This document shows, one piece after another, positions 1 through 64,000 of a stretch of 64,000 bases of DNA (position 1 is the stretch's first letter; every line of letters begins with the position of its first letter). A model generated the notes under the pieces. That model did not search any database and had not been told where the DNA came from. It saw only the letters and a list, made by a program, of their open reading frames with translations. Both the position numbers and the translations under genes were made by a program. Source of the DNA: Pedobacter chinensis. Lineage in GTDB: Bacteria; Bacteroidota; Bacteroidia; Sphingobacteriales; Sphingobacteriaceae. Location of the stretch: the NCBI RefSeq assembly GCF_003339865.1, contig NZ_QPKV01000003.1, positions 620,001 through 684,000 on the forward strand. Reading direction: 5' to 3'.

Positions 1-2
1 TA

Positions 3-644
3 ATGACCATTTGCCTGATTTTTTACTGTTCTGTAGCAATGGCACAGTTACAGTTTAAAACTGGTAAAGATGGTTTCAGTGCTTTTTTAAGAGAGAAGAC
101 GATTTATCCCCAATTTTCAAAAAACAATTGCATCCAGGGTACTGTAAACATCAGCTTTAAGTTAGATGAGCAGGGAAGAGTATATTCCTCAAGAGTAACC
201 AAAAGCATTTTAGGAGAATTGGATGAGGAAGCCTTAAGGCTTGTTCGCTTGAGTAGTGGCAAATGGAAAGTTCCAACGGGTTATGATACCACAATTGCTG
301 TAGTTGTGCCCGTTAATTTTAAACTCTCTGGCTTTAATTGTGAAGGGAAATCAAATTCAGAAATTCAAGATGCAATCCGAAGCTATCAAGCTGAAGAGGG
401 ATTGACTAACTCAGTGATTAATTTCTATAAAAATATTGATCAGGCTAAACCCGGACAGGAAGTACAGATTATTGCTATTAAAAATCAATTAGGAATAGAT
501 GATGAGTATTTACAATCCAGAATTGATAATGGGTTGAAAAAAATAAAACAAGGAGATAAACAAGGTGCTTGTGAAGATTTTTTATTTGTTAAACATATGG
601 GGAGTAGCTTAGCCGATCAATACCTATCTAAATACTGTAAATAA
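3..644 (+). CDS. TonB C-terminal domain protein, exported, possibly 5' truncated
   Basis: A predicted exported protein with a TonB_C-like module at about residues 30-110, where the pattern YP-x-N-x-QGT-x-F-x-LDEQG is visible. This domain normally contacts TonB-dependent receptors in the periplasm, but here there is no N-terminal transmembrane anchor or proline-rich spacer, so energy transduction is not implied. Residues 120-213 are hydrophilic and end in a TPR-like helix pair (KQGDKQGACEDF). The hydrophobic leader ends in AMA-Q, a plausible signal peptidase site, but has no positively charged n-region. The ATG lies at the very edge of the window, so the real start may be upstream. It is followed with no gap by the next gene. 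The same domain recurs at the other end of the window. Confidence 0.6.
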   Translation: MTICLIFYCSVAMAQLQFKTGKDGFSAFLREKTIYPQFSKNNCIQGTVNISFKLDEQGRVYSSRVTKSILGELDEEALRLVRLSSGKWKVPTGYDTTIAVVVPVNFKLSGFNCEGKSNSEIQDAIRSYQAEEGLTNSVINFYKNIDQAKPGQEVQIIAIKNQLGIDDEYLQSRIDNGLKKIKQGDKQGACEDFLFVKHMGSSLADQYLSKYCK

Positions 645-1037
645 ATGAGGAATACGGCCAGGTTTTTTGCACTTTTAGATTTAATCAGCATTGTTTTACT
701 GGCAAAACAATTTTGGGGAATCGTTACTCATTTAAACGAAATTCCTGATCAGGTGCTTTCTCAGGCAAGAGTAATTTTAACCCTGCCGCTATTTATCTCG
801 CTTTTTGTTTCCGCAACTGGTTTAATGTTATTTAAGAAATTTGGATTTATTACTTATTACATTCAATTCCCTTTTCGATTAATAGTTTGGGTATTTTCCA
901 TCGGTTTTATAACCTTTCTGCCAGAAGTTTTGAATTTAGGAAGCAGATGGTTTGATATACTGTTTAAAGCCTGTTTTATAGCCGAATTTTTCAGATTATA
1001 TTTTAGCATTCAAATCCATCGAAAAGAATTAAATTAA
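645..1037 (+). CDS. Small integral membrane protein, unknown function
   Basis: A 130-residue hydrophobic protein with about four membrane segments, near residues 8-28, 45-65, 70-97 and 108-125, and a basic C-terminus (HRKELN). Its ATG immediately follows the TAA of the upstream TonB_C gene, so the two are almost certainly co-transcribed and translationally coupled. It converges on the lipid kinase gene and overlaps its 3' end by four bases. I do not recognise a family. No catalytic motif is visible, so only the membrane location is supported. Confidence 0.7.
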   Translation: MRNTARFFALLDLISIVLLAKQFWGIVTHLNEIPDQVLSQARVILTLPLFISLFVSATGLMLFKKFGFITYYIQFPFRLIVWVFSIGFITFLPEVLNLGSRWFDILFKACFIAEFFRLYFSIQIHRKELN

Positions 1038-1888
1038 ACAATTACCGTGATTGCAGCAGGTAAAATCTTTGCTTTTACCGTATTAATCTTGCCAATATAC
1101 TCTCCATCAACTTGAAAATGAGCTTTATGCCTGGAAAAAATCTTCACTTCTGATGTTTGAAAAATCTCAATCTTTTCCGGATTAAAAGGAAGTTTCGTTA
1201 GCCATATTTTTAGTATTTCCAGATAGGAATAATCTTTTACCACAACGATTTCAAATAACTCATCATCAAGTTTTCCATCAGGATTGATTTTTAAGCCAGA
1301 ACCATACATTGTTGCATTAGCAATGGCAACCATCGCTGCAGCTGATTTAATGGTTTCTCCTTCCATCTTCAATTCTACCTGCATCCTTTTATGATTCCAC
1401 AATGCGTGCCATGTCGCTTTGGCATAACCCCACATTCCGCGTTCAGGAAGGGTATCAAATTTTTTAACTAAATAAGCATTAAATCCTAAATCGGATAAAT
1501 GAATGCATATTTCATCATTTAATTGAACCACATGAATTTTTTGAAGACTACCAGATTCCACTAAATCTAAAGCCAGTTCCAATTCTTTTGGTATCCCTAG
1601 TTCCTTAGCCATTCCGTTAGCAGAACCAGCGGGAATGATACCAATAGGTGTTTCCGTATTCAATAAACATTCTGCAACTAATTTTAAGGTTCCATCGCCA
1701 CCAACGGCAACCACCCGATCTGCCTTTACCTGATCAATTTTAGCTTTTATCTTATCCAACGAACAATCATCTGGTAATTCGAATAATTCTATTTCCACGT
1801 TCTTGCCTTTAAAATGTGTGGCGATCACTTCCTTTAAATTAATATTGTGATTACCAGAACCTGGATTGATGATGAATAGTAGTTTCAT
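1034..1888 (-). CDS. Diacylglycerol kinase / YegS-type lipid kinase family protein
   Basis: Soluble lipid kinase of the DAGK catalytic family, which transfers phosphate from ATP to diacylglycerol or a related lipid. The N-terminus carries NPGSGN (residues 8-13), the nucleotide-binding GGDGT is at 63-67, and a PAGSANG segment follows near residue 86, all hallmark positions for this family. The length of 284 residues is normal for the bacterial DgkB/YegS/BmrU group. The exact lipid substrate cannot be told from sequence. It is divergent from the App1-type phosphatase gene only 60 bp away, so a kinase and a candidate lipid phosphatase share one intergenic region. Confidence 0.88.
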   Translation of the reverse strand: MKLLFIINPGSGNHNINLKEVIATHFKGKNVEIELFELPDDCSLDKIKAKIDQVKADRVVAVGGDGTLKLVAECLLNTETPIGIIPAGSANGMAKELGIPKELELALDLVESGSLQKIHVVQLNDEICIHLSDLGFNAYLVKKFDTLPERGMWGYAKATWHALWNHKRMQVELKMEGETIKSAAAMVAIANATMYGSGLKINPDGKLDDELFEIVVVKDYSYLEILKIWLTKLPFNPEKIEIFQTSEVKIFSRHKAHFQVDGEYIGKINTVKAKILPAAITVIV

Positions 1889-1948
1889 GTTTTAACCTTA
1901 AATGGCTTACATCACAAACAACTTTTAATTAACTCTGTTTTAAGAACA

Positions 1949-2920
1949 ATGAATAAATCAGTAAGCGTAAAAATTTACCATGGCTATGGGCACAAACATA
2001 ATTTAGTGGTGTATGGTCATGTTTTCAAACGCAAGGCTAAAACAACACAAATTTATAGCAACAATATTTTTGTTAATATCGTTCATCTTTTTAAGCTTTT
2101 CATTCTTCAACCCTATCCTTTTGTAAGAGTCAGGTTGCAATTTTTTGATCAGACTATTTATAACAAAACCGAACAAGATGGTTTTTTTAAATTTGAATGG
2201 GAGGCAGAACAAGATGTATCGGCAGGTTGGCATTTTGTAAAGGTGGAGGCGGTTAATGAAGAAGGCGAAGTTTTAAGCTCGGGGGAAGGCAAGATTTATG
2301 TGCCCCATATTACACAATATGCTTTTATTTCTGATGTTGATGATACCGTTATGGTTTCTCATTCTGCTACAATAGGGCGCAGATTGAGAGAGCTTTTTAT
2401 TAAAAATCCCCATACCCGAAAAACATTTCCCGATGCAGCAAGTCACTATCAACAACTTGCATTGTCGCATACTGATCACGCTCAACCTAATCCTTTTTTT
2501 TATGTAAGCAGCAGCGAATGGAATCTGTATGATTATTTAATTGAAACTTTTAAGTTTAATAAATTGCCCGATGGTGCTTTTCTGCTCAACACTTTAAAGC
2601 ACTGGAAAGATTTGGTTAAAACAGGAAAGACGGGTCATGAAGGAAAGCTGCTTCGGGTAATGCGAATTCTGGATGCTTTTCCAAATCAAAAATTCGTGTT
2701 TTTTGGCGATAATTCTCAGCAAGATCCGGCAATTTATTCAGCGATAGTAGAGAAATATCCGCAGAATATTGAGGCGGTATACATTCGGAACATTCGCCCG
2801 GAAAAGGAAGAGGAAACTCAAAACTTATTGCAAAAGATCGAAAACAAAAATGTTAAAGCTTGTTTGTTTAAAGATAGTGCAGAAGCGATTAATCACTCAA
2901 AAACGATTGGGTTGATTTAG
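1949..2920 (+). CDS. App1 family phosphatase domain protein (DUF2183)
   Basis: A protein with a C-terminal HAD-like phosphatase domain of the App1/DUF2183 type. The segment FISDVDDTV puts the DxDxT catalytic motif at residues 129-133, and a later FFGDNSQQDP segment supplies the acidic HAD motif. Fungal App1 is a phosphatidate phosphatase; the activity of bacterial homologues is inferred from that. Residues 1-120 look like a beta-rich accessory domain. There is no signal peptide, so it is probably cytoplasmic. It is divergent from the lipid kinase, which suggests a shared role in lipid phosphate turnover, although no regulator is visible. Confidence 0.8.
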   Translation: MNKSVSVKIYHGYGHKHNLVVYGHVFKRKAKTTQIYSNNIFVNIVHLFKLFILQPYPFVRVRLQFFDQTIYNKTEQDGFFKFEWEAEQDVSAGWHFVKVEAVNEEGEVLSSGEGKIYVPHITQYAFISDVDDTVMVSHSATIGRRLRELFIKNPHTRKTFPDAASHYQQLALSHTDHAQPNPFFYVSSSEWNLYDYLIETFKFNKLPDGAFLLNTLKHWKDLVKTGKTGHEGKLLRVMRILDAFPNQKFVFFGDNSQQDPAIYSAIVEKYPQNIEAVYIRNIRPEKEEETQNLLQKIENKNVKACLFKDSAEAINHSKTIGLI

Positions 2921-2921
2921 T

Positions 2922-3290
2922 TTACGAAATTGATTTTCCAAAAGGTGTAAAAGCTAAATTCATTAATTTAAAATGCTGACGACCGAAGGGGATGCCCACA
3001 ATGGTAATGCAAAGTAGAATTCCGAAAAATAAATGCGTTAAAGCAATCCAGAAACCACCACAAAAAATCCATATTAAATTCATGATGGTAGAAAGGCAAC
3101 CTGTATTGGATGAGGTATCTGTAATTTTTACGCCGAACGGAGCTAAACCAACAATGGCAAACTTAAAACATTGAATGCCGAATGGAATACCTACAATGGT
3201 TAAACAAAGAATTAAACCACCAATAATATATTCGAAAAAGATAAAAACCCCGCCAAAAATAATCCAGATGATATTACCTAAAAAGTTCAT
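2922..3290 (-). CDS. YccF domain-containing membrane protein
   Basis: A 122-residue inner-membrane protein built from two copies of the same motif. The segment IVGIPFG occurs near residues 33-39 and again near 97-103, each after a long hydrophobic helix (IIWIIFGGVFIFF and LIWIFCGGFWIAL). This internal duplication is typical of YccF (DUF307) proteins, whose function is unknown. It is convergent with the App1-type gene, with stop codons almost touching. Confidence 0.85.
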   Translation of the reverse strand: MNFLGNIIWIIFGGVFIFFEYIIGGLILCLTIVGIPFGIQCFKFAIVGLAPFGVKITDTSSNTGCLSTIMNLIWIFCGGFWIALTHLFFGILLCITIVGIPFGRQHFKLMNLAFTPFGKSIS

Positions 3291-3382
3291 TTGAGTTTTA
3301 TCTTAAGATGATCAGTAAAGGAATTTGTTACGCAAAGATTTAAGCGCTTTGATGAAAAGCATGTGACGTGCATACACAAAAC

Positions 3383-3412
3383 AGATTGCTTCGTCATACT
3401 TCTTCGCAATGA
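3383..3412. repeat. REP-like dispersed palindromic repeat, copy 1 (diverged)
   Basis: The segment starts GATTGCTTCGT and ends CGCAATGAC, the two arms of the dispersed repeat also found at 11.5 kb and 14.1 kb. The middle here is longer and diverged. It lies between the YccF gene and the DUF1501 gene. Confidence 0.5.
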
Positions 3413-3499
3413 CTGCGCTCTAAAAAGTTTAAATATTGCGCCCATTAATGGTTTCAGGCGAAAACCTTTAAACTTAAAATAACCAGGATTCCAAAATTT

Positions 3500-4699
3500 T
3501 TAAATAAAATCTAAAGTGTTAAACTTTTTATTAAGGATGTCTGCATTATTAACATCCAACCACTTATCTAAAATAGTTCCATAAACCTGCCTGAAATCAA
3601 GCTGATATTTCAAATCGCCTGTATCGAGGTCACTTAAATTAGGCGCAGCATTAAAAATTCCTTGTTTTTTTAACCTTCCACCAAAAATAAACATGTTATT
3701 AGCCGTTCCATGATCAGTTCCGTTACTTGCATTTTGTTCTACACGGCGACCAAATTCTGAGAAAGTAATCACCAGCGTATCTTCAAGTTTATTGTTGGTT
3801 TTTAAATCTTTTAAAAAAGCCGCCATTCCCTCACTGTATTGTTTAAGCAAATTGCCTTGCTGATTGATCTGGTTAACATGTGTATCAAAACCACTTAATG
3901 AAACATAGTAAACTCTTGTTTTTAATCCTGATGATATGAATTTAGAAACGGTTTTTAACTGATTAGCAAAACCACTCTGAGGATATGTGGATTTTGATTG
4001 ATAAATTTTTGAAGTGTTTTGAATATAACTGGCCGATGATTGGGTTTCGATCATTGTTTTGTACAAATAACCTAAATTATCTTCATCTAAATGTTCTTTA
4101 TCACTTTGCAACACGGCTTTAAAAAATGGATCGTTTGTGTTGCGGAACAGTGCTGCAGGATCTTTCAATGCAATCCCTTTTTTGGTTTGCCCTTTCATGG
4201 CCAAAGAAAGTGAATCATCAACCTCAATGGCTGTATAAGGGAATTTGCAGGTTTGGCAATTGCTATCCAGGTAACGGCCAATCCACCCGGTTGATAAAAA
4301 TTGATTGCTGTCGCTACCGGATTGCCAGATATCCATAGAACGGAAATGTGAACGATCAGGATTAGGATAGCCCACATCATTTATAATGGTCATCCAGCCT
4401 TGATCATAAATTTCCTGCAACGCTTTCATATTTGGGTTTAGGCCTTGCATATCGTTCAACTTAATTACCTCTTCTGGTTTGATAGCGATGTTTTTTCTTT
4501 TTTGGTAATAAATATCATTTCCGAATGGAATAACTGTATTTAACCCATCATTACCGCCAGAAAGCTGTACCACTACTAAATTTTTATATAGGCTTAGCTC
4601 ATCAAGCGCCATTGCCTCAAGCGGTTTCATAAAGGCTGGAACAAATAGCGACCCAGCTGCAACAAAGCCTGTATTTCTTAAAAAATTTCTTCTGTTCAT
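3500..4699 (-). CDS. DUF1501 domain-containing protein, Tat-type leader
   Basis: A 399-residue protein of the DUF1501 family, related to the alkaline-phosphatase/sulfatase superfamily. The N-terminus MNRRNFLRNTGFVAAGS is a twin-arginine-like leader. The core has VVQLSGGNDGLNTV near residue 43, an SHFRSMDIW segment, SGFDTHVNQ and a C-terminal FGRR-x-GTDHGTA-x-N block, all characteristic of the family. It is downstream of the DUF1800 gene by 50 bp. The two families very often occur as a pair in Bacteroidetes and Planctomycetes. The biochemical role is not established; export followed by a metal-dependent hydrolase-like activity is a guess. Confidence 0.9.
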   Translation of the reverse strand: MNRRNFLRNTGFVAAGSLFVPAFMKPLEAMALDELSLYKNLVVVQLSGGNDGLNTVIPFGNDIYYQKRKNIAIKPEEVIKLNDMQGLNPNMKALQEIYDQGWMTIINDVGYPNPDRSHFRSMDIWQSGSDSNQFLSTGWIGRYLDSNCQTCKFPYTAIEVDDSLSLAMKGQTKKGIALKDPAALFRNTNDPFFKAVLQSDKEHLDEDNLGYLYKTMIETQSSASYIQNTSKIYQSKSTYPQSGFANQLKTVSKFISSGLKTRVYYVSLSGFDTHVNQINQQGNLLKQYSEGMAAFLKDLKTNNKLEDTLVITFSEFGRRVEQNASNGTDHGTANNMFIFGGRLKKQGIFNAAPNLSDLDTGDLKYQLDFRQVYGTILDKWLDVNNADILNKKFNTLDFI

Positions 4700-4749
4700 C
4701 TTTTGATCTTTTTGATTGACAGTTAATTAATCAGATTCATTTGTTGATA

Positions 4750-6192
4750 TTAACAAAGTTGATATTCTGGCATGCTGGTAATTTCCACCGCTGTACTTCG
4801 TAACCCTTTATTATCACTAACCATTCTGGTTATTTTATCGTTTAATTTTGGCTGAAGTAAAAATTCAGTGAGTTGCAACGGTGTTAATCCTTTAGGTAAT
4901 GTATTCAGAAACTTCGGCCAATCTGCTTGTGCATTCACAAAAGATTTTGGCTTGGTATTAGTATTTGCGTTAGTAGTAGCCGTTCTGCTTAAAGCAATCA
5001 CAGCTTCATCTTCAGGATCTGCCTTACCACTGAAATCTATTTCCCCATCGTTCAAAACCAGTGATGGAATGCGCATTCTCAACATTAGTGAGGAACTGTC
5101 AATCCAGCTTTGCCCACCAGGCCAACCTGCAACGTTTGGTGGGTTGAATAAATATTGACCTAAACTACTTTGCAACTGAATAAGTACCAAAGGTTTATTG
5201 TAAGTGACAAAGAATTCGCGACTTAAACCAACTAAAAACTCAGCAGGTGATTTGATTTTCGTGCCTACATTTTCCGGATTATAAAACCAATCAGATGTAA
5301 ACAGTTTTTTCATCAATTCGCTGATATTATATTTGGAGTTGTAGAAATGATTTGCCAGTTCTTTTACGTGCGCCTCATTTGGGTTATCATTAACAAAAAA
5401 CTTATAAACTTTTCTGCTGATAAACTCGGCAGTTTCTGGTTTGTCCAAAATGATGTCAATAATGTTTTCTCCCTCGAAATTTCCAATCTTTCCGAAGAAG
5501 GTTTTGGTACCTTCATCGTGTAGGTTTTTCCTGAATATAAACGTGCCATCTTTATCGTACATCCATCCGGTAAACGATCGTGCTGATTCTTTAATATCCT
5601 GCTCTGTATAATTTCCTCTTCCAAGGGTAAAAAGTTCCATTAATTCCCGGGCAAAATTTTCATTTGGTTTTCCTTTTCTGTTTTGCTGGTTATTAAGATA
5701 TTGTAACATTGCCGGAGACTTGGAAACTTCAACCAAAAGTGTTTTAAAGCTCCCAAGACCATGCTGCCTTTGTATGTTGTTTAATTGTTGTGCATACATT
5801 GGGTTATTACTCCTACAGGCAAAATGGCCATGCCAAAAAAGCGTCATTTTCTCCCTTAAAGGGGTTTCAGTATTGATCATTTGGTTTATCCAGGCAATAT
5901 TCAGATTGCGGCTCATTTCATTCCGCATCCGGACAATTTCCTGTCGCATTTTCTTTTCCTCATCATCCAATTCTTTTTTAGCATTGAGAGCTGTCTGAAC
6001 CAATAGTTGACGTTTTGATTCCGTAGTATCAACTAAAGTAATGGCATCATCTTTTTTAGGTTCTTTCAATAAGTCATCAACAACCTTATTGAGATTTTTC
6101 CTGCTTAATTTATTGAGATCAGAATAAGAAATGCCGAAACCTGCTCTGTTATAAAGATGCTTTACTTTTATGAAATTATCTTTTGCATTCAT
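4750..6192 (-). CDS. DUF1800 domain-containing protein
   Basis: A 480-residue DUF1800 family protein of unknown function. The signature blocks are visible: HLYNRAGFG at the N-terminus, MTLFWHGHFAC, NPNENFARELMELFTLG with YTEQDI, and the C-terminal PPNVAGWPGG. I use the ATG at 6190-6192 (MNAKDNF) because the only upstream alternative in frame is a TTG three codons earlier. It is first in a two-gene unit with the DUF1501 gene. No clear signal peptide is seen here, whereas the DUF1501 partner has a Tat-like leader. Confidence 0.9.
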   Translation of the reverse strand: MNAKDNFIKVKHLYNRAGFGISYSDLNKLSRKNLNKVVDDLLKEPKKDDAITLVDTTESKRQLLVQTALNAKKELDDEEKKMRQEIVRMRNEMSRNLNIAWINQMINTETPLREKMTLFWHGHFACRSNNPMYAQQLNNIQRQHGLGSFKTLLVEVSKSPAMLQYLNNQQNRKGKPNENFARELMELFTLGRGNYTEQDIKESARSFTGWMYDKDGTFIFRKNLHDEGTKTFFGKIGNFEGENIIDIILDKPETAEFISRKVYKFFVNDNPNEAHVKELANHFYNSKYNISELMKKLFTSDWFYNPENVGTKIKSPAEFLVGLSREFFVTYNKPLVLIQLQSSLGQYLFNPPNVAGWPGGQSWIDSSSLMLRMRIPSLVLNDGEIDFSGKADPEDEAVIALSRTATTNANTNTKPKSFVNAQADWPKFLNTLPKGLTPLQLTEFLLQPKLNDKITRMVSDNKGLRSTAVEITSMPEYQLC

Positions 6193-6265
6193 GATGAACA
6201 ATTTAACAGTATGACATTATTATAACGTTAAGGTTTAAATAATGTTTTCTTTGTTATTTTCGCCT

Positions 6266-6901
6266 ATGTTTTTTCAATTGCTTGATGATGACCTTCGTTT
6301 TCCTGACCCTAAACTAGCTGAAGAGGATGGCTTACTTGCTATTGGCGGCGATTTGAGTATGGAAAGATTGCTTAATGCCTATTCAAATGGCATATTTCCA
6401 TGGTTCAGTGAAGGCGAATCAATTTTATGGTATGCTCCACATCAACGTTGTGTAATTTATCCTGAAAAGATTAAAATCAGCAAAAGCATGAAGAAAATTT
6501 TGGCTGCTAATGCATTTGAGATCACAATAAATGAGGCTTTTAAGGATGTGATTTTAAATTGTGCAAATACGCCACGGAAAGATCAGGATGGAACCTGGAT
6601 AACTGATGATATGCAACAAGCTTACATCAATTTGCATCAACATGGTTTTGCCCATAGTATAGAGGTTTGGTTAAATGGAATTTTAGTAGGGGGCTTATAT
6701 GGTGTAAAAATCAATCGTGTTTTCTGTGGAGAAAGTATGTTTAGCCATGCAAGTAATGCCTCTAAAGCGGCATTGATATATCTAAGTAAACTAAATATTG
6801 ATTTGATTGATTGCCAATTGCCAAATGATCACTTAATGAGTTTAGGTGCAGAGATGATTGATAGTGAGCTTTACCTGCAAATTTTACAAAAACATCAATA
6901 A
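6266..6901 (+). CDS. aat: Leucyl/phenylalanyl-tRNA--protein transferase
   Basis: Aat transfers Leu or Phe from aminoacyl-tRNA to proteins with N-terminal Arg or Lys, marking them for ClpS-ClpAP degradation (N-end rule). The family's N-terminal block FPDPKLAEEDGLLAIGGDL and the core NGIFPWF, WYAPHQRCV and GGLYGV-x-FCGESMF are all present. I prefer the ATG at 6266 (MFFQLLDDD), giving 211 residues, over the in-frame ATG at 6242, because family members begin just before the FPDP block. A TATTTTCG at 6255-6262, one mismatch from the Bacteroidetes -7 box, would place transcription start almost on this ATG. A bidirectional hairpin follows the gene. Confidence 0.93.
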   Translation: MFFQLLDDDLRFPDPKLAEEDGLLAIGGDLSMERLLNAYSNGIFPWFSEGESILWYAPHQRCVIYPEKIKISKSMKKILAANAFEITINEAFKDVILNCANTPRKDQDGTWITDDMQQAYINLHQHGFAHSIEVWLNGILVGGLYGVKINRVFCGESMFSHASNASKAALIYLSKLNIDLIDCQLPNDHLMSLGAEMIDSELYLQILQKHQ

Positions 6902-6944
6902 TCTTAACAATATTTTTCAAGAGAGATGTATTCAGATAAATAAA

Positions 6945-6974
6945 AAAACCTGCAAAATTTAATTTGCAGGTTTT
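6945..6974. terminator. Bidirectional terminator between aat and the DUF1080 gene
   Basis: A perfect 12-bp inverted repeat (AAAACCTGCAAA with TTTGCAGGTTTT, six-base loop) with A and T tracts at its ends. It lies between two convergent genes and can serve both. Confidence 0.85.
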
Positions 6975-6982
6975 ATGGATAA

Positions 6983-7762
6983 TTATAATTCTCTTACCCA
7001 AATATTTCTGAAGCTAATTGGAGGGCTGGGATCTCCGTGATCTTGTAATTTTATAGATGCTGCACCATGTTTTTTATATTCGGGAGCACCAATCCATCTG
7101 GTTTCGCCCTTCAACACAAAATTATTTTGCAATAAAACACCATTTAAAAAGACAGTAACAGAAGCGGGTTTAGAAACAGAACCATCTTCATTGAAACGGG
7201 GAGCATTCCAGATGATATCGTAATATTGCCATTCGCCTGGTTTTTTGTTTGCATTGGCCAATGGAATACTTTGTTTATACACACTTCCTGTTTGTCCATT
7301 AACGTAAGTCTTGTTTTTATAAGCATCCATAATCTGAATTTCATAACCGTCGTCACCTGGTCCTGTTGATGCTAAAAATACACCACTATTTCCTCTGGCC
7401 TGGTCTGTTCCCGTGATATTGGCAGGTATTTTCCATTCCATGTGCAGTTGATAATCGGTAAACTTCTTATTGGTTTCTATATTCCCTGTACCTTTTTTAA
7501 CAGTAAAAAAGCCGTCATCAATTGTCCACGCAGCTGGCTTTGAGGGATCTTTAACCGAGTGCCATTCATCTAAATTTCTTCCGTTAAACAGCACAATTGC
7601 ATCTGAAGGAGCATCTTGTGGTAAATTTCCCGGAGTTACAATTTTAGGAACAGGCTCCCAGATCTCAGTTTTTGCTGCCTCTTTTGCCGGATCAGTTTTT
7701 TCCTGTGCAATTGCTGACATGCCAAATAATGTTGGAATAAGAAGTAATGCGTATTTGCTCAT
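6983..7762 (-). CDS. DUF1080 (3-keto-disaccharide hydrolase-like) family protein
   Basis: An exported 259-residue protein with a hydrophobic leader ending in AIAQ. The block IVLFNGRNLDEWHS near residue 54 and the concanavalin-like beta-sandwich segments (MEWKIPAN, GNSGVFL, YEIQIMD, GEWQYYDIIW) identify the DUF1080 family. Some members act as glycoside hydrolases on 3-keto-glucosides; many are uncharacterised. It is likely periplasmic or surface-exposed. It stands alone in the minus direction, with the terminator at 6945-6974 just downstream. Confidence 0.88.
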   Translation of the reverse strand: MSKYALLLIPTLFGMSAIAQEKTDPAKEAAKTEIWEPVPKIVTPGNLPQDAPSDAIVLFNGRNLDEWHSVKDPSKPAAWTIDDGFFTVKKGTGNIETNKKFTDYQLHMEWKIPANITGTDQARGNSGVFLASTGPGDDGYEIQIMDAYKNKTYVNGQTGSVYKQSIPLANANKKPGEWQYYDIIWNAPRFNEDGSVSKPASVTVFLNGVLLQNNFVLKGETRWIGAPEYKKHGAASIKLQDHGDPSPPISFRNIWVREL

Positions 7763-7830
7763 AATTTTTGATTAACTGCTTAAAGTTAACCAGTTTATTA
7801 AGAAATGAAAATTTCGTATTCAATTTATTA

Positions 7831-8142
7831 CTACAGATCTTCCACCAAATACGAATCTTTGATGATAATTTCATCAGGGGCTAATTCGTCCTGTTGTTCT
7901 GCCAGATCACGCATTGGGCAATAACCCGTTATGCCACGATATAATAAACCTGCGCCGATTGCTGCACCCGTTAATCCGATAACCGGATGAGAAAACAAAC
8001 TGGTAATACCTTTAACTAAAAGATATGTTCCAACTGCGCCAGAAAGTATACGTTCTGATCTTGAGGTATTTTGAAATAATTCAGGATATTTCCAGGCCTC
8101 TCTAACATTGTTAAGGGCTGTGTTTAAATTTTCATTTGTCAT
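7831..8142 (-). CDS. DUF2892 (YgaP-like transmembrane) domain protein
   Basis: A 103-residue protein whose central part, residues 24-70, has the DUF2892 pattern: an N-terminal SRSERILSG, a glycine-rich hairpin of two membrane helices (GAVGTYLLVKGI, GLTGAAIGAGLLYRGITG), then CPMRDLA. The C-terminal 25 residues are acidic. In other bacteria this domain is found alone or fused to rhodanese domains (YgaP). Here it stands alone. Function unknown. Confidence 0.8.
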   Translation of the reverse strand: MTNENLNTALNNVREAWKYPELFQNTSRSERILSGAVGTYLLVKGITSLFSHPVIGLTGAAIGAGLLYRGITGYCPMRDLAEQQDELAPDEIIIKDSYLVEDL

Positions 8143-8235
8143 ACTTGTATTTTATTAAAAATTCTATTGTATAACAAATTGATTATAATACAGTTTTAAT
8201 TAATGTTAAGAAAGGGATTCCAAAAATCACTTTAA

Positions 8236-11127
8236 TTATTTTAACAGATCTCTGATGTCTTCTTTACTCAATGATTTAAAGAAGCTTTCTTCAGTAGTGA
8301 TCAGTGAATTGGCTAATGATTTTTTACGTTTCTGTAAAGCGAGAATTTTTTCTTCAACAGTATCTTTAGCAATGAATTTGTAAATAAAAACCTTCTTATC
8401 CTGCCCAATGCGATGTGTTCTGTCAATGGCTTGCTGCTCTACAGCAGGATTCCACCAGGGGTCCAGAATAAAAACGTAATCAGCTTGCGTTAGGTTTAAA
8501 CCTACACCACCTGCTTTGATGGAGATCAAAAATACTTTTAAATTGCTGTTTTGCTGAAACTCTGAAACAATTTCACCACGGTTACGGGTAGCACCATCTA
8601 AATAGGCAAAAGGAATATTTTCTGCCTCGAAGTGCTTTTTGAAAATATCGAGATGTTTTACAAACTGTGAAAACACCAAAACCTTGTGCCCGCCTTTTAA
8701 TACATTATCTAAAGTGTGAATAACGTTTTCGAATTTGCCGGAATCTGAACCATAATCACTGTCAATCATTACCGGATGATTGGCCAATTGACGAAGAGCC
8801 GTTAAGCCCTGTAAAAGTTGAACCTGTTTCTGTGCAAAAGTGCCATCATCCATGCTTTGCAACAAATCATTTCTATAAGCCGACTTGGTTTTTTCGTAAT
8901 ACGTGGCCTGATCTTCGCTCATGTCGCAGTAAATTACCTGTTCGGTTTTTGGAGGTAATTCTGCAGCTACCTGTTCTTTTGTTCTGCGAAGTACAAAAGG
9001 TTTTATGATGGATTGAAGCTTACGTGCCTTTTCTTCGTCTTTTTTCTTTTCAATGGCTTGCACATATTCTTCGTAAAAAAATGCTTGTGTACCAAGTAAA
9101 CCCGGATTTAAAAAGGTTAACTGCGACCACAAATCTCCTACTGAATTTTCTACAGGTGTGCCGCTTAAAATCAATTTGTGTTTGGATTTTAAACTTCTAA
9201 CTGATTTGAAAGATTTTGATGCCGGATTTTTAATGTTCTGGCTTTCATCCAAAATGATGTAATTGAAGTAGAAATTTTTCAGTTCTTCTACATCTACACG
9301 AGTCACGCCATAAGTGGCAATCACAATATCAAAATTTGCAAAATTTGCTACATCTTTATTTCGGTTAGTGCCTGTATGAGCGTATATTTTAAGTTTTGGC
9401 GTGAATTTTTTAGCTTCAGTTAACCAGTTATAAATTAACGAAGTTGGCATAATGATTAACGAAGTAGAATGCGATTCCCTGGCCTGATCATCTTCTTTAA
9501 CTTTTTGCAACATGGCTAAAGTTTGAATGGTTTTACCCAAACCCATATCATCAGCCAAACAACCACCAAAATTGTATTCTCTTAAAAAGCTAAACCAATT
9601 ATAACCCGCTTTTTGATAATCACGTAAGCTACCTTTGAAATTTACAGGCATTTGTGTGTCAGCAATATTTTCAAAATCAGATAAACGTTGGAGTTTGCGC
9701 TCCAGTGTCACATTAGCTAAACTGTCTTCGGCAAGATCATTAATCAAGCCAATATGATGTTTTTTAAGTTTTAAGCTGGCGCCAGTTTCTGCAAGGCTAA
9801 ATAAGCTGCCATATTGGGTAAACCATTTTTCGGGAATAATGGCTACTTCTCCATCTGGCAATAAAAATTCTCGTCTTTTATGTAAAATATGTTGTTTTAA
9901 AGAAAGAAATGGGATTTGATATTTACCAAACCAAACCACGGCATTGATATCGAACCAATCATTGCCTTCTTTAACTTCAAGATCTATCTTGTTAGCACCA
10001 AAAACAAAACGTTTCTGTCCTGTAGCTTGTTCAATTTCAAAGCCCGATGCCTGCAGAATTTCAATGTGCTCATTAACCCAATTGATGGCCGCATAGCTTG
10101 GATTCTCTTCATCTGCTGCTACTTCCAGGTTACTAAATAACGGGCTCGTTTTTTTCAACCCAAGTGATAATAGCAAATTGAATTGTTTTTTCTCCCAATC
10201 GGCTGAGCGTTTAATGCGATGAAAAATATAATGATCAGCAGTTTTTTCTAAACGTACGGTTACTTTATGTGCATTTTCAATAGGGAAAGTATATTCCCCG
10301 TATTTGAAATATAATTGGATTTGCGATAAACCACCATCAACATACAAAACTTTGATAACCGGAGTTGCCTCAAATTGTTCTGTTTTAATTTCGAAACCCT
10401 CAGCATAAACATGGTGTTTTTCTATTAATGGTGCCACGAATTTTTCAAAATAAGTAGCCTCGGTCGATTTTGGAATGGCAATATATCGCTTTGCCAAAAA
10501 CGGCTGTAATTTTTTGCCTTCAATATCCTGATCAAAAAAGTAAAGCACATCATTTAACAATAACCATGCGGGCTTATTGCTAATGATTTGCGCTTCTTTA
10601 AACATAAATTCGATGCGCAGATTTTGATATTTTATAGTTGGAAAATATCGGGTTTCTGTTTCGTTTCTGCGAAAATGAAATAATATGGAAGCAGGTTCGG
10701 TGGCCAATTCGATTTTACGCTCTACCGGCCATCCATCTTTATCCATTACATAAAGTTCATTTTTAATCTTTAAGATCTCTAAAGCTTCAGCAAGTTTTTT
10801 CTCTATTTTAGGGCGAACGTTTTCGTAGAATTTAGTATCGAAAATTTTAGTAAAAAATTCAGTTGGCCTGATTAATTTTTTATAATACTTTTTGATGATT
10901 GAATCCTGCTCAATGTCATCTAAAATTTTGATCAGCTTATAATCAATGTCAGATAAACATGAGTGAAATTCTTCTGCGGTATGCGTAAATAAGCGTTGAT
11001 AAGTAAATGAGAAATCACCTTGTGGATTTAACTGAACTACATGAGGTTCAATTAAATAGCCTAAATACTCATGTTTGCACAAGGAGTACACTATTTTACA
11101 AGGTTTAGAACTATCGACGCGTAACAT
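8236..11127 (-). CDS. SNF2/RapA-family DEAD/DEAH box helicase
   Basis: A 963-residue Swi2/Snf2 ATPase. The C-terminal half has the two RecA-like lobes: Walker A DDMGLGKT at about residues 526-533, motif II DESQ near 630, motif III SGTP, and the helicase C lobe ending in DRTHRIGQ near 900. The N-terminal 500 residues hold a large accessory region typical of Bacteroidetes homologues, with no recognisable zinc or SWIM motif. Such proteins translocate on double-stranded DNA and remodel DNA-protein complexes; the bacterial target is unknown. The start is ATG at 11125-11127. It is a single transcription unit. Confidence 0.9.
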   Translation of the reverse strand: MLRVDSSKPCKIVYSLCKHEYLGYLIEPHVVQLNPQGDFSFTYQRLFTHTAEEFHSCLSDIDYKLIKILDDIEQDSIIKKYYKKLIRPTEFFTKIFDTKFYENVRPKIEKKLAEALEILKIKNELYVMDKDGWPVERKIELATEPASILFHFRRNETETRYFPTIKYQNLRIEFMFKEAQIISNKPAWLLLNDVLYFFDQDIEGKKLQPFLAKRYIAIPKSTEATYFEKFVAPLIEKHHVYAEGFEIKTEQFEATPVIKVLYVDGGLSQIQLYFKYGEYTFPIENAHKVTVRLEKTADHYIFHRIKRSADWEKKQFNLLLSLGLKKTSPLFSNLEVAADEENPSYAAINWVNEHIEILQASGFEIEQATGQKRFVFGANKIDLEVKEGNDWFDINAVVWFGKYQIPFLSLKQHILHKRREFLLPDGEVAIIPEKWFTQYGSLFSLAETGASLKLKKHHIGLINDLAEDSLANVTLERKLQRLSDFENIADTQMPVNFKGSLRDYQKAGYNWFSFLREYNFGGCLADDMGLGKTIQTLAMLQKVKEDDQARESHSTSLIIMPTSLIYNWLTEAKKFTPKLKIYAHTGTNRNKDVANFANFDIVIATYGVTRVDVEELKNFYFNYIILDESQNIKNPASKSFKSVRSLKSKHKLILSGTPVENSVGDLWSQLTFLNPGLLGTQAFFYEEYVQAIEKKKDEEKARKLQSIIKPFVLRRTKEQVAAELPPKTEQVIYCDMSEDQATYYEKTKSAYRNDLLQSMDDGTFAQKQVQLLQGLTALRQLANHPVMIDSDYGSDSGKFENVIHTLDNVLKGGHKVLVFSQFVKHLDIFKKHFEAENIPFAYLDGATRNRGEIVSEFQQNSNLKVFLISIKAGGVGLNLTQADYVFILDPWWNPAVEQQAIDRTHRIGQDKKVFIYKFIAKDTVEEKILALQKRKKSLANSLITTEESFFKSLSKEDIRDLLK

Positions 11128-11534
11128 TGATGGAGAATAAAATTTTTATAAGCTACCCGCTTAAAAAACTCTAAACTTACAATATTTTAGGATTACATCA
11201 AAAGATGTGTAACATTTTTAGTGAGAATTTTGGTGGAATAATGGAAAGCTGTAAATCCGGCAAATTTGTTTCAGCAACCCTGAATGTGCTTTCATGCTGA
11301 GATACGAAGTATCTACAAGCGATATAACAGATGCTCCGTAACTACCATTGATGTTTTTGGTAATTTATTGTTAATCATGATTTAACTGAAGTTTTTAAAG
11401 AAAGAATATCCCGTAGATTTAAGAAAATTACGCAGATTTTATTTTTATCTCCATAATCAGCGGCATCAGGCTCATATAAACTAAAGTGCTCTAATGTGTC
11501 TTAGGTGGTAAACAAATGAACCTGTTGCGAATGA

Positions 11535-11559
11535 GATTGCTTCGTGCCTCGCAATGACG
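11535..11559 (+). repeat. REP-like dispersed repeat, copy 2
   Basis: The unit reads GATTGCTTCGT-GCCTC-GCAATGACG. It matches the repeat arms at 14044-14072 and 14105-14129 almost exactly, differing at two central bases. Confidence 0.65.
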
Positions 11560-11568
11560 AGTAAAGCA

Positions 11569-11598
11569 AAAATCCCCCAAATGGCTTTGGAGGATTTT
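11569..11598. terminator. Terminator of pdhB
   Basis: Inverted repeat AAAATCCCCCAAA / TTTGGAGGATTTT, 13 bp with one mismatch and a four-base loop, 40 bp past the pdhB stop codon and flanked by A/T tracts. Confidence 0.75.
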
Positions 11599-11638
11599 GT
11601 ATTTTAGTGAAATTCTTCGCTATGCTAAGAATGACAAT

Positions 11639-12625
11639 TTACTTTTTAACGTACATTACTTCTTTAACAGCTTTAATTACTTTTTCAGCATTTGGTAAGC
11701 TGGCTGCAATTAAAGTTGGAGAATATGGAAGTGGAACATCGGCACAAGTGATTCGTAAAACCGGTGCATCAAGATAATCAAATGCTTGTTTTTGAACCAT
11801 GAAAGCGATTTCACCCGAAAGTGATGCTAATGGCCAGGCTTCTTCCACTACAACCAAACGGTTTGTTTTCTTAACTGATTCGATAATTGTTGCGTAGTCA
11901 ATAGGACGAACAGTACGTAAATCGATTACTTCTACGTTGATTCCTTCTTTAGTTAATTCTTCAACGGCTGGATTTACAACGCGTGTTAACATTTTACCGA
12001 AAGTTACGATGGTTACATCAGTACCTTCTTTAGTAACTTTTGCTTTACCGATTTCTATGTAATATTCTTCTGCAGGAACATCGCCTTTATCGCCATACAT
12101 TACCTCAGATTCCATGAAAATAACCGGATCCGGATCAATAATAGATTGTTTTAATAGTCCTTTTGCATCGTAAGGTGTAGCCGGAACCACCACTTTTAAA
12201 CCTGGAGTATTGGCATACCAGTTTTCGAAGTTTTGAGAGTGTTGTGCACCTAATTGACCAGCGTTACCAGTTGGACCGCGGAAAACCATAGGGCAAGAGA
12301 ACTGACCGCCACTCATTGATAAAATTTTAGCAGCACCGTTAATGATCTGATCGATGGCTACTAATGAGAAGTTAAATGTCATGAACTCCACAATTGGAAT
12401 TAGGCCTGCTGTTGCAGCACCAGTTGCAATACCTGCGAAACCTAGTTCGGCAATCGGGGTATCGATAATGCGTTTCGCACCAAATTCCTCAAGCATTCCT
12501 TGACTTACTTTGTACGCTCCGTTATATTCTGCTACTTCTTCACCTAATAAAAAAATGCGGTCATCTTTACGCATTTCTTCGCTCATGGCTTCGCGTAGTG
12601 CTTCTCTAAATTGGATTTCTCTCAT
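11639..12625 (-). CDS. pdhB: Pyruvate dehydrogenase E1 component, beta subunit
   Basis: Beta subunit of the thiamine-diphosphate-dependent E1 enzyme that decarboxylates pyruvate and reductively acetylates lipoyl-E2. Family blocks seen are REALREAMSEEM, FLLGEEV, RIIDTPIAE, GFAGIATGAA, RGPTGN, QLGAQHSQ and DLRTVRPID. The 328-residue length from the ATG at 12625 (MREIQF) is standard. A TTG at 12647-12649 would extend it by eight codons, but it lies inside the -7 promoter box, so the ATG is preferred. The alpha subunit and E2 are not adjacent. Confidence 0.95.
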   Translation of the reverse strand: MREIQFREALREAMSEEMRKDDRIFLLGEEVAEYNGAYKVSQGMLEEFGAKRIIDTPIAELGFAGIATGAATAGLIPIVEFMTFNFSLVAIDQIINGAAKILSMSGGQFSCPMVFRGPTGNAGQLGAQHSQNFENWYANTPGLKVVVPATPYDAKGLLKQSIIDPDPVIFMESEVMYGDKGDVPAEEYYIEIGKAKVTKEGTDVTIVTFGKMLTRVVNPAVEELTKEGINVEVIDLRTVRPIDYATIIESVKKTNRLVVVEEAWPLASLSGEIAFMVQKQAFDYLDAPVLRITCADVPLPYSPTLIAASLPNAEKVIKAVKEVMYVKK

Positions 12626-12646
12626 TGTAAATTTTAATAACGGTGG

Positions 12647-12678
12647 CAAATATAATTATTAATCGCTTTGAAACCAAA
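12647..12678 (-). promoter_or_regulatory. pdhB promoter, Bacteroidetes type
   Basis: On the minus strand TTTG (12675-12678), then 20 bp, then TATATTTG (12647-12654). This matches the Bacteroidetes -33 TTTG / -7 TAnnTTTG consensus with ideal spacing. It gives a leader of about 15-20 nt before the ATG at 12625. Confidence 0.8.
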
Positions 12679-12820
12679 GGCAATAATGCGTGTGTTTTGT
12701 AATAATTATAGTTGATTGAGGCTGTTTTTCAGATCAGTCGCTATGTTTTTTTTGAATCCTTGCAATATCTAAAAATAATATTGCGATTATCTTTTAATGA
12801 TATTGTAATTGTATTAAGGT

Positions 12821-13177
12821 TTATGGTTTTTCCGAAATATCTTCTCCAAAATGGATGATATTCCCGTTATTGTCTAAAATAGAAAATTGGCGCATTCCCC
12901 AAGGCATATTTTTAAGTTTTCCATTGGGATGAATAACTTCCTGCACTGTATATTCTTTATATAATTGATTTACTTCAGATACATAAATGTAACAGCCTGT
13001 GTTTTTTGGAATACTTTCATCATCAGTTGGCCAAAGGTGTATGCTGATTTCGTCTTTACTGAAAATTAGATATCCATCCCAATTATTGTGAAAAGTAAAA
13101 CCGAGTTTTTCAGTGTAGAATTTTATGGTTTCCTCCGCACTTAAAGAGGCGAGGATTGGAGTTGCGGTTTTAAGCAT
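12821..13177 (-). CDS. VOC family protein (glyoxalase/bleomycin resistance fold)
   Basis: A 118-residue single-module vicinal-oxygen-chelate protein. Visible are the paired beta-alpha-beta units: PILASLSAEETIKFYTEKLGF at the start, LIFSKDEISIHLW in the middle, and the final strand ILDNNGNIIHFGE with the typical D-x-x-G-N and terminal Glu. The substrate is unknown; relatives include glyoxalases and bleomycin-binding proteins. It is two bases from the stop of the upstream 69-residue gene, so they form a unit. Confidence 0.85.
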   Translation of the reverse strand: MLKTATPILASLSAEETIKFYTEKLGFTFHNNWDGYLIFSKDEISIHLWPTDDESIPKNTGCYIYVSEVNQLYKEYTVQEVIHPNGKLKNMPWGMRQFSILDNNGNIIHFGEDISEKP

Positions 13178-13179
13178 GA

Positions 13180-13389
13180 TTACAAATTTATGTTTCTTGC
13201 TCTGACACTAAATTTAGTTCTATCCATTTTTGGTGGATTATCTTCAGGGAAATTAAAAGCAATGCTGTTCAAATAATTTGCAATTTTTAAGCGTTCTTGC
13301 CAGGATAACTTCTTATAAAACTCAGCGTGAGATTTTGAAGCCTCCTCTGCTGTTTGTGCTTTAAATGCTGTTCTATCTAAACGGTACAT
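13180..13389 (-). CDS. Small conserved hypothetical protein
   Basis: A 69-residue soluble protein starting MYRLDRTAFKAQTAEEA and ending in the basic FSVRARNINL. I take the ATG at 13387-13389; a TTG two codons upstream is the only alternative. The pattern LDRT-x-F-x-Q-T-x-EEA, then a helix (SWQERLKIANYL), then PPKMDRT looks familiar from small uncharacterised Bacteroidetes proteins, but I know no function. It sits between the GNAT and VOC genes with short gaps, in the same direction. Confidence 0.65.
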   Translation of the reverse strand: MYRLDRTAFKAQTAEEASKSHAEFYKKLSWQERLKIANYLNSIAFNFPEDNPPKMDRTKFSVRARNINL

Positions 13390-13417
13390 GATCAAATATA
13401 AAAATATTTACGTTGAT

Positions 13418-13975
13418 TTAATGATTTGGATTCAATAATCCGTAAATCTCGCTATCTAAAAACTGTCCCCTGAAATAGTAATCCTGTTTAAAATGAGCTT
13501 CTTTAACAAAACCATGTTTAATCAGTATTTGGCGTGATGCATCGTTATCAACATTGATATTTGCCTTGATGGTATGTAAATTCATATCTTCAAAACCAAA
13601 ATTAATCGTTTTTTTTAATGCTTCGGAAATTATTCCTTTACGCCAGTAATCGGGATGAAGCATGTAGCCAATTTCAGCTCTGTGGTTGGCAAAATCTGTT
13701 CGCCAGTAGCCAATAGAACCAATCATGTTTCCTGGATTTTCTTTCAATGCAATTACCCAGGCCAGATTATCGCCATTTTCAAAGCCATCATTAAAGGTTG
13801 TAATGAATGTTTTAATTTCCATTAAATCTTCTGGCCTTTCGCGGTCGATGTATTTCATTACCGTTTCATTGATGCGCATGGCATAAAGTGCTTCCGCATC
13901 ATAGAGCGCGTGTTCCCGAAGAATTAGTCGTTCGGTTTCAAGTGTAGGGAACTTGGTAAAGTTGAGGGTTAGCAT
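13418..13975 (-). CDS. GNAT family N-acetyltransferase (RimJ/RimL-like)
   Basis: A 185-residue acetyltransferase of the type that acetylates protein N-termini or small molecules. The N-terminal TERLILREH block, the acceptor-side RAEIGYMLHPDYWRKGI and the acetyl-CoA pyrophosphate loop Y-W-R-K-G-I-x-S-E-A are seen, followed by ANINVDNDASRQILIKHGF, standard for the RimJ/RimL subgroup. It appears first in a minus-strand run with the 69-residue gene and the VOC gene, 28 bp apart. Confidence 0.9.
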   Translation of the reverse strand: MLTLNFTKFPTLETERLILREHALYDAEALYAMRINETVMKYIDRERPEDLMEIKTFITTFNDGFENGDNLAWVIALKENPGNMIGSIGYWRTDFANHRAEIGYMLHPDYWRKGIISEALKKTINFGFEDMNLHTIKANINVDNDASRQILIKHGFVKEAHFKQDYYFRGQFLDSEIYGLLNPNH

Positions 13976-14043
13976 TTCTAAATTTAAGAGATTAACCGCA
14001 AAAGGCGTAAAGTTTTCTTTGAAACAACTAATTTTTAGACGGT

Positions 14044-14129
14044 CGTCATTGCTGTAAGGTACGAAGCAATCTTAAAGCGAGAGTTCTTATAACCAAAGTA
14101 GTAGGATTGCTTCGTACCTTGCAATGACG
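14044..14129. repeat. Inverted pair of REP-like repeats (copies 3 and 4)
   Basis: Two copies of the same unit in opposite orientation, at 14044-14072 (minus) and 14105-14129 (plus), separated by 32 bases. Each has CGTCATTGC, AAGGTACGAAGCAATC or their complement; the left copy has a three-base TGT insertion. The pair can form a long stem and lies between the GNAT gene and the end of addB, where it could also act as a terminator. Confidence 0.75.
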
Positions 14130-14176
14130 ATGAGTCGATAGCATTTCGGTTTAGTTTTTCAGTTTTATCTTAAAAT

Positions 14177-17041
14177 CTATTTCCCAAATAATGTTTTATA
14201 AATCGAATATTTGTAATTATCAGGAACCTGGCTTGTTTTAAAATATGGCGAACCGAAAAGTTCAGTCAGTTTTTCTTTTAATCTAACCAGAAACTGAGGT
14301 TTAATTTCTTCAAGAAAATCTCCCCTTAAAACTTGTCTGTTAGATTTAAACCAAACACCGCCAAGACTTGAGTCATTCATCGTTTTTACAATGTACAAAT
14401 TTGATTCTACACAAGTTTTGCCGGAGAATTGTTCGTAAGCATAAGTGTAAAGCAAGGTTTGTATTAAAGCCTTATTGATATATTTTCCATCAGAATTGAA
14501 AAGTTCATCAATGTCTTTAAATGCAAGTTTGTCGCTTCCTGTTTTGTAATCGATGATTTTAGTCACGCCATCTTTAACGTCTACCCGATCAATGTAGCCA
14601 AATATTTTAATGCTCTCCTCTTTACCATTTAATGGGAAACTCACTTCAGCTTCAATTTTTTGTTCGAGGCTGATAATGGTAAAAGGCGTTTGTGAAAGAT
14701 CCTGATTAAGAATAATATTGACGTAGGCATCAACAATAGCAAGAATTACTTTTTGCATCCCCTTGTATTCCATTACCAAATCAGGATGTTTGAACATGAC
14801 TGCATTAAAGGCCTTCTGAATAAGTTTTGGAACAACTTTTCTTCTCTCTTTAATCCTGTCGGCAGTGATTTCAGCATTTCTCAAATCTTCGTAGAAATAT
14901 TCCATCACTTTATGCAGAATAGAGCCGATTTCGTTTGCTTCCACAACAGCGCTTATTTCCTTCGGTTCTTTAATTTCAGCTATATAATTAAAGAAAAAAT
15001 CAATGGGATTGGAGATATATTGCGTTAAAGCAGATGGAGAAAGTGATTTTGCTTTATCTAAATACCGTTGTAATTTTCCCTGAATAAACGCATTTCCGGT
15101 TTTTTCAATTTGCACATCTTTAAAAGCTTCTGTTTTAACTTCAAGATTTAACTCGTTATAGGTAAAATTGAAACCGCTTTCATATTCCAGCTGCTTTAAA
15201 ATTCTGCTGGCCTCGCCCGAGGTAGATTCGTCAGTTAAACTATTGTAAACAAAGTTGATGTTTTTTGCCCTTTGCATTAATCGATAAACCATGTATGATG
15301 AAATGGCATCGAGATTTTCGAGAACGGGCAATCCATAAACGCGGCGGATGGAATCTGGAATAAAACTGTTCCCGATGGATGATTTAGGAATAATACCTTC
15401 ATTAAAACCTAAAATGACAACCTTATCAAAGTTCAGGTTTCTGGTTTCGAGCAATCCCATTACCTGAATGCCATTTAAGGGATCGCCGGAAAGTGGAACT
15501 GTAATGGCTTGTAATGATTTCTGAACGAGATAAATTACAAACGGAATTTCCTCTTTACTGATATGATTATCAAAAGTATCGTGCAGGCGGTTTAATTCCT
15601 GAATGGTTTTTACAAATAGTTCAGCGTCAATTTTCTTTAATGTTTTTGCATTCGATAACCTCATTAAAACAAAATCCAGAACAGCTAATAAATTGGTTAC
15701 CACCAACTGTGGATTTTCAATTTTTTTATAGAAAACCTCAAACAAACCACTTTGCCTTAATAAACGCTTATGCTCAATTTCTACCTGATTTTCCTCCAGC
15801 AAAGCCGTCAGAATTTTATCCCGCATTTTTTGAGTCAGGCCCGTTAACGGATGTGTTAAAAAGGCTTCAACATTTTTGTAAGTGACTTTATCTGCTTGCA
15901 AAATCTCCAGCTGACTGGTTAACCATATATCAATTAAACCAAAAATACTCGAGGTAGAAAGGGCAAAACCCATTGTTACATTCAGGTCTATTTCTTTTCC
16001 GTTAAAATCAGTTGGAATGGTTTGCAACGTGGGAATCAGCAAACTTTCATCAGCTAAAACCACTACTGTTTTTCCAACCGTTTCAGAATCTGTATAATTT
16101 TCTTCTAAAATGTGATTGAGAATTTTTGCCTGAGCCGATTGCCCCTGTACTTTGAAAACGCTTACCTGGTGTTCGGCAGTTTTCATCAAACTTTCCTTTT
16201 CGGCAAATACATTTCTCAACCCAAGCTGGTTCATGTTCTTTCTTAAGAATAAACCAGCCTCCTGAGCAGAATCATCCAGATAATAAGCATCTGCATCAAA
16301 ATAAAATAATGCCTTATCTGCTTCCTGTAATTGAGTAAATATTTTTGCCTCAGCACTGCTTAATGCATTAAAACCAACAAAAATGATTTTTCCTTTATCA
16401 AAGTTTGATATGAATTCCTGATGATTGGTAATATCATTAGCCAGGTAGCGATAAACAGAGCCGTTGGTTAAATAACCTTGTGCTTTAAGCGTAGCATGAA
16501 ATTTATGATAAAGCTTTGGCATTCTGCGCCACATCTTAATAAATAATTCCTGTTGCTTTTTATGTTTTCCCTCAGAATAGGAAGTCCAGAATTGAGAAAG
16601 AAATTGATATTGCTCTGCACTTAAATAATCAAAATCCTGATTAATAACAGAAATATCTTCTAAATCGCGATATAGCTTTTCTGCATCAACTAAATCAGCA
16701 TCAATTTGGTTAAAATCGCTTAAAATGATTTTGGCCAGGGGAAAAAATTTATGGCTGGAAATGGTTTCCAGTTTTTCTTCTGCTAAAAGTTGGTTGTAAA
16801 TGGTGTGTAAAGTAAAAAACTGTAAATAGAAATCGGCAATTTTATAACTGGTTGAGCAGGCAAAAAACTCCTGAATAGTAAAAAAAGAGGGACTGAAAAA
16901 TGGCTTTCTGATTAGATCTGCAAAGTATTTTTGTAAATAGGCTGACGGACGTTTATTATTGAAAACAATGGCGCAACGCTCTAAATTGTCTCCAAATCTG
17001 GCAACTAAATCTTCGGCAACTTCTTGTAAAAATGGTTTCAT
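14177..17041 (-). CDS. AddB-like PD-(D/E)XK nuclease family protein
   Basis: A 954-residue partner of the AddA-like helicase. The N-terminus has the degenerate AddB block (VFNNKRPSAYLQ), where AddA has a true Walker A. The middle carries inactivated UvrD-like helicase features (ILGFNEGIIPKSS, NSFIPDSIRR). The last 200 residues are a RecB-type nuclease domain with GSILHKVMEYFYEDL and the catalytic IIDYKTG. AddAB resects double-strand ends for RecA and degrades foreign linear DNA. It is transcribed after the two methyltransferases with a 36-bp gap. Bacteroidetes AddB often lacks the iron-sulfur cysteines, and I see no clear cysteine set here. Confidence 0.85.
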   Translation of the reverse strand: MKPFLQEVAEDLVARFGDNLERCAIVFNNKRPSAYLQKYFADLIRKPFFSPSFFTIQEFFACSTSYKIADFYLQFFTLHTIYNQLLAEEKLETISSHKFFPLAKIILSDFNQIDADLVDAEKLYRDLEDISVINQDFDYLSAEQYQFLSQFWTSYSEGKHKKQQELFIKMWRRMPKLYHKFHATLKAQGYLTNGSVYRYLANDITNHQEFISNFDKGKIIFVGFNALSSAEAKIFTQLQEADKALFYFDADAYYLDDSAQEAGLFLRKNMNQLGLRNVFAEKESLMKTAEHQVSVFKVQGQSAQAKILNHILEENYTDSETVGKTVVVLADESLLIPTLQTIPTDFNGKEIDLNVTMGFALSTSSIFGLIDIWLTSQLEILQADKVTYKNVEAFLTHPLTGLTQKMRDKILTALLEENQVEIEHKRLLRQSGLFEVFYKKIENPQLVVTNLLAVLDFVLMRLSNAKTLKKIDAELFVKTIQELNRLHDTFDNHISKEEIPFVIYLVQKSLQAITVPLSGDPLNGIQVMGLLETRNLNFDKVVILGFNEGIIPKSSIGNSFIPDSIRRVYGLPVLENLDAISSYMVYRLMQRAKNINFVYNSLTDESTSGEASRILKQLEYESGFNFTYNELNLEVKTEAFKDVQIEKTGNAFIQGKLQRYLDKAKSLSPSALTQYISNPIDFFFNYIAEIKEPKEISAVVEANEIGSILHKVMEYFYEDLRNAEITADRIKERRKVVPKLIQKAFNAVMFKHPDLVMEYKGMQKVILAIVDAYVNIILNQDLSQTPFTIISLEQKIEAEVSFPLNGKEESIKIFGYIDRVDVKDGVTKIIDYKTGSDKLAFKDIDELFNSDGKYINKALIQTLLYTYAYEQFSGKTCVESNLYIVKTMNDSSLGGVWFKSNRQVLRGDFLEEIKPQFLVRLKEKLTELFGSPYFKTSQVPDNYKYSIYKTLFGK

Positions 17042-17077
17042 ATTCAGATCTGCAGAATAAGCATAAAATGATTAATA

Positions 17078-18184
17078 CTAAACTAAGGAATCGATTTCAG
17101 ACATTAAATTGCTGTGAATGATTCGCTCATCATTAAATATGTTATTTTTTTTCGGCTCAGTTTGGGTTTGATAATGTTTATTTTGAACAATAAATAAATA
17201 CTCTTTATTTTTCTGTTTTTTCTCTTTTCCTGTTATTTGATAATGATGATCTCTTTCAATTACCTCAACATGATTGGCATATTGATTAAGTAAAGATAAT
17301 AGCTCTTCTTTAGTTGGTAATGATGAGTTATTATAACTCAAATACCAATATTTAAAGTTTTTTAGTTTCGAAAAAAGCTTATCAAACAACTCAGCGATTG
17401 TTTTCTTATCGATGAAGTTATTATTAAAAGGTCTGGTTTTTTCTGATAAAATAAAATCATCCATTAAACCATAAAAACCAAAATAATTATTCATAGTACC
17501 ACTGTATGGAGGATCTAAATAAATCACATCAGCTTTTATCTGATCAAGCAAATTAAACACATCATCATTGTAGGCAATGTTGTTTTTGTTATTGGTAAAA
17601 ATGGAAGAATTATACTCATCTAAATTCTGAAGAAAATGAAATTTGAATGATTGGTTATGATAAGCTCTTTTTCTTTTATATTTTTCATAACTATATTCTT
17701 CATCACGAAGCTGGATAATTTTAGCCCAGGTAAGATTGAACCTTGAATAAGGCATTTTTCTAACCATTGCTCTTCTTATCAGTGCAAATGCGATCGATTT
17801 TTTTGCCTCCGAATCTAATTTTTCAATATTGTTTCTGTAAAGATCAAGCTCTTTACATTCCTGTTCAAAAAAATAAACTTCTGCATAATTCTCGGTCATA
17901 AACCCTTTAAAAGGCTCTCCGCTGAAAATTATTTCAATATCCTTTTCATTAAGTAATGTTTCATTATTTTGAATGAGTGCATTTGCAATATGGAAATTGA
18001 TTTTTAATATATCATTTGTATATACTTCGTAACCCCTATGCTTGGCTTCATAACTTAATGAACACCCACCAGAAAAAGCATCAAAAACAGAGGTTGCCTC
18101 TTTCGGGAATTGATCACAAATCCATTTGGCAATCTTCTCTTTGTTTCCAATGTAATTAACGGTAGGATATTTAGGCATCTTCAT
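17078..18184 (-). CDS. DNA adenine methyltransferase, D12 class
   Basis: A 368-residue N6-adenine methyltransferase of the D12 (Dam/DpnM) class. The AdoMet-binding half has NYIGNKEKI near residues 9-17 and VFDAFSGGCSLSYEA near 38-52. The catalytic motif IV is YLDPPYSG near residues 218-225. These give the order X-I-IV seen in alpha-type amino methyltransferases. Its start overlaps the end of the C5 methyltransferase gene by 14 bases (8 if M3 is used), so translation is coupled. The recognition sequence cannot be read from the protein. No cognate endonuclease lies on either side. Confidence 0.88.
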   Translation of the reverse strand: MKMPKYPTVNYIGNKEKIAKWICDQFPKEATSVFDAFSGGCSLSYEAKHRGYEVYTNDILKINFHIANALIQNNETLLNEKDIEIIFSGEPFKGFMTENYAEVYFFEQECKELDLYRNNIEKLDSEAKKSIAFALIRRAMVRKMPYSRFNLTWAKIIQLRDEEYSYEKYKRKRAYHNQSFKFHFLQNLDEYNSSIFTNNKNNIAYNDDVFNLLDQIKADVIYLDPPYSGTMNNYFGFYGLMDDFILSEKTRPFNNNFIDKKTIAELFDKLFSKLKNFKYWYLSYNNSSLPTKEELLSLLNQYANHVEVIERDHHYQITGKEKKQKNKEYLFIVQNKHYQTQTEPKKNNIFNDERIIHSNLMSEIDSLV

Positions 18185-19217
18185 TCATTTTTATAATAGC
18201 ACCTGCAATTGCTTCAGCCATTTTTGGTGGAACAGAATTCCCAACCTGTTGTTGTTGAGAAATTTTGGTGCCTTTAAACACAAAATCATCAGGAAATGAT
18301 TGAAGCTTAGCTAATTCCCTTACCGTTAAAGCCCTGTTTTGCTCATAATGAAAAATTTTTCTCATATCACCAGTTACACAAACAGACGGCAAATCACTTT
18401 TGTATCTGATGTATTTTCTAACATCACCAGATTTAGGCCTGATTGATGCCGGAATTTCATTCCGGTCGCCTCCATCGGTTACATAGCTCATTTTGGTAAG
18501 CATTTGTGGCGAATGTGACATTGCCACATGATTGTGGACAGTTGATTCTTCCCCTGATATTAATTTCGGATAATGCGCCAAAGCCTCCTTAACAGAAATA
18601 TATTTTTCTACTTCCTTACTCGGGAAAATAATTTTTTTAGTGTTTTTAGCGCCAATAAATATTACTCTTTTTCTAATCTGGGGTACACCATAATCTGCTG
18701 AATTCAGGATTTTACAATCTACAGTATATCCTAAATCCTCAAAATCTTTTATAATTTCTTTTCTGGTTGCTCCACCATTATGATTGTATAATCGTGCAAC
18801 ATTTTCCATCACGAAAAACTTCGGTTCGATGATTTTTACAACCCTGACAAATTCTTTGAACAGTCTGTTTCTGGGATCGTCAGCGAATTTTCTTCCAATA
18901 TTCCCGGCAATACTAAATCCCTGACAAGGTGGTCCGCCGATTACCACATCAACTTCATTGTTTTCCTGGTAATATTTAATTTCAGCGTCAGATAGCGCAC
19001 AAATATCTTTTTGAATCAATTGATGGCCAGAGAAATTGTATTGATATGTTTCGCAAAAGCTTTTCTCAATATCAACAGAAAATAGATTTTGGAAGCCCAT
19101 TTTGTCAAAGCCCAACGAAAACCCCCCCGCACCAGAAAATAAGTCAACATATTTTAAACCATTTTTCATCCGTTTAATTTTTTCATTTGTGATGAAGCTC
19201 ATCATGATTTGAACCAT
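18171..19217 (-). CDS. C5-cytosine DNA methyltransferase
   Basis: A 348-residue cytosine-5 methyltransferase. Motif I DLFSGAGGFSLGF is at residues 25-37, motif IV GGPPCQGFS holds the nucleophile Cys98, then come the ENVA motif VI, QIRKR motif VIII and QVGNSVPPKMAEAIA motif X. Internal ATGs at 19205, 19202 and 19169 are alternative starts, and the last would begin MKNGLKYVDLF, usual for the family. It is followed by the adenine methyltransferase with overlapping ends and follows addA after 142 bp. A paired m5C and m6A enzyme is known from some type IIS systems with an asymmetric site, such as HphI. Confidence 0.92.
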   Translation of the reverse strand: MVQIMMSFITNEKIKRMKNGLKYVDLFSGAGGFSLGFDKMGFQNLFSVDIEKSFCETYQYNFSGHQLIQKDICALSDAEIKYYQENNEVDVVIGGPPCQGFSIAGNIGRKFADDPRNRLFKEFVRVVKIIEPKFFVMENVARLYNHNGGATRKEIIKDFEDLGYTVDCKILNSADYGVPQIRKRVIFIGAKNTKKIIFPSKEVEKYISVKEALAHYPKLISGEESTVHNHVAMSHSPQMLTKMSYVTDGGDRNEIPASIRPKSGDVRKYIRYKSDLPSVCVTGDMRKIFHYEQNRALTVRELAKLQSFPDDFVFKGTKISQQQQVGNSVPPKMAEAIAGAIIKMNEDA

Positions 19218-19359
19218 TCTCTTGTAAGTTTAGGCAAATCATGATGGTTCCATAATCTGAATCCCATGCTATTACTAATCCCCAAAATTAATCTAATTTG
19301 TCGACTTATGCTTGGTCTCAAGTTATAGTCCTCGACTATTTTTCAACAAGGATTTATTG

Positions 19360-22300
19360 CTAAACTAATTTCAACTTGCCTTTAACTGCGTAAAAAAGAT
19401 AAGTTCTGATGTTTTTATAACCCATTTCTGATAACAGATTTCGATAATTGTCTACCTGTTCAATGTGCTTGTCGCTTTCTTCGAGGGTAAATTTATAATC
19501 GAGAATAATCACTTCATCTGTATGGATTAAAACCCGATCTGGCCGATGTAACTTTCCGTTTGAATCGATAATGTTTTTCTCCGTGATGCTTTCGGTAGCT
19601 TTATTTAAAATTTCTTTCAACTCCGGATGGTTCAAAACTTCTAAGGCAGAATCAATCAATTTTTGTTTTTCTTCGTCCTTGATAATACCCTGCAAAACGA
19701 GATTGGTTGTATAATCCTGAACACCTTGTTCGGTAGTTGCGCTTGCCAAAATATCATGCAACAAAGAACCTTTTCTGCCTGATTTTTCGATGTTTACCAG
19801 ATGCTTTAAATGCTTTTCTTCTGATGGGGTGTAAAGCGCCGACAAGCGTGTAGTGGTTGGGTAACTTTTTAAAGTAATAAAATTAGATGCTTCGGCTTTA
19901 CTTTCAGCTCGTACATAATCTACAATTTCGTAAATACCATTTTCATCAAACTGATCATCGAAAGTGAAATTGATCACATCGCCCATGTTAGAAAGTTTCA
20001 ACTCTTTTTTAGCCATTGTGGCGATATAGAGATAATCTTTTGAACGTGTTGTAGCTACATAAAGCATGTTCAAGGCATCCATATTATTATAAAGCAATTC
20101 TTCGTAATAAGCTTTAGCTATCGCTGAATCGGCCAGTGCCTCATTATATTTTAAAGGAATTCCCCGAAGTTCCTTGTAAACGGTATCTTCTGATGAAACC
20201 CAGAAGGTTGAGTTGCTTTTGCCTTTTATTTCCCAATTGCAAAAAGGAACAAAAACCGCTCTAAAAGCCAGTCCTTTGGATTTATGAATGGTGATAATCT
20301 GAATGGCATCTGCGCCCTCTGGCGATGGAAGCGATTTTTTAATGCCATCTTCATCCCACCAGGTTAAAAACGAAATGATGCCTTTTTCGCCCAATTTTAC
20401 GGCGTTGGCGGTTAAATCTCTAAAAGCCAATAAATAAGGCAAATGTTGAGTCTGGCTTTTTAAATCATAAGCTTCAATTAAAATTTCCACCAATTCGGGA
20501 AGTGGAAGCTGTAGCCAGGATTGCCAGTTTTCGCAAAGCGATTTTGGTAACACATTGCTGAGTGTGCTTAACGAAACATTGTTGAGGTTTAGATAATGGT
20601 TAGCATTAACCTCTTTTTCATGTAGTGAATGGCAAAGGGCAATACAATTCGCTTTGTATAATGCGGTTTGGGTATCCAGTCCAATCAACGTTTTTAAAGT
20701 ATTGATAATGAGTTGAACCGCCGAATTATTTGAAATCAAAAGCGCATCGCCAGAAAGTACAGGCAGTTTTCTTTCCATTAATTTCTGAACGGTAAGCAGC
20801 GCTTCACTATTTGAGCGAACCAAAATAGCGATATCTTTCAGCGCATAGTTTTGTTGCTCTTTTAAATAGAAAATCTCCTCAATGATATCGTTTAAAGCAA
20901 TATCCCTGAAAACAGTTTCAGTAAAACGGACCTCATCGGGTGCATGATCTTTACCAAATTTTTTGATTTTTATGGTGCCACCCTTTAAGGTGTTTGTGGC
21001 GAAATTTTGGGTTGAACCTGCGTAAATATCTGTGATAATTTGCCCGTAATTTTGTGCATTCCACCAGGCAGAAATGCTTTCAGGTTTATTTGCTAAATTT
21101 TGATTTAATTCATTTTGCAGCGTAAGCGGAATGGAGCGATAAAGGAAATTATTAAACGTGATGATGTTCTCGGCACTGCGATAATTTTCTTCCAGACTTT
21201 CTTCAATCACATTGTGCGCACCCACATCCAGCTTGGCATGTTTATGTAAGATGTTCCAATCGCCATTTCGCCAGCGATAAATAGATTGTTTGGTATCGCC
21301 TACAATCAAATGGTCAGTTAATTCTGAGCTTGGAGTGGCAATTGCATTGGTTAAAAGCGATTTAAAACTTCCCCACTGACTGGTCGAGGTATCCTGAAAC
21401 TCATCAAATAAGAAATTACGATATCTGTTTCCAACCTTTTCCCAAATGAACGATGGATTATCTCCGGCATCTTCAGTAATCCCAGAAATTAATTTCTGCG
21501 CATCACTGATTAGGAGATTATCATTTTCGGCCCGGTATTCTTTTAATAAAACGGCAATTTCCTGCATCAACCTCAAATAATACAGGTTCTTGTTGAAAGC
21601 GATGGCAAGCTGATAATTCGGTAAATGTTCCAGATAATGTACTTTTATCTTTTGCAACATCGGATTTACGGTTTCAAATGCTTCAGGAAAATTTGCATTC
21701 TTTTGAAACCATTCTTCAGGCTCATCAATTAAGTTGAAAAGAGGTTCAATCTTCGAAAAATCGCCCCTGGCAACTAAAATTAATTTAGTTAACGGACTTC
21801 TTGATTTTCCTTTAAGATATTCGGTTTCTACGCCTAAAACATTTAAGGCTTCGTGGGCATCTGTTGCTAATTGAACAATTTCGCCTTCGAAATTTTTGAT
21901 CTCCTCTTTAGTAATACTGATGTATTTCTTGAAAAGCTCATCAATATTTTCCAACCCCAAATCTTCAACTGCTGATTCGAAAATCTGAAACCGTTCAGAG
22001 AAAATCTCTCCGATCAAATTGTAGAGTTCAATTTTATAATTCCAGCTTTTATTATCGCTGATGCGTTCAATGGCTAAATCTATAATCCATTGCAAAAGCT
22101 GTTTATTGTCGTTTAAAGCTTCATCCAGTTTGTTAACCAAATCATCTTTAACCTTATCATAATTCATTTCTAAATTATAATCGGCATTGAGTCCGAGTTC
22201 AAAGGCAAATCCACGGATTACCTTTTGCACGAAACCATCAATTGTACTCACAGAGAACCGGCTATAATCATGAAGAATTTTGCGATAGATTTTATCGGCT

Positions 22301-22578
22301 TTAAACTGCAGTTCCTGAGCACTCAATTGCGGATAAGCAACCAAAATCAGTTTTCGATAATCATCAATTTTTTTCGATGGATTTCCTTGCGCCAAGCCAA
22401 CAAGCACTTCCAAAATCCTCGATTTCATTTCTTCAGTGGCTTTGTTGGTAAAGGTTACCGCTAAAATTTCGCGATATTTATTCTCTCCGCTAAAAAGCAA
22501 GGTAAGGTAATGCGCAGTAAGACTGAACGTTTTACCGGAACCGGCTGAGGCTTGAAGGATTTTAAGAGGTTGAGGCAT
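19360..22578 (-). CDS. AddA-like UvrD-family helicase-nuclease
   Basis: A 1072-residue UvrD/Rep-type helicase fused to a C-terminal nuclease. Walker A is ASAGSGKT at residues 10-17, motif II is FDEFQDTS near 395, motif III is VGDTKQSIYRWR, motif V is TIHKSKGLAF, and motif VI is LYVATTRSKD. The C-terminus has a RecB-like nuclease with GSLLHDIL and VIILDYKF. With AddB it forms the AddAB end-processing enzyme. It is first in the minus-strand run, directly downstream of the RAYT transposase gene (23 bp). Confidence 0.9.
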   Translation of the reverse strand: MPQPLKILQASAGSGKTFSLTAHYLTLLFSGENKYREILAVTFTNKATEEMKSRILEVLVGLAQGNPSKKIDDYRKLILVAYPQLSAQELQFKADKIYRKILHDYSRFSVSTIDGFVQKVIRGFAFELGLNADYNLEMNYDKVKDDLVNKLDEALNDNKQLLQWIIDLAIERISDNKSWNYKIELYNLIGEIFSERFQIFESAVEDLGLENIDELFKKYISITKEEIKNFEGEIVQLATDAHEALNVLGVETEYLKGKSRSPLTKLILVARGDFSKIEPLFNLIDEPEEWFQKNANFPEAFETVNPMLQKIKVHYLEHLPNYQLAIAFNKNLYYLRLMQEIAVLLKEYRAENDNLLISDAQKLISGITEDAGDNPSFIWEKVGNRYRNFLFDEFQDTSTSQWGSFKSLLTNAIATPSSELTDHLIVGDTKQSIYRWRNGDWNILHKHAKLDVGAHNVIEESLEENYRSAENIITFNNFLYRSIPLTLQNELNQNLANKPESISAWWNAQNYGQIITDIYAGSTQNFATNTLKGGTIKIKKFGKDHAPDEVRFTETVFRDIALNDIIEEIFYLKEQQNYALKDIAILVRSNSEALLTVQKLMERKLPVLSGDALLISNNSAVQLIINTLKTLIGLDTQTALYKANCIALCHSLHEKEVNANHYLNLNNVSLSTLSNVLPKSLCENWQSWLQLPLPELVEILIEAYDLKSQTQHLPYLLAFRDLTANAVKLGEKGIISFLTWWDEDGIKKSLPSPEGADAIQIITIHKSKGLAFRAVFVPFCNWEIKGKSNSTFWVSSEDTVYKELRGIPLKYNEALADSAIAKAYYEELLYNNMDALNMLYVATTRSKDYLYIATMAKKELKLSNMGDVINFTFDDQFDENGIYEIVDYVRAESKAEASNFITLKSYPTTTRLSALYTPSEEKHLKHLVNIEKSGRKGSLLHDILASATTEQGVQDYTTNLVLQGIIKDEEKQKLIDSALEVLNHPELKEILNKATESITEKNIIDSNGKLHRPDRVLIHTDEVIILDYKFTLEESDKHIEQVDNYRNLLSEMGYKNIRTYLFYAVKGKLKLV

Positions 22579-22601
22579 GTTTTATTTGTTTTTGACGGCA
22601 T

Positions 22602-23231
22602 TTAGGAATGAAATTTATCCTTACCCCAATTTAAGGGATTGTTTTGGATATACTGCGATATGTTGTGATAGGATTTTTCGTCGCGGATGATGTGTTCGTA
22701 ATAATTGCGTTGCCATAAATCGTGTATATCTGTATTTTGACGTACCCATTTGGTAACGCCTACTTTAAACCCTCGTACTATTGAACCAATTGTTTTTGAT
22801 GTGCCATGTTGGAGCGAAACATCTTTCGCCCTATTTTGCGAAACATCTTTCGCCCTATTTTGCGAAAAACCTATCGTCCTTTCGATATGGGGCAAATGAC
22901 GATTTGCCCAATTATTCTCTCTCTCCTTCTCTTCTTGGCGTATATCATTAAGGGGCGAAAGATGTTTCGCCCCTACGATTTTGACGATGCCGTGTAGATG
23001 ATTGGGCATGATGACAAATTCATGTAATACCGTATTTGTGAAATGTTCGGGTATTTGTAACCAACATAATTCGGCAATTTTGCCTACTTCATTCAATATC
23101 ATTTCTCCATTAACTACTTCGCCAAACCTACAAATTCTGTCTTGGCAACACAGGGTTATAAAATATAATCCTTCTTGCGAATAATCATATCCCTGTAACC
23201 GAATGGAACGTCTGTTAGGTTTGTTTGGCAT
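22602..23231 (-). CDS. REP-associated tyrosine transposase (RAYT, Y1/HUH family)
   Basis: A 209-residue single-strand transposase related to IS200/IS605 TnpA. The core has GLYFITLCCQDR, the metal-binding HUH motif in MPNHLHG, and a C-terminal helix YHNISQYIQNNPLNW with the candidate catalytic tyrosine. Family members mobilise or maintain REP palindromes. Between HUH and C-terminal helix is a species-specific insertion (about residues 86-145), made partly of the eight-residue tandem QNRAKDVS and encoded by hairpin DNA. No terminal repeats of a complete insertion sequence are visible. The REP-like repeats elsewhere in the window are possible substrates. Confidence 0.88.
   Translation of the reverse strand: MPNKPNRRSIRLQGYDYSQEGLYFITLCCQDRICRFGEVVNGEMILNEVGKIAELCWLQIPEHFTNTVLHEFVIMPNHLHGIVKIVGAKHLSPLNDIRQEEKERENNWANRHLPHIERTIGFSQNRAKDVSQNRAKDVSLQHGTSKTIGSIVRGFKVGVTKWVRQNTDIHDLWQRNYYEHIIRDEKSYHNISQYIQNNPLNWGKDKFHS
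22814..22885. repeat. 24-bp tandem repeat with internal hairpins inside the RAYT gene
   Basis: Units of 24 bp begin with GCGAAA at 22814, 22838 and 22862; the first two are identical and the third is degenerate. Each of the first two contains GCGAAA-CATC-TTTCGC, a perfect six-bp stem. The period is a multiple of three, so the frame stays open and encodes repeats of QNRAKDVS. Confidence 0.85.
22890..22974. repeat. Two REP-like hairpins inside the RAYT gene
   Basis: GGGCAAAT-GACG-ATTTGCCC at 22890-22909 and AGGGGCGAAA-GATG-TTTCGCCCCT at 22951-22974 are perfect stems of 8 and 10 bp, both with four-base loops. They share the loop size and style of the tandem units next to them. Confidence 0.85.
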
Positions 23232-23326
23232 TGTTTATTGTTAATGGTTAACAAAAGTTTGCATATATAATTACTATAGTCGCTATTCTACATATCAGAG
23301 TGGTACTTGGAACAGAATGAGTACAA

Positions 23327-23998
23327 TCAATTCATTTTATTTATCTCATTCTCTTTGCCTATTAACCACAAATACATATCAATTTCTTTTAGGCTTAATC
23401 CATTTAGACTATGACATTGTTTGAATTTATTTATGACTTCTATGAATTTCCCATAATTCCTAAGTGTTTCATAATTTATTTTTTCCTTTTTATCTTTAAA
23501 TCTTTGTTATGGAATTTTATTAGTAAGTCTTGGATTAGTGTATCTTAAATTGCATATTTCTCTGAGTTATGAAAACTACAATACTTAGTTGCAAAGGAAT
23601 AAAAACTTTTCTTTCTTTTCTTGGCTTGATATCCCATGTCCAGAAGCGATTTGCTTTATTAAATTTGGATCTCCTTCTTTCAAACGTAAATCAATCTTAC
23701 CATCTTCATTTACTTTTTTGAAAATATGATAAGCGATCTTATAAGTATCATAGATATTTGTACTGTATAAACTATTGATTGTCGTAACTTTAAGATATAT
23801 TTCATCCAAACTCTCGTGCTTAGGAAACTTTTCAATCAGTTTCTTTAGTGCATTTTCCGCATTTTTTATAGCGGGATAATTGACTTCTTTAGAAGTTTTT
23901 CGGGGTTTGTCACTACTTTCTCTTACTCTCTTTAGCTTTTCCTTAATCAATTCCATTGAAGGAGTTTCCAATTCTTCTTTTTCCATGACTTTAAACAT
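23327..23998 (-). pseudogene. Decayed gene of an uncharacterised family (three lesions)
   Basis: An open N-terminal part of 137 codons (23585-23998) stops early, but its continuation can be read in other frames. Dropping one T from a T5 run near 23601-23605 changes the frame to KFYSFATKYCSFHNSEKYAI; a TAA then interrupts, followed by DTLIQDLLIKFHNKDL; one missing A in the A run near 23485 then leads to INYETLRNYGKF and a C-terminal LSLKEIDMYLWLIGKE ending at TGA 23327-23329. The restored protein is about 220 residues. ATG at 23984-23986 (MEKEELETP) is the likelier start. The family is not identified; the helical INSLYSTNIYD part is only vaguely like helix-hairpin-helix DNA-repair proteins. 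Confidence 0.8.
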
Positions 23999-24197
23999 TT
24001 ATCAAATAGAAATGATGTAATGAAAACACTCCTTTTATCTCTCCGTTTTCGTTCTTCAAGATAGCGGTATGGTCTTGAATTTCCAATATACATTCAGAGA
24101 AAACTCTGCCGTCAATATTTCTATCGAAAGAAACCTCTCCATCTAATTCTTGCTGATTTGGATTTAATCTGTAAACAATAAACTTTTGTGTTTCCAT
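23991..24197 (-). CDS. Small hypothetical protein upstream of the decayed gene
   Basis: A 68-residue soluble protein, mostly beta-strand by appearance: METQKFIVYRLNP, then GEVSFDRNIDG, then an IQDHTAILKNENGEIKGVFSL hairpin. I recognise no family. It is immediately upstream of the decayed gene (5 bp from the preferred start of that gene), so the two once formed a unit. It lies between the RAYT gene and tcdA, in a short accessory patch. Confidence 0.5.
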   Translation of the reverse strand: METQKFIVYRLNPNQQELDGEVSFDRNIDGRVFSECILEIQDHTAILKNENGEIKGVFSLHHFYLINV

Positions 24198-24282
24198 ATT
24201 CTGATAATTTTAAAAAGGTAAATCATCCTGATTTAAAATTTTCCCGAAATCAGAATATCAACATGAATTATTAAAAAAGTTA

Positions 24283-25068
24283 TTACTTTTTCTTTCCCGA
24301 AATTTTCTTTTTTCTTATCCTTACAGGTCTTTTTTCCATTTCGAATGGAATTTCAAGTAAATCGCGAATTACAACAGAGGCACATGCGCCACCAAATGCT
24401 GCGGGTAAATAAGAAACCGTACCGTAGGCCGAACGTTTAAAATTACTCCCATCAGTTAAAATGAGCGAATCTCTTTTCACTTCTTCCGTAGAGAAAACGG
24501 CTTTTATTTTTGTAATGTTTTCAAGTTTATTTAGCCTTTTGCGTACATAACTGGCAAAAACACATTGATAAGTGTCTGGAAGAAAGGTAATGCGAAGTTT
24601 AGTTGGGTCCATTTTGCCACCAGCGCCCATTGAACTTACAATAGGAATATTTTTTTCCAGGGCAGTGGAAAGTAAAGTGATTTTCGGCATCACACTATCA
24701 ATACAATCCATCACATAATCGTATTTTACCTCTAAAATCTCCCGGCACCTTTCAGGTGTAAGAAAAGCGTTAACCACATGCAACTTTAATTCAGGATTAA
24801 TTGCCAGCAAACGTTCCTGCATGATGGCTGCTTTACTCACGCCATGATTGGTTGCAAGCGCAGGCAGTTGTCTGTTGCGATTACTTGGATCAACTACATC
24901 ACCATCTACAATGGTCATTTCTCCAATGCCTGAACGACAAATAAACTCTGCTGCAAAAGAACCTACGCCCCCTAAACCAATAACTAAAACATGCTTCGAT
25001 TGCAGTTTTTCTATTCCTTCATTTCCAACTAATAGTGCAGACCGTGAAAGCCAGGTAACATCAGACAT
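24283..25068 (-). CDS. tcdA: tRNA threonylcarbamoyladenosine dehydratase
   Basis: An E1-like ThiF-fold enzyme that uses ATP to cyclise t6A37 of tRNA to ct6A. The adenylation core is clear: VLVIGLGGVGSFAAEFICRSGIG near residues 28-48, DGDVVDPSNRNRQ, and the D-C-I-D-S segment near 112. TcdA is distinguished from ThiF and MoeB by the short C-terminus and the SRSALLVG start, both seen here. The 261-residue length is normal. The lysine-rich tail (KKKISGKKK) is notable. It is a single gene with no clear operon partner. Confidence 0.9.
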   Translation of the reverse strand: MSDVTWLSRSALLVGNEGIEKLQSKHVLVIGLGGVGSFAAEFICRSGIGEMTIVDGDVVDPSNRNRQLPALATNHGVSKAAIMQERLLAINPELKLHVVNAFLTPERCREILEVKYDYVMDCIDSVMPKITLLSTALEKNIPIVSSMGAGGKMDPTKLRITFLPDTYQCVFASYVRKRLNKLENITKIKAVFSTEEVKRDSLILTDGSNFKRSAYGTVSYLPAAFGGACASVVIRDLLEIPFEMEKRPVRIRKKKISGKKK

Positions 25069-25111
25069 ATTGTTTATGTTTTATAAAATATCAATAACAA
25101 ATTTTAAAACC

Positions 25112-25167
25112 TCGTCATTCCCACGAGGGCTGGAATCTTAATTCCCAATCAAGCCGGGAATGACGAA
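25112..25167. repeat. Palindromic intergenic repeat, GTCATTCCC type
   Basis: GTCATTCCC on the left pairs with GGGAATGAC on the right, with a second short stem between. It lies just upstream of tcdA. A related element (GTCATTCCC ... GGGGATGAC) is at 44830-44857. Confidence 0.6.
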
Positions 25168-25266
25168 TTACCTATACCTGCCATTTACCTTTCCATTTAT
25201 TAAAAAATGAATGCTAAGAAGGGTAAGGGTTGATTTAAAATATAAAAAGTATATCTGTATTTTTAT

Positions 25267-25315
25267 AAAGTTACTAACTCTATCAGGCATCATACTTATT
25301 AGAGTTAGTAACTTT
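25267..25315. terminator. Terminator overlapping the 3' end of the TatD gene
   Basis: A perfect 16-bp stem, AAAGTTACTAACTCTA (25267-25282) with TAGAGTTAGTAACTTT (25300-25315). The TatD stop codon lies within the upstream arm. A T-rich tract follows on the minus strand. Confidence 0.85.
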
Positions 25316-25970
25316 TAAATAAATTCAATTTTTTCCAGTTGGCAAAAATAAGTGCTTTTAACTCATCAATTGAACATTTTTTTAAATTGGCAGCAGCCTG
25401 GTAAATTTCTTCGATAGAAGTTTCAGAATCATCAGTTTCTAAAAAGAAATGATCTGTATGTTGAATCAGTTTTGCCGGTCCGGAATTTTCTTTCAAAATA
25501 GCTGTGCCAAATGAAAGTAAAAAGCCTTGAGCAAGCAGTTGTGCTCCGAGTTCATTATTCTTGTTGAACCCATGAATGATCATTGGTACTTTAACCTTCA
25601 ACCGTTTTTTAATTTCGATCAATTCAGAAAAACATTTAACGCAATGCAGAATCAGTGGTTTATTTAATTTTTCTGCAATAACAATTTGCTGTTCTAAAAT
25701 ATGGATTTGATTTTCCAGGCTTTCGCCTCTTAATTTATCCAATCCGCATTCTCCAATTAATTTCACATTCGGCTGTTTTGCCAGAACAGCCAAATATTTC
25801 AACTGTATTTCTAATTGATCAATACTTGCATACCATGGATGTAAACCAATTGATATCGGTTTTTTCTTAGGCATTGCTAAAAATATATCGCTGGTTAGTG
25901 ATAAGCTTTGAATACCTGTTACTCCCTTTTTTTGTGCTGTATGATGAGTATGTATATCTAAAAAATCCAT
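25305..25970 (-). CDS. TatD family metal-dependent hydrolase
   Basis: A TIM-barrel hydrolase of the TatD group (deoxyribonuclease-like amidohydrolases). The metal-binding DIHTHH is near residue 4, followed by GLHPWY, GECGLDKLR, the LHCVK block and a late FLETDDSE. The length of 221 residues is a little short for TatD (about 255) and the barrel is compact. I prefer the ATG at 25968-25970 (MDFLDIHTH); the in-frame TTG four codons upstream overlaps the promoter -7 box. Confidence 0.88.
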   Translation of the reverse strand: MDFLDIHTHHTAQKKGVTGIQSLSLTSDIFLAMPKKKPISIGLHPWYASIDQLEIQLKYLAVLAKQPNVKLIGECGLDKLRGESLENQIHILEQQIVIAEKLNKPLILHCVKCFSELIEIKKRLKVKVPMIIHGFNKNNELGAQLLAQGFLLSFGTAILKENSGPAKLIQHTDHFFLETDDSETSIEEIYQAAANLKKCSIDELKALIFANWKKLNLFKSY

Positions 25971-25979
25971 CGTAATGCA

Positions 25980-25987
25980 CAAAGTTA
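25980..25987 (-). promoter_or_regulatory. Promoter -7 box of the TatD gene
   Basis: TAACTTTG on the minus strand matches TAnnTTTG and ends ten bases before the ATG at 25970, leaving a very short leader. No TTTG is seen at the expected -33 distance. Confidence 0.55.
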
Positions 25988-26259
25988 ATCTTTTAAGATA
26001 ATGTTGTTCTTCTGTAAAGAATTGGTTAAATAAACTATAAAAACAGTCGACTTTATTAGTTTTGCTTAATCATTCTAAAAAGTCACGATAGCTTCATTAC
26101 TTTTGAAAACAAACCGAGTTTACGAGTTCACTAATACAAATGAAACAATAAACAAAACATTAATAATTTATACGGATGAAACCATCATGATTTTTCAAAC
26201 CACACAGTGGTATGAATAAATCTGATAGCTTCATCACAATTAAAAACAAATTTATACGG

Positions 26260-26787
26260 ATGAAAAAAATATTAATATTATTAACTGCAATATTCATTTC
26301 GACGGCTTCATTTAGCCAGACAAAAAAAGAAGGGGTTCATATCTATAATCCTGAGGCAAATGCAATGGCAGATTTGAAAGCGGCTACAGAAAAAGCAGCC
26401 AAAGCAAACAAACATGTGTTGGTACAAGTTGGTGGCAATTGGTGCACCTGGTGTATTGCATTTCACAACCTGGTTGATTCAACTCCGGTTTTAAAGCAAG
26501 CCATTAATGATAATTATGAATATGTTTTGGTAAACTGGGATAAAGATCACCACAATGATGAAGCCATGAAATATTTAGGTTTTCCTAATCGTTTTGGCTA
26601 TCCTGTTTTCGTGGTTTTGGATGGAAAGGGAAAAGTACTTCATATTGAGAATTCGGCCTATCTGGAAACTGACGAAGTTGGTACCGATGGCAAGAAAAAA
26701 GTTGGTCATGATGTGAAGAAAACCATTTCATTTTTAAAGGGATGGACTGTTGCTGCAGTAAACCCTGATACTTATAAAGCAAAATAA
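26260..26787 (+). CDS. Periplasmic thioredoxin-like protein
   Basis: A thioredoxin-fold protein (thioredoxin_7/DUF255-like) with a signal peptide, MKKILILLTAIFIS ending in SFSQ. The redox motif WCTWC follows VQVGGN, near residues 62-66 of the chosen frame, and the cis-proline loop is YPVFVVLDGKG. It should act as a disulfide reductase or chaperone in the periplasm. I choose the ATG at 26260 because the leader begins there; an in-frame ATG at 26212 would add 16 polar residues in front of the signal peptide. The leader region upstream is partly duplicated. Confidence 0.88.
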   Translation: MKKILILLTAIFISTASFSQTKKEGVHIYNPEANAMADLKAATEKAAKANKHVLVQVGGNWCTWCIAFHNLVDSTPVLKQAINDNYEYVLVNWDKDHHNDEAMKYLGFPNRFGYPVFVVLDGKGKVLHIENSAYLETDEVGTDGKKKVGHDVKKTISFLKGWTVAAVNPDTYKAK

Positions 26788-26839
26788 TGTAAGGGGTTAA
26801 AAGTATAAGGTTGGGGATAAATCAGTCTTCAATAAATAA

Positions 26840-26883
26840 AGCCGCAAATTTTCAGCTATTTAAAATCTGTGAATCTGCGGCTA
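26840..26883. terminator. Terminator between the thioredoxin-like and acidic protein genes
   Basis: AGCCGCA at the left pairs with TGCGGCT at the right, with further partial pairing inside and a T-rich tail on both strands. It lies between two convergent genes. Confidence 0.7.
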
Positions 26884-26887
26884 ATTT

Positions 26888-27100
26888 TTAATCATCCAAA
26901 TCGTCTTCATCATCCTCAATATCGTCTAAATTTAACTCATATGACGGTCTTGAGGCTTCGTCGGCTTGTTCCAGCAAATCTTTATCATGTTCAATGCTGG
27001 TACCATCGCCATCTAATTCATTTAAGTTTTCTGTATCATCCTCTCTTCGTAAGGCATCGTTTGGATCACTTGAGTAATCTTTGTCTTCTGGGTCTATCAT
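26888..27100 (-). CDS. Small highly acidic protein
   Basis: A 70-residue protein with a strongly acidic composition: about one third Asp and Glu, ending EDDEDDLDD, with a polar N-terminus MIDPEDKDYSSD. No fold or motif is recognised and it is probably disordered. It is convergent with the thioredoxin-like gene. An equally long frame on the opposite strand encodes a His/Leu/Arg-rich product of unlikely composition, so the minus strand is preferred. Confidence 0.6.
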   Translation of the reverse strand: MIDPEDKDYSSDPNDALRREDDTENLNELDGDGTSIEHDKDLLEQADEASRPSYELNLDDIEDDEDDLDD

Positions 27101-27168
27101 AACATTAAAATTTATAAATAGATAATGATTTTGATAGTAGAATTGTTTTGAGTTTTTTATTAGTGTTC

Positions 27169-27195
27169 GTCATACTGAATTCATTTCAGCATCTT
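27169..27195. repeat. Short palindromic intergenic repeat, GTCATACTGAA type
   Basis: CGTCATACTGAATTCATTTC followed by AGCATCT, with a CTGAA / TTCAG stem. The style is that of short intergenic palindromes common in Bacteroidetes genomes. Confidence 0.4.
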
Positions 27196-27287
27196 TTTTG
27201 CGCATAGTTCATCCACAAGATCTTTAAGAAATACAACGCTCCTTGTAAAAGTAATTCAATATCATGATGGGAGTAGTGTGTGTATAC

Positions 27288-27318
27288 AAAAAACGCTGAT
27301 GAAACCATCCAGCGTTTT
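27288..27318. terminator. Terminator of the GH3 gene
   Basis: AAAACGCTGATG pairs with CATCCAGCGTTTT (one-base bulge), followed by a T tract on the minus strand, 27 bp after the GH3 stop codon. Confidence 0.75.
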
Positions 27319-27344
27319 CTTAATGTCTTTATGGGGATAATTAC

Positions 27345-29045
27345 CTACAACCCATCGCCAAACTTATAGTTCGGTAAAATGCTAACAGGTAATTTTCCAG
27401 TTGGTACTAATCTGTTGTTGATTACTGCTGCTGCAGAAATTTGCATATAATCTTCTTTCTGGTAAGCTACAACCAAACCCCTGCTGTTCTCTAATCCTGG
27501 TAAACCTGCAAGGTTATAAGGGTTTGCAAACAATGCGAAAACAGCATTTTTGCCTGAAAGTTCTTTAATGAAATTTTTAACACCTGCATTTAAAGGAATG
27601 TTATTCGCTGGTCTGGAGCGGCTATCGTGAATGCCTACAATGACCTGGTCAAATGCCCCGATTTCACGGGCCACATTCGAGATTTGAGTGGCATTGGCAT
27701 CTTTGTCTAAAACGTAGTAAACAGAGTTGTAAAAACCTTTGGAGATTTCTTTCTGGAATCTTGTTACCGATGGAACGCCAATGCTGATAATTGCCGTTCT
27801 TCTAATCGGAATCATATTTTTGATGTATTCTTTTCCTCTTAACATAGTTACAGATGCATTTGCCAGTTCCTGCACCAAAGCATTGCTCTCTTTACGATTA
27901 ACATCAGCAATAATACCTTGGGTGGCGATTGTATCCCGATTGTTTAAACCCGCCCAATACTTTGCAGTTAATATCTTACGCACACTTTCATCAATGGATT
28001 TCATATCAATTCTTCCCTGACGAACAGCTCTTCTAACCAACCTTACCGCTCTATCGCTGTTTTCGGATAGTTCTAAAATATCGTTTCCTGCAATGATGCC
28101 CAGTAAATCGGCTTCGCCATCTTTAAAATATTTTACCACACCTTTCATGTCCATTGCATCAGAAATAACCAGACCTTTAAAACCTAATTGTTGTTTCAAA
28201 ATGCCTGTAACAATCGGCTTTGATAGGGTAGAAGGTAAATTAGGTGTATTATCCAGTGAAGGAATATTCATGTGTGCAATCATCACACCAGATGCGCCCT
28301 GCTTGATCAGCTCTTTAAATGGATACATCTCCAGACTATCTAGTCTGCCGGCACTAAAATTAAGTTGGGGTAGATCGTAATGTGAATCTACATCAGTATC
28401 GCCATGGCCAGGAAAATGCTTCAATGTGGTCAATAAACCGCCATCCTGCATTCCCTTCATATAAGCAGCAGTTTTGTTTGCTACGTTATATTTGTTCTCA
28501 CCAAAAGAACGGTAATTGATAACAGGATTTTTTGGATTGTTATTAATATCTGCATCGGGAGCTAAATTCATTTGCATGCCTAAACGTTTAAAATCTTTAG
28601 CAACTTCTATCCCCATTCTATATAGCAAATCTTTATTTTGGATAGCGCCCAAAGTCATTTGATATGGATAGGAAATGGTACTATCCAAACGCATTCCTAA
28701 GCCCCATTCGCCATCATTGGCTACAATCAAAGGTACTCTGCTTACCTTCTGGTAAGCATTGGTTACAGCAGCCTGTCTGCCAGGGCCGCCCTGAAAGAAA
28801 ATGACACCGCCAAGTTGTTCTTTTCTAATGACCACACCAACTGAATCAGAATATTTTTTGCCCAGATTGGTATGTGCTCTAACAAAAAACATTTGCGCAA
28901 TCCGCTCTCTGCGGTTCAATTTTTTAAAAACGGAATCAACCCATTTGGGCTGATTAGCTAACATTTCTAAATAAGTTTGTTTTTGTGCGTTTACTGAAAA
29001 TGCTGAAACGCAGAAAATAATAAGGAGGAATAAGTTTTTTTTCAC
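27345..29045 (-). CDS. Glycoside hydrolase family 3 protein (beta-N-acetylhexosaminidase type)
   Basis: An exported 566-residue GH3 enzyme. After a signal peptide ending in VNAQ, the barrel has the family blocks MFFVRAH, VANDGEWGLGMRLD, LAPDADIN, the signature KHFPGHGDTDVDSH and the nucleophile region ISDAMDMKG. The C-terminal 200 residues are the second GH3 domain. The start is GTG at 29043-29045. In many Bacteroidetes the homologous protein continues into a serine-hydrolase (beta-lactamase-like) domain and is about 1000 residues; here it stops after FGDGL. The substrate is probably a GlcNAc-containing glycan such as peptidoglycan. Confidence 0.9.
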   Translation of the reverse strand: MKKNLFLLIIFCVSAFSVNAQKQTYLEMLANQPKWVDSVFKKLNRRERIAQMFFVRAHTNLGKKYSDSVGVVIRKEQLGGVIFFQGGPGRQAAVTNAYQKVSRVPLIVANDGEWGLGMRLDSTISYPYQMTLGAIQNKDLLYRMGIEVAKDFKRLGMQMNLAPDADINNNPKNPVINYRSFGENKYNVANKTAAYMKGMQDGGLLTTLKHFPGHGDTDVDSHYDLPQLNFSAGRLDSLEMYPFKELIKQGASGVMIAHMNIPSLDNTPNLPSTLSKPIVTGILKQQLGFKGLVISDAMDMKGVVKYFKDGEADLLGIIAGNDILELSENSDRAVRLVRRAVRQGRIDMKSIDESVRKILTAKYWAGLNNRDTIATQGIIADVNRKESNALVQELANASVTMLRGKEYIKNMIPIRRTAIISIGVPSVTRFQKEISKGFYNSVYYVLDKDANATQISNVAREIGAFDQVIVGIHDSRSRPANNIPLNAGVKNFIKELSGKNAVFALFANPYNLAGLPGLENSRGLVVAYQKEDYMQISAAAVINNRLVPTGKLPVSILPNYKFGDGL

Positions 29046-29324
29046 GTAAGTTTTGTTGTTCTGATTGGGCTAAATTAATAAGTAATAATCGAATTAAACA
29101 AAAACCACTCCAAGTAATTGATTTAATACAATAAGTTGTGTGTAAAGATTCTTTTGCTATGATGCAGAAGATTGAAACATTTTTTCTCTATAGGATCAGG
29201 ATTTTTTTGTTACCCTCTGCAAGCCCTGAAAATGCATTCCAATATCAAAAAAATAAAACATAATCAAGTATCGGGGGTTAATACAATAGCGCTCTGCCAA
29301 TATGTTTAACTAAAATTTATCGTT

Positions 29325-29504
29325 ATGAAAAATGTAAATACACCCAAAAACAATCCTACAACACAAGGAAGTTCGATAGCTGACAGAGCAAATCACGATG
29401 TTAAAGTTGATAAGAAAATTCAAGGTATAACAAACGGTGGCGGGCAACGCTCTGATCAAACATCGAATAAGGATAATCAGCGTAAATACGATAATAAAAA
29501 ATAA
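29325..29504 (+). CDS. Small hydrophilic protein, 59 residues
   Basis: A 59-codon frame, MKNVNTPKNNPTTQGSS to QRKYDNKK, ending at TAA 29502-29504. It is rich in Asn, Gln, Lys, Asp and Gly, and has no hydrophobic segment, so it should be a disordered cytosolic protein. It stands alone in a 560-bp gap between the GH3 gene and the NAD-binding protein. A palindromic element follows nine bases later and may be its terminator. Function unknown. Confidence 0.6.
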   Translation: MKNVNTPKNNPTTQGSSIADRANHDVKVDKKIQGITNGGGQRSDQTSNKDNQRKYDNKK

Positions 29505-29512
29505 TTATTTCT

Positions 29513-29569
29513 GTCATTCAAGAGCTTGTCGAAAACCATTGATAGCTTTTCGGCAAGCTCAATATGACG
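29513..29569. repeat. Palindromic element after the 59-codon gene
   Basis: An inverted repeat with arms GAGCTTGTCGAAAA and TTTTCGGCAAGCTC (one mismatch), framed by GTCAT and ATGAC. It resembles the other GTCAT...ATGAC elements in the window and could act as a bidirectional terminator. Confidence 0.65.
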
Positions 29570-29606
29570 AAATCTGCCCTTCATTCAATGTGTTTACCAT
29601 CTAACA

Positions 29607-30284
29607 TTACGATGGTTCTTTCGCCAGCTTAATGATATCTTTTCCTTCTAAAATTCGCCGCTCGTTATTGTGGCTTAAAGTGTTTATCATGGCGTTGCCA
29701 AGCTCAGCCATGGTGCAAAAACCATCTGGATAAATTGCTCTTCCAATAGGGAAGACCCAATTGATGTAGCTGTAAAATTTATGAACATATTTTTGTGGTG
29801 CTACTGGTTTAATAAATCCCGGGCGAAAATTGTAAACCTGTTCAAAAGGTAATTTCATTAAATCTTTCTCTGTTTTACCTTTTACCCTTGCCCATTTCAT
29901 TCTGCCATTTTCATTAGTGCCGCTGCCAGAAACATAACAAAAAGTCATATCATGATTTAATTTGCTCAATGTCTCAGCAATATGCATCGTTAATGTATAT
30001 GTCATTTTGTAATAAGTATCATCATCTACCCCTATAGATGATATGCCAAGACAAAAAAAGCAGGCATTATAGCCTTTTAACTGATCTTCAAGAGGAGAGA
30101 AATTGAAAAAATCCTGATGAATGATTTCTTTCAGTTTTGCATGGATATAACCACAAGGTTTCCTGTTAATTACTAAAACGGAGTCTACTTCAGGGCTGTT
30201 TAAGCATTGAATTAAAACCCCTTCTCCAACCATTCCCGTACTTCCGGTAATGATTACATTATTAATAGCTCTTGTTTTTCTCAT
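29607..30284 (-). CDS. NAD(P)-binding Rossmann-fold protein
   Basis: A 225-residue oxidoreductase-like protein of the atypical short-chain/epimerase type. The dinucleotide-binding loop is VIITGSTGMVGEGVL near residues 10-24. ACFFCLGIS near 74-82 and YVSGSGTNENGRMKWARVKGKTE contain the position of a Ser-x-Lys type active site. The C-terminal NFRPGFIKP block is seen in the NAD(P)H-binding group (YwnB-like). The substrate is unknown. It has no operon partner. Confidence 0.8.
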   Translation of the reverse strand: MRKTRAINNVIITGSTGMVGEGVLIQCLNSPEVDSVLVINRKPCGYIHAKLKEIIHQDFFNFSPLEDQLKGYNACFFCLGISSIGVDDDTYYKMTYTLTMHIAETLSKLNHDMTFCYVSGSGTNENGRMKWARVKGKTEKDLMKLPFEQVYNFRPGFIKPVAPQKYVHKFYSYINWVFPIGRAIYPDGFCTMAELGNAMINTLSHNNERRILEGKDIIKLAKEPS

Positions 30285-30451
30285 GGAAATGATTTTTATA
30301 TTGATTAACTTTTAAAGTTAATCTTTGTTTGGCTTGATAATCAGCTACAACTTTTTTATATCAGTATTTCATCGTTTATCTGGCTTTATGATTACTTTTT
30401 TCATTTGAAATTTTGATCAGAATGAGCTTAAAATTTAGGTTCGCAACAAAA

Positions 30452-30479
30452 AAGGGTTCCGATATTTATCGAAACCCTT
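30452..30479. terminator. Terminator of the S9 peptidase gene
   Basis: AAGGGTTCCGA pairs with TCGAAACCCTT (one mismatch), with a poly-A/poly-T flank, 18 bp after the stop codon of the S9 peptidase. Confidence 0.75.
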
Positions 30480-30496
30480 AATGTTTTAATTTAGAA

Positions 30497-32635
30497 TTAT
30501 CTGATTGTTGTTCCAGTCATTTTATAATCTTTTGGTGGTTCTGCACCTAAAAGATGCTGAACAAAATAATCCCACCTCCTCCTCATCATATAAGGAGAAT
30601 AGGCGCCATAACCATGTGCGCTATTTGGAAATAATACCAAATCAAAAGATTTGTTTGCTTTTTGAAGTGCCTCAACAACTAATAATGTGTTATAAGGAGG
30701 AACGTTATCATCCATCATTCCATGAACAAGCATCAATTTTCCTTTTAAATTCTGGGCATGATTTTGATTTGCCTGCGCTTCATAATCAGAATTTTCTGCT
30801 AATCCATTGTAGCGTTCACCCCAGTCATCCTCGTAATTCCTGTTATCATGATTTCCTGATTCAGAAATGCCAACTTTAAAGAAATCGGGGTAACGGAACA
30901 TAGCTGTTGCAGTTGCAAAACCACCGCCTGAGTGTCCCCAAATTCCAACCCTGGTTGTATCAATAGGATATTTTGCTGAAAGTTGTTTTATGGCAGTAAT
31001 TTGATCTGGCAAAGTATTTTCAGCCATGTTTCCATAGCTCATATCATGAAAACTTTTGGAGCGGCCAGGGTTGCTCGTCCCTTCAATTACGACAACGATA
31101 AAACCCAATTCGGCTAAAGCCTGGTGGTCGCCACGCGATGCTGAAAAAAACCAGCTGCCAACACTTCCGCCCTGTGGACCAGGATAAATATAATCTATTA
31201 CAGGATACTTTTTACCAGCGTCCATTTTTGTTGGTGTAAATACCAGACCATAAATATCAGTTGTTCCATCATGTGCCTTTACTGAAACTGGTGCTGGCGC
31301 TTTCCAGCCCGTTGCAATCAATCTCGAAACGTCAGTTTTTTCTAACTCCTTGATTAATTTCCCATTTAAATCTCTAAGCACAACAACAGATGGAACATTA
31401 GGTTGCGAATAGTTATCTATGAAATATTTCTCTGAAGGAGAAAGTGTAACCATATGATTTCCTTCTTCAGGCGTTAATAAGGTTAAGTTTTTGCCATCAA
31501 ATCCTATTTTATAAAAATGCCCAAAATATGGATTCCCTTTTTCTTTGCCGTTAGCCATGAAATAAAGTGTGCGTGTTTTCTCATCAACTTTAAGCAGACG
31601 CGTAACCACCCAATCTCCCTTTGTGATTTGATTTTTTACTTTTCCTGTTGTTGCATCATAAAGGTAAAGATGCCCCCAATTGTCTCTTTCCGAGTACCAG
31701 ATAATTTCCTTGGTTGATGGTAAATATCTCCAGTTGATCATCCCCTGACCTGATTCGTACTGAGTTTTTACAGTTTCTTCAAAAACTTCACGTACTGCTC
31801 CGGTGCTTGCATTGGCAATGCGGAATTTTTCATTTTTATGATCGCGGGAAGTAGATACAAAGGCAACTTCTGAGCCATCTGCTTTCCAATCGATATCATC
31901 AAAAGTTCCGCTGCTGGAAATATCATCACTTAAAGTGCCCCGATGTGGATCGGGAGCGATATTTAAAGAGATTACTTTAGGGTTTTCTACATCAATGATT
32001 ACCCGTCTGATGGTTGCAATTTCTTTATCTCCAGGTAAAGGATATTTCCATGCTTCTAGTTTCGGTGCGCCAACATTGGTGGTAGCCAAATACATATCTT
32101 TCGAATTCCTTTGATCTTGTTGAAAGGTTGCAATTTTTTTAGAATCGGGTGACCAACGCAAAATTGGTGCATCGCTATGTCTCCAACCTGCATTATCCGT
32201 TGCGTAGCCATAATCTTTAATTCCATCGGTTGTTAGCTGGGTAAGTTGCCCGGATGCAATATCTTTAACGTAAAGATTATAATCCTTTATTAAGATTGCC
32301 TTTTTACCATCAGGTGAAATGACTTCATTTCCTCCGCCTCTCCTTCTTGCTGGCGGGGGAGAGACTGTGCTACCATATTCAGTAGTTAGGGTTTTCGTTT
32401 TCTTTTCAGGATCGACCAAAAAAGTTTGAGTACCAGCTGCATTTCTAGCCGTGTACCAAAATTTATCGCCTGGAAGCCAATTCGGCGATACGCCTGCGTT
32501 ATCGATATATTTTGCAGTGTTATAGCCCATAAAGCTTTCCGCTCTTTCGTAATCCTGAGCGGTTAATGCTTTTTGCTGAGCATTTGCTGTAACAACGAAA
32601 GCACATGCCGTTACAGTAAACCAAAATTTATTCAT
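30497..32635 (-). CDS. S9 family peptidase (dipeptidyl peptidase IV type)
   Basis: A 712-residue exported serine peptidase. After a signal peptide ending in ANAQ, residues 60-450 form the DPP-IV N-terminal beta-propeller (repeats such as ISPDGKKAILI and RWSPDSKKIATF). The C-terminal alpha/beta-hydrolase has the nucleophile in WGHSGGGFA, a DNVPP block with the Asp, and AHGYG with the His. DPP-IV type enzymes remove X-Pro dipeptides in the periplasm. An odd arginine-rich insert (PPPARRRGGG) sits near residue 95. Single-gene unit. Confidence 0.92.
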   Translation of the reverse strand: MNKFWFTVTACAFVVTANAQQKALTAQDYERAESFMGYNTAKYIDNAGVSPNWLPGDKFWYTARNAAGTQTFLVDPEKKTKTLTTEYGSTVSPPPARRRGGGNEVISPDGKKAILIKDYNLYVKDIASGQLTQLTTDGIKDYGYATDNAGWRHSDAPILRWSPDSKKIATFQQDQRNSKDMYLATTNVGAPKLEAWKYPLPGDKEIATIRRVIIDVENPKVISLNIAPDPHRGTLSDDISSSGTFDDIDWKADGSEVAFVSTSRDHKNEKFRIANASTGAVREVFEETVKTQYESGQGMINWRYLPSTKEIIWYSERDNWGHLYLYDATTGKVKNQITKGDWVVTRLLKVDEKTRTLYFMANGKEKGNPYFGHFYKIGFDGKNLTLLTPEEGNHMVTLSPSEKYFIDNYSQPNVPSVVVLRDLNGKLIKELEKTDVSRLIATGWKAPAPVSVKAHDGTTDIYGLVFTPTKMDAGKKYPVIDYIYPGPQGGSVGSWFFSASRGDHQALAELGFIVVVIEGTSNPGRSKSFHDMSYGNMAENTLPDQITAIKQLSAKYPIDTTRVGIWGHSGGGFATATAMFRYPDFFKVGISESGNHDNRNYEDDWGERYNGLAENSDYEAQANQNHAQNLKGKLMLVHGMMDDNVPPYNTLLVVEALQKANKSFDLVLFPNSAHGYGAYSPYMMRRRWDYFVQHLLGAEPPKDYKMTGTTIR

Positions 32636-33239
32636 AAATCTGTTAGTTAATCTTTGCGATAAAAATAATACTGTTTTGGCAGTTCAAATTAATTTATCAA
32701 TAATAATACAATGAAAATTTACCAGATCTTGCTTCTTTAAATACAATTTATGATATTTCTATATCTTCATCTGTTCTATTTACCCGATGCTTTGTCTGCA
32801 TTTAGCCATTGAAAACTGATATGTTTTTCATTCACTTTGGTAGCGTAAGATAAGTTGTTAAACACAAAAGCCTTGCAAATTTAAGAGGGAACTGAAAAAA
32901 GTCCTTACCAAAACTAATCGAATAAAAAACGATTAAAAAATGGAGATTTGACCCTTTGAGAATCGATTATTTGAGCAGATAGCTTTAGAAAGTTTCAAAT
33001 ATTAAAAGGAAAATGGCTTATGAAGACAAAAATTCATAAGCCATTTTTTAGTAGGTAGTTTTTCAGGGCCCTAATTTAATGGCAAGGCTTTCGGACTTCT
33101 AATAGAATCTTACAGCAGAGAGGGAGATATCACAGTCGAACGCCTCATATCCTTTTAACCTTTTCTGACAGTCTTAAAGGGGTATAAGCATAGTAGCATA
33201 TAAATGTTTTTCACTTCATTTACCCTTTAAAAAAGCATA
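32636..33239. other. Gene-free stretch upstream of the 47-codon gene
   Basis: No convincing frame on either strand. The region is AT-rich and contains the hairpin at 33014-33048. It is the left part of a 1.2-kb gene-poor patch that begins just upstream of the S9 peptidase gene. Confidence 0.6.
33014..33048. terminator. Isolated terminator-like hairpin
   Basis: AATGGCTTATGAA and TTCATAAGCCATT form a 13-bp stem followed by a T run. No gene ends nearby on either strand. Confidence 0.65.
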
Positions 33240-33383
33240 ATGGAAAAAGTCACTATAAAACAGGCTCAAAAGCTACTTAAAGACGATGGAATTATACTTA
33301 ATGAAGAACAAACCAAGCTAGTGTTAGATTTTTTATATGAAATGACAGAAATAGCTGTCAGATCAATATCTGAAGATCGATGA
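33240..33383 (+). CDS. Small protein, 47 residues, accessory-type
   Basis: A 47-codon frame starting MEKVTIKQAQKLLKDDGI, continuing NEEQTKLVLDFLYEM and ending SEDR at TGA 33381-33383. The composition is normal, with two amphipathic helices. Very similar small proteins (a VTIKQAQ-LLK ... EEQ-x-VLDFLY-x-MAEIA pattern) occur in Bacteroidetes near integrases and other mobile-element genes. That link comes from memory of the pattern and not from a search. No integrase is visible within the window. Confidence 0.6.
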   Translation: MEKVTIKQAQKLLKDDGIILNEEQTKLVLDFLYEMTEIAVRSISEDR

Positions 33384-33828
33384 GGGTAATCTTCACTAGA
33401 TTGTCTACTTAGCTCTGAATACGCTCACAAATGCGTTCGTTTTGTGAGACAGTTTCTTTGCACTTCTAAAGTTTGCAATTTAGCGCAATAGGAACTGGAT
33501 AAATAATCGTTTCTTTATATTTATTATATTATAACCGGCACTAAGTAAGGCGGTTTTTTCTCCTATCTAGCTATTTTGGCGATTACAGATGGCAACAATC
33601 GTGGCAGATATAGTCCATGCTCATTAAAACGAATGTTATTTTAACTAGTTGGCATCATCAACCCTTATTGATATACCCAATGTATCAGCTTATAAATTAC
33701 ATATTAGCTCTGGTAAACATAAATAGGTTGACCATTCTTTTAATGATCAACCTATTTGTTTGAGGTAATTTTGAAAATTGACCCTTTAGCTAGGAAACCT
33801 ATCGGATTAATCAAATGCCGATGTTAAT
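33384..33828. other. Gene-free stretch with an isolated hairpin
   Basis: No frame is supported. It contains a short palindrome near 33420-33450 (CTCACAAA / TTTGTGAG) and the terminator-like stem at 33721-33757. Confidence 0.55.
33721..33757. terminator. Terminator-like hairpin downstream of the membrane protein gene
   Basis: AAATAGGTTGA (33721-33731) pairs perfectly with TCAACCTATTT (33747-33757). It lies about 70 bp past the stop of the small membrane protein gene, so it is a plausible terminator for the two-gene lipoprotein unit on the minus strand. Confidence 0.65.
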
Positions 33829-34020
33829 TTAGATATTCTTATCAAGGTTATAAATTGCTATGTATACTATCGCTGCAACAATTGTCATAAGTAATAGAGA
33901 AAGAGAATCTCCTTTTACCTTATCAAAATTATTTCTCCGATAAGATCTTAAAATATCGAAAATCTTTTTCGGAAAAAACAGGATTATAATTAACGCGAAA
34001 AATAAATACATCATGTACAT
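33829..34020 (-). CDS. Small membrane protein paired with a lipoprotein gene
   Basis: A 63-residue protein from the ATG at 34018-34020 (MYMMYLFFALII); an upstream start at 34062 would overlap the preceding gene by 35 bases. It has two membrane helices, near residues 4-17 and 42-58, joined by a basic loop (RSYRRNNFDKVKGD). It starts eight bases after the stop of the lipoprotein gene, so the two are co-transcribed. No family is recognised. Its size and topology are like those of immunity proteins for membrane-active toxins, which is only a guess. Confidence 0.55.
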   Translation of the reverse strand: MYMMYLFFALIIILFFPKKIFDILRSYRRNNFDKVKGDSLSLLLMTIVAAIVYIAIYNLDKNI

Positions 34021-34027
34021 ATTATTC

Positions 34028-34927
34028 TTAATGATTATCAGCAGCATACAGACACACTCCAAAGCTTACAACAGTAATTGCTACGCCAATTGGACCTAAA
34101 ACTTTCTTCGCAACTGTGCCAAAAGCCTTTTTCATCAGTGGAATAGACCATGTCGATAGGGTTGATTGACTAAGCGCATAGATGATATCAGCACCTAGTG
34201 CTACCATAGCACAATTAATATAATCGTTTGCATTAAGCTTTGCATTAGCGGTGTTGATAAATGGATTATAGTTTCGTGTAATCTCTTGAGGCGCTTGAGA
34301 CTCGGCATATGTCAAACCAATTACAAATGGAACTAAGTCTTGTTGGGTTCCATTATGTTCCGCTATCATATCGGTAATATCTCCTGGAGTGAAGCCCTTA
34401 GCATATAAGTACTGTTTTGCTTCTAAAATTACTGGATCTATTGCATCATTGATAGCCTGTACATTGATAATTAGACTATTGTTAGAGTTTGTATTAGTCG
34501 GTTCGTATTGCAATGTCCCATCAGTAGAATATAATAGTTCATGAAGCTGCTGAATATTATTTACCGAATGTATAGGATAAATACTTTCCGGACTAGTCCC
34601 TGGAGGAAAGTTAACATATACGGGTTCATAGGGATTTGGGTCGTCTGGGTTAGTTACCATTAATTTGCCACTCGTAGCAGCTAATTTTATACGCTCCTTT
34701 AAATTATAGGCTCCAAAGGCTGTACTTCCAACTTTTTGTTTTTGGATATCTAAGGCGGCTAAAAATCTGTTTCTAGCTACGCCGTGATCATCTTTAACAT
34801 GGTCGGTTTTTTTACATGAATCAAAGGCAAATACACATAAGAATGCAATCGCATAAAGCATAGACATTGCAAACATTCCCTTGAAAAACTTTTTCACAGG
34901 GTTTAAGAGAGTGTTGATAATTCTCAT
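34028..34927 (-). CDS. Putative lipoprotein with hydrophobic glycine-containing C-terminus
   Basis: A 299-residue protein with an N-terminal hydrophobic leader ending FAFDSCKK, where Cys near residue 38 fits a lipobox. Residues 50-230 are polar and of unknown fold. The last 60 residues are unusual: NCAMVALGADIIYAL, STWSIPLMKKAFGTVAKK, then VLGPIGVAITVVSFGVCLYA, a glycine-containing hydrophobic stretch almost at the C-terminus. That arrangement resembles the membrane-inserting part of some bacteriocin-like proteins, but no homologue is claimed. It forms a unit with the small membrane protein downstream. Confidence 0.65.
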   Translation of the reverse strand: MRIINTLLNPVKKFFKGMFAMSMLYAIAFLCVFAFDSCKKTDHVKDDHGVARNRFLAALDIQKQKVGSTAFGAYNLKERIKLAATSGKLMVTNPDDPNPYEPVYVNFPPGTSPESIYPIHSVNNIQQLHELLYSTDGTLQYEPTNTNSNNSLIINVQAINDAIDPVILEAKQYLYAKGFTPGDITDMIAEHNGTQQDLVPFVIGLTYAESQAPQEITRNYNPFINTANAKLNANDYINCAMVALGADIIYALSQSTLSTWSIPLMKKAFGTVAKKVLGPIGVAITVVSFGVCLYAADNH

Positions 34928-35419
<492 letters not shown>

Positions 35420-35452
35420 GGACTGGATTGCAAAAGTAAATTTTTTATTGAT

Positions 35453-35484
35453 AAAAAAAATGCTCCCGCGCAAAATTGGGAGCA
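35453..35484 (-). terminator. Terminator of pyk
   Basis: TGCTCCC (35461-35467) pairs with GGGAGCA (35478-35484), and on the minus strand it is followed by eight T (complement of 35453-35460). It is 23 bp after the pyk stop codon, between pyk and tRNA-Ser. Confidence 0.85.
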
Positions 35485-35506
35485 ATTAATATCTTATTAG
35501 TTAAAA

Positions 35507-36937
35507 TTAATCTATCACAGTAATTTTTAACATATTGGTTTTACCTTTTGCTTCGATAGGAATGGCAGCTGTGTTAATAATAATATCACCTGATTCAACC
35601 AGTTTTTTGCTTTTTAAGAATTCATTAACTTCGATAATAGAGTTATCAGTGCTCTCCCATTTATCATAATAAAATCCTCTAACACCCCAAAGTAAGCTTA
35701 CAGCATTTAATAATGATCTGTTGCTGGTAAAAATGAAAGTTAAAGCTTCTGGCCTGTGGCTGGAGATTTCAAATGCAGTGTAACCGCTCAATGTCATTGA
35801 TACAATACCAACAGCATTGGTTTGTTTCGCTAAAAAACAAGCCGAATCGCAAATGGCATCACTTAAAAAAGATTGCGACTTTGGTTTTAAGAACTTATCA
35901 GGATTAAAAGGGTAGTTATTCTGCTCAATATTTTGAATAATTTTTTGCATCGTTTCGATAACGATCAGTGGAAACTCTCCAACTGAAGTTTCGCCACTTA
36001 ACATTACTGCATCAGCACCATCCAAAACGGAGTTAGCCACGTCATTTACCTCTGCACGGGTCGGGCGAGGGGTAGTGATCATGCTTTCTAACATTTGAGT
36101 GGCTACAATTACAGGCTTTGAAGCCGCTCTGCATTTAGCAACAATCATTTTTTGTAACAATGGAACTTCTTCCATTGGGCATTCCACTCCTAAATCACCA
36201 CGGGCAACCATAATACCATCAGTGGCAGCAATAATTTCATCGATGTTTGCGATGGCTTCAGGTTTCTCAATTTTTGCAATTACACGGGCAGTTTTACCGC
36301 GTTCAGCAATTATTTTTTTAAGTTCGATAATATCTTCGGCCTTGCGCACGAAAGATAAACCAATCCATTCTACATCATTTTCAAGAACAAATTCCAGGTT
36401 TTCGCGATCTTCAGGTGTTAAAGATGGAATAGAAACTTTCGTATTTGGAAGGTTCACACCTTTTCTTGAAGTTAAAATACCGCCGTGAACAACTTCACAA
36501 AGTACCTCATCTTTAAGGTTGGTAGATAAAACTTTCATCTGAAGTTTCCCATCATCTAAAAGGATGATCTCGCCAGCCTGAACATCCTGAGGGAAGTTTT
36601 GATAAGTGATGTAGATCCGCTCCTCATTGCCAATACATTCCTGTGTTGTAATGGTTGTTGTATTACCGTTCACTAAATTAATCCCACCTTCTTTTACCAA
36701 ACCGATACGGATTTTCGGACCTTGTAAATCGGCAAGAATACCAACATTATAATCGTATTTTTTATTTAAATCGCGGATGGTATCTAAAACGGCTTGATGA
36801 TCTGCTTGAGAACCATGCGAAAAATTCAGACGGCAAACATCTAAACCTGCGTTAAACATACTATATAATACATCTGGTTTTGCTGATGCAGGCCCAAGCG
36901 TGGCAACAATTTTAGTTCTGGAATGAAAAGGTTTCAT
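35507..36937 (-). CDS. pyk: Pyruvate kinase
   Basis: Converts phosphoenolpyruvate and ADP to pyruvate and ATP, the last step of glycolysis. The N-terminus TKIVATLGPAS, CRLNFSHG, LADLQGPKIR, the signature IAKIEKPEAIANIDEII, MVARGDLGVE and ATQMLESM are all present, followed by the C-terminal alpha/beta domain. At 476 residues it is full length for the Bacteroidetes enzyme. A -7 box is at 37052-37059, giving a leader of about 110 nt with a stem-loop. It is downstream of the IPExxxVDY gene on the same strand. Confidence 0.96.
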   Translation of the reverse strand: MKPFHSRTKIVATLGPASAKPDVLYSMFNAGLDVCRLNFSHGSQADHQAVLDTIRDLNKKYDYNVGILADLQGPKIRIGLVKEGGINLVNGNTTTITTQECIGNEERIYITYQNFPQDVQAGEIILLDDGKLQMKVLSTNLKDEVLCEVVHGGILTSRKGVNLPNTKVSIPSLTPEDRENLEFVLENDVEWIGLSFVRKAEDIIELKKIIAERGKTARVIAKIEKPEAIANIDEIIAATDGIMVARGDLGVECPMEEVPLLQKMIVAKCRAASKPVIVATQMLESMITTPRPTRAEVNDVANSVLDGADAVMLSGETSVGEFPLIVIETMQKIIQNIEQNNYPFNPDKFLKPKSQSFLSDAICDSACFLAKQTNAVGIVSMTLSGYTAFEISSHRPEALTFIFTSNRSLLNAVSLLWGVRGFYYDKWESTDNSIIEVNEFLKSKKLVESGDIIINTAAIPIEAKGKTNMLKITVID

Positions 36938-36957
36938 TTAATTAATTTGATTTTAGC

Positions 36958-37009
36958 AATGCAGTTTCAGAAAGCACTAATTAATTATCTAAAATAATTA
37001 AACTGCATT
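36958..37009 (-). promoter_or_regulatory. Stem-loop in the pyk 5' leader
   Basis: AATGCAGTTT (36958-36967) and AAACTGCATT (37000-37009) form a 10-bp stem around an AT-rich loop with its own smaller inverted repeat (TAATTAT / ATAATTA). It lies between the putative -7 box and the pyk start codon, so it would be in the mRNA leader. Confidence 0.45.
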
Positions 37010-37051
37010 AAATTTTATATATTTTGTTTTTGTTCGTTGTTTTATAACCCT

Positions 37052-37059
37052 CAAATATA
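37052..37059 (-). promoter_or_regulatory. Putative pyk promoter -7 box
   Basis: TATATTTG on the minus strand matches TAnnTTTG. No TTTG is clear at the -33 position, so the assignment rests on the -7 box alone. Confidence 0.5.
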
Positions 37060-37088
37060 GTGTATTTAATACACCAAGTATATAATTT

Positions 37089-37508
37089 TTATATTACCAA
37101 ATTCTCCTTACTCTTAAGTTTGGTTGGGTCTATTTTTGCAGCTACCTGAATATCAGGTAGTTTGTTTAATCCGTTTATTAAATAATTAAGATCCTCCTTA
37201 TCAATAAATTCTTTAATTATAATAAAAAAATCAACATTTCCCATCTCTGGAATAAGCAATCCATCACTGCTTCTATTGCTGATCAGGTAATATTCTACCT
37301 CGCCCTGCTCTACAAAAAAATAATATTTAGAAAAACACCAGGCGGGCTCATCAATGTTAAAAAATATTTCATGATCATCAATTTTCTCAAATTGCGTGTT
37401 TAAACGCGTATTAATTTTGTGGCAAAGAACATAGTCTTTTAATGGTGCTGTGATCGCAATTAGTATAAAATCAAGGTCTAAGGTTAATTTTAAGTATGTT
37501 CTATTCAA
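37089..37508 (-). CDS. IPExxxVDY family protein
   Basis: A 139-residue soluble protein of the small Bacteroidetes family named after its IPE-x3-VDY motif, here IPEMGNVDF near residues 86-94 (Phe in place of Tyr). Family members are typically encoded beside pyk and the acpP-fabF-rnc genes, as here. The function is unknown. It is divergent from acpP (158 bp) and upstream of pyk (151 bp) on the same strand. Confidence 0.85.
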   Translation of the reverse strand: MNRTYLKLTLDLDFILIAITAPLKDYVLCHKINTRLNTQFEKIDDHEIFFNIDEPAWCFSKYYFFVEQGEVEYYLISNRSSDGLLIPEMGNVDFFIIIKEFIDKEDLNYLINGLNKLPDIQVAAKIDPTKLKSKENLVI

Positions 37509-37602
37509 AGCGAAATAAATTATTTACAGAACGAAATTAAAAAACTAATTCTATATTCGCTGTGTTATTTAGATGCCAAAAATAGGTGTCGAAATAAAAA
37601 CA

Positions 37603-37633
37603 TTTGAAAATTGTAAGAATTTATTTTTCTTTG
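37603..37633 (+). promoter_or_regulatory. acpP promoter
   Basis: TTTG (37603-37606), 19 bp, then TTTCTTTG (37626-37633), one mismatch from TAnnTTTG. The leader to the acpP ATG at 37667 is about 28 nt. Confidence 0.6.
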
Positions 37634-37666
37634 CACAGAATTATTTAACCATTAAATTATAAAATT

Positions 37667-37903
37667 ATGTCTGATATTGCTTCAAGAGTTAAGGCTATTA
37701 TCGTAGAAAAACTAGGTGTTGACGAAAGCGAAGTTACGCCAGAGGCTTCATTCACCAACGATTTAGGTGCAGATTCTTTAGATACCGTAGAATTGATTAT
37801 GGAATTTGAAAAAGAATTCAATGTAGCTATTCCTGACGATCAGGCTGAAACCATCGGTACAGTTGGTCAAGCGATTGCTTATTTGGAAAAAAACGTTAAA
37901 TAG
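37667..37903 (+). CDS. acpP: Acyl carrier protein
   Basis: Carries the growing acyl chain on a 4'-phosphopantetheine arm in type II fatty acid synthesis. The 78-residue acidic four-helix protein has the attachment site DSLDTVEL with Ser37, preceded by FTNDLGA. It is followed by fabF after 21 bp, the classic acpP-fabF arrangement. Confidence 0.97.
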
Positions 37904-37924
37904 AGTTACGCTTTTTCAGTATAA

Positions 37925-39178
37925 ATGGAATTAAAAAGAGTAGTAGTAACAGGGTTGGGTGCGCTCACTCCTATAGGCAATAATGTCCCTGATTTTTGGG
38001 AAGGATTGACTAACGGGGTGAGTGGCGCTGCTCCTATTAATGGTTTTAATACTGAAAAGTTTAAAACTAAATTCGCCTGTGAGGTAAAAAACTTTAATCC
38101 GGAAGATTTTCTGGAAAAAAAGGAAGCCCGCAAGCTAGATCCGTTTGTACAATATGCTTTAGTAGCCACAGATGAGGCCGTTAAGGATGGTGGATTTGAT
38201 TTTACAAAACTAGATACCAACCGTATTGGCGTAATTTGGGGCGCAGGCATAGGTGGATTGAAAACCTTTTTGGATGAAATTTCTAATTTTGCCAAGGGAG
38301 ATGGCACGCCCAGATACAATCCGTTTTTTATTCCTAAAATGATTATCGATATTGCTCCAGGGCATATCTCAATCAAATACGGCTTACGTGGGCCGAATTT
38401 TGCTACTGTTTCGGCATGTGCTTCTTCTACCAATGCAATGATTGATGCTTTTAACTATATCCGTTTGGGCATGGCTGATGTGATCATCAGTGGTGGTTCT
38501 GAAGCGATTATAAACGAAGCGGGAATGGGTGGTTTCAATGCCATGCATGCATTATCTACACGTAATGATGATCCAACAACAGCTTCCCGTCCTTTTGATA
38601 AAGATCGTGATGGATTTGTTGCTGGTGAAGGCGCAGGTACTATTATTCTGGAAGAACTTGAACACGCAAAAGCAAGAGGTGCAAAAATTTATGCAGAACT
38701 TGTTGGCGGCGGTATGAGTGCCGATGCTAATCACATCACAGCTCCACACCCCGAAGGTTTAGGCGCCAGAATGGTAATGACAAATGCCTTAAGAGATGCG
38801 GGTTTAACCACTGCTGATATTGATTATATCAATGTTCATGGAACTTCTACCCCACTTGGCGATATTAGTGAAACCAAGGCCATTGCTGATCTTTTCGGAG
38901 AAGATGCCTACCGTTTAAACATCAGTTCTACAAAATCAATGACGGGACATCTTTTAGGTGCAGCAGGTGCTGTTGAAGCGATTGCCGCAATTCTTTCTGT
39001 TCAAAATGATATTGTACCACCTACAATTAATCACTTTACAGATGATCCTGCTTTCGATCCTAAATTAAATTTTACTTTCAATAAAGCTCAGAAACGTACA
39101 GTAAGAGCAGCTTTAAGTAATACTTTTGGTTTTGGTGGTCATAACGCTTCTGTGATTTTCAAGAAATACGAAGATTAA
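37925..39178 (+). CDS. fabF: 3-oxoacyl-[ACP] synthase II
   Basis: KAS II condenses malonyl-ACP with acyl-ACP, elongating the fatty acid chain. The thiolase-fold features are the nucleophile in SACASSTNAM (Cys165), the catalytic histidines in NVHGTSTPLGD and KSMTGHLLGAAG, and the C-terminal NTFGFGGHNAS loop. At 417 residues it has normal length. It follows acpP and precedes rnc by 96 bp, where a possible internal promoter box (TAATTTTG, 39200-39207) is seen. Confidence 0.97.
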   Translation: MELKRVVVTGLGALTPIGNNVPDFWEGLTNGVSGAAPINGFNTEKFKTKFACEVKNFNPEDFLEKKEARKLDPFVQYALVATDEAVKDGGFDFTKLDTNRIGVIWGAGIGGLKTFLDEISNFAKGDGTPRYNPFFIPKMIIDIAPGHISIKYGLRGPNFATVSACASSTNAMIDAFNYIRLGMADVIISGGSEAIINEAGMGGFNAMHALSTRNDDPTTASRPFDKDRDGFVAGEGAGTIILEELEHAKARGAKIYAELVGGGMSADANHITAPHPEGLGARMVMTNALRDAGLTTADIDYINVHGTSTPLGDISETKAIADLFGEDAYRLNISSTKSMTGHLLGAAGAVEAIAAILSVQNDIVPPTINHFTDDPAFDPKLNFTFNKAQKRTVRAALSNTFGFGGHNASVIFKKYED

Positions 39179-39274
39179 TTCTTACTCAGCCTTGCTATAT
39201 AATTTTGTATGCTAATTAAAAATAGATAACTTAGTTAAATATGCTAGTTAGCCGCTAATTGTGTTATTTATTTA

Positions 39275-40003
39275 ATGCCGATATTAAAATTATATAAACT
39301 TTACCTCTCTCCTGAAAAGGAGTTTGTAAAAAAGCTGAAAAATATTTTAGGCTTTGTTCCAGGCAATGTTACGCTATATAAAATGGCGTTCAGGCATCGT
39401 TCTGTGGCAAAAATTCTAAAAAATGGTAGTAGAAGCAGTAACGAACGTTTAGAATTTCTGGGCGATGCTGTTTTGGGTTCTGTAATTGCTGAATTACTCT
39501 TTAAACATTACCCTTACAAAGAGGAAGGTTTTCTTACCGAGATGCGCTCCAAAATTGTGAATCGGGCAAATCTAAATCAATTGGCAAAAAAGATCGGTTT
39601 CGATAAATTAATTCAGTTTGATCAACGATCTGTAAGCATTCAAACCAAACACAATTCAATGCTTGGAGATGCTTTCGAAGCCATTATTGGTGCGATTTAT
39701 ATGGATAAGGGTTATAATTTTACTAAAGAGTTTTTGCTTCGCAGAATTGTTAAACCCCATATAGATATCCATACCTTAGAGCTTACCGAAACCAATTTCA
39801 AAAGTAAACTGATTGAGTGGTGTCAGCGTCACGGTAAAGATGTAACATTTGAGTTGGCGGAGAATGGGGAAGGAGAAAGTGCTAAATTGTTTACCATTAG
39901 TGCAATCGTTGAAGGCGAAAAATATGGCACGGGGAGAGATTATAATAAGAAAAATGCGGAAAAATTAGCTGCAGAGAAAGCCTGCGAAGCATTGAGTATA
40001 TAA
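39275..40003 (+). CDS. rnc: Ribonuclease III
   Basis: Cleaves double-stranded RNA in rRNA and mRNA processing. The signature NERLEFLGDAVL near residues 57-68 carries the metal ligands, with the second acidic set at GDAFEAIIGAIY. The C-terminal double-stranded RNA-binding domain (about 170-240) ends GTGRDYNKKNAEKLAAEKA. At 242 residues it is full length. It follows fabF, the usual Bacteroidetes order. Confidence 0.95.
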   Translation: MPILKLYKLYLSPEKEFVKKLKNILGFVPGNVTLYKMAFRHRSVAKILKNGSRSSNERLEFLGDAVLGSVIAELLFKHYPYKEEGFLTEMRSKIVNRANLNQLAKKIGFDKLIQFDQRSVSIQTKHNSMLGDAFEAIIGAIYMDKGYNFTKEFLLRRIVKPHIDIHTLELTETNFKSKLIEWCQRHGKDVTFELAENGEGESAKLFTISAIVEGEKYGTGRDYNKKNAEKLAAEKACEALSI

Positions 40004-40198
40004 GTCATTGGTTCAAAGTCATTTGTTTATTGGATTAACTCTATAAACTGGTTAATCGGTTAATTGTGCAGTACGCTAAAACTTTCTGCTAAACTCCAAA
40101 CAATAAGCTAATTGTTTATTGGACAGGTATGAATTGACGCCTAAAACTCATAACTCAAACTGACTAAAGACTTCCGACTTCGGACTAAAGACTCAGAA

Positions 40199-40909
40199 CT
40201 ACTTCCCCTTCCCCAGCGTATCGGTAAATTTCTTTGAAGATTCTTTAATGTATTTAATGTAATCGTAACTGTTCCAATACTGGGCCTTATCAAATTCGGG
40301 GCGACAGTTAAGCATGTATTTCTCTAAGGTATCGCCTCTTAACTCTGAATTGTTTTTTATAATGGTCTGATTAAAATAAACATCAATTTGTGATTGTTGC
40401 AGTTCATTATCTGCATATCTGCCAAATCTCCTTGCATTTCGGGGTTCTTTGCCAATCAGATTATAAAGGCCGTTTAAAGGCTGAAATATGGCTGATAAAA
40501 ATGACGATTTACCTCCGTTATAAACACCTTTGTTTTTAAAATCTCTTTTAAGATCTTCAAGATCCTGTTTTTTGGTATTGCCTATAATAGTTACCTCATT
40601 AAGCATGGTACTTTCTCTAATCAGATAAATCAGGATATCCTGTGTGCCATGAATTACTATTCTTTGATCGGTTAAACTTCTTTTAGTAATTAAAAGCGTG
40701 TCACCCACCCGGGCTTTCAACTGAAAAAAGCCAAGATCATTACTTCCCACACCAATTTTTGTACGTTGATTGGTTATTTCTGCCAAAGCTACCCGAATGT
40801 TCGAACCTTTTTCAAAAACGACTCCTTTAACGATGAAGTCTTGCGCCTTCAAACCAAAGCTGATTAAGATTAAAATGATTTGTATTGTCGCGAATTTTGA
40901 AAATTTCAT
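40199..40909 (-). CDS. Exported carboxypeptidase-regulatory-like domain protein
   Basis: A 236-residue exported protein with signal peptide ending in GLKAQ. Residues 25-100 form a CarboxypepD_reg-like beta-sandwich (VKGVVFEKGSNIRVALAEI, then SNDLGFFQLKARVGDTLLI), as seen at the start of Bacteroidetes outer-membrane receptors. The remaining 130 residues are helical and polar. No barrel or plug follows, so it is not a receptor. Function unknown. Confidence 0.75.
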   Translation of the reverse strand: MKFSKFATIQIILILISFGLKAQDFIVKGVVFEKGSNIRVALAEITNQRTKIGVGSNDLGFFQLKARVGDTLLITKRSLTDQRIVIHGTQDILIYLIRESTMLNEVTIIGNTKKQDLEDLKRDFKNKGVYNGGKSSFLSAIFQPLNGLYNLIGKEPRNARRFGRYADNELQQSQIDVYFNQTIIKNNSELRGDTLEKYMLNCRPEFDKAQYWNSYDYIKYIKESSKKFTDTLGKGK

Positions 40910-41083
40910 CAGTTATATATTTTTCGGATATCAGAGTATTTTTTCCTGACTGGTATGGTAATGTGCATAATTACTCCAATGTTCATGCCATAGAAAAAAG
41001 CAAAAAAAATGCTTTCATATCTTATCAGTTATTTTTTGTAAAATTAACATTTGTTAACCTTTTTAATTGTTAAATAAACGTTA

Positions 41084-41824
41084 ATGCGAATCCGTAAAGT
41101 TTTCGGGATGCTGTACTTATTATACTCCTCAGTAATTTTTTTTCTGTTGATGATTATAGTGTGCCCGTTTATCATCTTATCAACAGGATTATTTAATGAG
41201 AAAACAGGGCGTAAAATATCCTTTTCTTTCTTGAAATTCTGGGCCTTAACTTTTAGCATTTTCACTTTTCTTTGGTTTGCAAGTAAAGGAAAGGAAGAAA
41301 TTGATACATCAAGATCTTATATTTACGTTGGAAATCATGGGTCTTTTCTTGATGCCGTAGCAATTGTAATTTGTGTTCCACAGGCATTTAGTCCGCTGGG
41401 CAAAATAGAAATGCTTAAAATACCGGTTTTTGGTTGGATTTATAAGCGTTTAGTTGTGATGATTGATCGCACTAGCCGCGAAAGTCGTGATCAATCTGTA
41501 GCCGAACTTAGAAATGATTTAAGGGATGGACAATCAATTTTGATTTTTCCAGAAGGTACAATGAATAAAACCAATGATTTGCTGGCTCCTTTTTATGATG
41601 GTGCTTTCAGATTGGCAATTGAAACACAGACACCAATTTTACCTTTTGCAATTGTAAATAGCAAAGCACATTTACCGAGAACAGATCCGTTAATGCTTAA
41701 ACCTGGCATTGTAAAAACCAGGTTTGGTAAAGTGATAGAAGTTGATGGTTTAGTGCCTGAAGATTTAGAGATGTTAAAACAAAAAACTTACGCTGTTATT
41801 CATGAAATGCTGGAGAGAAAATAA
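41084..41824 (+). CDS. plsC: 1-acyl-sn-glycerol-3-phosphate acyltransferase family protein
   Basis: Membrane acyltransferase that makes phosphatidic acid from lysophosphatidic acid. A hydrophobic N-terminal pair of helices is followed by NHGSFLDA, the HX4D motif, then KIPVFGW and FPEGTM, the glycerol-phosphate binding block. At 246 residues its length is usual. The nearest neighbours are a divergent exported protein and yicC; no operon is evident. Symbol given on motif grounds, as several paralogues exist in this phylum. Confidence 0.88.
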   Translation: MRIRKVFGMLYLLYSSVIFFLLMIIVCPFIILSTGLFNEKTGRKISFSFLKFWALTFSIFTFLWFASKGKEEIDTSRSYIYVGNHGSFLDAVAIVICVPQAFSPLGKIEMLKIPVFGWIYKRLVVMIDRTSRESRDQSVAELRNDLRDGQSILIFPEGTMNKTNDLLAPFYDGAFRLAIETQTPILPFAIVNSKAHLPRTDPLMLKPGIVKTRFGKVIEVDGLVPEDLEMLKQKTYAVIHEMLERK

Positions 41825-42052
41825 TGTTGTAACAAGATTATCCAGCAGATTAAGAATTGAAAAAAATGCTGACTCTGTTAAATTTCAAACCAATGTTTTT
41901 TTTATTACCTGGAGTGAAGCAACTTTTTCAATGCTGCAACTGGATAGTGAAAAATACTACGGATTCCTTATTTATTTTGTGAATTTTAACCATCCCCAAA
42001 TTAAGATCATGTAAACGATAAGCCTCCACTGCGAACTCTAAACTAATTTTTC

Positions 42053-42060
42053 TATCTTTG
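42053..42060 (+). promoter_or_regulatory. Promoter -7 box directly before yicC
   Basis: TATCTTTG, a perfect TAnnTTTG, ends four bases before the yicC ATG at 42064, so transcription would begin at or about the start codon. No TTTG -33 element is clear. Confidence 0.6.
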
Positions 42061-42063
42061 CGC

Positions 42064-42939
42064 ATGATAAAATCCATGACAGGATACGGCTTAGCAACAG
42101 CCGATTATGCAAATGCAAAATATAGTGTCGAAATCAAATCGCTCAATAGTAAATTTCTTGAGCTAAATTTAAAATATCCTAAAGCTTTTTCCGATAAAGA
42201 ATTGATTCTGCGCAATGTTTGCAGTAAAGATATCGAACGTGGAAAAGTAAGTTTAAGCATCAACGTTGAACGTGCTGGTGGTGAAGTTACCGGTGCAACA
42301 ATCAATACCGCTTTGCTTAGCCATTATTACAATCAATTGATTGCTGTAAATGCCGAACTGAATGCAAACAGTAGCAATTTGTTGCAAACTGCCTTGACTT
42401 TTCCTGATGTGATTACTTACAAAGAAGAAAGTGTTAGTGAAGATGAATGGAATCATTTATATCAAATTTTTACCGAAGCACTGGCAAATTTCAATAAGTT
42501 TAGAGAAGATGAGGGAGCAGTGTTAAAGGCCGATTTAGAATTAAGAATCAAAAATATTCTTTCCTATTTCAAATCGGTAGAAGAGCTTGAACCAAAGAGA
42601 ATATCTGCAATCCGTGATAAATTTTCACAGTTTTTGGAAGATGCCGTTGGCAAGGTAAATATCGATCAAAACCGTTTTGAACAAGAGTTAATCTATTACA
42701 TTGATAAAATTGATATTACTGAAGAGAAAACACGTTTAAAAAGTCATTGCGATTACTTCTTGCAAACTTTGGCAAGTAAGGAAGCAAATGGCAAAAAGAT
42801 GGGTTTTATTTCGCAGGAAATAGGAAGAGAGATTAATACAATGGGCGCAAAAGCTAACGATGCGCAAATGCAACAATATGTTGTCGGAATGAAAGAGGAG
42901 TTAGAAAAAATCAAAGAACAGTTATTGAATGTGTTGTAA
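42064..42939 (+). CDS. yicC: YicC family protein (putative endoribonuclease)
   Basis: A 291-residue YicC/YloC protein; the E. coli member is reported to act in small-RNA turnover as an endoribonuclease. The N-terminal MIKSMTGYG and the C-terminal ISQEIGREINTMGAKAND are the family signatures. I take the ATG at 42064; a TTG two codons upstream lies inside the promoter box. It is followed by gmk after 80 bp, a conserved neighbourhood. Confidence 0.93.
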   Translation: MIKSMTGYGLATADYANAKYSVEIKSLNSKFLELNLKYPKAFSDKELILRNVCSKDIERGKVSLSINVERAGGEVTGATINTALLSHYYNQLIAVNAELNANSSNLLQTALTFPDVITYKEESVSEDEWNHLYQIFTEALANFNKFREDEGAVLKADLELRIKNILSYFKSVEELEPKRISAIRDKFSQFLEDAVGKVNIDQNRFEQELIYYIDKIDITEEKTRLKSHCDYFLQTLASKEANGKKMGFISQEIGREINTMGAKANDAQMQQYVVGMKEELEKIKEQLLNVL

Positions 42940-42972
42940 GTTGAAACGTTGTAAAGTTGCTATGTTTTACAT

Positions 42973-43010
42973 CCAACCTTCCAACCTTTAACCTTCCAAC
43001 CTTCCAACCA
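42973..43010. repeat. Short tandem repeats of CTTCCAAC before gmk
   Basis: Four to five copies of CCAACCTT-like eight-base units fill much of the yicC-gmk gap. Confidence 0.6.
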
Positions 43011-43019
43011 TTTTAAAGC

Positions 43020-43586
43020 ATGCAAGGCAAATTAATCATATTTTCAGCACCGTCTGGCGCAGGTAAAACCACTATCGTACACCATTTACTGAAAAAAATT
43101 CCAGAGTTGAGCTTCTCAATTTCTGCTACCACCCGCGAATTAAGAGGCGCTGAAACACATGAAAACGATTACTATTTTATTAGTAAGGAGGAGTTTTTGC
43201 ATAAAGTTGCCCGTCAGGAATTTGTGGAGTTTGAAGAAGTTTATAACGGCACTTTCTATGGTACTTTACGTTCGGAAATCGAACGGATTTGGGGAGAGGG
43301 AAAACATGTTATTTTTGATATTGATGTAGAGGGTGGTATCCGTTTAAAAAGAAAATATGAGGATGATGCGTTGGCCATTTTTGTACAGCCACCTTCCTTA
43401 GCTGTTTTAAAGGAACGTTTAAGTGGAAGAGGCACAGATAGCCCGGAGAAATTGCAAGAGCGATTTATTAAAGCAGAAAAAGAATTGCTTTATGCAGATA
43501 AGTTCGATGTGATTTTGAAAAACTTTGATCTTGAAACTGCTTGCAAAGAAGCAGAACAGTTGGTTAGAGATTTTTTAAAGAAATGA
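43020..43586 (+). CDS. gmk: Guanylate kinase
   Basis: Phosphorylates GMP to GDP with ATP. The P-loop SAPSGAGKTT at residues 9-18, the GMP-binding TTRELRGAETHENDYYF, and IFDIDVEGG are present, and the length of 188 residues is normal. It follows yicC, and nadD follows after two short inserted genes. Confidence 0.96.
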   Translation: MQGKLIIFSAPSGAGKTTIVHHLLKKIPELSFSISATTRELRGAETHENDYYFISKEEFLHKVARQEFVEFEEVYNGTFYGTLRSEIERIWGEGKHVIFDIDVEGGIRLKRKYEDDALAIFVQPPSLAVLKERLSGRGTDSPEKLQERFIKAEKELLYADKFDVILKNFDLETACKEAEQLVRDFLKK

Positions 43587-43621
43587 TTTTTTAAACGGCA
43601 ATAAAAACTTATATTTACTCT

Positions 43622-43825
43622 ATGAGTGATATTCAGTTATATAGTCAAATTTCATCACTGCCTTCCGATTTAAAAAGACAGGTTTCTGAATTTGTGTCCT
43701 CTTTAAAGAAAAAATCGAATAGCAGTAAAAAAATTAAAGAAAGGCAATTCGGGTATGCGAAAGGTTTTTTTAAAACTGCTGATGATTTTGATGAACCTTT
43801 AGAAGATTTTAGAGAATACATGTAA
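43622..43825 (+). CDS. DUF2281-type antitoxin of a VapBC-like pair
   Basis: A 67-residue protein with N-terminal LPSDLKRQVSEFVSSLK, a DUF2281 pattern, and a C-terminal toxin-wrapping tail FKTADDFDEPLEDFREYM. Such proteins are the antitoxin part of PIN-domain toxin pairs and probably act as the autorepressor. Its TAA overlaps the toxin ATG by one base, so translation is coupled. Together the two genes separate gmk from nadD. Confidence 0.85.
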   Translation: MSDIQLYSQISSLPSDLKRQVSEFVSSLKKKSNSSKKIKERQFGYAKGFFKTADDFDEPLEDFREYM

Positions 43826-44208
43826 TGCCGTTTCTGTTAGATACGCATACTTTTATTTGGTTCATTAATGGAGATAATAACCTTCCTAAAAATGTAATTG
43901 ATAAAATAAAAAATTTAGATAATCAGTGTTACCTTAGTATTGCGAGTATTTGGGAAATCGCAATAAAATCTAAATTAAATAAACTATCTCTTTCTTCTGA
44001 TTTTGATAGAATTGAAGGTTTTTTAGACAATAATCAAATCGAGATACTTCCAATTACCTTTGATCATTTGCTTTCGCTAAATAATTTAGAATTTCATCAT
44101 CGTGATCCATTTGATCGGATTTTAATTGCGCAGGGCATTTCTGAAACATTGACTGTACTAACTAAAGATCAAAATTTCAATCTTTACAACGTCGAAATTT
44201 TTTGGTAA
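43825..44208 (+). CDS. PIN-domain toxin, VapC-like
   Basis: A 127-residue PIN-domain ribonuclease toxin. The acidic metal site is spread over LLDTHTFIW (Asp6), SIASIWEIAIK (Glu), and HHRDPFDRILIAQ, matching the type II VapC group with the HRDPFDR motif. It is expected to cut RNA, in some members tRNA, when the antitoxin is degraded. It is followed by nadD, whose ATG lies nine bases past the toxin stop. Confidence 0.88.
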   Translation: MPFLLDTHTFIWFINGDNNLPKNVIDKIKNLDNQCYLSIASIWEIAIKSKLNKLSLSSDFDRIEGFLDNNQIEILPITFDHLLSLNNLEFHHRDPFDRILIAQGISETLTVLTKDQNFNLYNVEIFW

Positions 44209-44216
44209 ACAATCAT

Positions 44217-44789
44217 ATGAAAACTGGCCTATTCTTTGGTTCATATAACCCAATTCATACAGGGCATTTGATCATTGCTAATTATATGGCTAATTATACA
44301 GCATTAGATGAAGTCTGGCTGGTGGTTTCGCCACATAATCCGCTGAAAGATAAAAGTGGCTTGACTAATATGTATGATCGGTTGGAAATGGCAAAGCTTG
44401 CAACGGAAAATACCGACCACATTCGTGTTAGCGATATTGAATTTTCATTGCCGCAACCTTCTTATACCATTGATACTTTAACTTATTTGCATGAGAAATA
44501 CCCGGGAAGAGAGTTTGTTCTTATTATGGGGGCAGATAATTTAGTGTCTCTTAAGAAATGGAAGAACTACGAGGTACTCTTAAAAAATTATCAAATCTTT
44601 GTTTATCCACGTCCTGGCGCTCATACAACTGAATGGGAAGGACATCCTGCGATTACTTTTACAAATACCCCGTTAATGGAAATCTCTTCTACATTCATCA
44701 GAAAAGCAATCAAAGAAGGGAAAAATGTTCAATTCTTTTTACCGGAAAAAGTGATCGACTTTATTGATGGCAAAGGAATGTATAAATAG
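44217..44789 (+). CDS. nadD: Nicotinate-nucleotide adenylyltransferase
   Basis: Joins ATP and nicotinate mononucleotide into deamido-NAD, a core NAD synthesis step. The nucleotidyltransferase signature GSYNPIHTGHL near residues 7-17 has the HxGH motif, and ISSTFIRKAI near the C-terminus is the ISSTxIR motif. I use the ATG at 44217 (MKTGLFFGSY); a TTG at 44202 would overlap the toxin gene. The 190-residue length is normal. Confidence 0.95.
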   Translation: MKTGLFFGSYNPIHTGHLIIANYMANYTALDEVWLVVSPHNPLKDKSGLTNMYDRLEMAKLATENTDHIRVSDIEFSLPQPSYTIDTLTYLHEKYPGREFVLIMGADNLVSLKKWKNYEVLLKNYQIFVYPRPGAHTTEWEGHPAITFTNTPLMEISSTFIRKAIKEGKNVQFFLPEKVIDFIDGKGMYK

Positions 44790-44803
44790 TTTTTTAAAAA
44801 AAG

Positions 44804-44921
44804 GTCTGTCCAAAATGTCTTCGTTCTGTCGTCATTCCCAATTAAATTGGGGATGACGCGAAATTTGAAGATATGTTCACACGGTAGCGTTTTTCGTGGA
44901 AAATTAACTTTTTGGACAGAC
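44804..44921. repeat. 118-bp inverted-repeat element between nadD and the efflux operon
   Basis: Outer arms GTCTGTCCAAAA (44804-44815) and TTTTGGACAGAC (44910-44921) are perfect 12-bp complements. Within them, at 44830-44857, is a second palindrome of the GTCATTCCC ... GGGGATGAC type. It lies between convergent genes and probably acts as a terminator that has gained an insert. Confidence 0.75.
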
Positions 44922-44933
44922 TTTCATTACTAT

Positions 44934-46334
44934 TTATTTCCAACCACCGCCTAATGCACGGTATAAATTAACTACCGATTGTAATTTTTGCAGTTTATCA
45001 TTTATGCCATTCAACTGTGCCGCTAGCAAACTTTGCTCTGAAGTTAAAACGTCAGTATAATTTGTTGCCGAACTATAGCGTAATAATTCTTTGGTAAAAT
45101 CAACAGCTTTAGTTAAAGAGGCAATTTGTTTTGCTCTTGTTTCTTCTTTTTCAGCAGCGGTTTGATACGCATATAAGGCGTTTGATACTTCCTGTCCGCC
45201 GGTTAATAGTGTTTGCTGAAAAGCGTAGAATGCAATTTGCTGGTTAGCTTCAGCTGTTTTTAAACGGGCCTTGTTTTGCCCTTTAGCAAAAATCGGCTGC
45301 GTTAAGCCACCCACCAGATTATAAAATACAGATTGACTAAAGAAATCTCTAAGTTGTAAAGTTGATAAACCACCAGATGCAGTTAAAGTTAAAGCTGGAT
45401 AGAAATAGGTTTTAGCAACATTCGTGTTTTCAAAAGCTGCTCTGAATCCCAATTCAGCAGCAATTACATCAGGACGATTTTGCAGCAACTGAGCAGAAAC
45501 ACCAGTTTGCAAATTAGTATAGGGCATTTGCTGATCTAGAGTTGTTCTGTTGATCGAACCAGGCGCCTGAACCAGTATTACACTTAAAGCATTCTCCGCT
45601 TCTTTAATGCTTCTCTTTAAATCTGGAACGGTAACCTGAGCGGCATACAAATTTGCTTCACTTTGAACCACTGCAGCGCCATTAACCACTGCACCTTCTT
45701 TCAAAGCTTTCATGGTTTCAACATCTTGTGTTCTGATTTTAATCGTTTGCTCAGTTATGGCCAGTTGTTTATCTAAAGCCAGTAAGGTATAATAACTGTT
45801 GGCAATTGTAGCAATTAATTGCGTTTGTACAGCACGCTTTGCCGCATCGCTTTGAAGCAATGTTGCATAAGCAGCACGTTTTGCACTGCTTAGCTTGCCC
45901 CAAATATCTGCCTCCCAGGCAGTGCTTAATTGTGCTCTGTAAGTTTGAGTTTCCAGGTTAATGTTGATTCCTGGAGGAAAATTTAATGCCGAACGTGATT
46001 GTTTTGCATCTGTAACAGATAAGTCGCCTTGTAAGCTTGGTAGAAATGCAGCCCGGCTTTGTTGCAGGTTGGCTTCTGAAATTTTAATTCGTTCTATTGC
46101 TTGTTTTAAATCCAGGTTTTCATTTATCCCTTTTTGTATTAATGATTGCAGTGTTGTATCTGAAAACAGATTTTTCCATGGCAAATCTGCCATGGTTGTT
46201 GTATCTGTTGTGTTATGATCCCGGTATAAACCTTCGTTTTGAACCTGTGGGCGATTGTATTTTTGAGTTACGCAAGCGCTTAAGGTAAGTATGGCAAAAC
46301 CGATTAAAATGGAATGCTTATGTTTGAATTTCAT
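44934..46334 (-). CDS. RND efflux outer-membrane factor (TolC/OprM family lipoprotein)
   Basis: A 466-residue outer-membrane channel with a lipobox in LTLSACVTQ and the typical long coiled helices and repeats of the OEP domain (such as LDLKQAIERIKISEANLQQSR, RPDVIAAELGFRAA). It exports substrates delivered by the RND pump. It is the third gene of the operon, 12 bp after the permease. Confidence 0.93.
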   Translation of the reverse strand: MKFKHKHSILIGFAILTLSACVTQKYNRPQVQNEGLYRDHNTTDTTTMADLPWKNLFSDTTLQSLIQKGINENLDLKQAIERIKISEANLQQSRAAFLPSLQGDLSVTDAKQSRSALNFPPGININLETQTYRAQLSTAWEADIWGKLSSAKRAAYATLLQSDAAKRAVQTQLIATIANSYYTLLALDKQLAITEQTIKIRTQDVETMKALKEGAVVNGAAVVQSEANLYAAQVTVPDLKRSIKEAENALSVILVQAPGSINRTTLDQQMPYTNLQTGVSAQLLQNRPDVIAAELGFRAAFENTNVAKTYFYPALTLTASGGLSTLQLRDFFSQSVFYNLVGGLTQPIFAKGQNKARLKTAEANQQIAFYAFQQTLLTGGQEVSNALYAYQTAAEKEETRAKQIASLTKAVDFTKELLRYSSATNYTDVLTSEQSLLAAQLNGINDKLQKLQSVVNLYRALGGGWK

Positions 46335-46346
46335 GTTCGATTTAGA

Positions 46347-49300
46347 TTAATGTTTACTTTTCGCTGTTGCTAATTCGTATTCTTCAGGAGTTTGTTCTTT
46401 TTCAATTCCCTCTTCGAAAGGTGATTTATTGCTTACCTTTTCTTGCAGTGTTTGAAAGATGATAAACAGAGCAGGAATTACAAATACTCCAAATAAGGTT
46501 CCGATTAGCATACCGCCAACTGCACCGGTACCAATTGATTTATTCCCAGATGCCCCCACACCTGTCGACAGCATCAAAGGCAATAAACCTAAAATAAAGG
46601 CAAAAGATGTCATTAAAATGGGACGTAAACGGGCTGTTGCCCCATCAATAGCGGCATTAACAATGCTCATTCCTTTTCTCCGTCTGTCTACAGCATATTC
46701 TACAATCAAAATAGCATTCTTGGCTAATAAACCAACCAGCATGATGAGGGTAATTTGAGTGTAGATGTTATTATCCACTCCAAATAATTTATCAAAAACA
46801 AATACTCCAGCTAAACCTACGGGTAATGAAATCAGAACCGCTAGCGGCAAAATATAACTTTCGTACTGTGCGGCCAATAAGAAATAAACGAAGATTACAC
46901 AAAGCAGGAAAATGAATATCGTTTGGCTACCACTGCTCATCTCCTCACGGGATAAACCAGAGAATTCGTAGCCATAGCCAACTGGTAAATGTGCGGCTGC
47001 TTCTTCCTGAACTGCTTTTAAAGCATCTCCCGAGCTATAACCAGCATTTGGATTACCTGTAACAGCTATTGAAGTAAACAAGTTGAAACGGGAAATTGCC
47101 TGAGGACCGTAAACCTTGGTTAGTGTAATAAATTCTGAAACCGGGGCCATCTGGCCTTTGGAATTACGAACGTAAATGCTGGTTAATGTTTGTTCATTCG
47201 AGCGATATTTTGCATCGGCTTGGTACATTACCCTGAATTGTTTCCCGAATTTGTTAAAGTTAGAAGCATAAACACCACCATAATAGCCTTGCATTACAGC
47301 TAAGACATCACTAACGGTTAATCCTGCTTGCTTAACTTTTGCTACATTCACATCAATTTGATACTGCGGGAAGTTGGGATTAAACGATGTTGATGCATAT
47401 TGAATTTCTTTACGTTTGCTCAATGCAGCAAGAAAACCATTACCAACATCATTGAATTTTCTAATATCGCCACCAGTTTTATCCTGCAATTGAAATTCAA
47501 AACCGCCGCTGGTACCGAAACCTTGAATGGTTGGTGGCGCGAAGAAGATGATTTTTGCACCTTTAATACCTGCGGTTTTGGCAAATAACTCTCCAATAAT
47601 AGTTTTAACATCACGTTTACGCTCGTTCCATGGAATTAATCGTGAAATAACCATTCCGTATGAACTGCCAGAACCACTGATCATACTACGGCCCACAACT
47701 CTTAATGAATTCTTGATTTCATCAACGCTATGAACGATACTGTCAATTTTCGTGATAATCACATTTGTTTCCTCCTGAGAAGTTCCAGCAGGTAAGGAAA
47801 TATCAGACATGATGGTTCCTAAATCCTCATTCGGCACAAAGCCTTTTGGGGTGGTGTTCATTGTCCAAACCAAAACGATGGTAAAAAATGCAATTCCTAA
47901 TCCAACTATCCATTTCTTTCTTGATAGAAAACCAACGGATTTTTTGTACTTATTGGTTACCGCATCGAAAGAGGTATTAAAAGCAGCATAAAAACGTTCC
48001 AAGAAATTTTTCTTTTTCTCATGGCCATCTTTATGCGGTTTTAAGAATAATGCACATAACGCAGGACTTAGCGTTAATGCGTTAATAGCTGAAAGGATAA
48101 TCGAGATCGCAAGCGTTAAACCAAACTGTTTGTAGAACACACCTGACGAACCTTGTATAAAACTTACCGGAACAAATACTGCGGCCATTACCAGGGTGAT
48201 CGAAATAATTGCCCCACTAATATCATCCATGGCATCAACCGTAGCTTTTTTGGCATCGGTATAACCTTCATCAAGCTTAGCATGAACGGCCTCCACTACC
48301 ACAATGGCATCATCAACCACAATACCAATTGCCAGCACAAGGGCAAACAGTGTTAATAAATTGATGGTAAAACCAAATAAACTCAGAAAGAAAAATGTAC
48401 CGATAATTGCCACCGGAACACTTATCGCCGGAATTAAGGTTGAACGGAAATCTTGTAAAAAGATGAATACCACCAGGAACACTAAAATAAACGCTTCAAT
48501 CAAGGTATGAATTACTTTTTCTATTGATGCATCCAAAAAATCGTTAACGTTCACAAGTGTTGTATAGTGAACGCCCTTAGGAAATGATTTTTGTGCTTCA
48601 TCCAATGTTTTGATGGAGTTCTCAATTACCTCTTTTGCATTTGAACCTGCTGTTTGATTAATTGCAATACCCAAAGCTTGTTTACCGTTAAACTTTACTG
48701 AACTGGCATAACTTTGTGCACCCATTTCAATTCTGGCAACATCTTTTAAACGAAGAACCTGCCCGTTTGCATCAGCTTTTATAATGATGTTACTGAACTG
48801 GGCCTCATCTTTTAACCGGCCGGAATATTTAAGTGTATATTGAAATGCCTGATTTCCCTGCTCTCCAAATTGTCCGGGAGCGGCCTCAACGTTTTGCTCA
48901 GCTAATGCAACATTCACATCGTTCGGTATTAAACCATAGGTAGCCATTACATCTGGTTTTAACCAAATGCGCATGGTATAGTCCATTTGCCCGAATGCAC
49001 TTGCATCACCCACACCGTTTATACGTTTAATCTGCGGGATGATGTTGATATTAGCATAATTCTGCAAAAACTTCTGATCGTAAGACGGATCATCACTGTA
49101 AATACCAAAGATCAGCACGTTACTCGCCTGTCTTTTAGCTGTGATCACACCTGACCGTGTCACTTCCGCAGGTAGTAAGCTGGTTGCCCTTGCAACCCTG
49201 TTTTGTACGTTAACAGCTGCTAAATCGGGATTTGTACCCAATTTAAAGTTAATTGTAATTGTTGCTGTACCATCATTGCTTGCCGTTGAAGTCATGTAGG

Positions 49301-49526
49301 TCATATCTTCAACTCCGTTTATTTGTTCTTCAAGCGGAATAACAACACTATTCATTACCACATCAGCGTTTGCCCCCTGATAAGAAGTAGAAACCTGTAC
49401 GGTTGGAGGAGCAATTTCAGGGTATTGTGAAACCGGTAACGTTGCTAAACCTAAAACACCGAGGATAACGATGATGATGGATATAACTGTAGACAGAACC
49501 GGTCTTTCTATAAATTTCTTAAACAT
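46347..49526 (-). CDS. RND multidrug efflux permease (AcrB/MexB family)
   Basis: A 1059-residue inner-membrane proton antiporter of the HAE1 class. N-terminal MFKKFIERPVLSTVISIIIV, the periplasmic porter region, then the TM4 acidic pair in AIGIVVDDAIVVVEAVHAK and the TM10 lysine in GLLAKNAILIVEY are seen, all part of the proton relay. It pumps hydrophobic compounds from the periplasm to the outside. It follows the adaptor gene by 41 bp. Confidence 0.96.
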   Translation of the reverse strand: MFKKFIERPVLSTVISIIIVILGVLGLATLPVSQYPEIAPPTVQVSTSYQGANADVVMNSVVIPLEEQINGVEDMTYMTSTASNDGTATITINFKLGTNPDLAAVNVQNRVARATSLLPAEVTRSGVITAKRQASNVLIFGIYSDDPSYDQKFLQNYANINIIPQIKRINGVGDASAFGQMDYTMRIWLKPDVMATYGLIPNDVNVALAEQNVEAAPGQFGEQGNQAFQYTLKYSGRLKDEAQFSNIIIKADANGQVLRLKDVARIEMGAQSYASSVKFNGKQALGIAINQTAGSNAKEVIENSIKTLDEAQKSFPKGVHYTTLVNVNDFLDASIEKVIHTLIEAFILVFLVVFIFLQDFRSTLIPAISVPVAIIGTFFFLSLFGFTINLLTLFALVLAIGIVVDDAIVVVEAVHAKLDEGYTDAKKATVDAMDDISGAIISITLVMAAVFVPVSFIQGSSGVFYKQFGLTLAISIILSAINALTLSPALCALFLKPHKDGHEKKKNFLERFYAAFNTSFDAVTNKYKKSVGFLSRKKWIVGLGIAFFTIVLVWTMNTTPKGFVPNEDLGTIMSDISLPAGTSQEETNVIITKIDSIVHSVDEIKNSLRVVGRSMISGSGSSYGMVISRLIPWNERKRDVKTIIGELFAKTAGIKGAKIIFFAPPTIQGFGTSGGFEFQLQDKTGGDIRKFNDVGNGFLAALSKRKEIQYASTSFNPNFPQYQIDVNVAKVKQAGLTVSDVLAVMQGYYGGVYASNFNKFGKQFRVMYQADAKYRSNEQTLTSIYVRNSKGQMAPVSEFITLTKVYGPQAISRFNLFTSIAVTGNPNAGYSSGDALKAVQEEAAAHLPVGYGYEFSGLSREEMSSGSQTIFIFLLCVIFVYFLLAAQYESYILPLAVLISLPVGLAGVFVFDKLFGVDNNIYTQITLIMLVGLLAKNAILIVEYAVDRRRKGMSIVNAAIDGATARLRPILMTSFAFILGLLPLMLSTGVGASGNKSIGTGAVGGMLIGTLFGVFVIPALFIIFQTLQEKVSNKSPFEEGIEKEQTPEEYELATAKSKH

Positions 49527-49567
49527 AATTAATATTGATTACACTGATAAGTGTGCAGTGAAATTTT

Positions 49568-50737
49568 CTATTTTTTTATTTCAGCATAAACTGAATCAGC
49601 ACTTTGTTCTTCTGGTTTAATTTTAGTGCCATCTTTTAACGATTGAAAACCTTCCAATACGATTTTATCGCCAGCTTTTAAGCCTTTGGTTACCACGTAA
49701 AACTTATCTTTGGCTAAATCCATAATCTCAATTTCAGTACTAATGATTTTAGATGAATCGCCCAAAACATAAACGAATTTTTTACCCTGCAAATCGATCG
49801 TTGATTTTTGTGGAACCAGAATAGCGTTTTCTACTTTCTGCGGAATTCTGACAGAAGCACTTGCTCCGGATTTTAACAGTGAAATTGGATTCGGAAAAGT
49901 AGCACGTAAACTTGCTGAGCCCGTAGCAGTATTAATCTGGCCATTTATCGATTCAATTTTGCCGTTTTGTGCATAAACCGTTCCATCTGCCAATACCAAA
50001 CTAACTGGCGGAATATTTTTCATTTGCTCAGCTAAGGTATTTCCCTTGTAGGTTTTAGAAAAATCTAAAAGTTGCTTTTCGTTTAGTGAAAAATAAGCGT
50101 AAACTTTTGATGTATTTGAAACCGTAGTTAATGGTTCGGCACTTGAGCTGCTCACTAAACTTCCGTTACGGAATGGAATACTGCCTACAACTCCATCAAC
50201 CGGACTTGTAATTGATGTGTAACTTAAATTTACCTGAGCATTTACTAAGGTTGCTTTAGCTTGTGCCAATGCGGCTTTTCTACTTTGTAGCGTTAATTGT
50301 GCTGCATCTAAATCATATTTACTAATGATATCTTTTTCTACCAATGGCCTGGTTTTATTAACTTGTAATTGGGCGGCATTAACATCTGCTTCAGCGCTGC
50401 TAATTGCGGCTTTTGCAGTTCTAACTTCCTGCTCATATTGTGGTGCCATAATAGTAAAAAGCAGTTGACCCTTTTTTACCACCGAACCCTCATCTACAAA
50501 TATTTTCTGAATAAAACCATCAACTTTAGGGCGGATATCAATATTTTGAATACCTTCAATTGTGGCCGGATAATCTGAATTCAATTCTGTTGTTTGTGTG
50601 TGGACAGTAAAAACCGGATAAGCTTGCGGACCAGCCGCCGCTTCTGCTGCGGCTTTTTTTTCTTCTTCATTATTTCCGCATGATGCTAAAAGTATAGCGA
50701 TGCTCATGCTAAAAAAGAGAGTTGTTACTTTTCTCAT
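49568..50737 (-). CDS. RND efflux periplasmic adaptor (AcrA/MexA family lipoprotein)
   Basis: A 389-residue membrane-fusion protein with a lipobox (ILLASCGNN), a lipoyl-like domain (VDGFIQKIFVDEGSVVKKGQLLF), a helical hairpin with AAxxQVNKTRPLVEKDIIS, and beta-barrel domains. It connects the permease with the outer-membrane factor. It is the first gene of the operon, and the upstream region carries two overlapping palindromes. Confidence 0.94.
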   Translation of the reverse strand: MRKVTTLFFSMSIAILLASCGNNEEEKKAAAEAAAGPQAYPVFTVHTQTTELNSDYPATIEGIQNIDIRPKVDGFIQKIFVDEGSVVKKGQLLFTIMAPQYEQEVRTAKAAISSAEADVNAAQLQVNKTRPLVEKDIISKYDLDAAQLTLQSRKAALAQAKATLVNAQVNLSYTSITSPVDGVVGSIPFRNGSLVSSSSAEPLTTVSNTSKVYAYFSLNEKQLLDFSKTYKGNTLAEQMKNIPPVSLVLADGTVYAQNGKIESINGQINTATGSASLRATFPNPISLLKSGASASVRIPQKVENAILVPQKSTIDLQGKKFVYVLGDSSKIISTEIEIMDLAKDKFYVVTKGLKAGDKIVLEGFQSLKDGTKIKPEEQSADSVYAEIKK

Positions 50738-51114
50738 GGACTATTTTGGTGTGTGTTTAAATTTAACTTCGGGAGTTGAAAACGTTTATCAAAATTTGGG
50801 TTTTGATTTGCCGATTTCTGCCCAAAAATAGAGCCTAAAAAAAAATAACTTTGTCCAAATTCTGTCATTTAATCAATCGATTGATTTATTGTATAAATCA
50901 AAATAGCTTTTTTTAGCTTTAAATTGTTGTTTTATAGCAGTTTATGAGTAATTTTTAGGTTATATATGATGTGTAAATATCTTGCGACAGTGTTAATTTT
51001 CCGTTAATTCGTAATAATTCCTATAAAAAATGTTAAGAAAAACAGCCAGTCAGATGGGCATGTTAGTGTAAGAAATACACAAGCTGAAATAATAAAAATT
51101 ACTAGCTTAGTATC
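50738..51114. other. Intergenic region between the efflux operon and ynfA
   Basis: Divergent promoter region of 377 bp. Two overlapping palindromes lie at 50871-50900, and a plus-strand TAACTTTG box (50846-50853) is a possible -7 element. No gene is seen. Confidence 0.55.
50871..50900. promoter_or_regulatory. Overlapping palindromes upstream of the efflux operon
   Basis: AATCAATCGATTGATT (50871-50886) is a perfect 16-bp palindrome. It overlaps TGATTTAT-TGT-ATAAATCA (50882-50900), an 8-bp stem. Either could be a repressor operator of TetR or MarR type, but no regulator gene is adjacent. Confidence 0.5.
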
Positions 51115-51447
51115 ATGGAAATCATCAGATCATTATCAATCTTTATCCTTGCCGGGCTTTGCGAAATAGGAGGAGGTTATCTCATTTGGTTATGGCTTAA
51201 AGACGGGAAACCACATTGGTTTGGGCTAATGGGGAGTATAATCCTGATCGCTTACGGTGTGGTTGCAACATGGCAAACTGCAAACTTCGGCAGAACATAC
51301 GCAACTTATGGAGGGGTGTTTATTGTGATGGCTTTGATCTGGGCATGGAAAGTTGATGGATTTAAGCCAGATAAATACGATGTTATTGGAGCAACTATCG
51401 CACTTGTCGGAGTTTGCATTATAATCTATGCTCCAAGGCATCCTTAG
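51115..51447 (+). CDS. YnfA family (UPF0060) membrane protein
   Basis: A 110-residue four-helix inner-membrane protein of the small drug/metabolite transporter type. The pattern [20 protein letters not shown] near residues 13-32, then [13 protein letters not shown] and [17 protein letters not shown], is diagnostic for UPF0060. The transport substrate is unknown. It is divergent from the efflux operon and convergent with dapF. Confidence 0.92.
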
Positions 51448-51508
51448 TAAAATTCTAAAAAGGCAGTGATTTGTTGGTTCCCGTTAATGATAGATCAAAA
51501 CCAAGGGC

Positions 51509-52291
51509 TTAATCTGTTTTGCCTTCAAAAACCAATTTCGCAGGACCGCATAAGAATACATTGGTAAAATGATTACCATCGTAATCGAATTCGATTTTGA
51601 TATCGCCACCTAAAACTTTAATAGCTGTTACGATATGGCCTGTTTTATTTTTGTATTTAGCCATTGCCATTGCAACAGCCGTTACACCCGTGCCACAAGC
51701 ATAGGTTTCATCCTCAACACCACGTTCATAAGTTCTGACAAATAAGTGATCGCCTTTATCTTCTACGAAATTAACATTGATCCCTTTTTCACTGTAAATG
51801 TCATTATAACGGATTTTCTTCCCTGCAGTAAAAACATCAAAATCCTTCAGATCATTTTGCATGGCAACATAATGAGGTGAGCCGGTGTTTAAAATAAATG
51901 CTTCCCCATCGTTGGTTATAGTATCAACATCAATCATTTGTAAATCTACCCAATCGCCTGATTCTGAAATTCTGGCATAATGCGGGCCATCAACTGCCAA
52001 AAAGTTCGTTTCTTTGTTAATGATACCAAGATGTTTGGCAAAGGCAACAATGCACCTTCCGCCATTTCCGCACATACTGCCTAATTTGCCATCAGCATTA
52101 AAATAATGCATCTCAAAATCATAATCATCATGTTTGGTAATGAACATCAAACCATCAGCGCCAATACCGAAACGACGGTGGCAAAGTTGCGCAACCAATT
52201 CATTATCAATATCTTTTAATGGACTTGTTGTATGGTCTATCAAAATAAAATCGTTACCTGCGCCCTGATATTTAAAGAAACTAGTTTTCAT
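51509..52291 (-). CDS. dapF: Diaminopimelate epimerase
   Basis: Interconverts LL- and meso-diaminopimelate for lysine and peptidoglycan synthesis. The two catalytic cysteines are visible in GSMCGNGGRC and YACGTGVTAVA, as are the N-terminal KYQGAGNDFILID and the GIGADGLMFI block. At 260 residues it has normal length. Confidence 0.96.
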   Translation of the reverse strand: MKTSFFKYQGAGNDFILIDHTTSPLKDIDNELVAQLCHRRFGIGADGLMFITKHDDYDFEMHYFNADGKLGSMCGNGGRCIVAFAKHLGIINKETNFLAVDGPHYARISESGDWVDLQMIDVDTITNDGEAFILNTGSPHYVAMQNDLKDFDVFTAGKKIRYNDIYSEKGINVNFVEDKGDHLFVRTYERGVEDETYACGTGVTAVAMAMAKYKNKTGHIVTAIKVLGGDIKIEFDYDGNHFTNVFLCGPAKLVFEGKTD

Positions 52292-52671
52292 TCAATCTTC
52301 ATTTTTTAATGCAATATTTGAGTTGCAAAAGCTACTTAATGATAAGTGTTTTTTAATTTAACATTTTTTAACACAGATTTGAGTGCTTTGAAGATACAAA
52401 TATCGTTTATATGGTACTAAATTTGAATAAACTTACGAAAGAAAATTTGAGCAGATAAAAACTGCCAGAGCATTCTGCTTAAATCAAAGTGAATACAATG
52501 CTCTTGCAAACCTTGCAAATTGACAAATGAGTTATTTAAGCAAACAATTAGCTAGCAGTGTGGCTTATAATAAATCATGATTTTAAAAATAATACACAAA
52601 AATGAAGTTAATAAACGCTGGAAAAAATGCTTTTAAGAGCTTTATGACCATTAAAAACAATTATTAAACAC
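52292..52671. other. Intergenic region between dapF and the DegP-type gene
   Basis: 380 bp between divergent genes, AT-rich and without a supported frame. A small inverted repeat (GAGCATT at 52468 with AATGCTC ending at 52503) is the only structure seen. It probably holds both promoters. Confidence 0.5.
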
Positions 52672-54222
52672 ATGAAAAAAATATTAGGAATTACCATGTT
52701 GGCTGCCTTTATAGGTGGGGCAGCGGCAATTGGAGGTTACAAATTATTTGAGCGTAACGAAACAGGCAGTACGATTTCTGAAAAACAAAACTTGTACTTT
52801 GCTAATAATCCGCTGAAAATTTCTTCAGCAGGTACGGCTGATTTTACGCAGGCTGCTGCAGCAGTTGCTCCGGGGGTTGTGCACATTAAAACAACTTACG
52901 AAGCAAAAAGTGGTGGTGGCAGAAGTTCATCTCCATTTGACATGTTCGATGATTTCTTTGGTGGTGGCGGTCGTCAAATGCAACGTCAACCTAGAGCGGC
53001 ATCTGGTTCGGGTGTGATCATTAGCCAGGATGGTTATATAGTTACCAATAACCATGTAGTGGAAAATGCTTCGAAAGTTGAAGTTGTTTTAACCGACAGA
53101 CGTAAGGTTGAAGCTAAAGTTATTGGTCGCGATCCGAACACTGATTTAGCTTTGATCAAGGTAAATGCTACAGGATTACCGGTTGTTAAAATGGGTAATT
53201 CTGATAATGTTCAGGTTGGGGAGTGGGTTTTAGCAGTTGGTTTCCCGCTTGATTTACAAACTACCGTTACTGCAGGTATTGTGAGTGCGAAAAATCGAAG
53301 TATTGGTATCATCGGTCGTGAACAACAAGGCGGTGAAATTACTGAAGAAGAATATCGTGAGTATCAACGTACAGGAAAAAGACCAGATCGTCCTGCCAAC
53401 ACAAGTATCGAATCTTTCATTCAAACCGATGCTGCTATTAACCCTGGAAACAGTGGAGGAGCATTGGTAAATGCCAGTGGCGAATTGGTAGGAATCAATT
53501 CTGCAATTGCATCTCAAAGTGGATATAACCAAGGGTATGGTTTTGCCATTCCGGTTAACCTGGCTCGTAAAATTGTAGATGATTTTATGAAATATGGTTC
53601 GGTGAAACGTGGTTATATTGGCGTAAACTTTTTCCCGTTAAGTGGGGAAGAAAAACCAGAAGGTGTTAAAACTTCAGAAGTTAGCGGTTTATATGTAAGT
53701 GATGTTGTAGCTGGTGGCGGTGCTGCTGCGGCTGGAATTAAACAAGGTGATATTATTAAAAAGGTGGATGGTGTGGTAATTAATGATTCGCCTGATTTAC
53801 AGGAAAGAATCGGCCGTTTAAATCCGGGTGACAAAGTGAAGTTGAGCGTTTTAAGAGAAGGTTCATTGAAAGATATAACCGTTACGTTAAAAGGAGAATC
53901 GAGCGTTGGTTTAACTGCAAATAATACGGCTACAAAAAGTGTCGAGGTGTCTAAATTAGGAGCAACATTTGCTCCGGCTACTCAGGCGCAAAAATCTAAA
54001 TTTGGAATTAGCAGCGGTGTTGTGGTTACTTCGGTCGTTACTGGCAAGGCTTTCGATAATATTGGTGTGGAGAAAGGTCTAATTATAACAAAAGTTAATG
54101 GCCAACCTGTAAACTCTGTTGCTGATGTTCAAAAAGCATTACCAATGGGAAGAAACAACATGATCAGTATTTCTGGTGTGAGCGAACAAGGAACATATAA
54201 TTTCAGTTTCCCTGCGCAATAA
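52672..54222 (+). CDS. Do family serine endopeptidase (DegP/HtrA)
   Basis: A 516-residue periplasmic protease-chaperone. It has an N-terminal membrane or signal segment (MLAAFIGGAAAIGGYK), a trypsin-like domain with His128 (NNHVV), Asp158 (NTDLALIKV) and Ser261 (NPGNSGGALV), then two PDZ domains (about 320-410 and 430-515; GSL-x-DIT and GVVVTSVV blocks). It degrades or refolds damaged envelope proteins. A glycine-rich loop (GGGGRQMQRQ) lies near residue 100. Single gene, followed by a strong terminator. Confidence 0.94.
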   Translation: MKKILGITMLAAFIGGAAAIGGYKLFERNETGSTISEKQNLYFANNPLKISSAGTADFTQAAAAVAPGVVHIKTTYEAKSGGGRSSSPFDMFDDFFGGGGRQMQRQPRAASGSGVIISQDGYIVTNNHVVENASKVEVVLTDRRKVEAKVIGRDPNTDLALIKVNATGLPVVKMGNSDNVQVGEWVLAVGFPLDLQTTVTAGIVSAKNRSIGIIGREQQGGEITEEEYREYQRTGKRPDRPANTSIESFIQTDAAINPGNSGGALVNASGELVGINSAIASQSGYNQGYGFAIPVNLARKIVDDFMKYGSVKRGYIGVNFFPLSGEEKPEGVKTSEVSGLYVSDVVAGGGAAAAGIKQGDIIKKVDGVVINDSPDLQERIGRLNPGDKVKLSVLREGSLKDITVTLKGESSVGLTANNTATKSVEVSKLGATFAPATQAQKSKFGISSGVVVTSVVTGKAFDNIGVEKGLIITKVNGQPVNSVADVQKALPMGRNNMISISGVSEQGTYNFSFPAQ

Positions 54223-54238
54223 TTAGCATAGCAGTATA

Positions 54239-54278
54239 TAAAAATGCCTTCTGATTTTTTTCAGAAGGCATTTTTTAT
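54239..54278. terminator. Terminator after the DegP-type gene
   Basis: AAAATGCCTTCTGA pairs with TCAGAAGGCATTTT around a short T-rich loop, followed by a T tract. It lies between two convergent genes and can serve both. Confidence 0.9.
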
Positions 54279-54283
54279 GCAGT

Positions 54284-54628
54284 TTAATCCTGGTGGATTG
54301 GCTCATGATTGGCGTGACAGGCATCTGCGCATTCTTCACAGGCAACCGCACATTGCCTGCAATGTTCGTGATCATGTTTACTGCATTCAGCTGCACAAAG
54401 TCTGCAGATCTCTTCACATAATAACAAGTATTGGCGACCAATGATTGAATCGCGTTGAAGCAATCTGGCGGCTTGTGTGCAAATGTCAGCACAATCTCTA
54501 TCGAGTTTAATGCACTCAATCATCATGTTAATATCTTCTTCTTTTAAGCATGAAGAGGCACAGTGCTCGCAAGCCATTGCGCAATCTAATAAGGCCTGAA
54601 TCAAGGCGTGGTTATTTCTCGTTTCCAT
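54284..54628 (-). CDS. Four-helix bundle copper-binding protein (DUF326, cysteine-rich)
   Basis: A 114-residue cytosolic protein with many regularly spaced cysteines: CAMACEHCASSC near residues 16-27, CIKLDRDCADIC, CEEICRLCAAEC and CRQCAVACEECADAC. This is the DUF326/Csp-type pattern, where Cys-rich helices store Cu(I). A His-rich segment (HDHEHC) is added. It is convergent with the DegP-type gene. A frame of similar length in another frame was rejected as a shadow. Confidence 0.88.
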   Translation of the reverse strand: METRNNHALIQALLDCAMACEHCASSCLKEEDINMMIECIKLDRDCADICTQAARLLQRDSIIGRQYLLLCEEICRLCAAECSKHDHEHCRQCAVACEECADACHANHEPIHQD

Positions 54629-54871
54629 ATCGCAGGTGTTTGATTAGAACTTGTTTTGTTAATTAAATAACCTATTGAGGCATGAAGTGTTTTAGGAAAA
54701 TTATTTTTTTCAGGTGGAAAAGCTGGTGTAAAGAGGTACTTTTAATATGCTTTTTTGATTAAACCTAACGATTCTCTTGGTACTGATGAATTAAATTAAG
54801 GGTAATTAAGTGGGTTTAATTGCCAACCAGTCATGTATTTAGGATTAATTTAACTATTTTAAAATAAAAAA

Positions 54872-54901
54872 TTGATTTATAGGTATTTAACCATATCTTT
54901 G
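54872..54901 (+). promoter_or_regulatory. Cold-shock gene promoter
   Basis: TTG (54872-54874), 19 bp, TATCTTTG (54894-54901), a canonical Bacteroidetes promoter. The leader to the ATG at 54924 is only about 18 nt, unlike the long leader of E. coli cspA. Confidence 0.7.
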
Positions 54902-54923
54902 GTGCAAATTAAAATACAATATA

Positions 54924-55115
54924 ATGCAACAAGGAACAGTAAAATTTTTTAATGAAACTAAAGGTTTCGGATTTATCACTCCATCTAATGGCGATGCCGA
55001 AATTTTTGTTCATGCTTCAGGCTTAATCGATAACATTCGTGAGAATGATACCGTAAACTACGATGTAGAAGAAGGTAGAAAAGGCCTAAACGCGGTAAAT
55101 GTAAAAGTAGCTTAA
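54924..55115 (+). CDS. Cold-shock domain protein (CspA family)
   Basis: A 63-residue single cold-shock domain with both RNA-binding motifs: KGFGFIT (RNP1) and IFVHASG (RNP2). It binds single-stranded RNA and DNA as an RNA chaperone. It is flanked by a canonical promoter and a strong terminator and is a single-gene unit. Confidence 0.95.
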   Translation: MQQGTVKFFNETKGFGFITPSNGDAEIFVHASGLIDNIRENDTVNYDVEEGRKGLNAVNVKVA

Positions 55116-55136
55116 GAAAACTCAATCACATAAATC

Positions 55137-55172
55137 GTAAAAAGTCCCGATGCAAATCGGGACTTTTTTTAT
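55137..55172. terminator. Terminator of the cold-shock gene
   Basis: AAAAAGTCCCGA pairs with TCGGGACTTTTT, a 12-bp stem with a T7 tail. Its end overlaps the stop codon of the convergent GxxExxY gene, which it may also terminate. Confidence 0.9.
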
Positions 55173-55594
55173 GCATGGATTTTCCATTTACTCCTCTGGT
55201 AAATTCTAAAGAAATCGTTAACAAAATACTTTGCCGATTTTGTGATGTTGTCAGTGTAGAAATTAATTAAAATTCCTTGTGGTGCATTTACTAGTTTCAT
55301 GTAAGTTAGAATTTGTGCTTCATGTACAGGTAATATGTTGGTAATTGCCTTTACCTCTACAACAATCGAATCTTCAATCAATAGGTCTAAGCGCAAATCG
55401 ATATCCATTTCCATTTCATCATATATTATTGGTATGAGGAATTGTTGCGATACCTTAAACCCATTTTTTTCTAACTCATATCGTAAACATTTTTCGTAAA
55501 TACTTTCCATTAGTCCGGGTCCCAATGCTTTGTGCACTTTAATTGCACAACCAATGATCTCAAAAGATAATTGGGTAATTTCTTTTTTTGTCAT
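55169..55594 (-). CDS. GxxExxY family protein (PD-(D/E)XK-like)
   Basis: A 141-residue protein with the name-giving motif GPGLMESIYEKCL near residue 25, then IDLRLDLLIEDSIVVEVKA with a D-x9-E-x-K nuclease-like core, and the C-terminal QILTYMKL block. The family is common in Bacteroidetes, of unknown function and with restriction-endonuclease-like fold. It stands alone, beside a tandem repeat array. Confidence 0.9.
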   Translation of the reverse strand: MTKKEITQLSFEIIGCAIKVHKALGPGLMESIYEKCLRYELEKNGFKVSQQFLIPIIYDEMEMDIDLRLDLLIEDSIVVEVKAITNILPVHEAQILTYMKLVNAPQGILINFYTDNITKSAKYFVNDFFRIYQRSKWKIHA

Positions 55595-55693
55595 CTTTAG
55601 TCAGATATGTGCGATGAATGTATAAAAACCAGGGATGGTCAAAAATAATAGGGAGTTTTCAGATTAAATATAGATTTAATTATTATGAAATAC

Positions 55694-56232
55694 AATTAAG
55701 ACATTAAGATTTGGGTTTATCGTTGACTAAATTCTCAATGGTAATGGTTTCTGTTACGATTAAGGCATTAAGGGAATTAAGATTTGGGTTTATCGTTGCC
55801 TAAATTCTTGATGGTAATGGTTTCTGTTACGATTAAGGCATTGAGGGAATTAAGATTTGGGTTTATCGTTGCTTAAATTCTTAATGGTAATGGTTTCTGT
55901 TACGATTAAGGCATTGAGGGAATTAAGATTTGGGTTTATCGTTGCTTAAATTCTTAATGGTAATGGTTTTGTTGCGATTAAGGCATTAAGGGAATTAAGA
56001 TTTGGGTTTATCGTTGCCTAAATTCTTAATGGTAATGGTTTCTGTTACGATTAAGGCATTAAGGGAATTAAGATTTGGGTTTTATTGTTGCTTAAATTCT
56101 TGATGGTAATGGTTTCTGTTACAATTAAGGCATTAAGGGAATGAGATTTGGGTTTATCGTTGTCTAAATTCTTGATGGTAATGGTTTTTGTTGTGATTAA
56201 GGTATTAAGGAAATTAAGACCTGGGTTTATAA
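55694..56232. repeat. Tandem array of about 73-bp units (7 full, 1 partial) upstream of sdhC
   Basis: Units begin near 55694, 55758, 55831, 55904, 55976, 56049, 56123 and 56195, with spacing of 64, 73, 73, 72, 73, 74 and 72 bases; the last unit is partial. Each unit contains GATTAAGGCATTAAGGG, then TTTGGGTTTATCGTTG, then a TGGTAATGGTTT segment. The period is not a multiple of three and no frame stays open. Differences between units are single bases or indels. Confidence 0.9.
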
Positions 56233-56372
56233 TTAAAAGACTGCGATTTGAAAATGAGAGCCTGATAATTTCAAATTTCTTTAATTGTTGCGAATAAGCT
56301 TTAGAATGTTTCTAAATAAATGTTTTATCGCCGTTTTGTCATAATCGTTTATAAATTAAACTCATAATTAAA

Positions 56373-56380
56373 TACTTTTG
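56373..56380 (+). promoter_or_regulatory. Promoter -7 box of the sdhCAB operon
   Basis: TACTTTTG matches TAnnTTTG, 29 bases before the sdhC ATG. A TTTA at 56348-56351, 21 bp upstream, is a weak -33 candidate. It lies about 140 bp after the tandem array. Confidence 0.6.
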
Positions 56381-56409
56381 CAAGAAATTTAGATATAAAT
56401 CCTAATCAA

Positions 56410-57090
56410 ATGAGTGGTTTCGGAAATGCTTTTTCTTCTTCTATTGGGAAGAAATTCATCATGGGTGTTACAGGTTTGTTCCTGATACTCTTTTTAATTG
56501 TACACGCTGGTATCAATTCGTTAATTTTTCTTGACGATAATGGCCTAAAGTTCAACATTGGGGCGCATTTTATGGCCACCAACTGGATCATTAGGGCTGG
56601 AGAATACATTTTATTCGTGGGTTTGTTGGTGCATATCTTTCAAGCTTTAAGATTAACAATTCAAAACAGAAAAGCAAGGCCAGAACGATATGTGGTTAAT
56701 AATGGAAATGCCAATAGCAAATGGTATAGCCGTTCAATGGGGCTGTTGGGTACATTACTTCTTATCTTCCTGGTTATTCACCTGAAAGATTTTTGGGTAG
56801 TATCTCGTTTTACAGGCATCCCAACTGTTGATGCAAATGGAAATGAAGATCTTTATGCGGTAATGAGAGAGAAATTCCAGGATCCGGTAAGAGTAGTTGC
56901 TTATGTATTGTTAATGATTTCTTTATGTTATCACTTATTACACGGTTTTGCTTCCGCATTCCAAACCATGGGATGGAATCATTCAAAATATAATGGCATA
57001 ATTAAAAGTGTAGGCGTTTGGTATTCCATCATTATCTCGATCATCTTCGCGTTAATGCCTATCGCAGTTTACACAGGTTTAATTAATTAA
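56410..57090 (+). CDS. sdhC: Succinate dehydrogenase cytochrome b subunit (b558 type)
   Basis: A 226-residue membrane anchor with five helices that carries two haem b groups in Bacteroidetes and Bacillus-like enzymes. Visible blocks are KKFIMGVTGLFLILFLIVHAG, FVGLLVHIFQALRL, LLIFLVIHLKDFW and LCYHLLHGFASAFQTMGW; their histidines are likely haem ligands. It is the first gene of the operon. Confidence 0.95.
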   Translation: MSGFGNAFSSSIGKKFIMGVTGLFLILFLIVHAGINSLIFLDDNGLKFNIGAHFMATNWIIRAGEYILFVGLLVHIFQALRLTIQNRKARPERYVVNNGNANSKWYSRSMGLLGTLLLIFLVIHLKDFWVVSRFTGIPTVDANGNEDLYAVMREKFQDPVRVVAYVLLMISLCYHLLHGFASAFQTMGWNHSKYNGIIKSVGVWYSIIISIIFALMPIAVYTGLIN

Positions 57091-57109
57091 TTTTTAGCAC
57101 GAAAGAGAT

Positions 57110-59089
57110 ATGTCAGATATTAATTCAAATATTCCAGAAGGCGATTTAGCCACAAAATGGACAAAATATAAGTCTTCTGTGCCTTTGGTAAACCCGGCAA
57201 ATAAAAGAAGTATTGAAGTTATTGTTGTGGGTTCAGGTTTAGCAGGTGCTTCTGCAGCAGCTACTTTGGCTGAAATGGGTTATAAAGTAAAATGTTTTTG
57301 TTTTCAGGATTCTCCGCGAAGAGCACACTCCATTGCTGCTCAAGGTGGTATCAATGCTGCGAAAAATTATCAAAATGATGGTGACAGCGTTTACCGTCTT
57401 TTCTATGATACCATTAAAGGTGGAGATTATCGTGCCCGCGAAGCGAATGTTCATCGCCTGGCAGAAGTAAGTGCCAATATTATAGATCAATGCGTAGCGC
57501 AAGGTGTTCCTTTAGCTCGTGAATACGGAGGTTTATTAGATAACCGTTCATTCGGCGGTACCCAGGTTCAACGTACTTTTTATGCAGCAGGCCAAACTGG
57601 TCAGCAATTATTACTTGGTGCATATTCTGCTTTAGAACGCCAAATTGGTATGGGTAAAGTAGAAATGTATACCCGTCATGAAATGCTTGAGGTTGTTAAA
57701 ATTGATGGCAAAGCCCGTGGTATTATTGCACGTAACTTAATTACCGGAGAAATTGAACGTCATTTCGGCCATGCGGTTGTTTTAGGAACAGGTGGTTACG
57801 GTAACGTCTTCTATCTTTCTACAAACGCCATGGGAAGTAATGTTACAGCAGCATGGAAGGCGCATAAACAAGGTGCTTACTTTGCAAACCCTTGTTACAC
57901 TCAAATTCACCCAACTTGTATCCCGGTTTCAGGCGATCATCAATCTAAGTTAACCCTGATGTCTGAATCGTTACGTAATGATGGACGTATCTGGGTTCCT
58001 AAAAAGAAAGATGATAATCGTAAAGCTTCAGAAATTCCTGAGGATGAAAGAGATTATTATTTAGAACGCCGTTATCCTGCTTTCGGTAACCTGGTGCCTC
58101 GTGATGTGGCTTCCAGAGCCGCCAAAGAGCGTTGTGATGCAGGTTATGGGGTAGGCGCATCAAAACTGGCCGTTTATCTGGATTTCAAAGCGAATACAGA
58201 ACGTTATGGCCGTATTGAAGCTTCCAAAGCAGGTAATCATAATCCTGATAAAGAGACTTGCATGCGTTTGGGTACTGCAGTTATTAAAGAAAAATACGGT
58301 AACCTATTTGATATGTATGCGCAAATTACTGGTGAAAACCCATACGAAACACCAATGCGTATTTATCCTGCAGTTCACTATACAATGGGCGGCCTTTGGG
58401 TTGATTATAACTTAATGACATCGGTTCCTGGTTTATATTGTACAGGCGAGGCTAATTTCTCAGATCACGGTGCTAACCGTTTAGGTGCATCAGCTTTAAT
58501 GCAAGGTTTAGCCGATGGATATTTCGTTCTTCCATATACAATTGGGGCCTATTTATCAAAAGAAATTTCAGTAAAAGCTATCCCAACAGATCATCCTGCA
58601 TTTGTGGAAGCTGAGGAAAGAGCTAAAGGAATTTTGAACACCTTAATCAATATCAAAGGAACTAAATCTGTTGATCATTTCCACAAACGTTTAGGTCACA
58701 TCATGTGGGAGAAATGTGGAATGGCCCGTAACGAGCAAGGTTTGAAAGAAGCCATTGAAGAAATCAGAGCTTTACGTGCTGAATTCTGGAGCAATGTTCG
58801 TGTACCAGGCTCAGTTGATGAATTAAATACCGAATTAGAGAAAGCAGGCCGTGTGGCAGATTTCATTGAATTAGGTGAGTTAATGTGTATTGATGCTTTA
58901 AACCGTAACGAAAGTTGTGGTGGTCACTTCCGCGAAGAATATCAAACTGAAGAGGGCGAAGCATTACGTGATGATGAAAATTACGCATACGTAGCGGCCT
59001 GGGAATTTAAAGAAGGTGTGAACTTCGAACTGCATAAAGAAGAGTTGAAGTTTGAAAATATTAAAGTAGCACAAAGAAGTTATAAATAG
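57110..59089 (+). CDS. sdhA: Succinate dehydrogenase/fumarate reductase flavoprotein subunit
   Basis: The FAD-containing catalytic subunit of complex II. It has the FAD-binding [22 protein letters not shown] near residue 29, the flavinylation block [19 protein letters not shown], and the active-site HPTCIP and R-x-GASALMQG segments. At 659 residues it matches the long type of the b558 family. It follows sdhC by 19 bp; the gap to sdhB (111 bp) is filled with inverted repeats. Confidence 0.96.
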
Positions 59090-59100
59090 TAGCAAGACAT

Positions 59101-59193
59101 GAGTATCAAGATTTAAGTATCATGTATCAAGATTTCAAACGCTCTTTATACTTGATACTCACTACTCGATACTAATGGTTGATACTTAAATCT
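59101..59193. repeat. Overlapping inverted repeats between sdhA and sdhB
   Basis: GAGTATCAAG (59101-59110) pairs with CTTGATACTC (59151-59160), and AGATTTAAGTATCA (59109-59122) pairs with TGATACTTAAATCT (59180-59193). The two stems cross one another, so only one can form at a time unless a pseudoknot forms. Confidence 0.75.
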
Positions 59194-59200
59194 CAATATC

Positions 59201-59971
59201 ATGAGTACAGGAAATATGAACTTAACGCTAAAAGTTTGGCGTCAGAAAAATAACAAAACCAAAGGTGCTTTGGTAGATTATCAATTATCTGATATTTCGC
59301 CGGATATGTCTTTCTTAGAGATGTTCGATGTGTTAAATGAACAATTAATTAACAAAGGAGAAGAGCCGGTAGTATTTGATCACGATTGTCGCGAAGGTAT
59401 TTGTGGCATGTGTTCTATGTTTATCAATGGCCGTCCGCATGGGCCAAAAGATTTAGTTACTACTTGTCAGTTACACATGCGCTCTTTTAAAGATGGAGAT
59501 ACCATTGTGGTTGAACCATGGAGAGCTGCTGCATTTCCTGTAGTTAAAGATTTAACTGTAGATCGCTCTGCATTTGATCGGGTTATTGCTGCTGGCGGAT
59601 TTATCTCCGTAAACACAGGGAATGCACAAGATGCAAACAATTTGCCAATTCCAAAAATGCAGGCCGATGCCGCTTTCGAAGCTGCTGCTTGTATTGGTTG
59701 TGGTGCCTGTGTGGCAACTTGTAAAAATGCTTCGGCCATGTTATTTGTATCAGCTAAAATTTCTCAATTGGCATTATTGCCACAGGGTCAGCCAGAGCGT
59801 TATCGTCGTGTGCAAAGCATGGTGGCGCAAATGGATGCTGAAGGTTTCGGTAACTGTACAAATACAGGTGCTTGCGAAGCAGAATGCCCTAAAGGGATTT
59901 CTTTAGAAAATATTGCTCGTATGAACCGCGATTTTGCTTCGGCAAAATTCATTTCTGAAGAAACAGTTTAA
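59201..59971 (+). CDS. sdhB: Succinate dehydrogenase/fumarate reductase iron-sulfur subunit
   Basis: Carries the [2Fe-2S], [4Fe-4S] and [3Fe-4S] clusters that pass electrons from FAD to the haem subunit. Cluster sites are visible as [24 protein letters not shown] and [12 protein letters not shown]. At 256 residues it is full length. It closes the operon and a terminator follows. Confidence 0.96.
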
Positions 59972-60008
59972 AAATATACTGTGTATTCAGCTTAAATTGC
60001 TGAGTCTT

Positions 60009-60035
60009 AAGCCTCAAACTTAGTTTGGGGCTTTT
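60009..60035 (+). terminator. Terminator of the sdhCAB operon
   Basis: AAGCCTCAAAC pairs with GTTTGGGGCTT (one mismatch) and a T5 tract follows, 38 bp after the sdhB stop codon. Confidence 0.8.
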
Positions 60036-60288
60036 TAATTGTGGCCATTTTTAAAGGATAATTTAATGTTTTTATGATTTATTTATTCATACGAAAACAT
60101 ATGAAAGTTTTTGGGCCAAATCGAAACGGATTATAATAAATCAGCAACAAAATAAAAGTTTGTGAAAATGGCAACAATCCTATGTTGGCATATTAAAAAA
60201 TTATCTAAATAAAAATTTTATTTTGTAATATTTGCATATACTTTAAAAAATTCATAAATTTAGTGTTCCGAGACAGGAGAGAAAACAT

Positions 60289-60317
60289 AAAACCCCGGCT
60301 ATTTTAGCTGGGGTTTT
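60289..60317. terminator. Terminator at the 3' end of the TonB-family locus
   Basis: AAAACCCCGGCT pairs with AGCTGGGGTTTT (one mismatch). On the minus strand it follows the restored stop codon of the frameshifted plug-TonB_C gene (60340), which supports that end point. Confidence 0.8.
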
Positions 60318-60339
60318 GTGGTTAATGGATATTATTTAA

Positions 60340-61037
60340 TTATCGATCGAGATTGAAATTTACGTTTATATTGTATCTTACCCTCACAGGAACTCCAAAT
60401 TGTATACCCGGTGTCCATTTAGGCGAAGCAGAGAGTACTCTAACCGCTTCCTCATTAGTTTCCGGACTTAACCTCTTGTCACTTTAATATTTGTTAGCTG
60501 ACCATCTTTTTCAACAATAAATGATAGAAAAACCCTTCCGGATATGTGGTTTTTACGTGCTTCCTTAGGATATTTAATATTTGCATTTAAATAATCGTAA
60601 AAGGCTTTTATTCCTCCCGGGAACTGCGGCTGCTTCTCCATTGATATAAAATCAAAAACCCCATTCGGAATAGAGTCTCTTGAAGGTGGATTGGTTTTAG
60701 GTTTCGTACCTGCATCTGATTCGGACTTGAAATTGATTTTGGAAATTTTTTCTTCTATGGTAAGGTTTTCAGGGCTATTTTTTTTAGCCTTGGTAATCAC
60801 TATTATAAGATCTTTGTCATCATTTATGCCAAATAATTCCTTATGCTTCTTTTGTTTTATAACTGTGAGAGATTCGATGCTTTCCTTGTTAATTTTTGCT
60901 GCTTCCTCTCTTAGCACTAATTTTCCATCAATAAGAAACAATAAATTTTCACTGGAGGCTGGGGGTTGTTGCGCTGCTACGCTTAGTGTACAGCATACAA
61001 AACCCAAGAACGTTAATAACAATTTTTTCATTTTCAA
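60340..61037 (-). pseudogene. Plug motif plus TonB_C protein gene, frameshifted near its 3' end
   Basis: The open part (60468-61037, 189 codons) has a signal peptide ending in VAAQ, a receptor-plug-like motif (LLFLIDGKLVL, then SIESLTVIKQKK and IIVITKA) and the first part of a TonB_C domain. It stops at VTRG-TAA. Adding one T in the GGTTA of that region restores the missing end: LSPETNEEAVRVLSASPKW, then YNINVNFNLDR and TAA at 60340-60342. So one base has been lost and the last 42 residues of the domain are out of frame. A sequencing error is possible. Confidence 0.85.
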
Positions 61038-61064
61038 ATATAACTGTTGGCAGCATAAATGACA

Positions 61065-61109
61065 AAAATCGCATGTTTCTTAATCTTAAATTAAGAAACA
61101 TGCGATTTT
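61065..61109. terminator. Very strong terminator between two TonB-family genes
   Basis: A perfect 20-bp stem (61065-61084 with 61090-61109) and a five-base loop, with A and T tracts. It separates the double-TonB_C gene from the plug-TonB_C gene, so they are different transcription units. Confidence 0.9.
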
Positions 61110-61138
61110 AAATAATCCGAGAGCTTAACTTAAAAAAA

Positions 61139-61868
61139 TTAACTCAATGAGAAATTCACTGTCATATGATATTTAGCCTTAACCGGACGACCATCTGTTC
61201 CGATAGCGGGGTTCCACTTTGGTGCGGATTTCATTACTCTTAATGCTTCTGCATCGGTTTCTTTAGATAAGCTTCTTGTAACCACTATATCTGTTAACGA
61301 ACCATCTTTCTCAACATAAAAAGTTAAAAATACTATTCCCTGTATGTTATTTTTTTTTAGCTTGGTCAGGATATTTGATGTTTTTTACCAGATAACTGTA
61401 AAGCTTACTTGTGCCTCCAGGGTATTCAGGGGCTTTCCCATTTAGAGCCTTGGTTTTTTTCTCTGCTCCCTTTTGAGATAAGTTAAAATTAACATTGATG
61501 TTGTATTTAACCCTAACCGGTTTGCTATTAATTAAACCAGGATTCCAATTCGGCGAATTTTTGATTACTCTGATTGCTTCTGCATTAGTTTCTGCTGAAA
61601 GCCCTCGTGTAACCACAACATTTCCCAGGCTTCCGTTTTTTTCCACAACAAAGGATACAAATACCTTTCCTTCTGTTTTGTTATTTTTTGCTACCTCGGG
61701 ATATTTTATCTCCTTTGCCAGATAATCATAAAACTTAGCAATACCACCCGGATAAGAAGGTTGCTGATCAACCGAGGTAAAATCTACTACTTTTTCGTTC
61801 TGTGCTTTGACCGAATTAGTAAACATGGCAATGCCCGTTAGGGCTAAAATCATTAGCTTTCTCATCAT
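61139..61868 (-). pseudogene. Double TonB_C protein gene, frameshifted at an A9 run
   Basis: The open part (61347-61868, 173 codons) has a signal peptide (ending VKAQ), one complete TonB_C domain (IKYPEVAKNN to NINVNFNL) and the start of a second (NIKYPDQAKKK). It ends because of nine A (complement of 61351-61359). With eight A the frame continues NNIQGIVFLTFYVEKDGSL through SLSKETDAEALRVMKSAPKW to VNFSLS and TAA at 61139-61141, about 243 residues. The run could be a slippage site, a mutation or a sequencing error. Alternatively the short form is a functional product. Confidence 0.8.
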
Positions 61869-61889
61869 AAATTTTATAAAATTGTTTAA

Positions 61890-62531
61890 CTAGTTTTTCT
61901 TTGGAGAATCTTTTTTAGTTGCTTTTGTTGTGATGATAACTACACCATCTTTTGCCTTTTCTCCATATAATGCTGAAGTTCCTGCTTCTTTTAGAACAGT
62001 TACAGACTCAATGTTTTCAGGGTTTAAGCTTTTGATATCAAATATTTCCTTGCCATCGACAATATATAGCGGCTCTTTGCCTTCTATTTTGAGGTTGCTG
62101 CGCTTCCATGAAAAATTATTTGAATTTTTGCCTTTAAGATAAATTGATTGTGGACGTACACTTAAGCCCGACACTTTTCCATTTAGCGTAGAATCCGATT
62201 TTAAAAATAGCTTCCCTTTAATGGATGATTTACTGTTTTTCGTTTTTATTTCGATTACCCCATTGCTTCCTTCCGCACCATATAAAGCTATAGCAGATTC
62301 ATCTTTATAAATATTGATCGACTCAATAGTGTTCGGATCAACTTCTTTTAAGGCATTGGTGCCACGAATCAATTGTTTGCTACCGTCAATGATAATCAGC
62401 GGATCATTACCGCCTGGTTTGGATGTACCTTGCAAAATAATATTGTCAGATATTTTTATCGTGTCTGTGGTTTGCGCATAACCTTTGAACGTAAACGTTA
62501 TGGCAATTGCTGCTATTAATATGGTTTTCAT
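61890..62531 (-). CDS. Exported protein made of two TonB-receptor plug-like motifs
   Basis: A 213-residue protein with a signal peptide ending in GYAQ. The plug-domain signature appears twice: PLIIIDGSKQL with TIESINIYKDESAIALYG and GVIEIKTK, and again PLYIVDGKEIF with NIESVTVLKEAGTSALYG and GVVIITTK. No barrel, no CarboxypepD domain and no TonB box follow, so it is not a receptor. It is 19 bp downstream of the M56 gene and 21 bp upstream of the double-TonB_C gene, so the three should form an operon. Confidence 0.8.
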   Translation of the reverse strand: MKTILIAAIAITFTFKGYAQTTDTIKISDNIILQGTSKPGGNDPLIIIDGSKQLIRGTNALKEVDPNTIESINIYKDESAIALYGAEGSNGVIEIKTKNSKSSIKGKLFLKSDSTLNGKVSGLSVRPQSIYLKGKNSNNFSWKRSNLKIEGKEPLYIVDGKEIFDIKSLNPENIESVTVLKEAGTSALYGEKAKDGVVIITTKATKKDSPKKN

Positions 62532-62550
62532 AATGTAGATTTTGGTATTG

Positions 62551-64000
62551 TTACTGTTTAATATCGTAAGCAGATGGTTTATTTATTGTTATTTCCTTTT
62601 GATCTGATTTCATTAATAAATTATTCTTTTTCCCTGCTTTTGTTGCTATTAATAATACGCCGTTTTTTGCTTTGTAGCCGTAAGAGTTTGTCGCGAGCTG
62701 ATCTTTAAGAACTGAAATAGATTCTATATCATTCGGATCTAAGGTGCTCAGTAAATTATTATTTAACAGTCTGATACCATCAATAACAACCACTCCATTA
62801 AATGTGCCGTCACTTAATTTAATGGAGCTGTTCTTTTCGGTTGATCTTAATAGTAAATTTTGTGTTTTAACCGTAGGATCGGGAGTTGTGCCCTGATCGT
62901 TCTCCGAACTGAGTGTAAAATTCACATTAATGTTGTATTTTACCCGTACTGCTTTACCTTCAGCTAATCCTGGGTTCCATCTTGGTGATCCGCTGATTAC
63001 TCTAACTGCTTCTTCGTCTGTTCCGCTACCCAATCCGCGTGTTATTTGTACATCAGTCAGTGCGCCATTCTTCTCAACAATGAACGATAAAAATATCTTT
63101 CCCTGAACGTTATTTTCTTGTGCCAATTTGGGGTACTTGATACTTTTGCTTAAATATTCGTAGAATTTTTTAATTCCACCCGGAAATTCAGGCTGTTTCT
63201 CAATGGATACGAAATCGTATATTTTATCGATTTTTTCATCAGTAATATTCTCTCTAACCGGGTTCGAGTAACCTATTACGTTGATATCAGATAGCTTCTT
63301 ATGTGAAGGCAACAACAGGGCTTTTTCATTTTTAATTTTAGAGTTGTTGTCCGTTAATCTAAAATCAACCTTTAAAACATAATTCCCATCAGGTAAATTT
63401 TTGAAATCTTTGTAGGATAGCAATGATTTCATTACTTCTTCATCACAACCATCTCCTAAATCCAATACGGTGCTTACATTGGTTACCTTATTGTTTTTAA
63501 GGGTAAACTTAATTTGTGTATTGCCTTGTAAATTGTTTTTCTGTGCATCAACAGGATATTTTATCGATTTTGCCATAAAACGATAGAAATTAGTCCAGTT
63601 GCCATCAATTTTTTCTGTTGATGGTTTAATCACACTTTTTGATAATCTTTCGTTCACGAATTCTTCTTTAGGCGCTACCATCTCCTGAACGATTTCAATG
63701 GGTTTTTCTAAAGGGATCTGCTCTGAGATGGCGATAAGTTTTTTGTTTTTACGAACAGTGGCAGAAGAAAAGACAATAAGAAGTGCAAATAATGGTATAA
63801 AAAAGCCATATTTCATGATCGCTATTTTCTTTGATCGTTCTTTTTGCAACATAAAAATCCGCTTCTTAATTAATGATTTATCAAAAAAACCATTGGCCAA
63901 CCTGTTTGGCGAAACTCCGAAAGATTGGCTCAAAATTAGCATGGCATACTCGGCTTTATCACCTTGAAATTTTGCGGCTTGTTCATCAGCCAAAAACTCA
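62551..64000 (-). CDS. M56 (BlaR1-type) peptidase fused to TonB_C and plug modules, 5' part outside the window
   Basis: The frame is open to the window edge and continues beyond it. The first visible residues EFLADEQAAKFQG are the last zinc-ligand block of the M56 peptidase domain, and a membrane segment (YGFFIPLFALLIVFSS) follows. Downstream are two TonB_C domains (first SIKYPVDAQKNNLQG, second SIKYPKLAQENNVQG) and a plug-like motif (VVVIDGIRLL, then DIESISVLKD and GVLLIATK). BlaR1-type peptidases sense envelope stress and cleave a repressor of the BlaI type, which is often encoded upstream. Any such gene would be outside the window. Confidence 0.85.
   Translation of the reverse strand, partial: EFLADEQAAKFQGDKAEYAMLILSQSFGVSPNRLANGFFDKSLIKKRIFMLQKERSKKIAIMKYGFFIPLFALLIVFSSATVRKNKKLIAISEQIPLEKPIEIVQEMVAPKEEFVNERLSKSVIKPSTEKIDGNWTNFYRFMAKSIKYPVDAQKNNLQGNTQIKFTLKNNKVTNVSTVLDLGDGCDEEVMKSLLSYKDFKNLPDGNYVLKVDFRLTDNNSKIKNEKALLLPSHKKLSDINVIGYSNPVRENITDEKIDKIYDFVSIEKQPEFPGGIKKFYEYLSKSIKYPKLAQENNVQGKIFLSFIVEKNGALTDVQITRGLGSGTDEEAVRVISGSPRWNPGLAEGKAVRVKYNINVNFTLSSENDQGTTPDPTVKTQNLLLRSTEKNSSIKLSDGTFNGVVVIDGIRLLNNNLLSTLDPNDIESISVLKDQLATNSYGYKAKNGVLLIATKAGKKNNLLMKSDQKEITINKPSAYDIKQ

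Follow-up and report, generated by a model that had tools for sequence, protein, structure and literature searches.

An operon at the end of the 64,000 nt stretch of Pedobacter chinensis DNA analysed here (the window) appears to be a largely self-controlling proteolytic switch of the BlaR1/BlaI type, in which the sensor of an M56 membrane protease carries a TonB_C copy, C2, whose sequence tracks the TonB of each genome in which it is found; this tracking, seen in comparisons of sequence identity, is a new result. The protease-repressor logic of the switch is well supported, and TonB binding would be its input. As the key TonB_C copy evolves in step with TonB, the switch probably reads how the TonB machine is used.

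The sensor gene lies on the minus strand at 62551..64000 and continues to 64569 past the window end; its 672 aa product is an M56 membrane protease with a periplasmic TonB_C-TonB_C-plug sensor. The gene starts at about 64569, and the window holds the end of the M56 domain only, without the HExxH motif; M56 is not reported by Pfam for the window piece 62551-63999 taken alone, while the full-length gene scores 39.6 bits for Peptidase_M56 (PF05569) against a cut-off of 31, and the protease motif HExxH..W.NP..HE..AD is present in 80/80 relatives. In the window piece Pfam reports TonB_C (PF03544) in two stretches (2.5e-23) and a plug half (7.9e-05) at 23.6 bits, just below the 23.9 cut-off; the NCBIfam SusC/RagA signature TIGR04057 also scores below cut-off on the M56 protein (39.2 against 46.2 bits). 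All four sensor elements are on the minus strand: the divergent TonB_C copy C1 (63355..63618, residues 318-405) was found by a local profile and has a predicted fold with pLDDT >90; the TonB-box-like motif LSDINVIGYS (63265..63294, residues 426-435) follows; C2 (62929..63195, residues 459-547) is 78% identical to the domain of the genome's own TonB and is read as its mimic; and the SusC-type half plug (62638..62793, residues 593-644) completes the chain. In one relative (L072) a SusC N-terminal-extension domain takes the place of C1. The composition of one M56, two TonB_C and one plug given in the preliminary description is confirmed by Pfam (for M56 on the full-length gene); its treatment of the TonB_C copies as alike needs correction, since C1 is divergent whereas C2 almost duplicates the TonB domain of the same genome. 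The β-barrel is absent as described, no outer-membrane barrel family being reported by Pfam in the four proteins of the operon within the window (173-672 aa); nor does Pfam report a transpeptidase or β-lactamase family in the C-terminal sensor of the M56 protein, where TonB_C and Plug are found instead.

The same genome encodes an exbB-exbD-exbD-tonB cluster at C15:468-472 kb. Across 58 genomes C2 is 76.2% identical to the TonB of its own genome and 68.4% to foreign TonB; for genome pairs with TonB less than 70% identical the values are 74.8% and 61.2%. C1 serves as a control from the same chain, with 29.1 for own and 27.8 for foreign TonB, and its identity to own TonB is 21-42% in the 12 genomes that have C1. 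The tracking by C2 was reached in 0 of 10000 permutations; this test ignores the relatedness of the genomes, and a clade comparison and a tree were therefore added. All 21 of 21 clade pairs favour the own C2-TonB match, and a single C2 clade is rejected (AU p = 0.000118) in a tree with a single long branch (G219_C2) in which many of the forks are weak. The own C2 is first-ranked for its TonB in only 9/58 genomes (median rank 6.5), near relatives scoring alike, and is the closest on average in only four of seven clades. For genomes with two matches to TonB (7/29), the better match was used; the later TonB comparison leaves out the loci L347 and L348, and its candidate from G414, with only 234 aa, is perhaps not the TonB linked to ExbBD.

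That the own C2 is not always closest to its TonB favours an alternative, considered unlikely, in which the same switch receives another input: TonB_C and plug would be generic modules that bind peptidoglycan, peptides or one another in the periplasm, and the likeness of C2 to TonB would stem from recapture of TonB or from conversion. TonB_C does occur outside TonB, for example in the window at 3-644; that gene, previously said to share the module, holds TonB_C (Pfam 3.1e-12), but lies 60 kb off and outside this operon. An amidase domain, which is wall-related, on another M56 of this genome also fits generic modules. However, nucleotide identity exceeds 75.3% in none of the 58 own TonB-C2 pairs and shared residues are written with the same codon about equally often (0.441 own, 0.419 foreign), which argues against recent gene conversion; the tracking could also come from conversion of older date or from domains recaptured more than once. 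Generic modules also fit poorly with the near lack of tracking by C1 in the same chain, and with the joint occurrence of a TonB-box-like motif and SusC plug parts.

The SusC-type TonB-box-like motif was scored in relatives with a profile built from their own SusC boxes, shuffled sequences serving as background, and is present in the C1-C2 linker of 62/77 at p <= 0.05; the other linkers carry it in 3/76 and 7/76. A universal TonB box was considered and rejected, as the motif occurs in 5/26 single-TonB_C M56 rows (one gene entering twice, as L086 and L315) and in 1/13 control linkers; given this low count the motif may simply be one of the strands of C1. Structures were predicted as single chains. 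In the model of the M56 chain (pTM 0.40) the TonB-box-like segment is an ordered β-strand beside C1, the residues INVIGY falling within a block with pLDDT 93; its strand partner is not seen in the model. By VIA-align the fold of C2 matches TonB of the FoxA complex (Z 10.4) and the plug matches that of BT1762-63 (Z 5.2); the plug half also matches RagA (6sli_B, E 4.6e-08), and C1 resembles TolA weakly (Z 3.9). A barrel-less chain that has both a TonB-box-like motif and half a SusC plug could instead be a sensor of force or energy: TonB energised by ExbB-ExbD would treat the M56 sensor like a receptor, gripping its box and plug and pulling, and the protease would report how energised the Ton motor is or how much of its capacity is free. 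The box consensus resembles the box of Bt1763 shown to matter (PMC7782687, available part); however, the motif is predicted to be folded rather than free and goes undetected in most single-TonB_C relatives, and the copying of TonB by C2 would be left unexplained. Force sensing is regarded as very doubtful.

Directly upstream of the M56 gene, past the window end, lies the BlaI repressor (64566-64943 in continued window numbering; PF03965, 7.5e-33). The two genes overlap by 4 bases here and in 80/80 named Pedobacter-type loci, and BlaI flanks M56 in 27/27 phylum loci chosen as best matches. Upstream of blaI, also past the window end, is an operator-like dyad, AACTAA-N4-TTAGTT (64995-65010 = C15:684995-685010), which is exact in 78/80 loci and sits within a -33/-7-like promoter element in 54/80; this conserved dyad at the blaI-M56 promoter points to auto-repression and is a putative BlaI operator. 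The promoter-coupled pattern, counted irrespective of whether blaI follows, gives 44 sites in 41/60 Pedobacter genomes against 1 site in the reversed control, about one per genome; G163 has two, the second lying ahead of a 130-aa TonB_C gene that is not linked to the operon. G173 and G140 each have an additional site of this kind as well, but between genes that encode neither TonB_C nor plug modules, and these sites were rejected as targets. A wider regulon in the P. chinensis genome was likewise rejected, as exact dyads occur at 3 places there and at 3 in the reversed control; the sites at C15:119596 and C16:363682 are therefore not claimed. A candidate motif pattern for the BlaI cleavage site matched 0/80 relatives.

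The first gene of the satellites beside the M56 gene, all on the minus strand, encodes a 213 aa plug-plug protein (61890..62531) with a signal-peptide-like N-terminus, as judged by eye; the two plugs attributed to it are recovered by Pfam in two stretches (2.2e-17), and TIGR04057 scores 82.7 bits against its 46.2 cut-off (NCBIfam). The TonB_C-TonB_C satellite (61139..61868) has an open frame that ends at 61347 through a frameshift inside copy 2, where a run of A is the break point as read by eye, the rest being open in another frame to 61139; in 61347-61868 Pfam finds TonB_C in one stretch (5.8e-18), and the second, cut copy is detected by local profiles only. The plug-TonB_C satellite (60340..61037) ends at 60468, its break falling in mid TonB_C by eye with the remaining domain open in another frame to 60340; Pfam reports TonB_C in 60468-61037 (1.5e-08, profile positions 2-37 of 79), and the plug unit is detected by local profiles only. 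The modules originally described for these two genes are therefore present, but both genes are frameshifted rather than intact, which may reflect real loss or sequencing error. The locus L090 holds unbroken relatives of both, a 238-aa TonB_C-TonB_C protein and a 230-aa plug-TonB_C protein; of these modules Pfam reported TonB_C only in the latter. Satellite sets vary widely, with at least one TonB_C or plug satellite at 55/80 loci and none at 25/80; satellite TonB_C is 60.0% identical to own and 53.1% to foreign TonB, 66/69 tracking their own. The least likely reading, a self-contained or decaying operon in which hardly any other genes answer to BlaI and the satellites are dispensable, recombination-shuffled remnants with no physiological output, draws on the single promoter-coupled site in most genomes, the exact dyads of the P. 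chinensis genome that equal their control in number, the two of three satellites frameshifted here and the variable or missing satellite sets, but is set against the conserved repressor (80/80), protease motif (80/80) and dyad (78/80), the unlinked satellite with its own dyad in G163, and the tracking of own TonB by satellite TonB_C.

The preliminary description had proposed a sensing system with M56 proteolysis as output, and named an upstream BlaI/MecI-type repressor and a gene set shared with relatives as checks; both the repressor, just past 64000, and a conserved set (BlaI-M56 overlap in all 80 loci, satellites in most) are found, so that two of the three observations listed beforehand as speaking against it did not arise. 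The overlapping BlaI-M56 pair also supports an M56-to-repressor layout. On the third, an interface between the modules, the single-chain model offers the ordered strand of the TonB-box-like segment beside C1, so that the sensing proposal is partly supported.

The reading preferred here, a BlaR1/BlaI-type regulated-proteolysis switch with a sensor built from TonB import parts, C2 as input and satellites as output, is given an even chance of being correct. BlaI would bind the dyad at its own promoter and auto-repress the operon, and C1 may hold the chain's own TonB-box-like strand as a resting clamp. C2, as a membrane-tethered TonB mimic, would sample TonB-receptor contacts by binding TonB's partners, either the TonB boxes that receptors expose once loaded or a different partner within the Ton system; contact with outer-membrane receptors is suggested by the sequence tracking with the real TonB. 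Engagement of C2 would activate the M56 protease, and cleavage of BlaI would derepress the operon and release the satellites. These are presumably the main output and would act in soluble form, their TonB_C and plug modules competing for contacts and thereby buffering the traffic between TonB and its receptors. More tentatively, and less probably than not, this would be trans-envelope signalling of a class of its own, coupled to TonB, in which a protease sensor that mimics and co-evolves with its own TonB keeps TonB's partners and reports receptor engagement by destruction of a repressor. M56 sensors in general may be built by copying the envelope part that is watched: TonB and plug here, an amidase and possibly an LptA-like part elsewhere in this genome, and the β-lactamase-like domain in BlaR1.

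BlaR1-BlaI and MecR1-MecI are β-lactam sensing pairs with a peptidase of family M56, and as far as the available part of PMC7593790 describes them, the present operon resembles them in that the repressor gene adjoins that of an M56 membrane protease, which has the HExxH motif and a C-terminal sensor outside the cytosol, in the dyad at a shared promoter and in the presumably controlled genes alongside. Unlike the class-D β-lactamase-like sensor of BlaR1/MecR1, the sensor is TonB_C-TonB_C-plug, and the operon has TonB_C and plug satellites rather than a β-lactamase or PBP gene. C2 resembles the C-terminal domain of the TonB energy transducer in identity and in tracking it across genomes; however, an M56 protease anchors the sensor, not an ExbBD-driven N-terminal helix with a proline-rich linker, and the operon is not linked to exbBD. 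The plug signature, TonB-box-like motif and N-terminal extension of L072 are shared with SusC/RagA receptors, from which the chain differs in its lack of a β-barrel, its mostly half plugs and its probable periplasmic or inner-membrane-anchored location. ECF sigma/FecR-type cell-surface signalling links the state of outer-membrane receptors to gene expression, as this sensor would; here, in contrast, a repressor and protease are used, and the sensor parts are TonB-like, not receptor-signalling-domain-binding. Among the operon genes Pfam reports only BlaI, M56, TonB_C and Plug near or over cut-off, with no sigma, anti-sigma, exbB or exbD gene.

M56-TonB_C architectures are catalogued by Pfam. 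No paper describing such sensors was found in searches of mainly open-access journal papers, and none on sensing of load on the shared TonB machine in searches not aimed at that question alone. TonB evolution is treated without M56 in the available part of PMC12204202. A BlaI-type gene of P. gingivalis is lower in excess hemin (LFC -1.74), and the neighbouring locus tag is an M56 gene (PMC10470040, available part); the hemin response is at most a lead to a related pair. If true, a TonB-copying sensor kept matched through evolution would make TonB-load sensing directly testable.

The M56-TonB_C sensor family looks widespread: its profile matches 111/198 sampled phylum genomes at E <= 1e-20, some matches being TonB alone, and local profiles find no TonB_C or plug in 6/27 phylum M56 proteins. 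In the P. chinensis genome the SusC/RagA signature matches 68 times, three times on plug units of the operon itself; many receptors therefore share few TonB motors. Besides the M56 protein with an amidase domain, an M56 sensor of this genome possibly carries an LptA-like part.

In the genome of P. chinensis (5.4 Mb; the window is C15:620001-684000, C15 being the contig) the M56 gene lies at 62551-64569, extending past the window end, and is overlapped by a BlaI/MecI-type repressor gene at 64566-64943, in window numbering continued beyond 64000. The operon runs on the minus strand in the descending order blaI, M56, plug-plug (61890-62531), TonB_C-TonB_C (61347-61868) and plug-TonB_C (60468-61037), the last three being small satellite genes whose plugs are SusC-type units lacking a barrel. 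The modules are backed by Pfam and NCBIfam, apart from the cut second TonB_C of the TonB_C-TonB_C gene and the plug unit of the plug-TonB_C gene, which come from local profiles. The four module combinations given in the preliminary description hold, but two of the genes are broken by frameshifts, one in the second TonB_C copy and one in the TonB_C of the plug-TonB_C gene. By eye, the domain remainder in these adjoining satellites (60468-61868) is open in another frame; either recent loss or sequencing error accounts for the two frameshifts.

By analogy with BlaR1 (PMC7593790), the M56 protease and BlaI, together with a dyad conserved upstream of blaI, very probably form a switch in which proteolysis relieves repression. 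The operon is of the same kind as other M56/BlaI regulators, but has a different sensor, for which TonB partners have an even chance of being the input. The earlier proposal of an envelope-sensing family with M56 proteolysis as its output was largely right; new points are the dyad, a second dyad in front of an unlinked satellite, the way in which the second TonB_C domain of the sensor (C2) tracks TonB, and a TonB-box-like strand.

One scan of genome contigs confirmed 472 stretches, of which the 80 best were taken as relatives. Among these 80 loci, local profiles place the BlaI-M56 overlap at exactly 4 bases in every case (80/80), the architecture M56-TonB_C-TonB_C-plug is found in 70, and at least one satellite is present in 55; satellites may go undetected because some loci stop at contig ends. 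Nine satellite module orders occur, fragments of the split M56 genes in loci L124 and L141 set aside. In one locus (L072) CarbopepD_reg_2 (2.1e-09) occupies the position of the first TonB_C copy (C1); domains of this type form the N-terminal extension of SusC (PMC7782687). A phylum sample of 27 loci (L315-L341), taken among the best profile matches, has BlaI flanking M56 in 27/27; in several cases the locus stops within a gene, and TonB_C or plug units are seen in 21 of the 27 M56 proteins and neither in six, with combinations including M56-plug-plug-plug and M56-TonB_C-plug-plug-TonB_C.

The dyad AACTAA-N4-TTAGTT occurs without mismatch in 78 of the 80 loci and differs at a single base in the remaining two, with variable central bases; in 54/80 it lies at near-fixed spacing between TTnG and TAnnTTT elements, an arrangement resembling the Bacteroidetes promoter layout. 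When the combined dyad-promoter pattern is searched with up to one mismatch, 41 of 60 Pedobacter genomes carry a total of 44 sites; the reversed control gives 1. One genome (G163) has two sites, the second (L232:12890) preceding a 130-aa TonB_C gene (L232:12976-13368) that is separated from the operon by approximately 5 kb containing other genes; the satellites are therefore likely targets of the switch in their own right. A search of the P. chinensis genome found no wider dyad regulon. A second promoter-coupled dyad is also seen at the same place in two genomes (L233:7418, L234:6339), flanked by a fatty-acid-hydroxylase-like gene (by eye) and a gene for an unknown secreted protein.

Six M56 matches in the P. 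chinensis genome are spread over five BlaI-M56 clusters. On contig C21 (L009:6773-10303) a BlaI gene precedes two M56 genes whose sensors are different envelope parts: Amidase_3 (1.6e-32) in the first case, a weak LptA/LptD_N-like match (0.0014, under the cut-off) in the second; AACT-N8-AGTT dyads lie upstream of this blaI by eye. The other three BlaI genes (L010, L011 and L012, on C18, C4 and C16) apparently have a different dyad of the TACGA...TCGTA type, placed by eye near the repressor start.

An AlphaFold2 model of residues 275-672 of the M56 protein (46 sequences, mean pLDDT 79.6, pTM 0.40) has C1, C2 and the plug unit all folded. In structural comparison C2 aligns with TonB from the FoxA complex (Z 10.4, 1.9 Å, 89 residues), and the plug unit with BT1762-63 (Z 5.2, 65 residues). 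The model of the plug-plug protein is less reliable (pLDDT 67.5), its best matches being SusC plugs at E 1.9e-03, with none under 0.001. In the C1-C2 linker the INVIGY of a TonB-box-like motif is modelled as a strand (block pLDDT 93), and the next ten residues before C2 fall to 52; this strand would pack against C1, much as a TonB box joins TonB.

The box profile was built from 30 of 68 SusC/RagA-signature matches in the P. chinensis genome and refined on those same 30, in all of which the box is recovered (28 lie 73-80 residues ahead of the plug unit; two scores are weak). In 62 of 77 proteins the C1-C2 linker outscores shuffled versions of itself (in 37 at the 0.01 level), these being relatives and not 77 separate trials; control linkers do so in 3/76 before C1 and 7/76 before the next module, mostly a plug. 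Single-TonB_C proteins carry the motif in 5/26 cases, and their control linkers in 1/13. In Bt1763, box deletion or replacement gives a levan growth defect resembling that of the SusD deletion (PMC7782687). C2 would read TonB-box availability, with C1 and the motif acting as a resting clamp; the plug end of the M56 protein and the satellites might compete or buffer, a role proposed more tentatively for the satellites than TonB partners are as input.

The reference TonB is the last gene of the exbB-exbD-exbD-tonB cluster of P. chinensis; those of other genomes are the best matches to it, irrespective of neighbour genes. Over the 15 genomes compared first, mean C2 identity is 76.1% to the TonB domain of the same genome (own) and 63.7% to those of others (foreign); in a second set (59 searched, 30 + 29, with both domains present in 58) the values are 76.2% and 68.4%, the own mean being reached by 0 of 10000 permutations. 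For genome pairs of the second set with TonB domains less than 70% identical, TonB-TonB identity is 66.8 and C2-C2 58.8; TonB-C2 is 74.8 own and 61.2 foreign. For C1 there is almost no difference (29.1 vs 27.8, n=56). Own C2 is top-ranked for its TonB in only 9/58 genomes (median rank 6.5), near relatives scoring alike; with clades clustered at 85%, own exceeds foreign in 21/21 clade pairs and own C2 is closest on average in only 4/7 clades. One alignment column, mostly T, D or E, has a residue common with own TonB in 91% and with foreign in 33%. Across families (eleven genomes) own is 67.0 vs 51.2 foreign, and is the row maximum in 7/11.

Shared selection is the preferred reading of this tracking; old recapture events are a possible source, and recent gene conversion is ruled out since own nucleotide identity is at most 75.3% in the 58-genome set and the same codon is used for shared residues at rates of 0.441 (own) and 0.419 (foreign). 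In a tree of 21 TonB and 21 C2 domains the two kinds are intermixed; C2 forms a single clade in 0/200 bootstrap trees, and the AU test rejects that topology (p 0.000118; log-likelihood 95.6 lower). Tracking of own TonB is weaker for satellite TonB_C domains, at 60.0 vs 53.1, with own above foreign in 66/69.

The plus-strand gene at 3-644, 60 kb from the operon, encodes a protein of 213 aa that has a single TonB_C domain; Pfam gives no family at E <= 0.01 for the C-terminal part of this protein. A 148-aa open frame at L007:16141-16587 (75640-76086 in window numbering) has an obvious internal repeat and may be an array of non-coding DNA repeats. The P. chinensis genome has another TonB-like frame, 284 aa long, at G000:C18:440776-441138.
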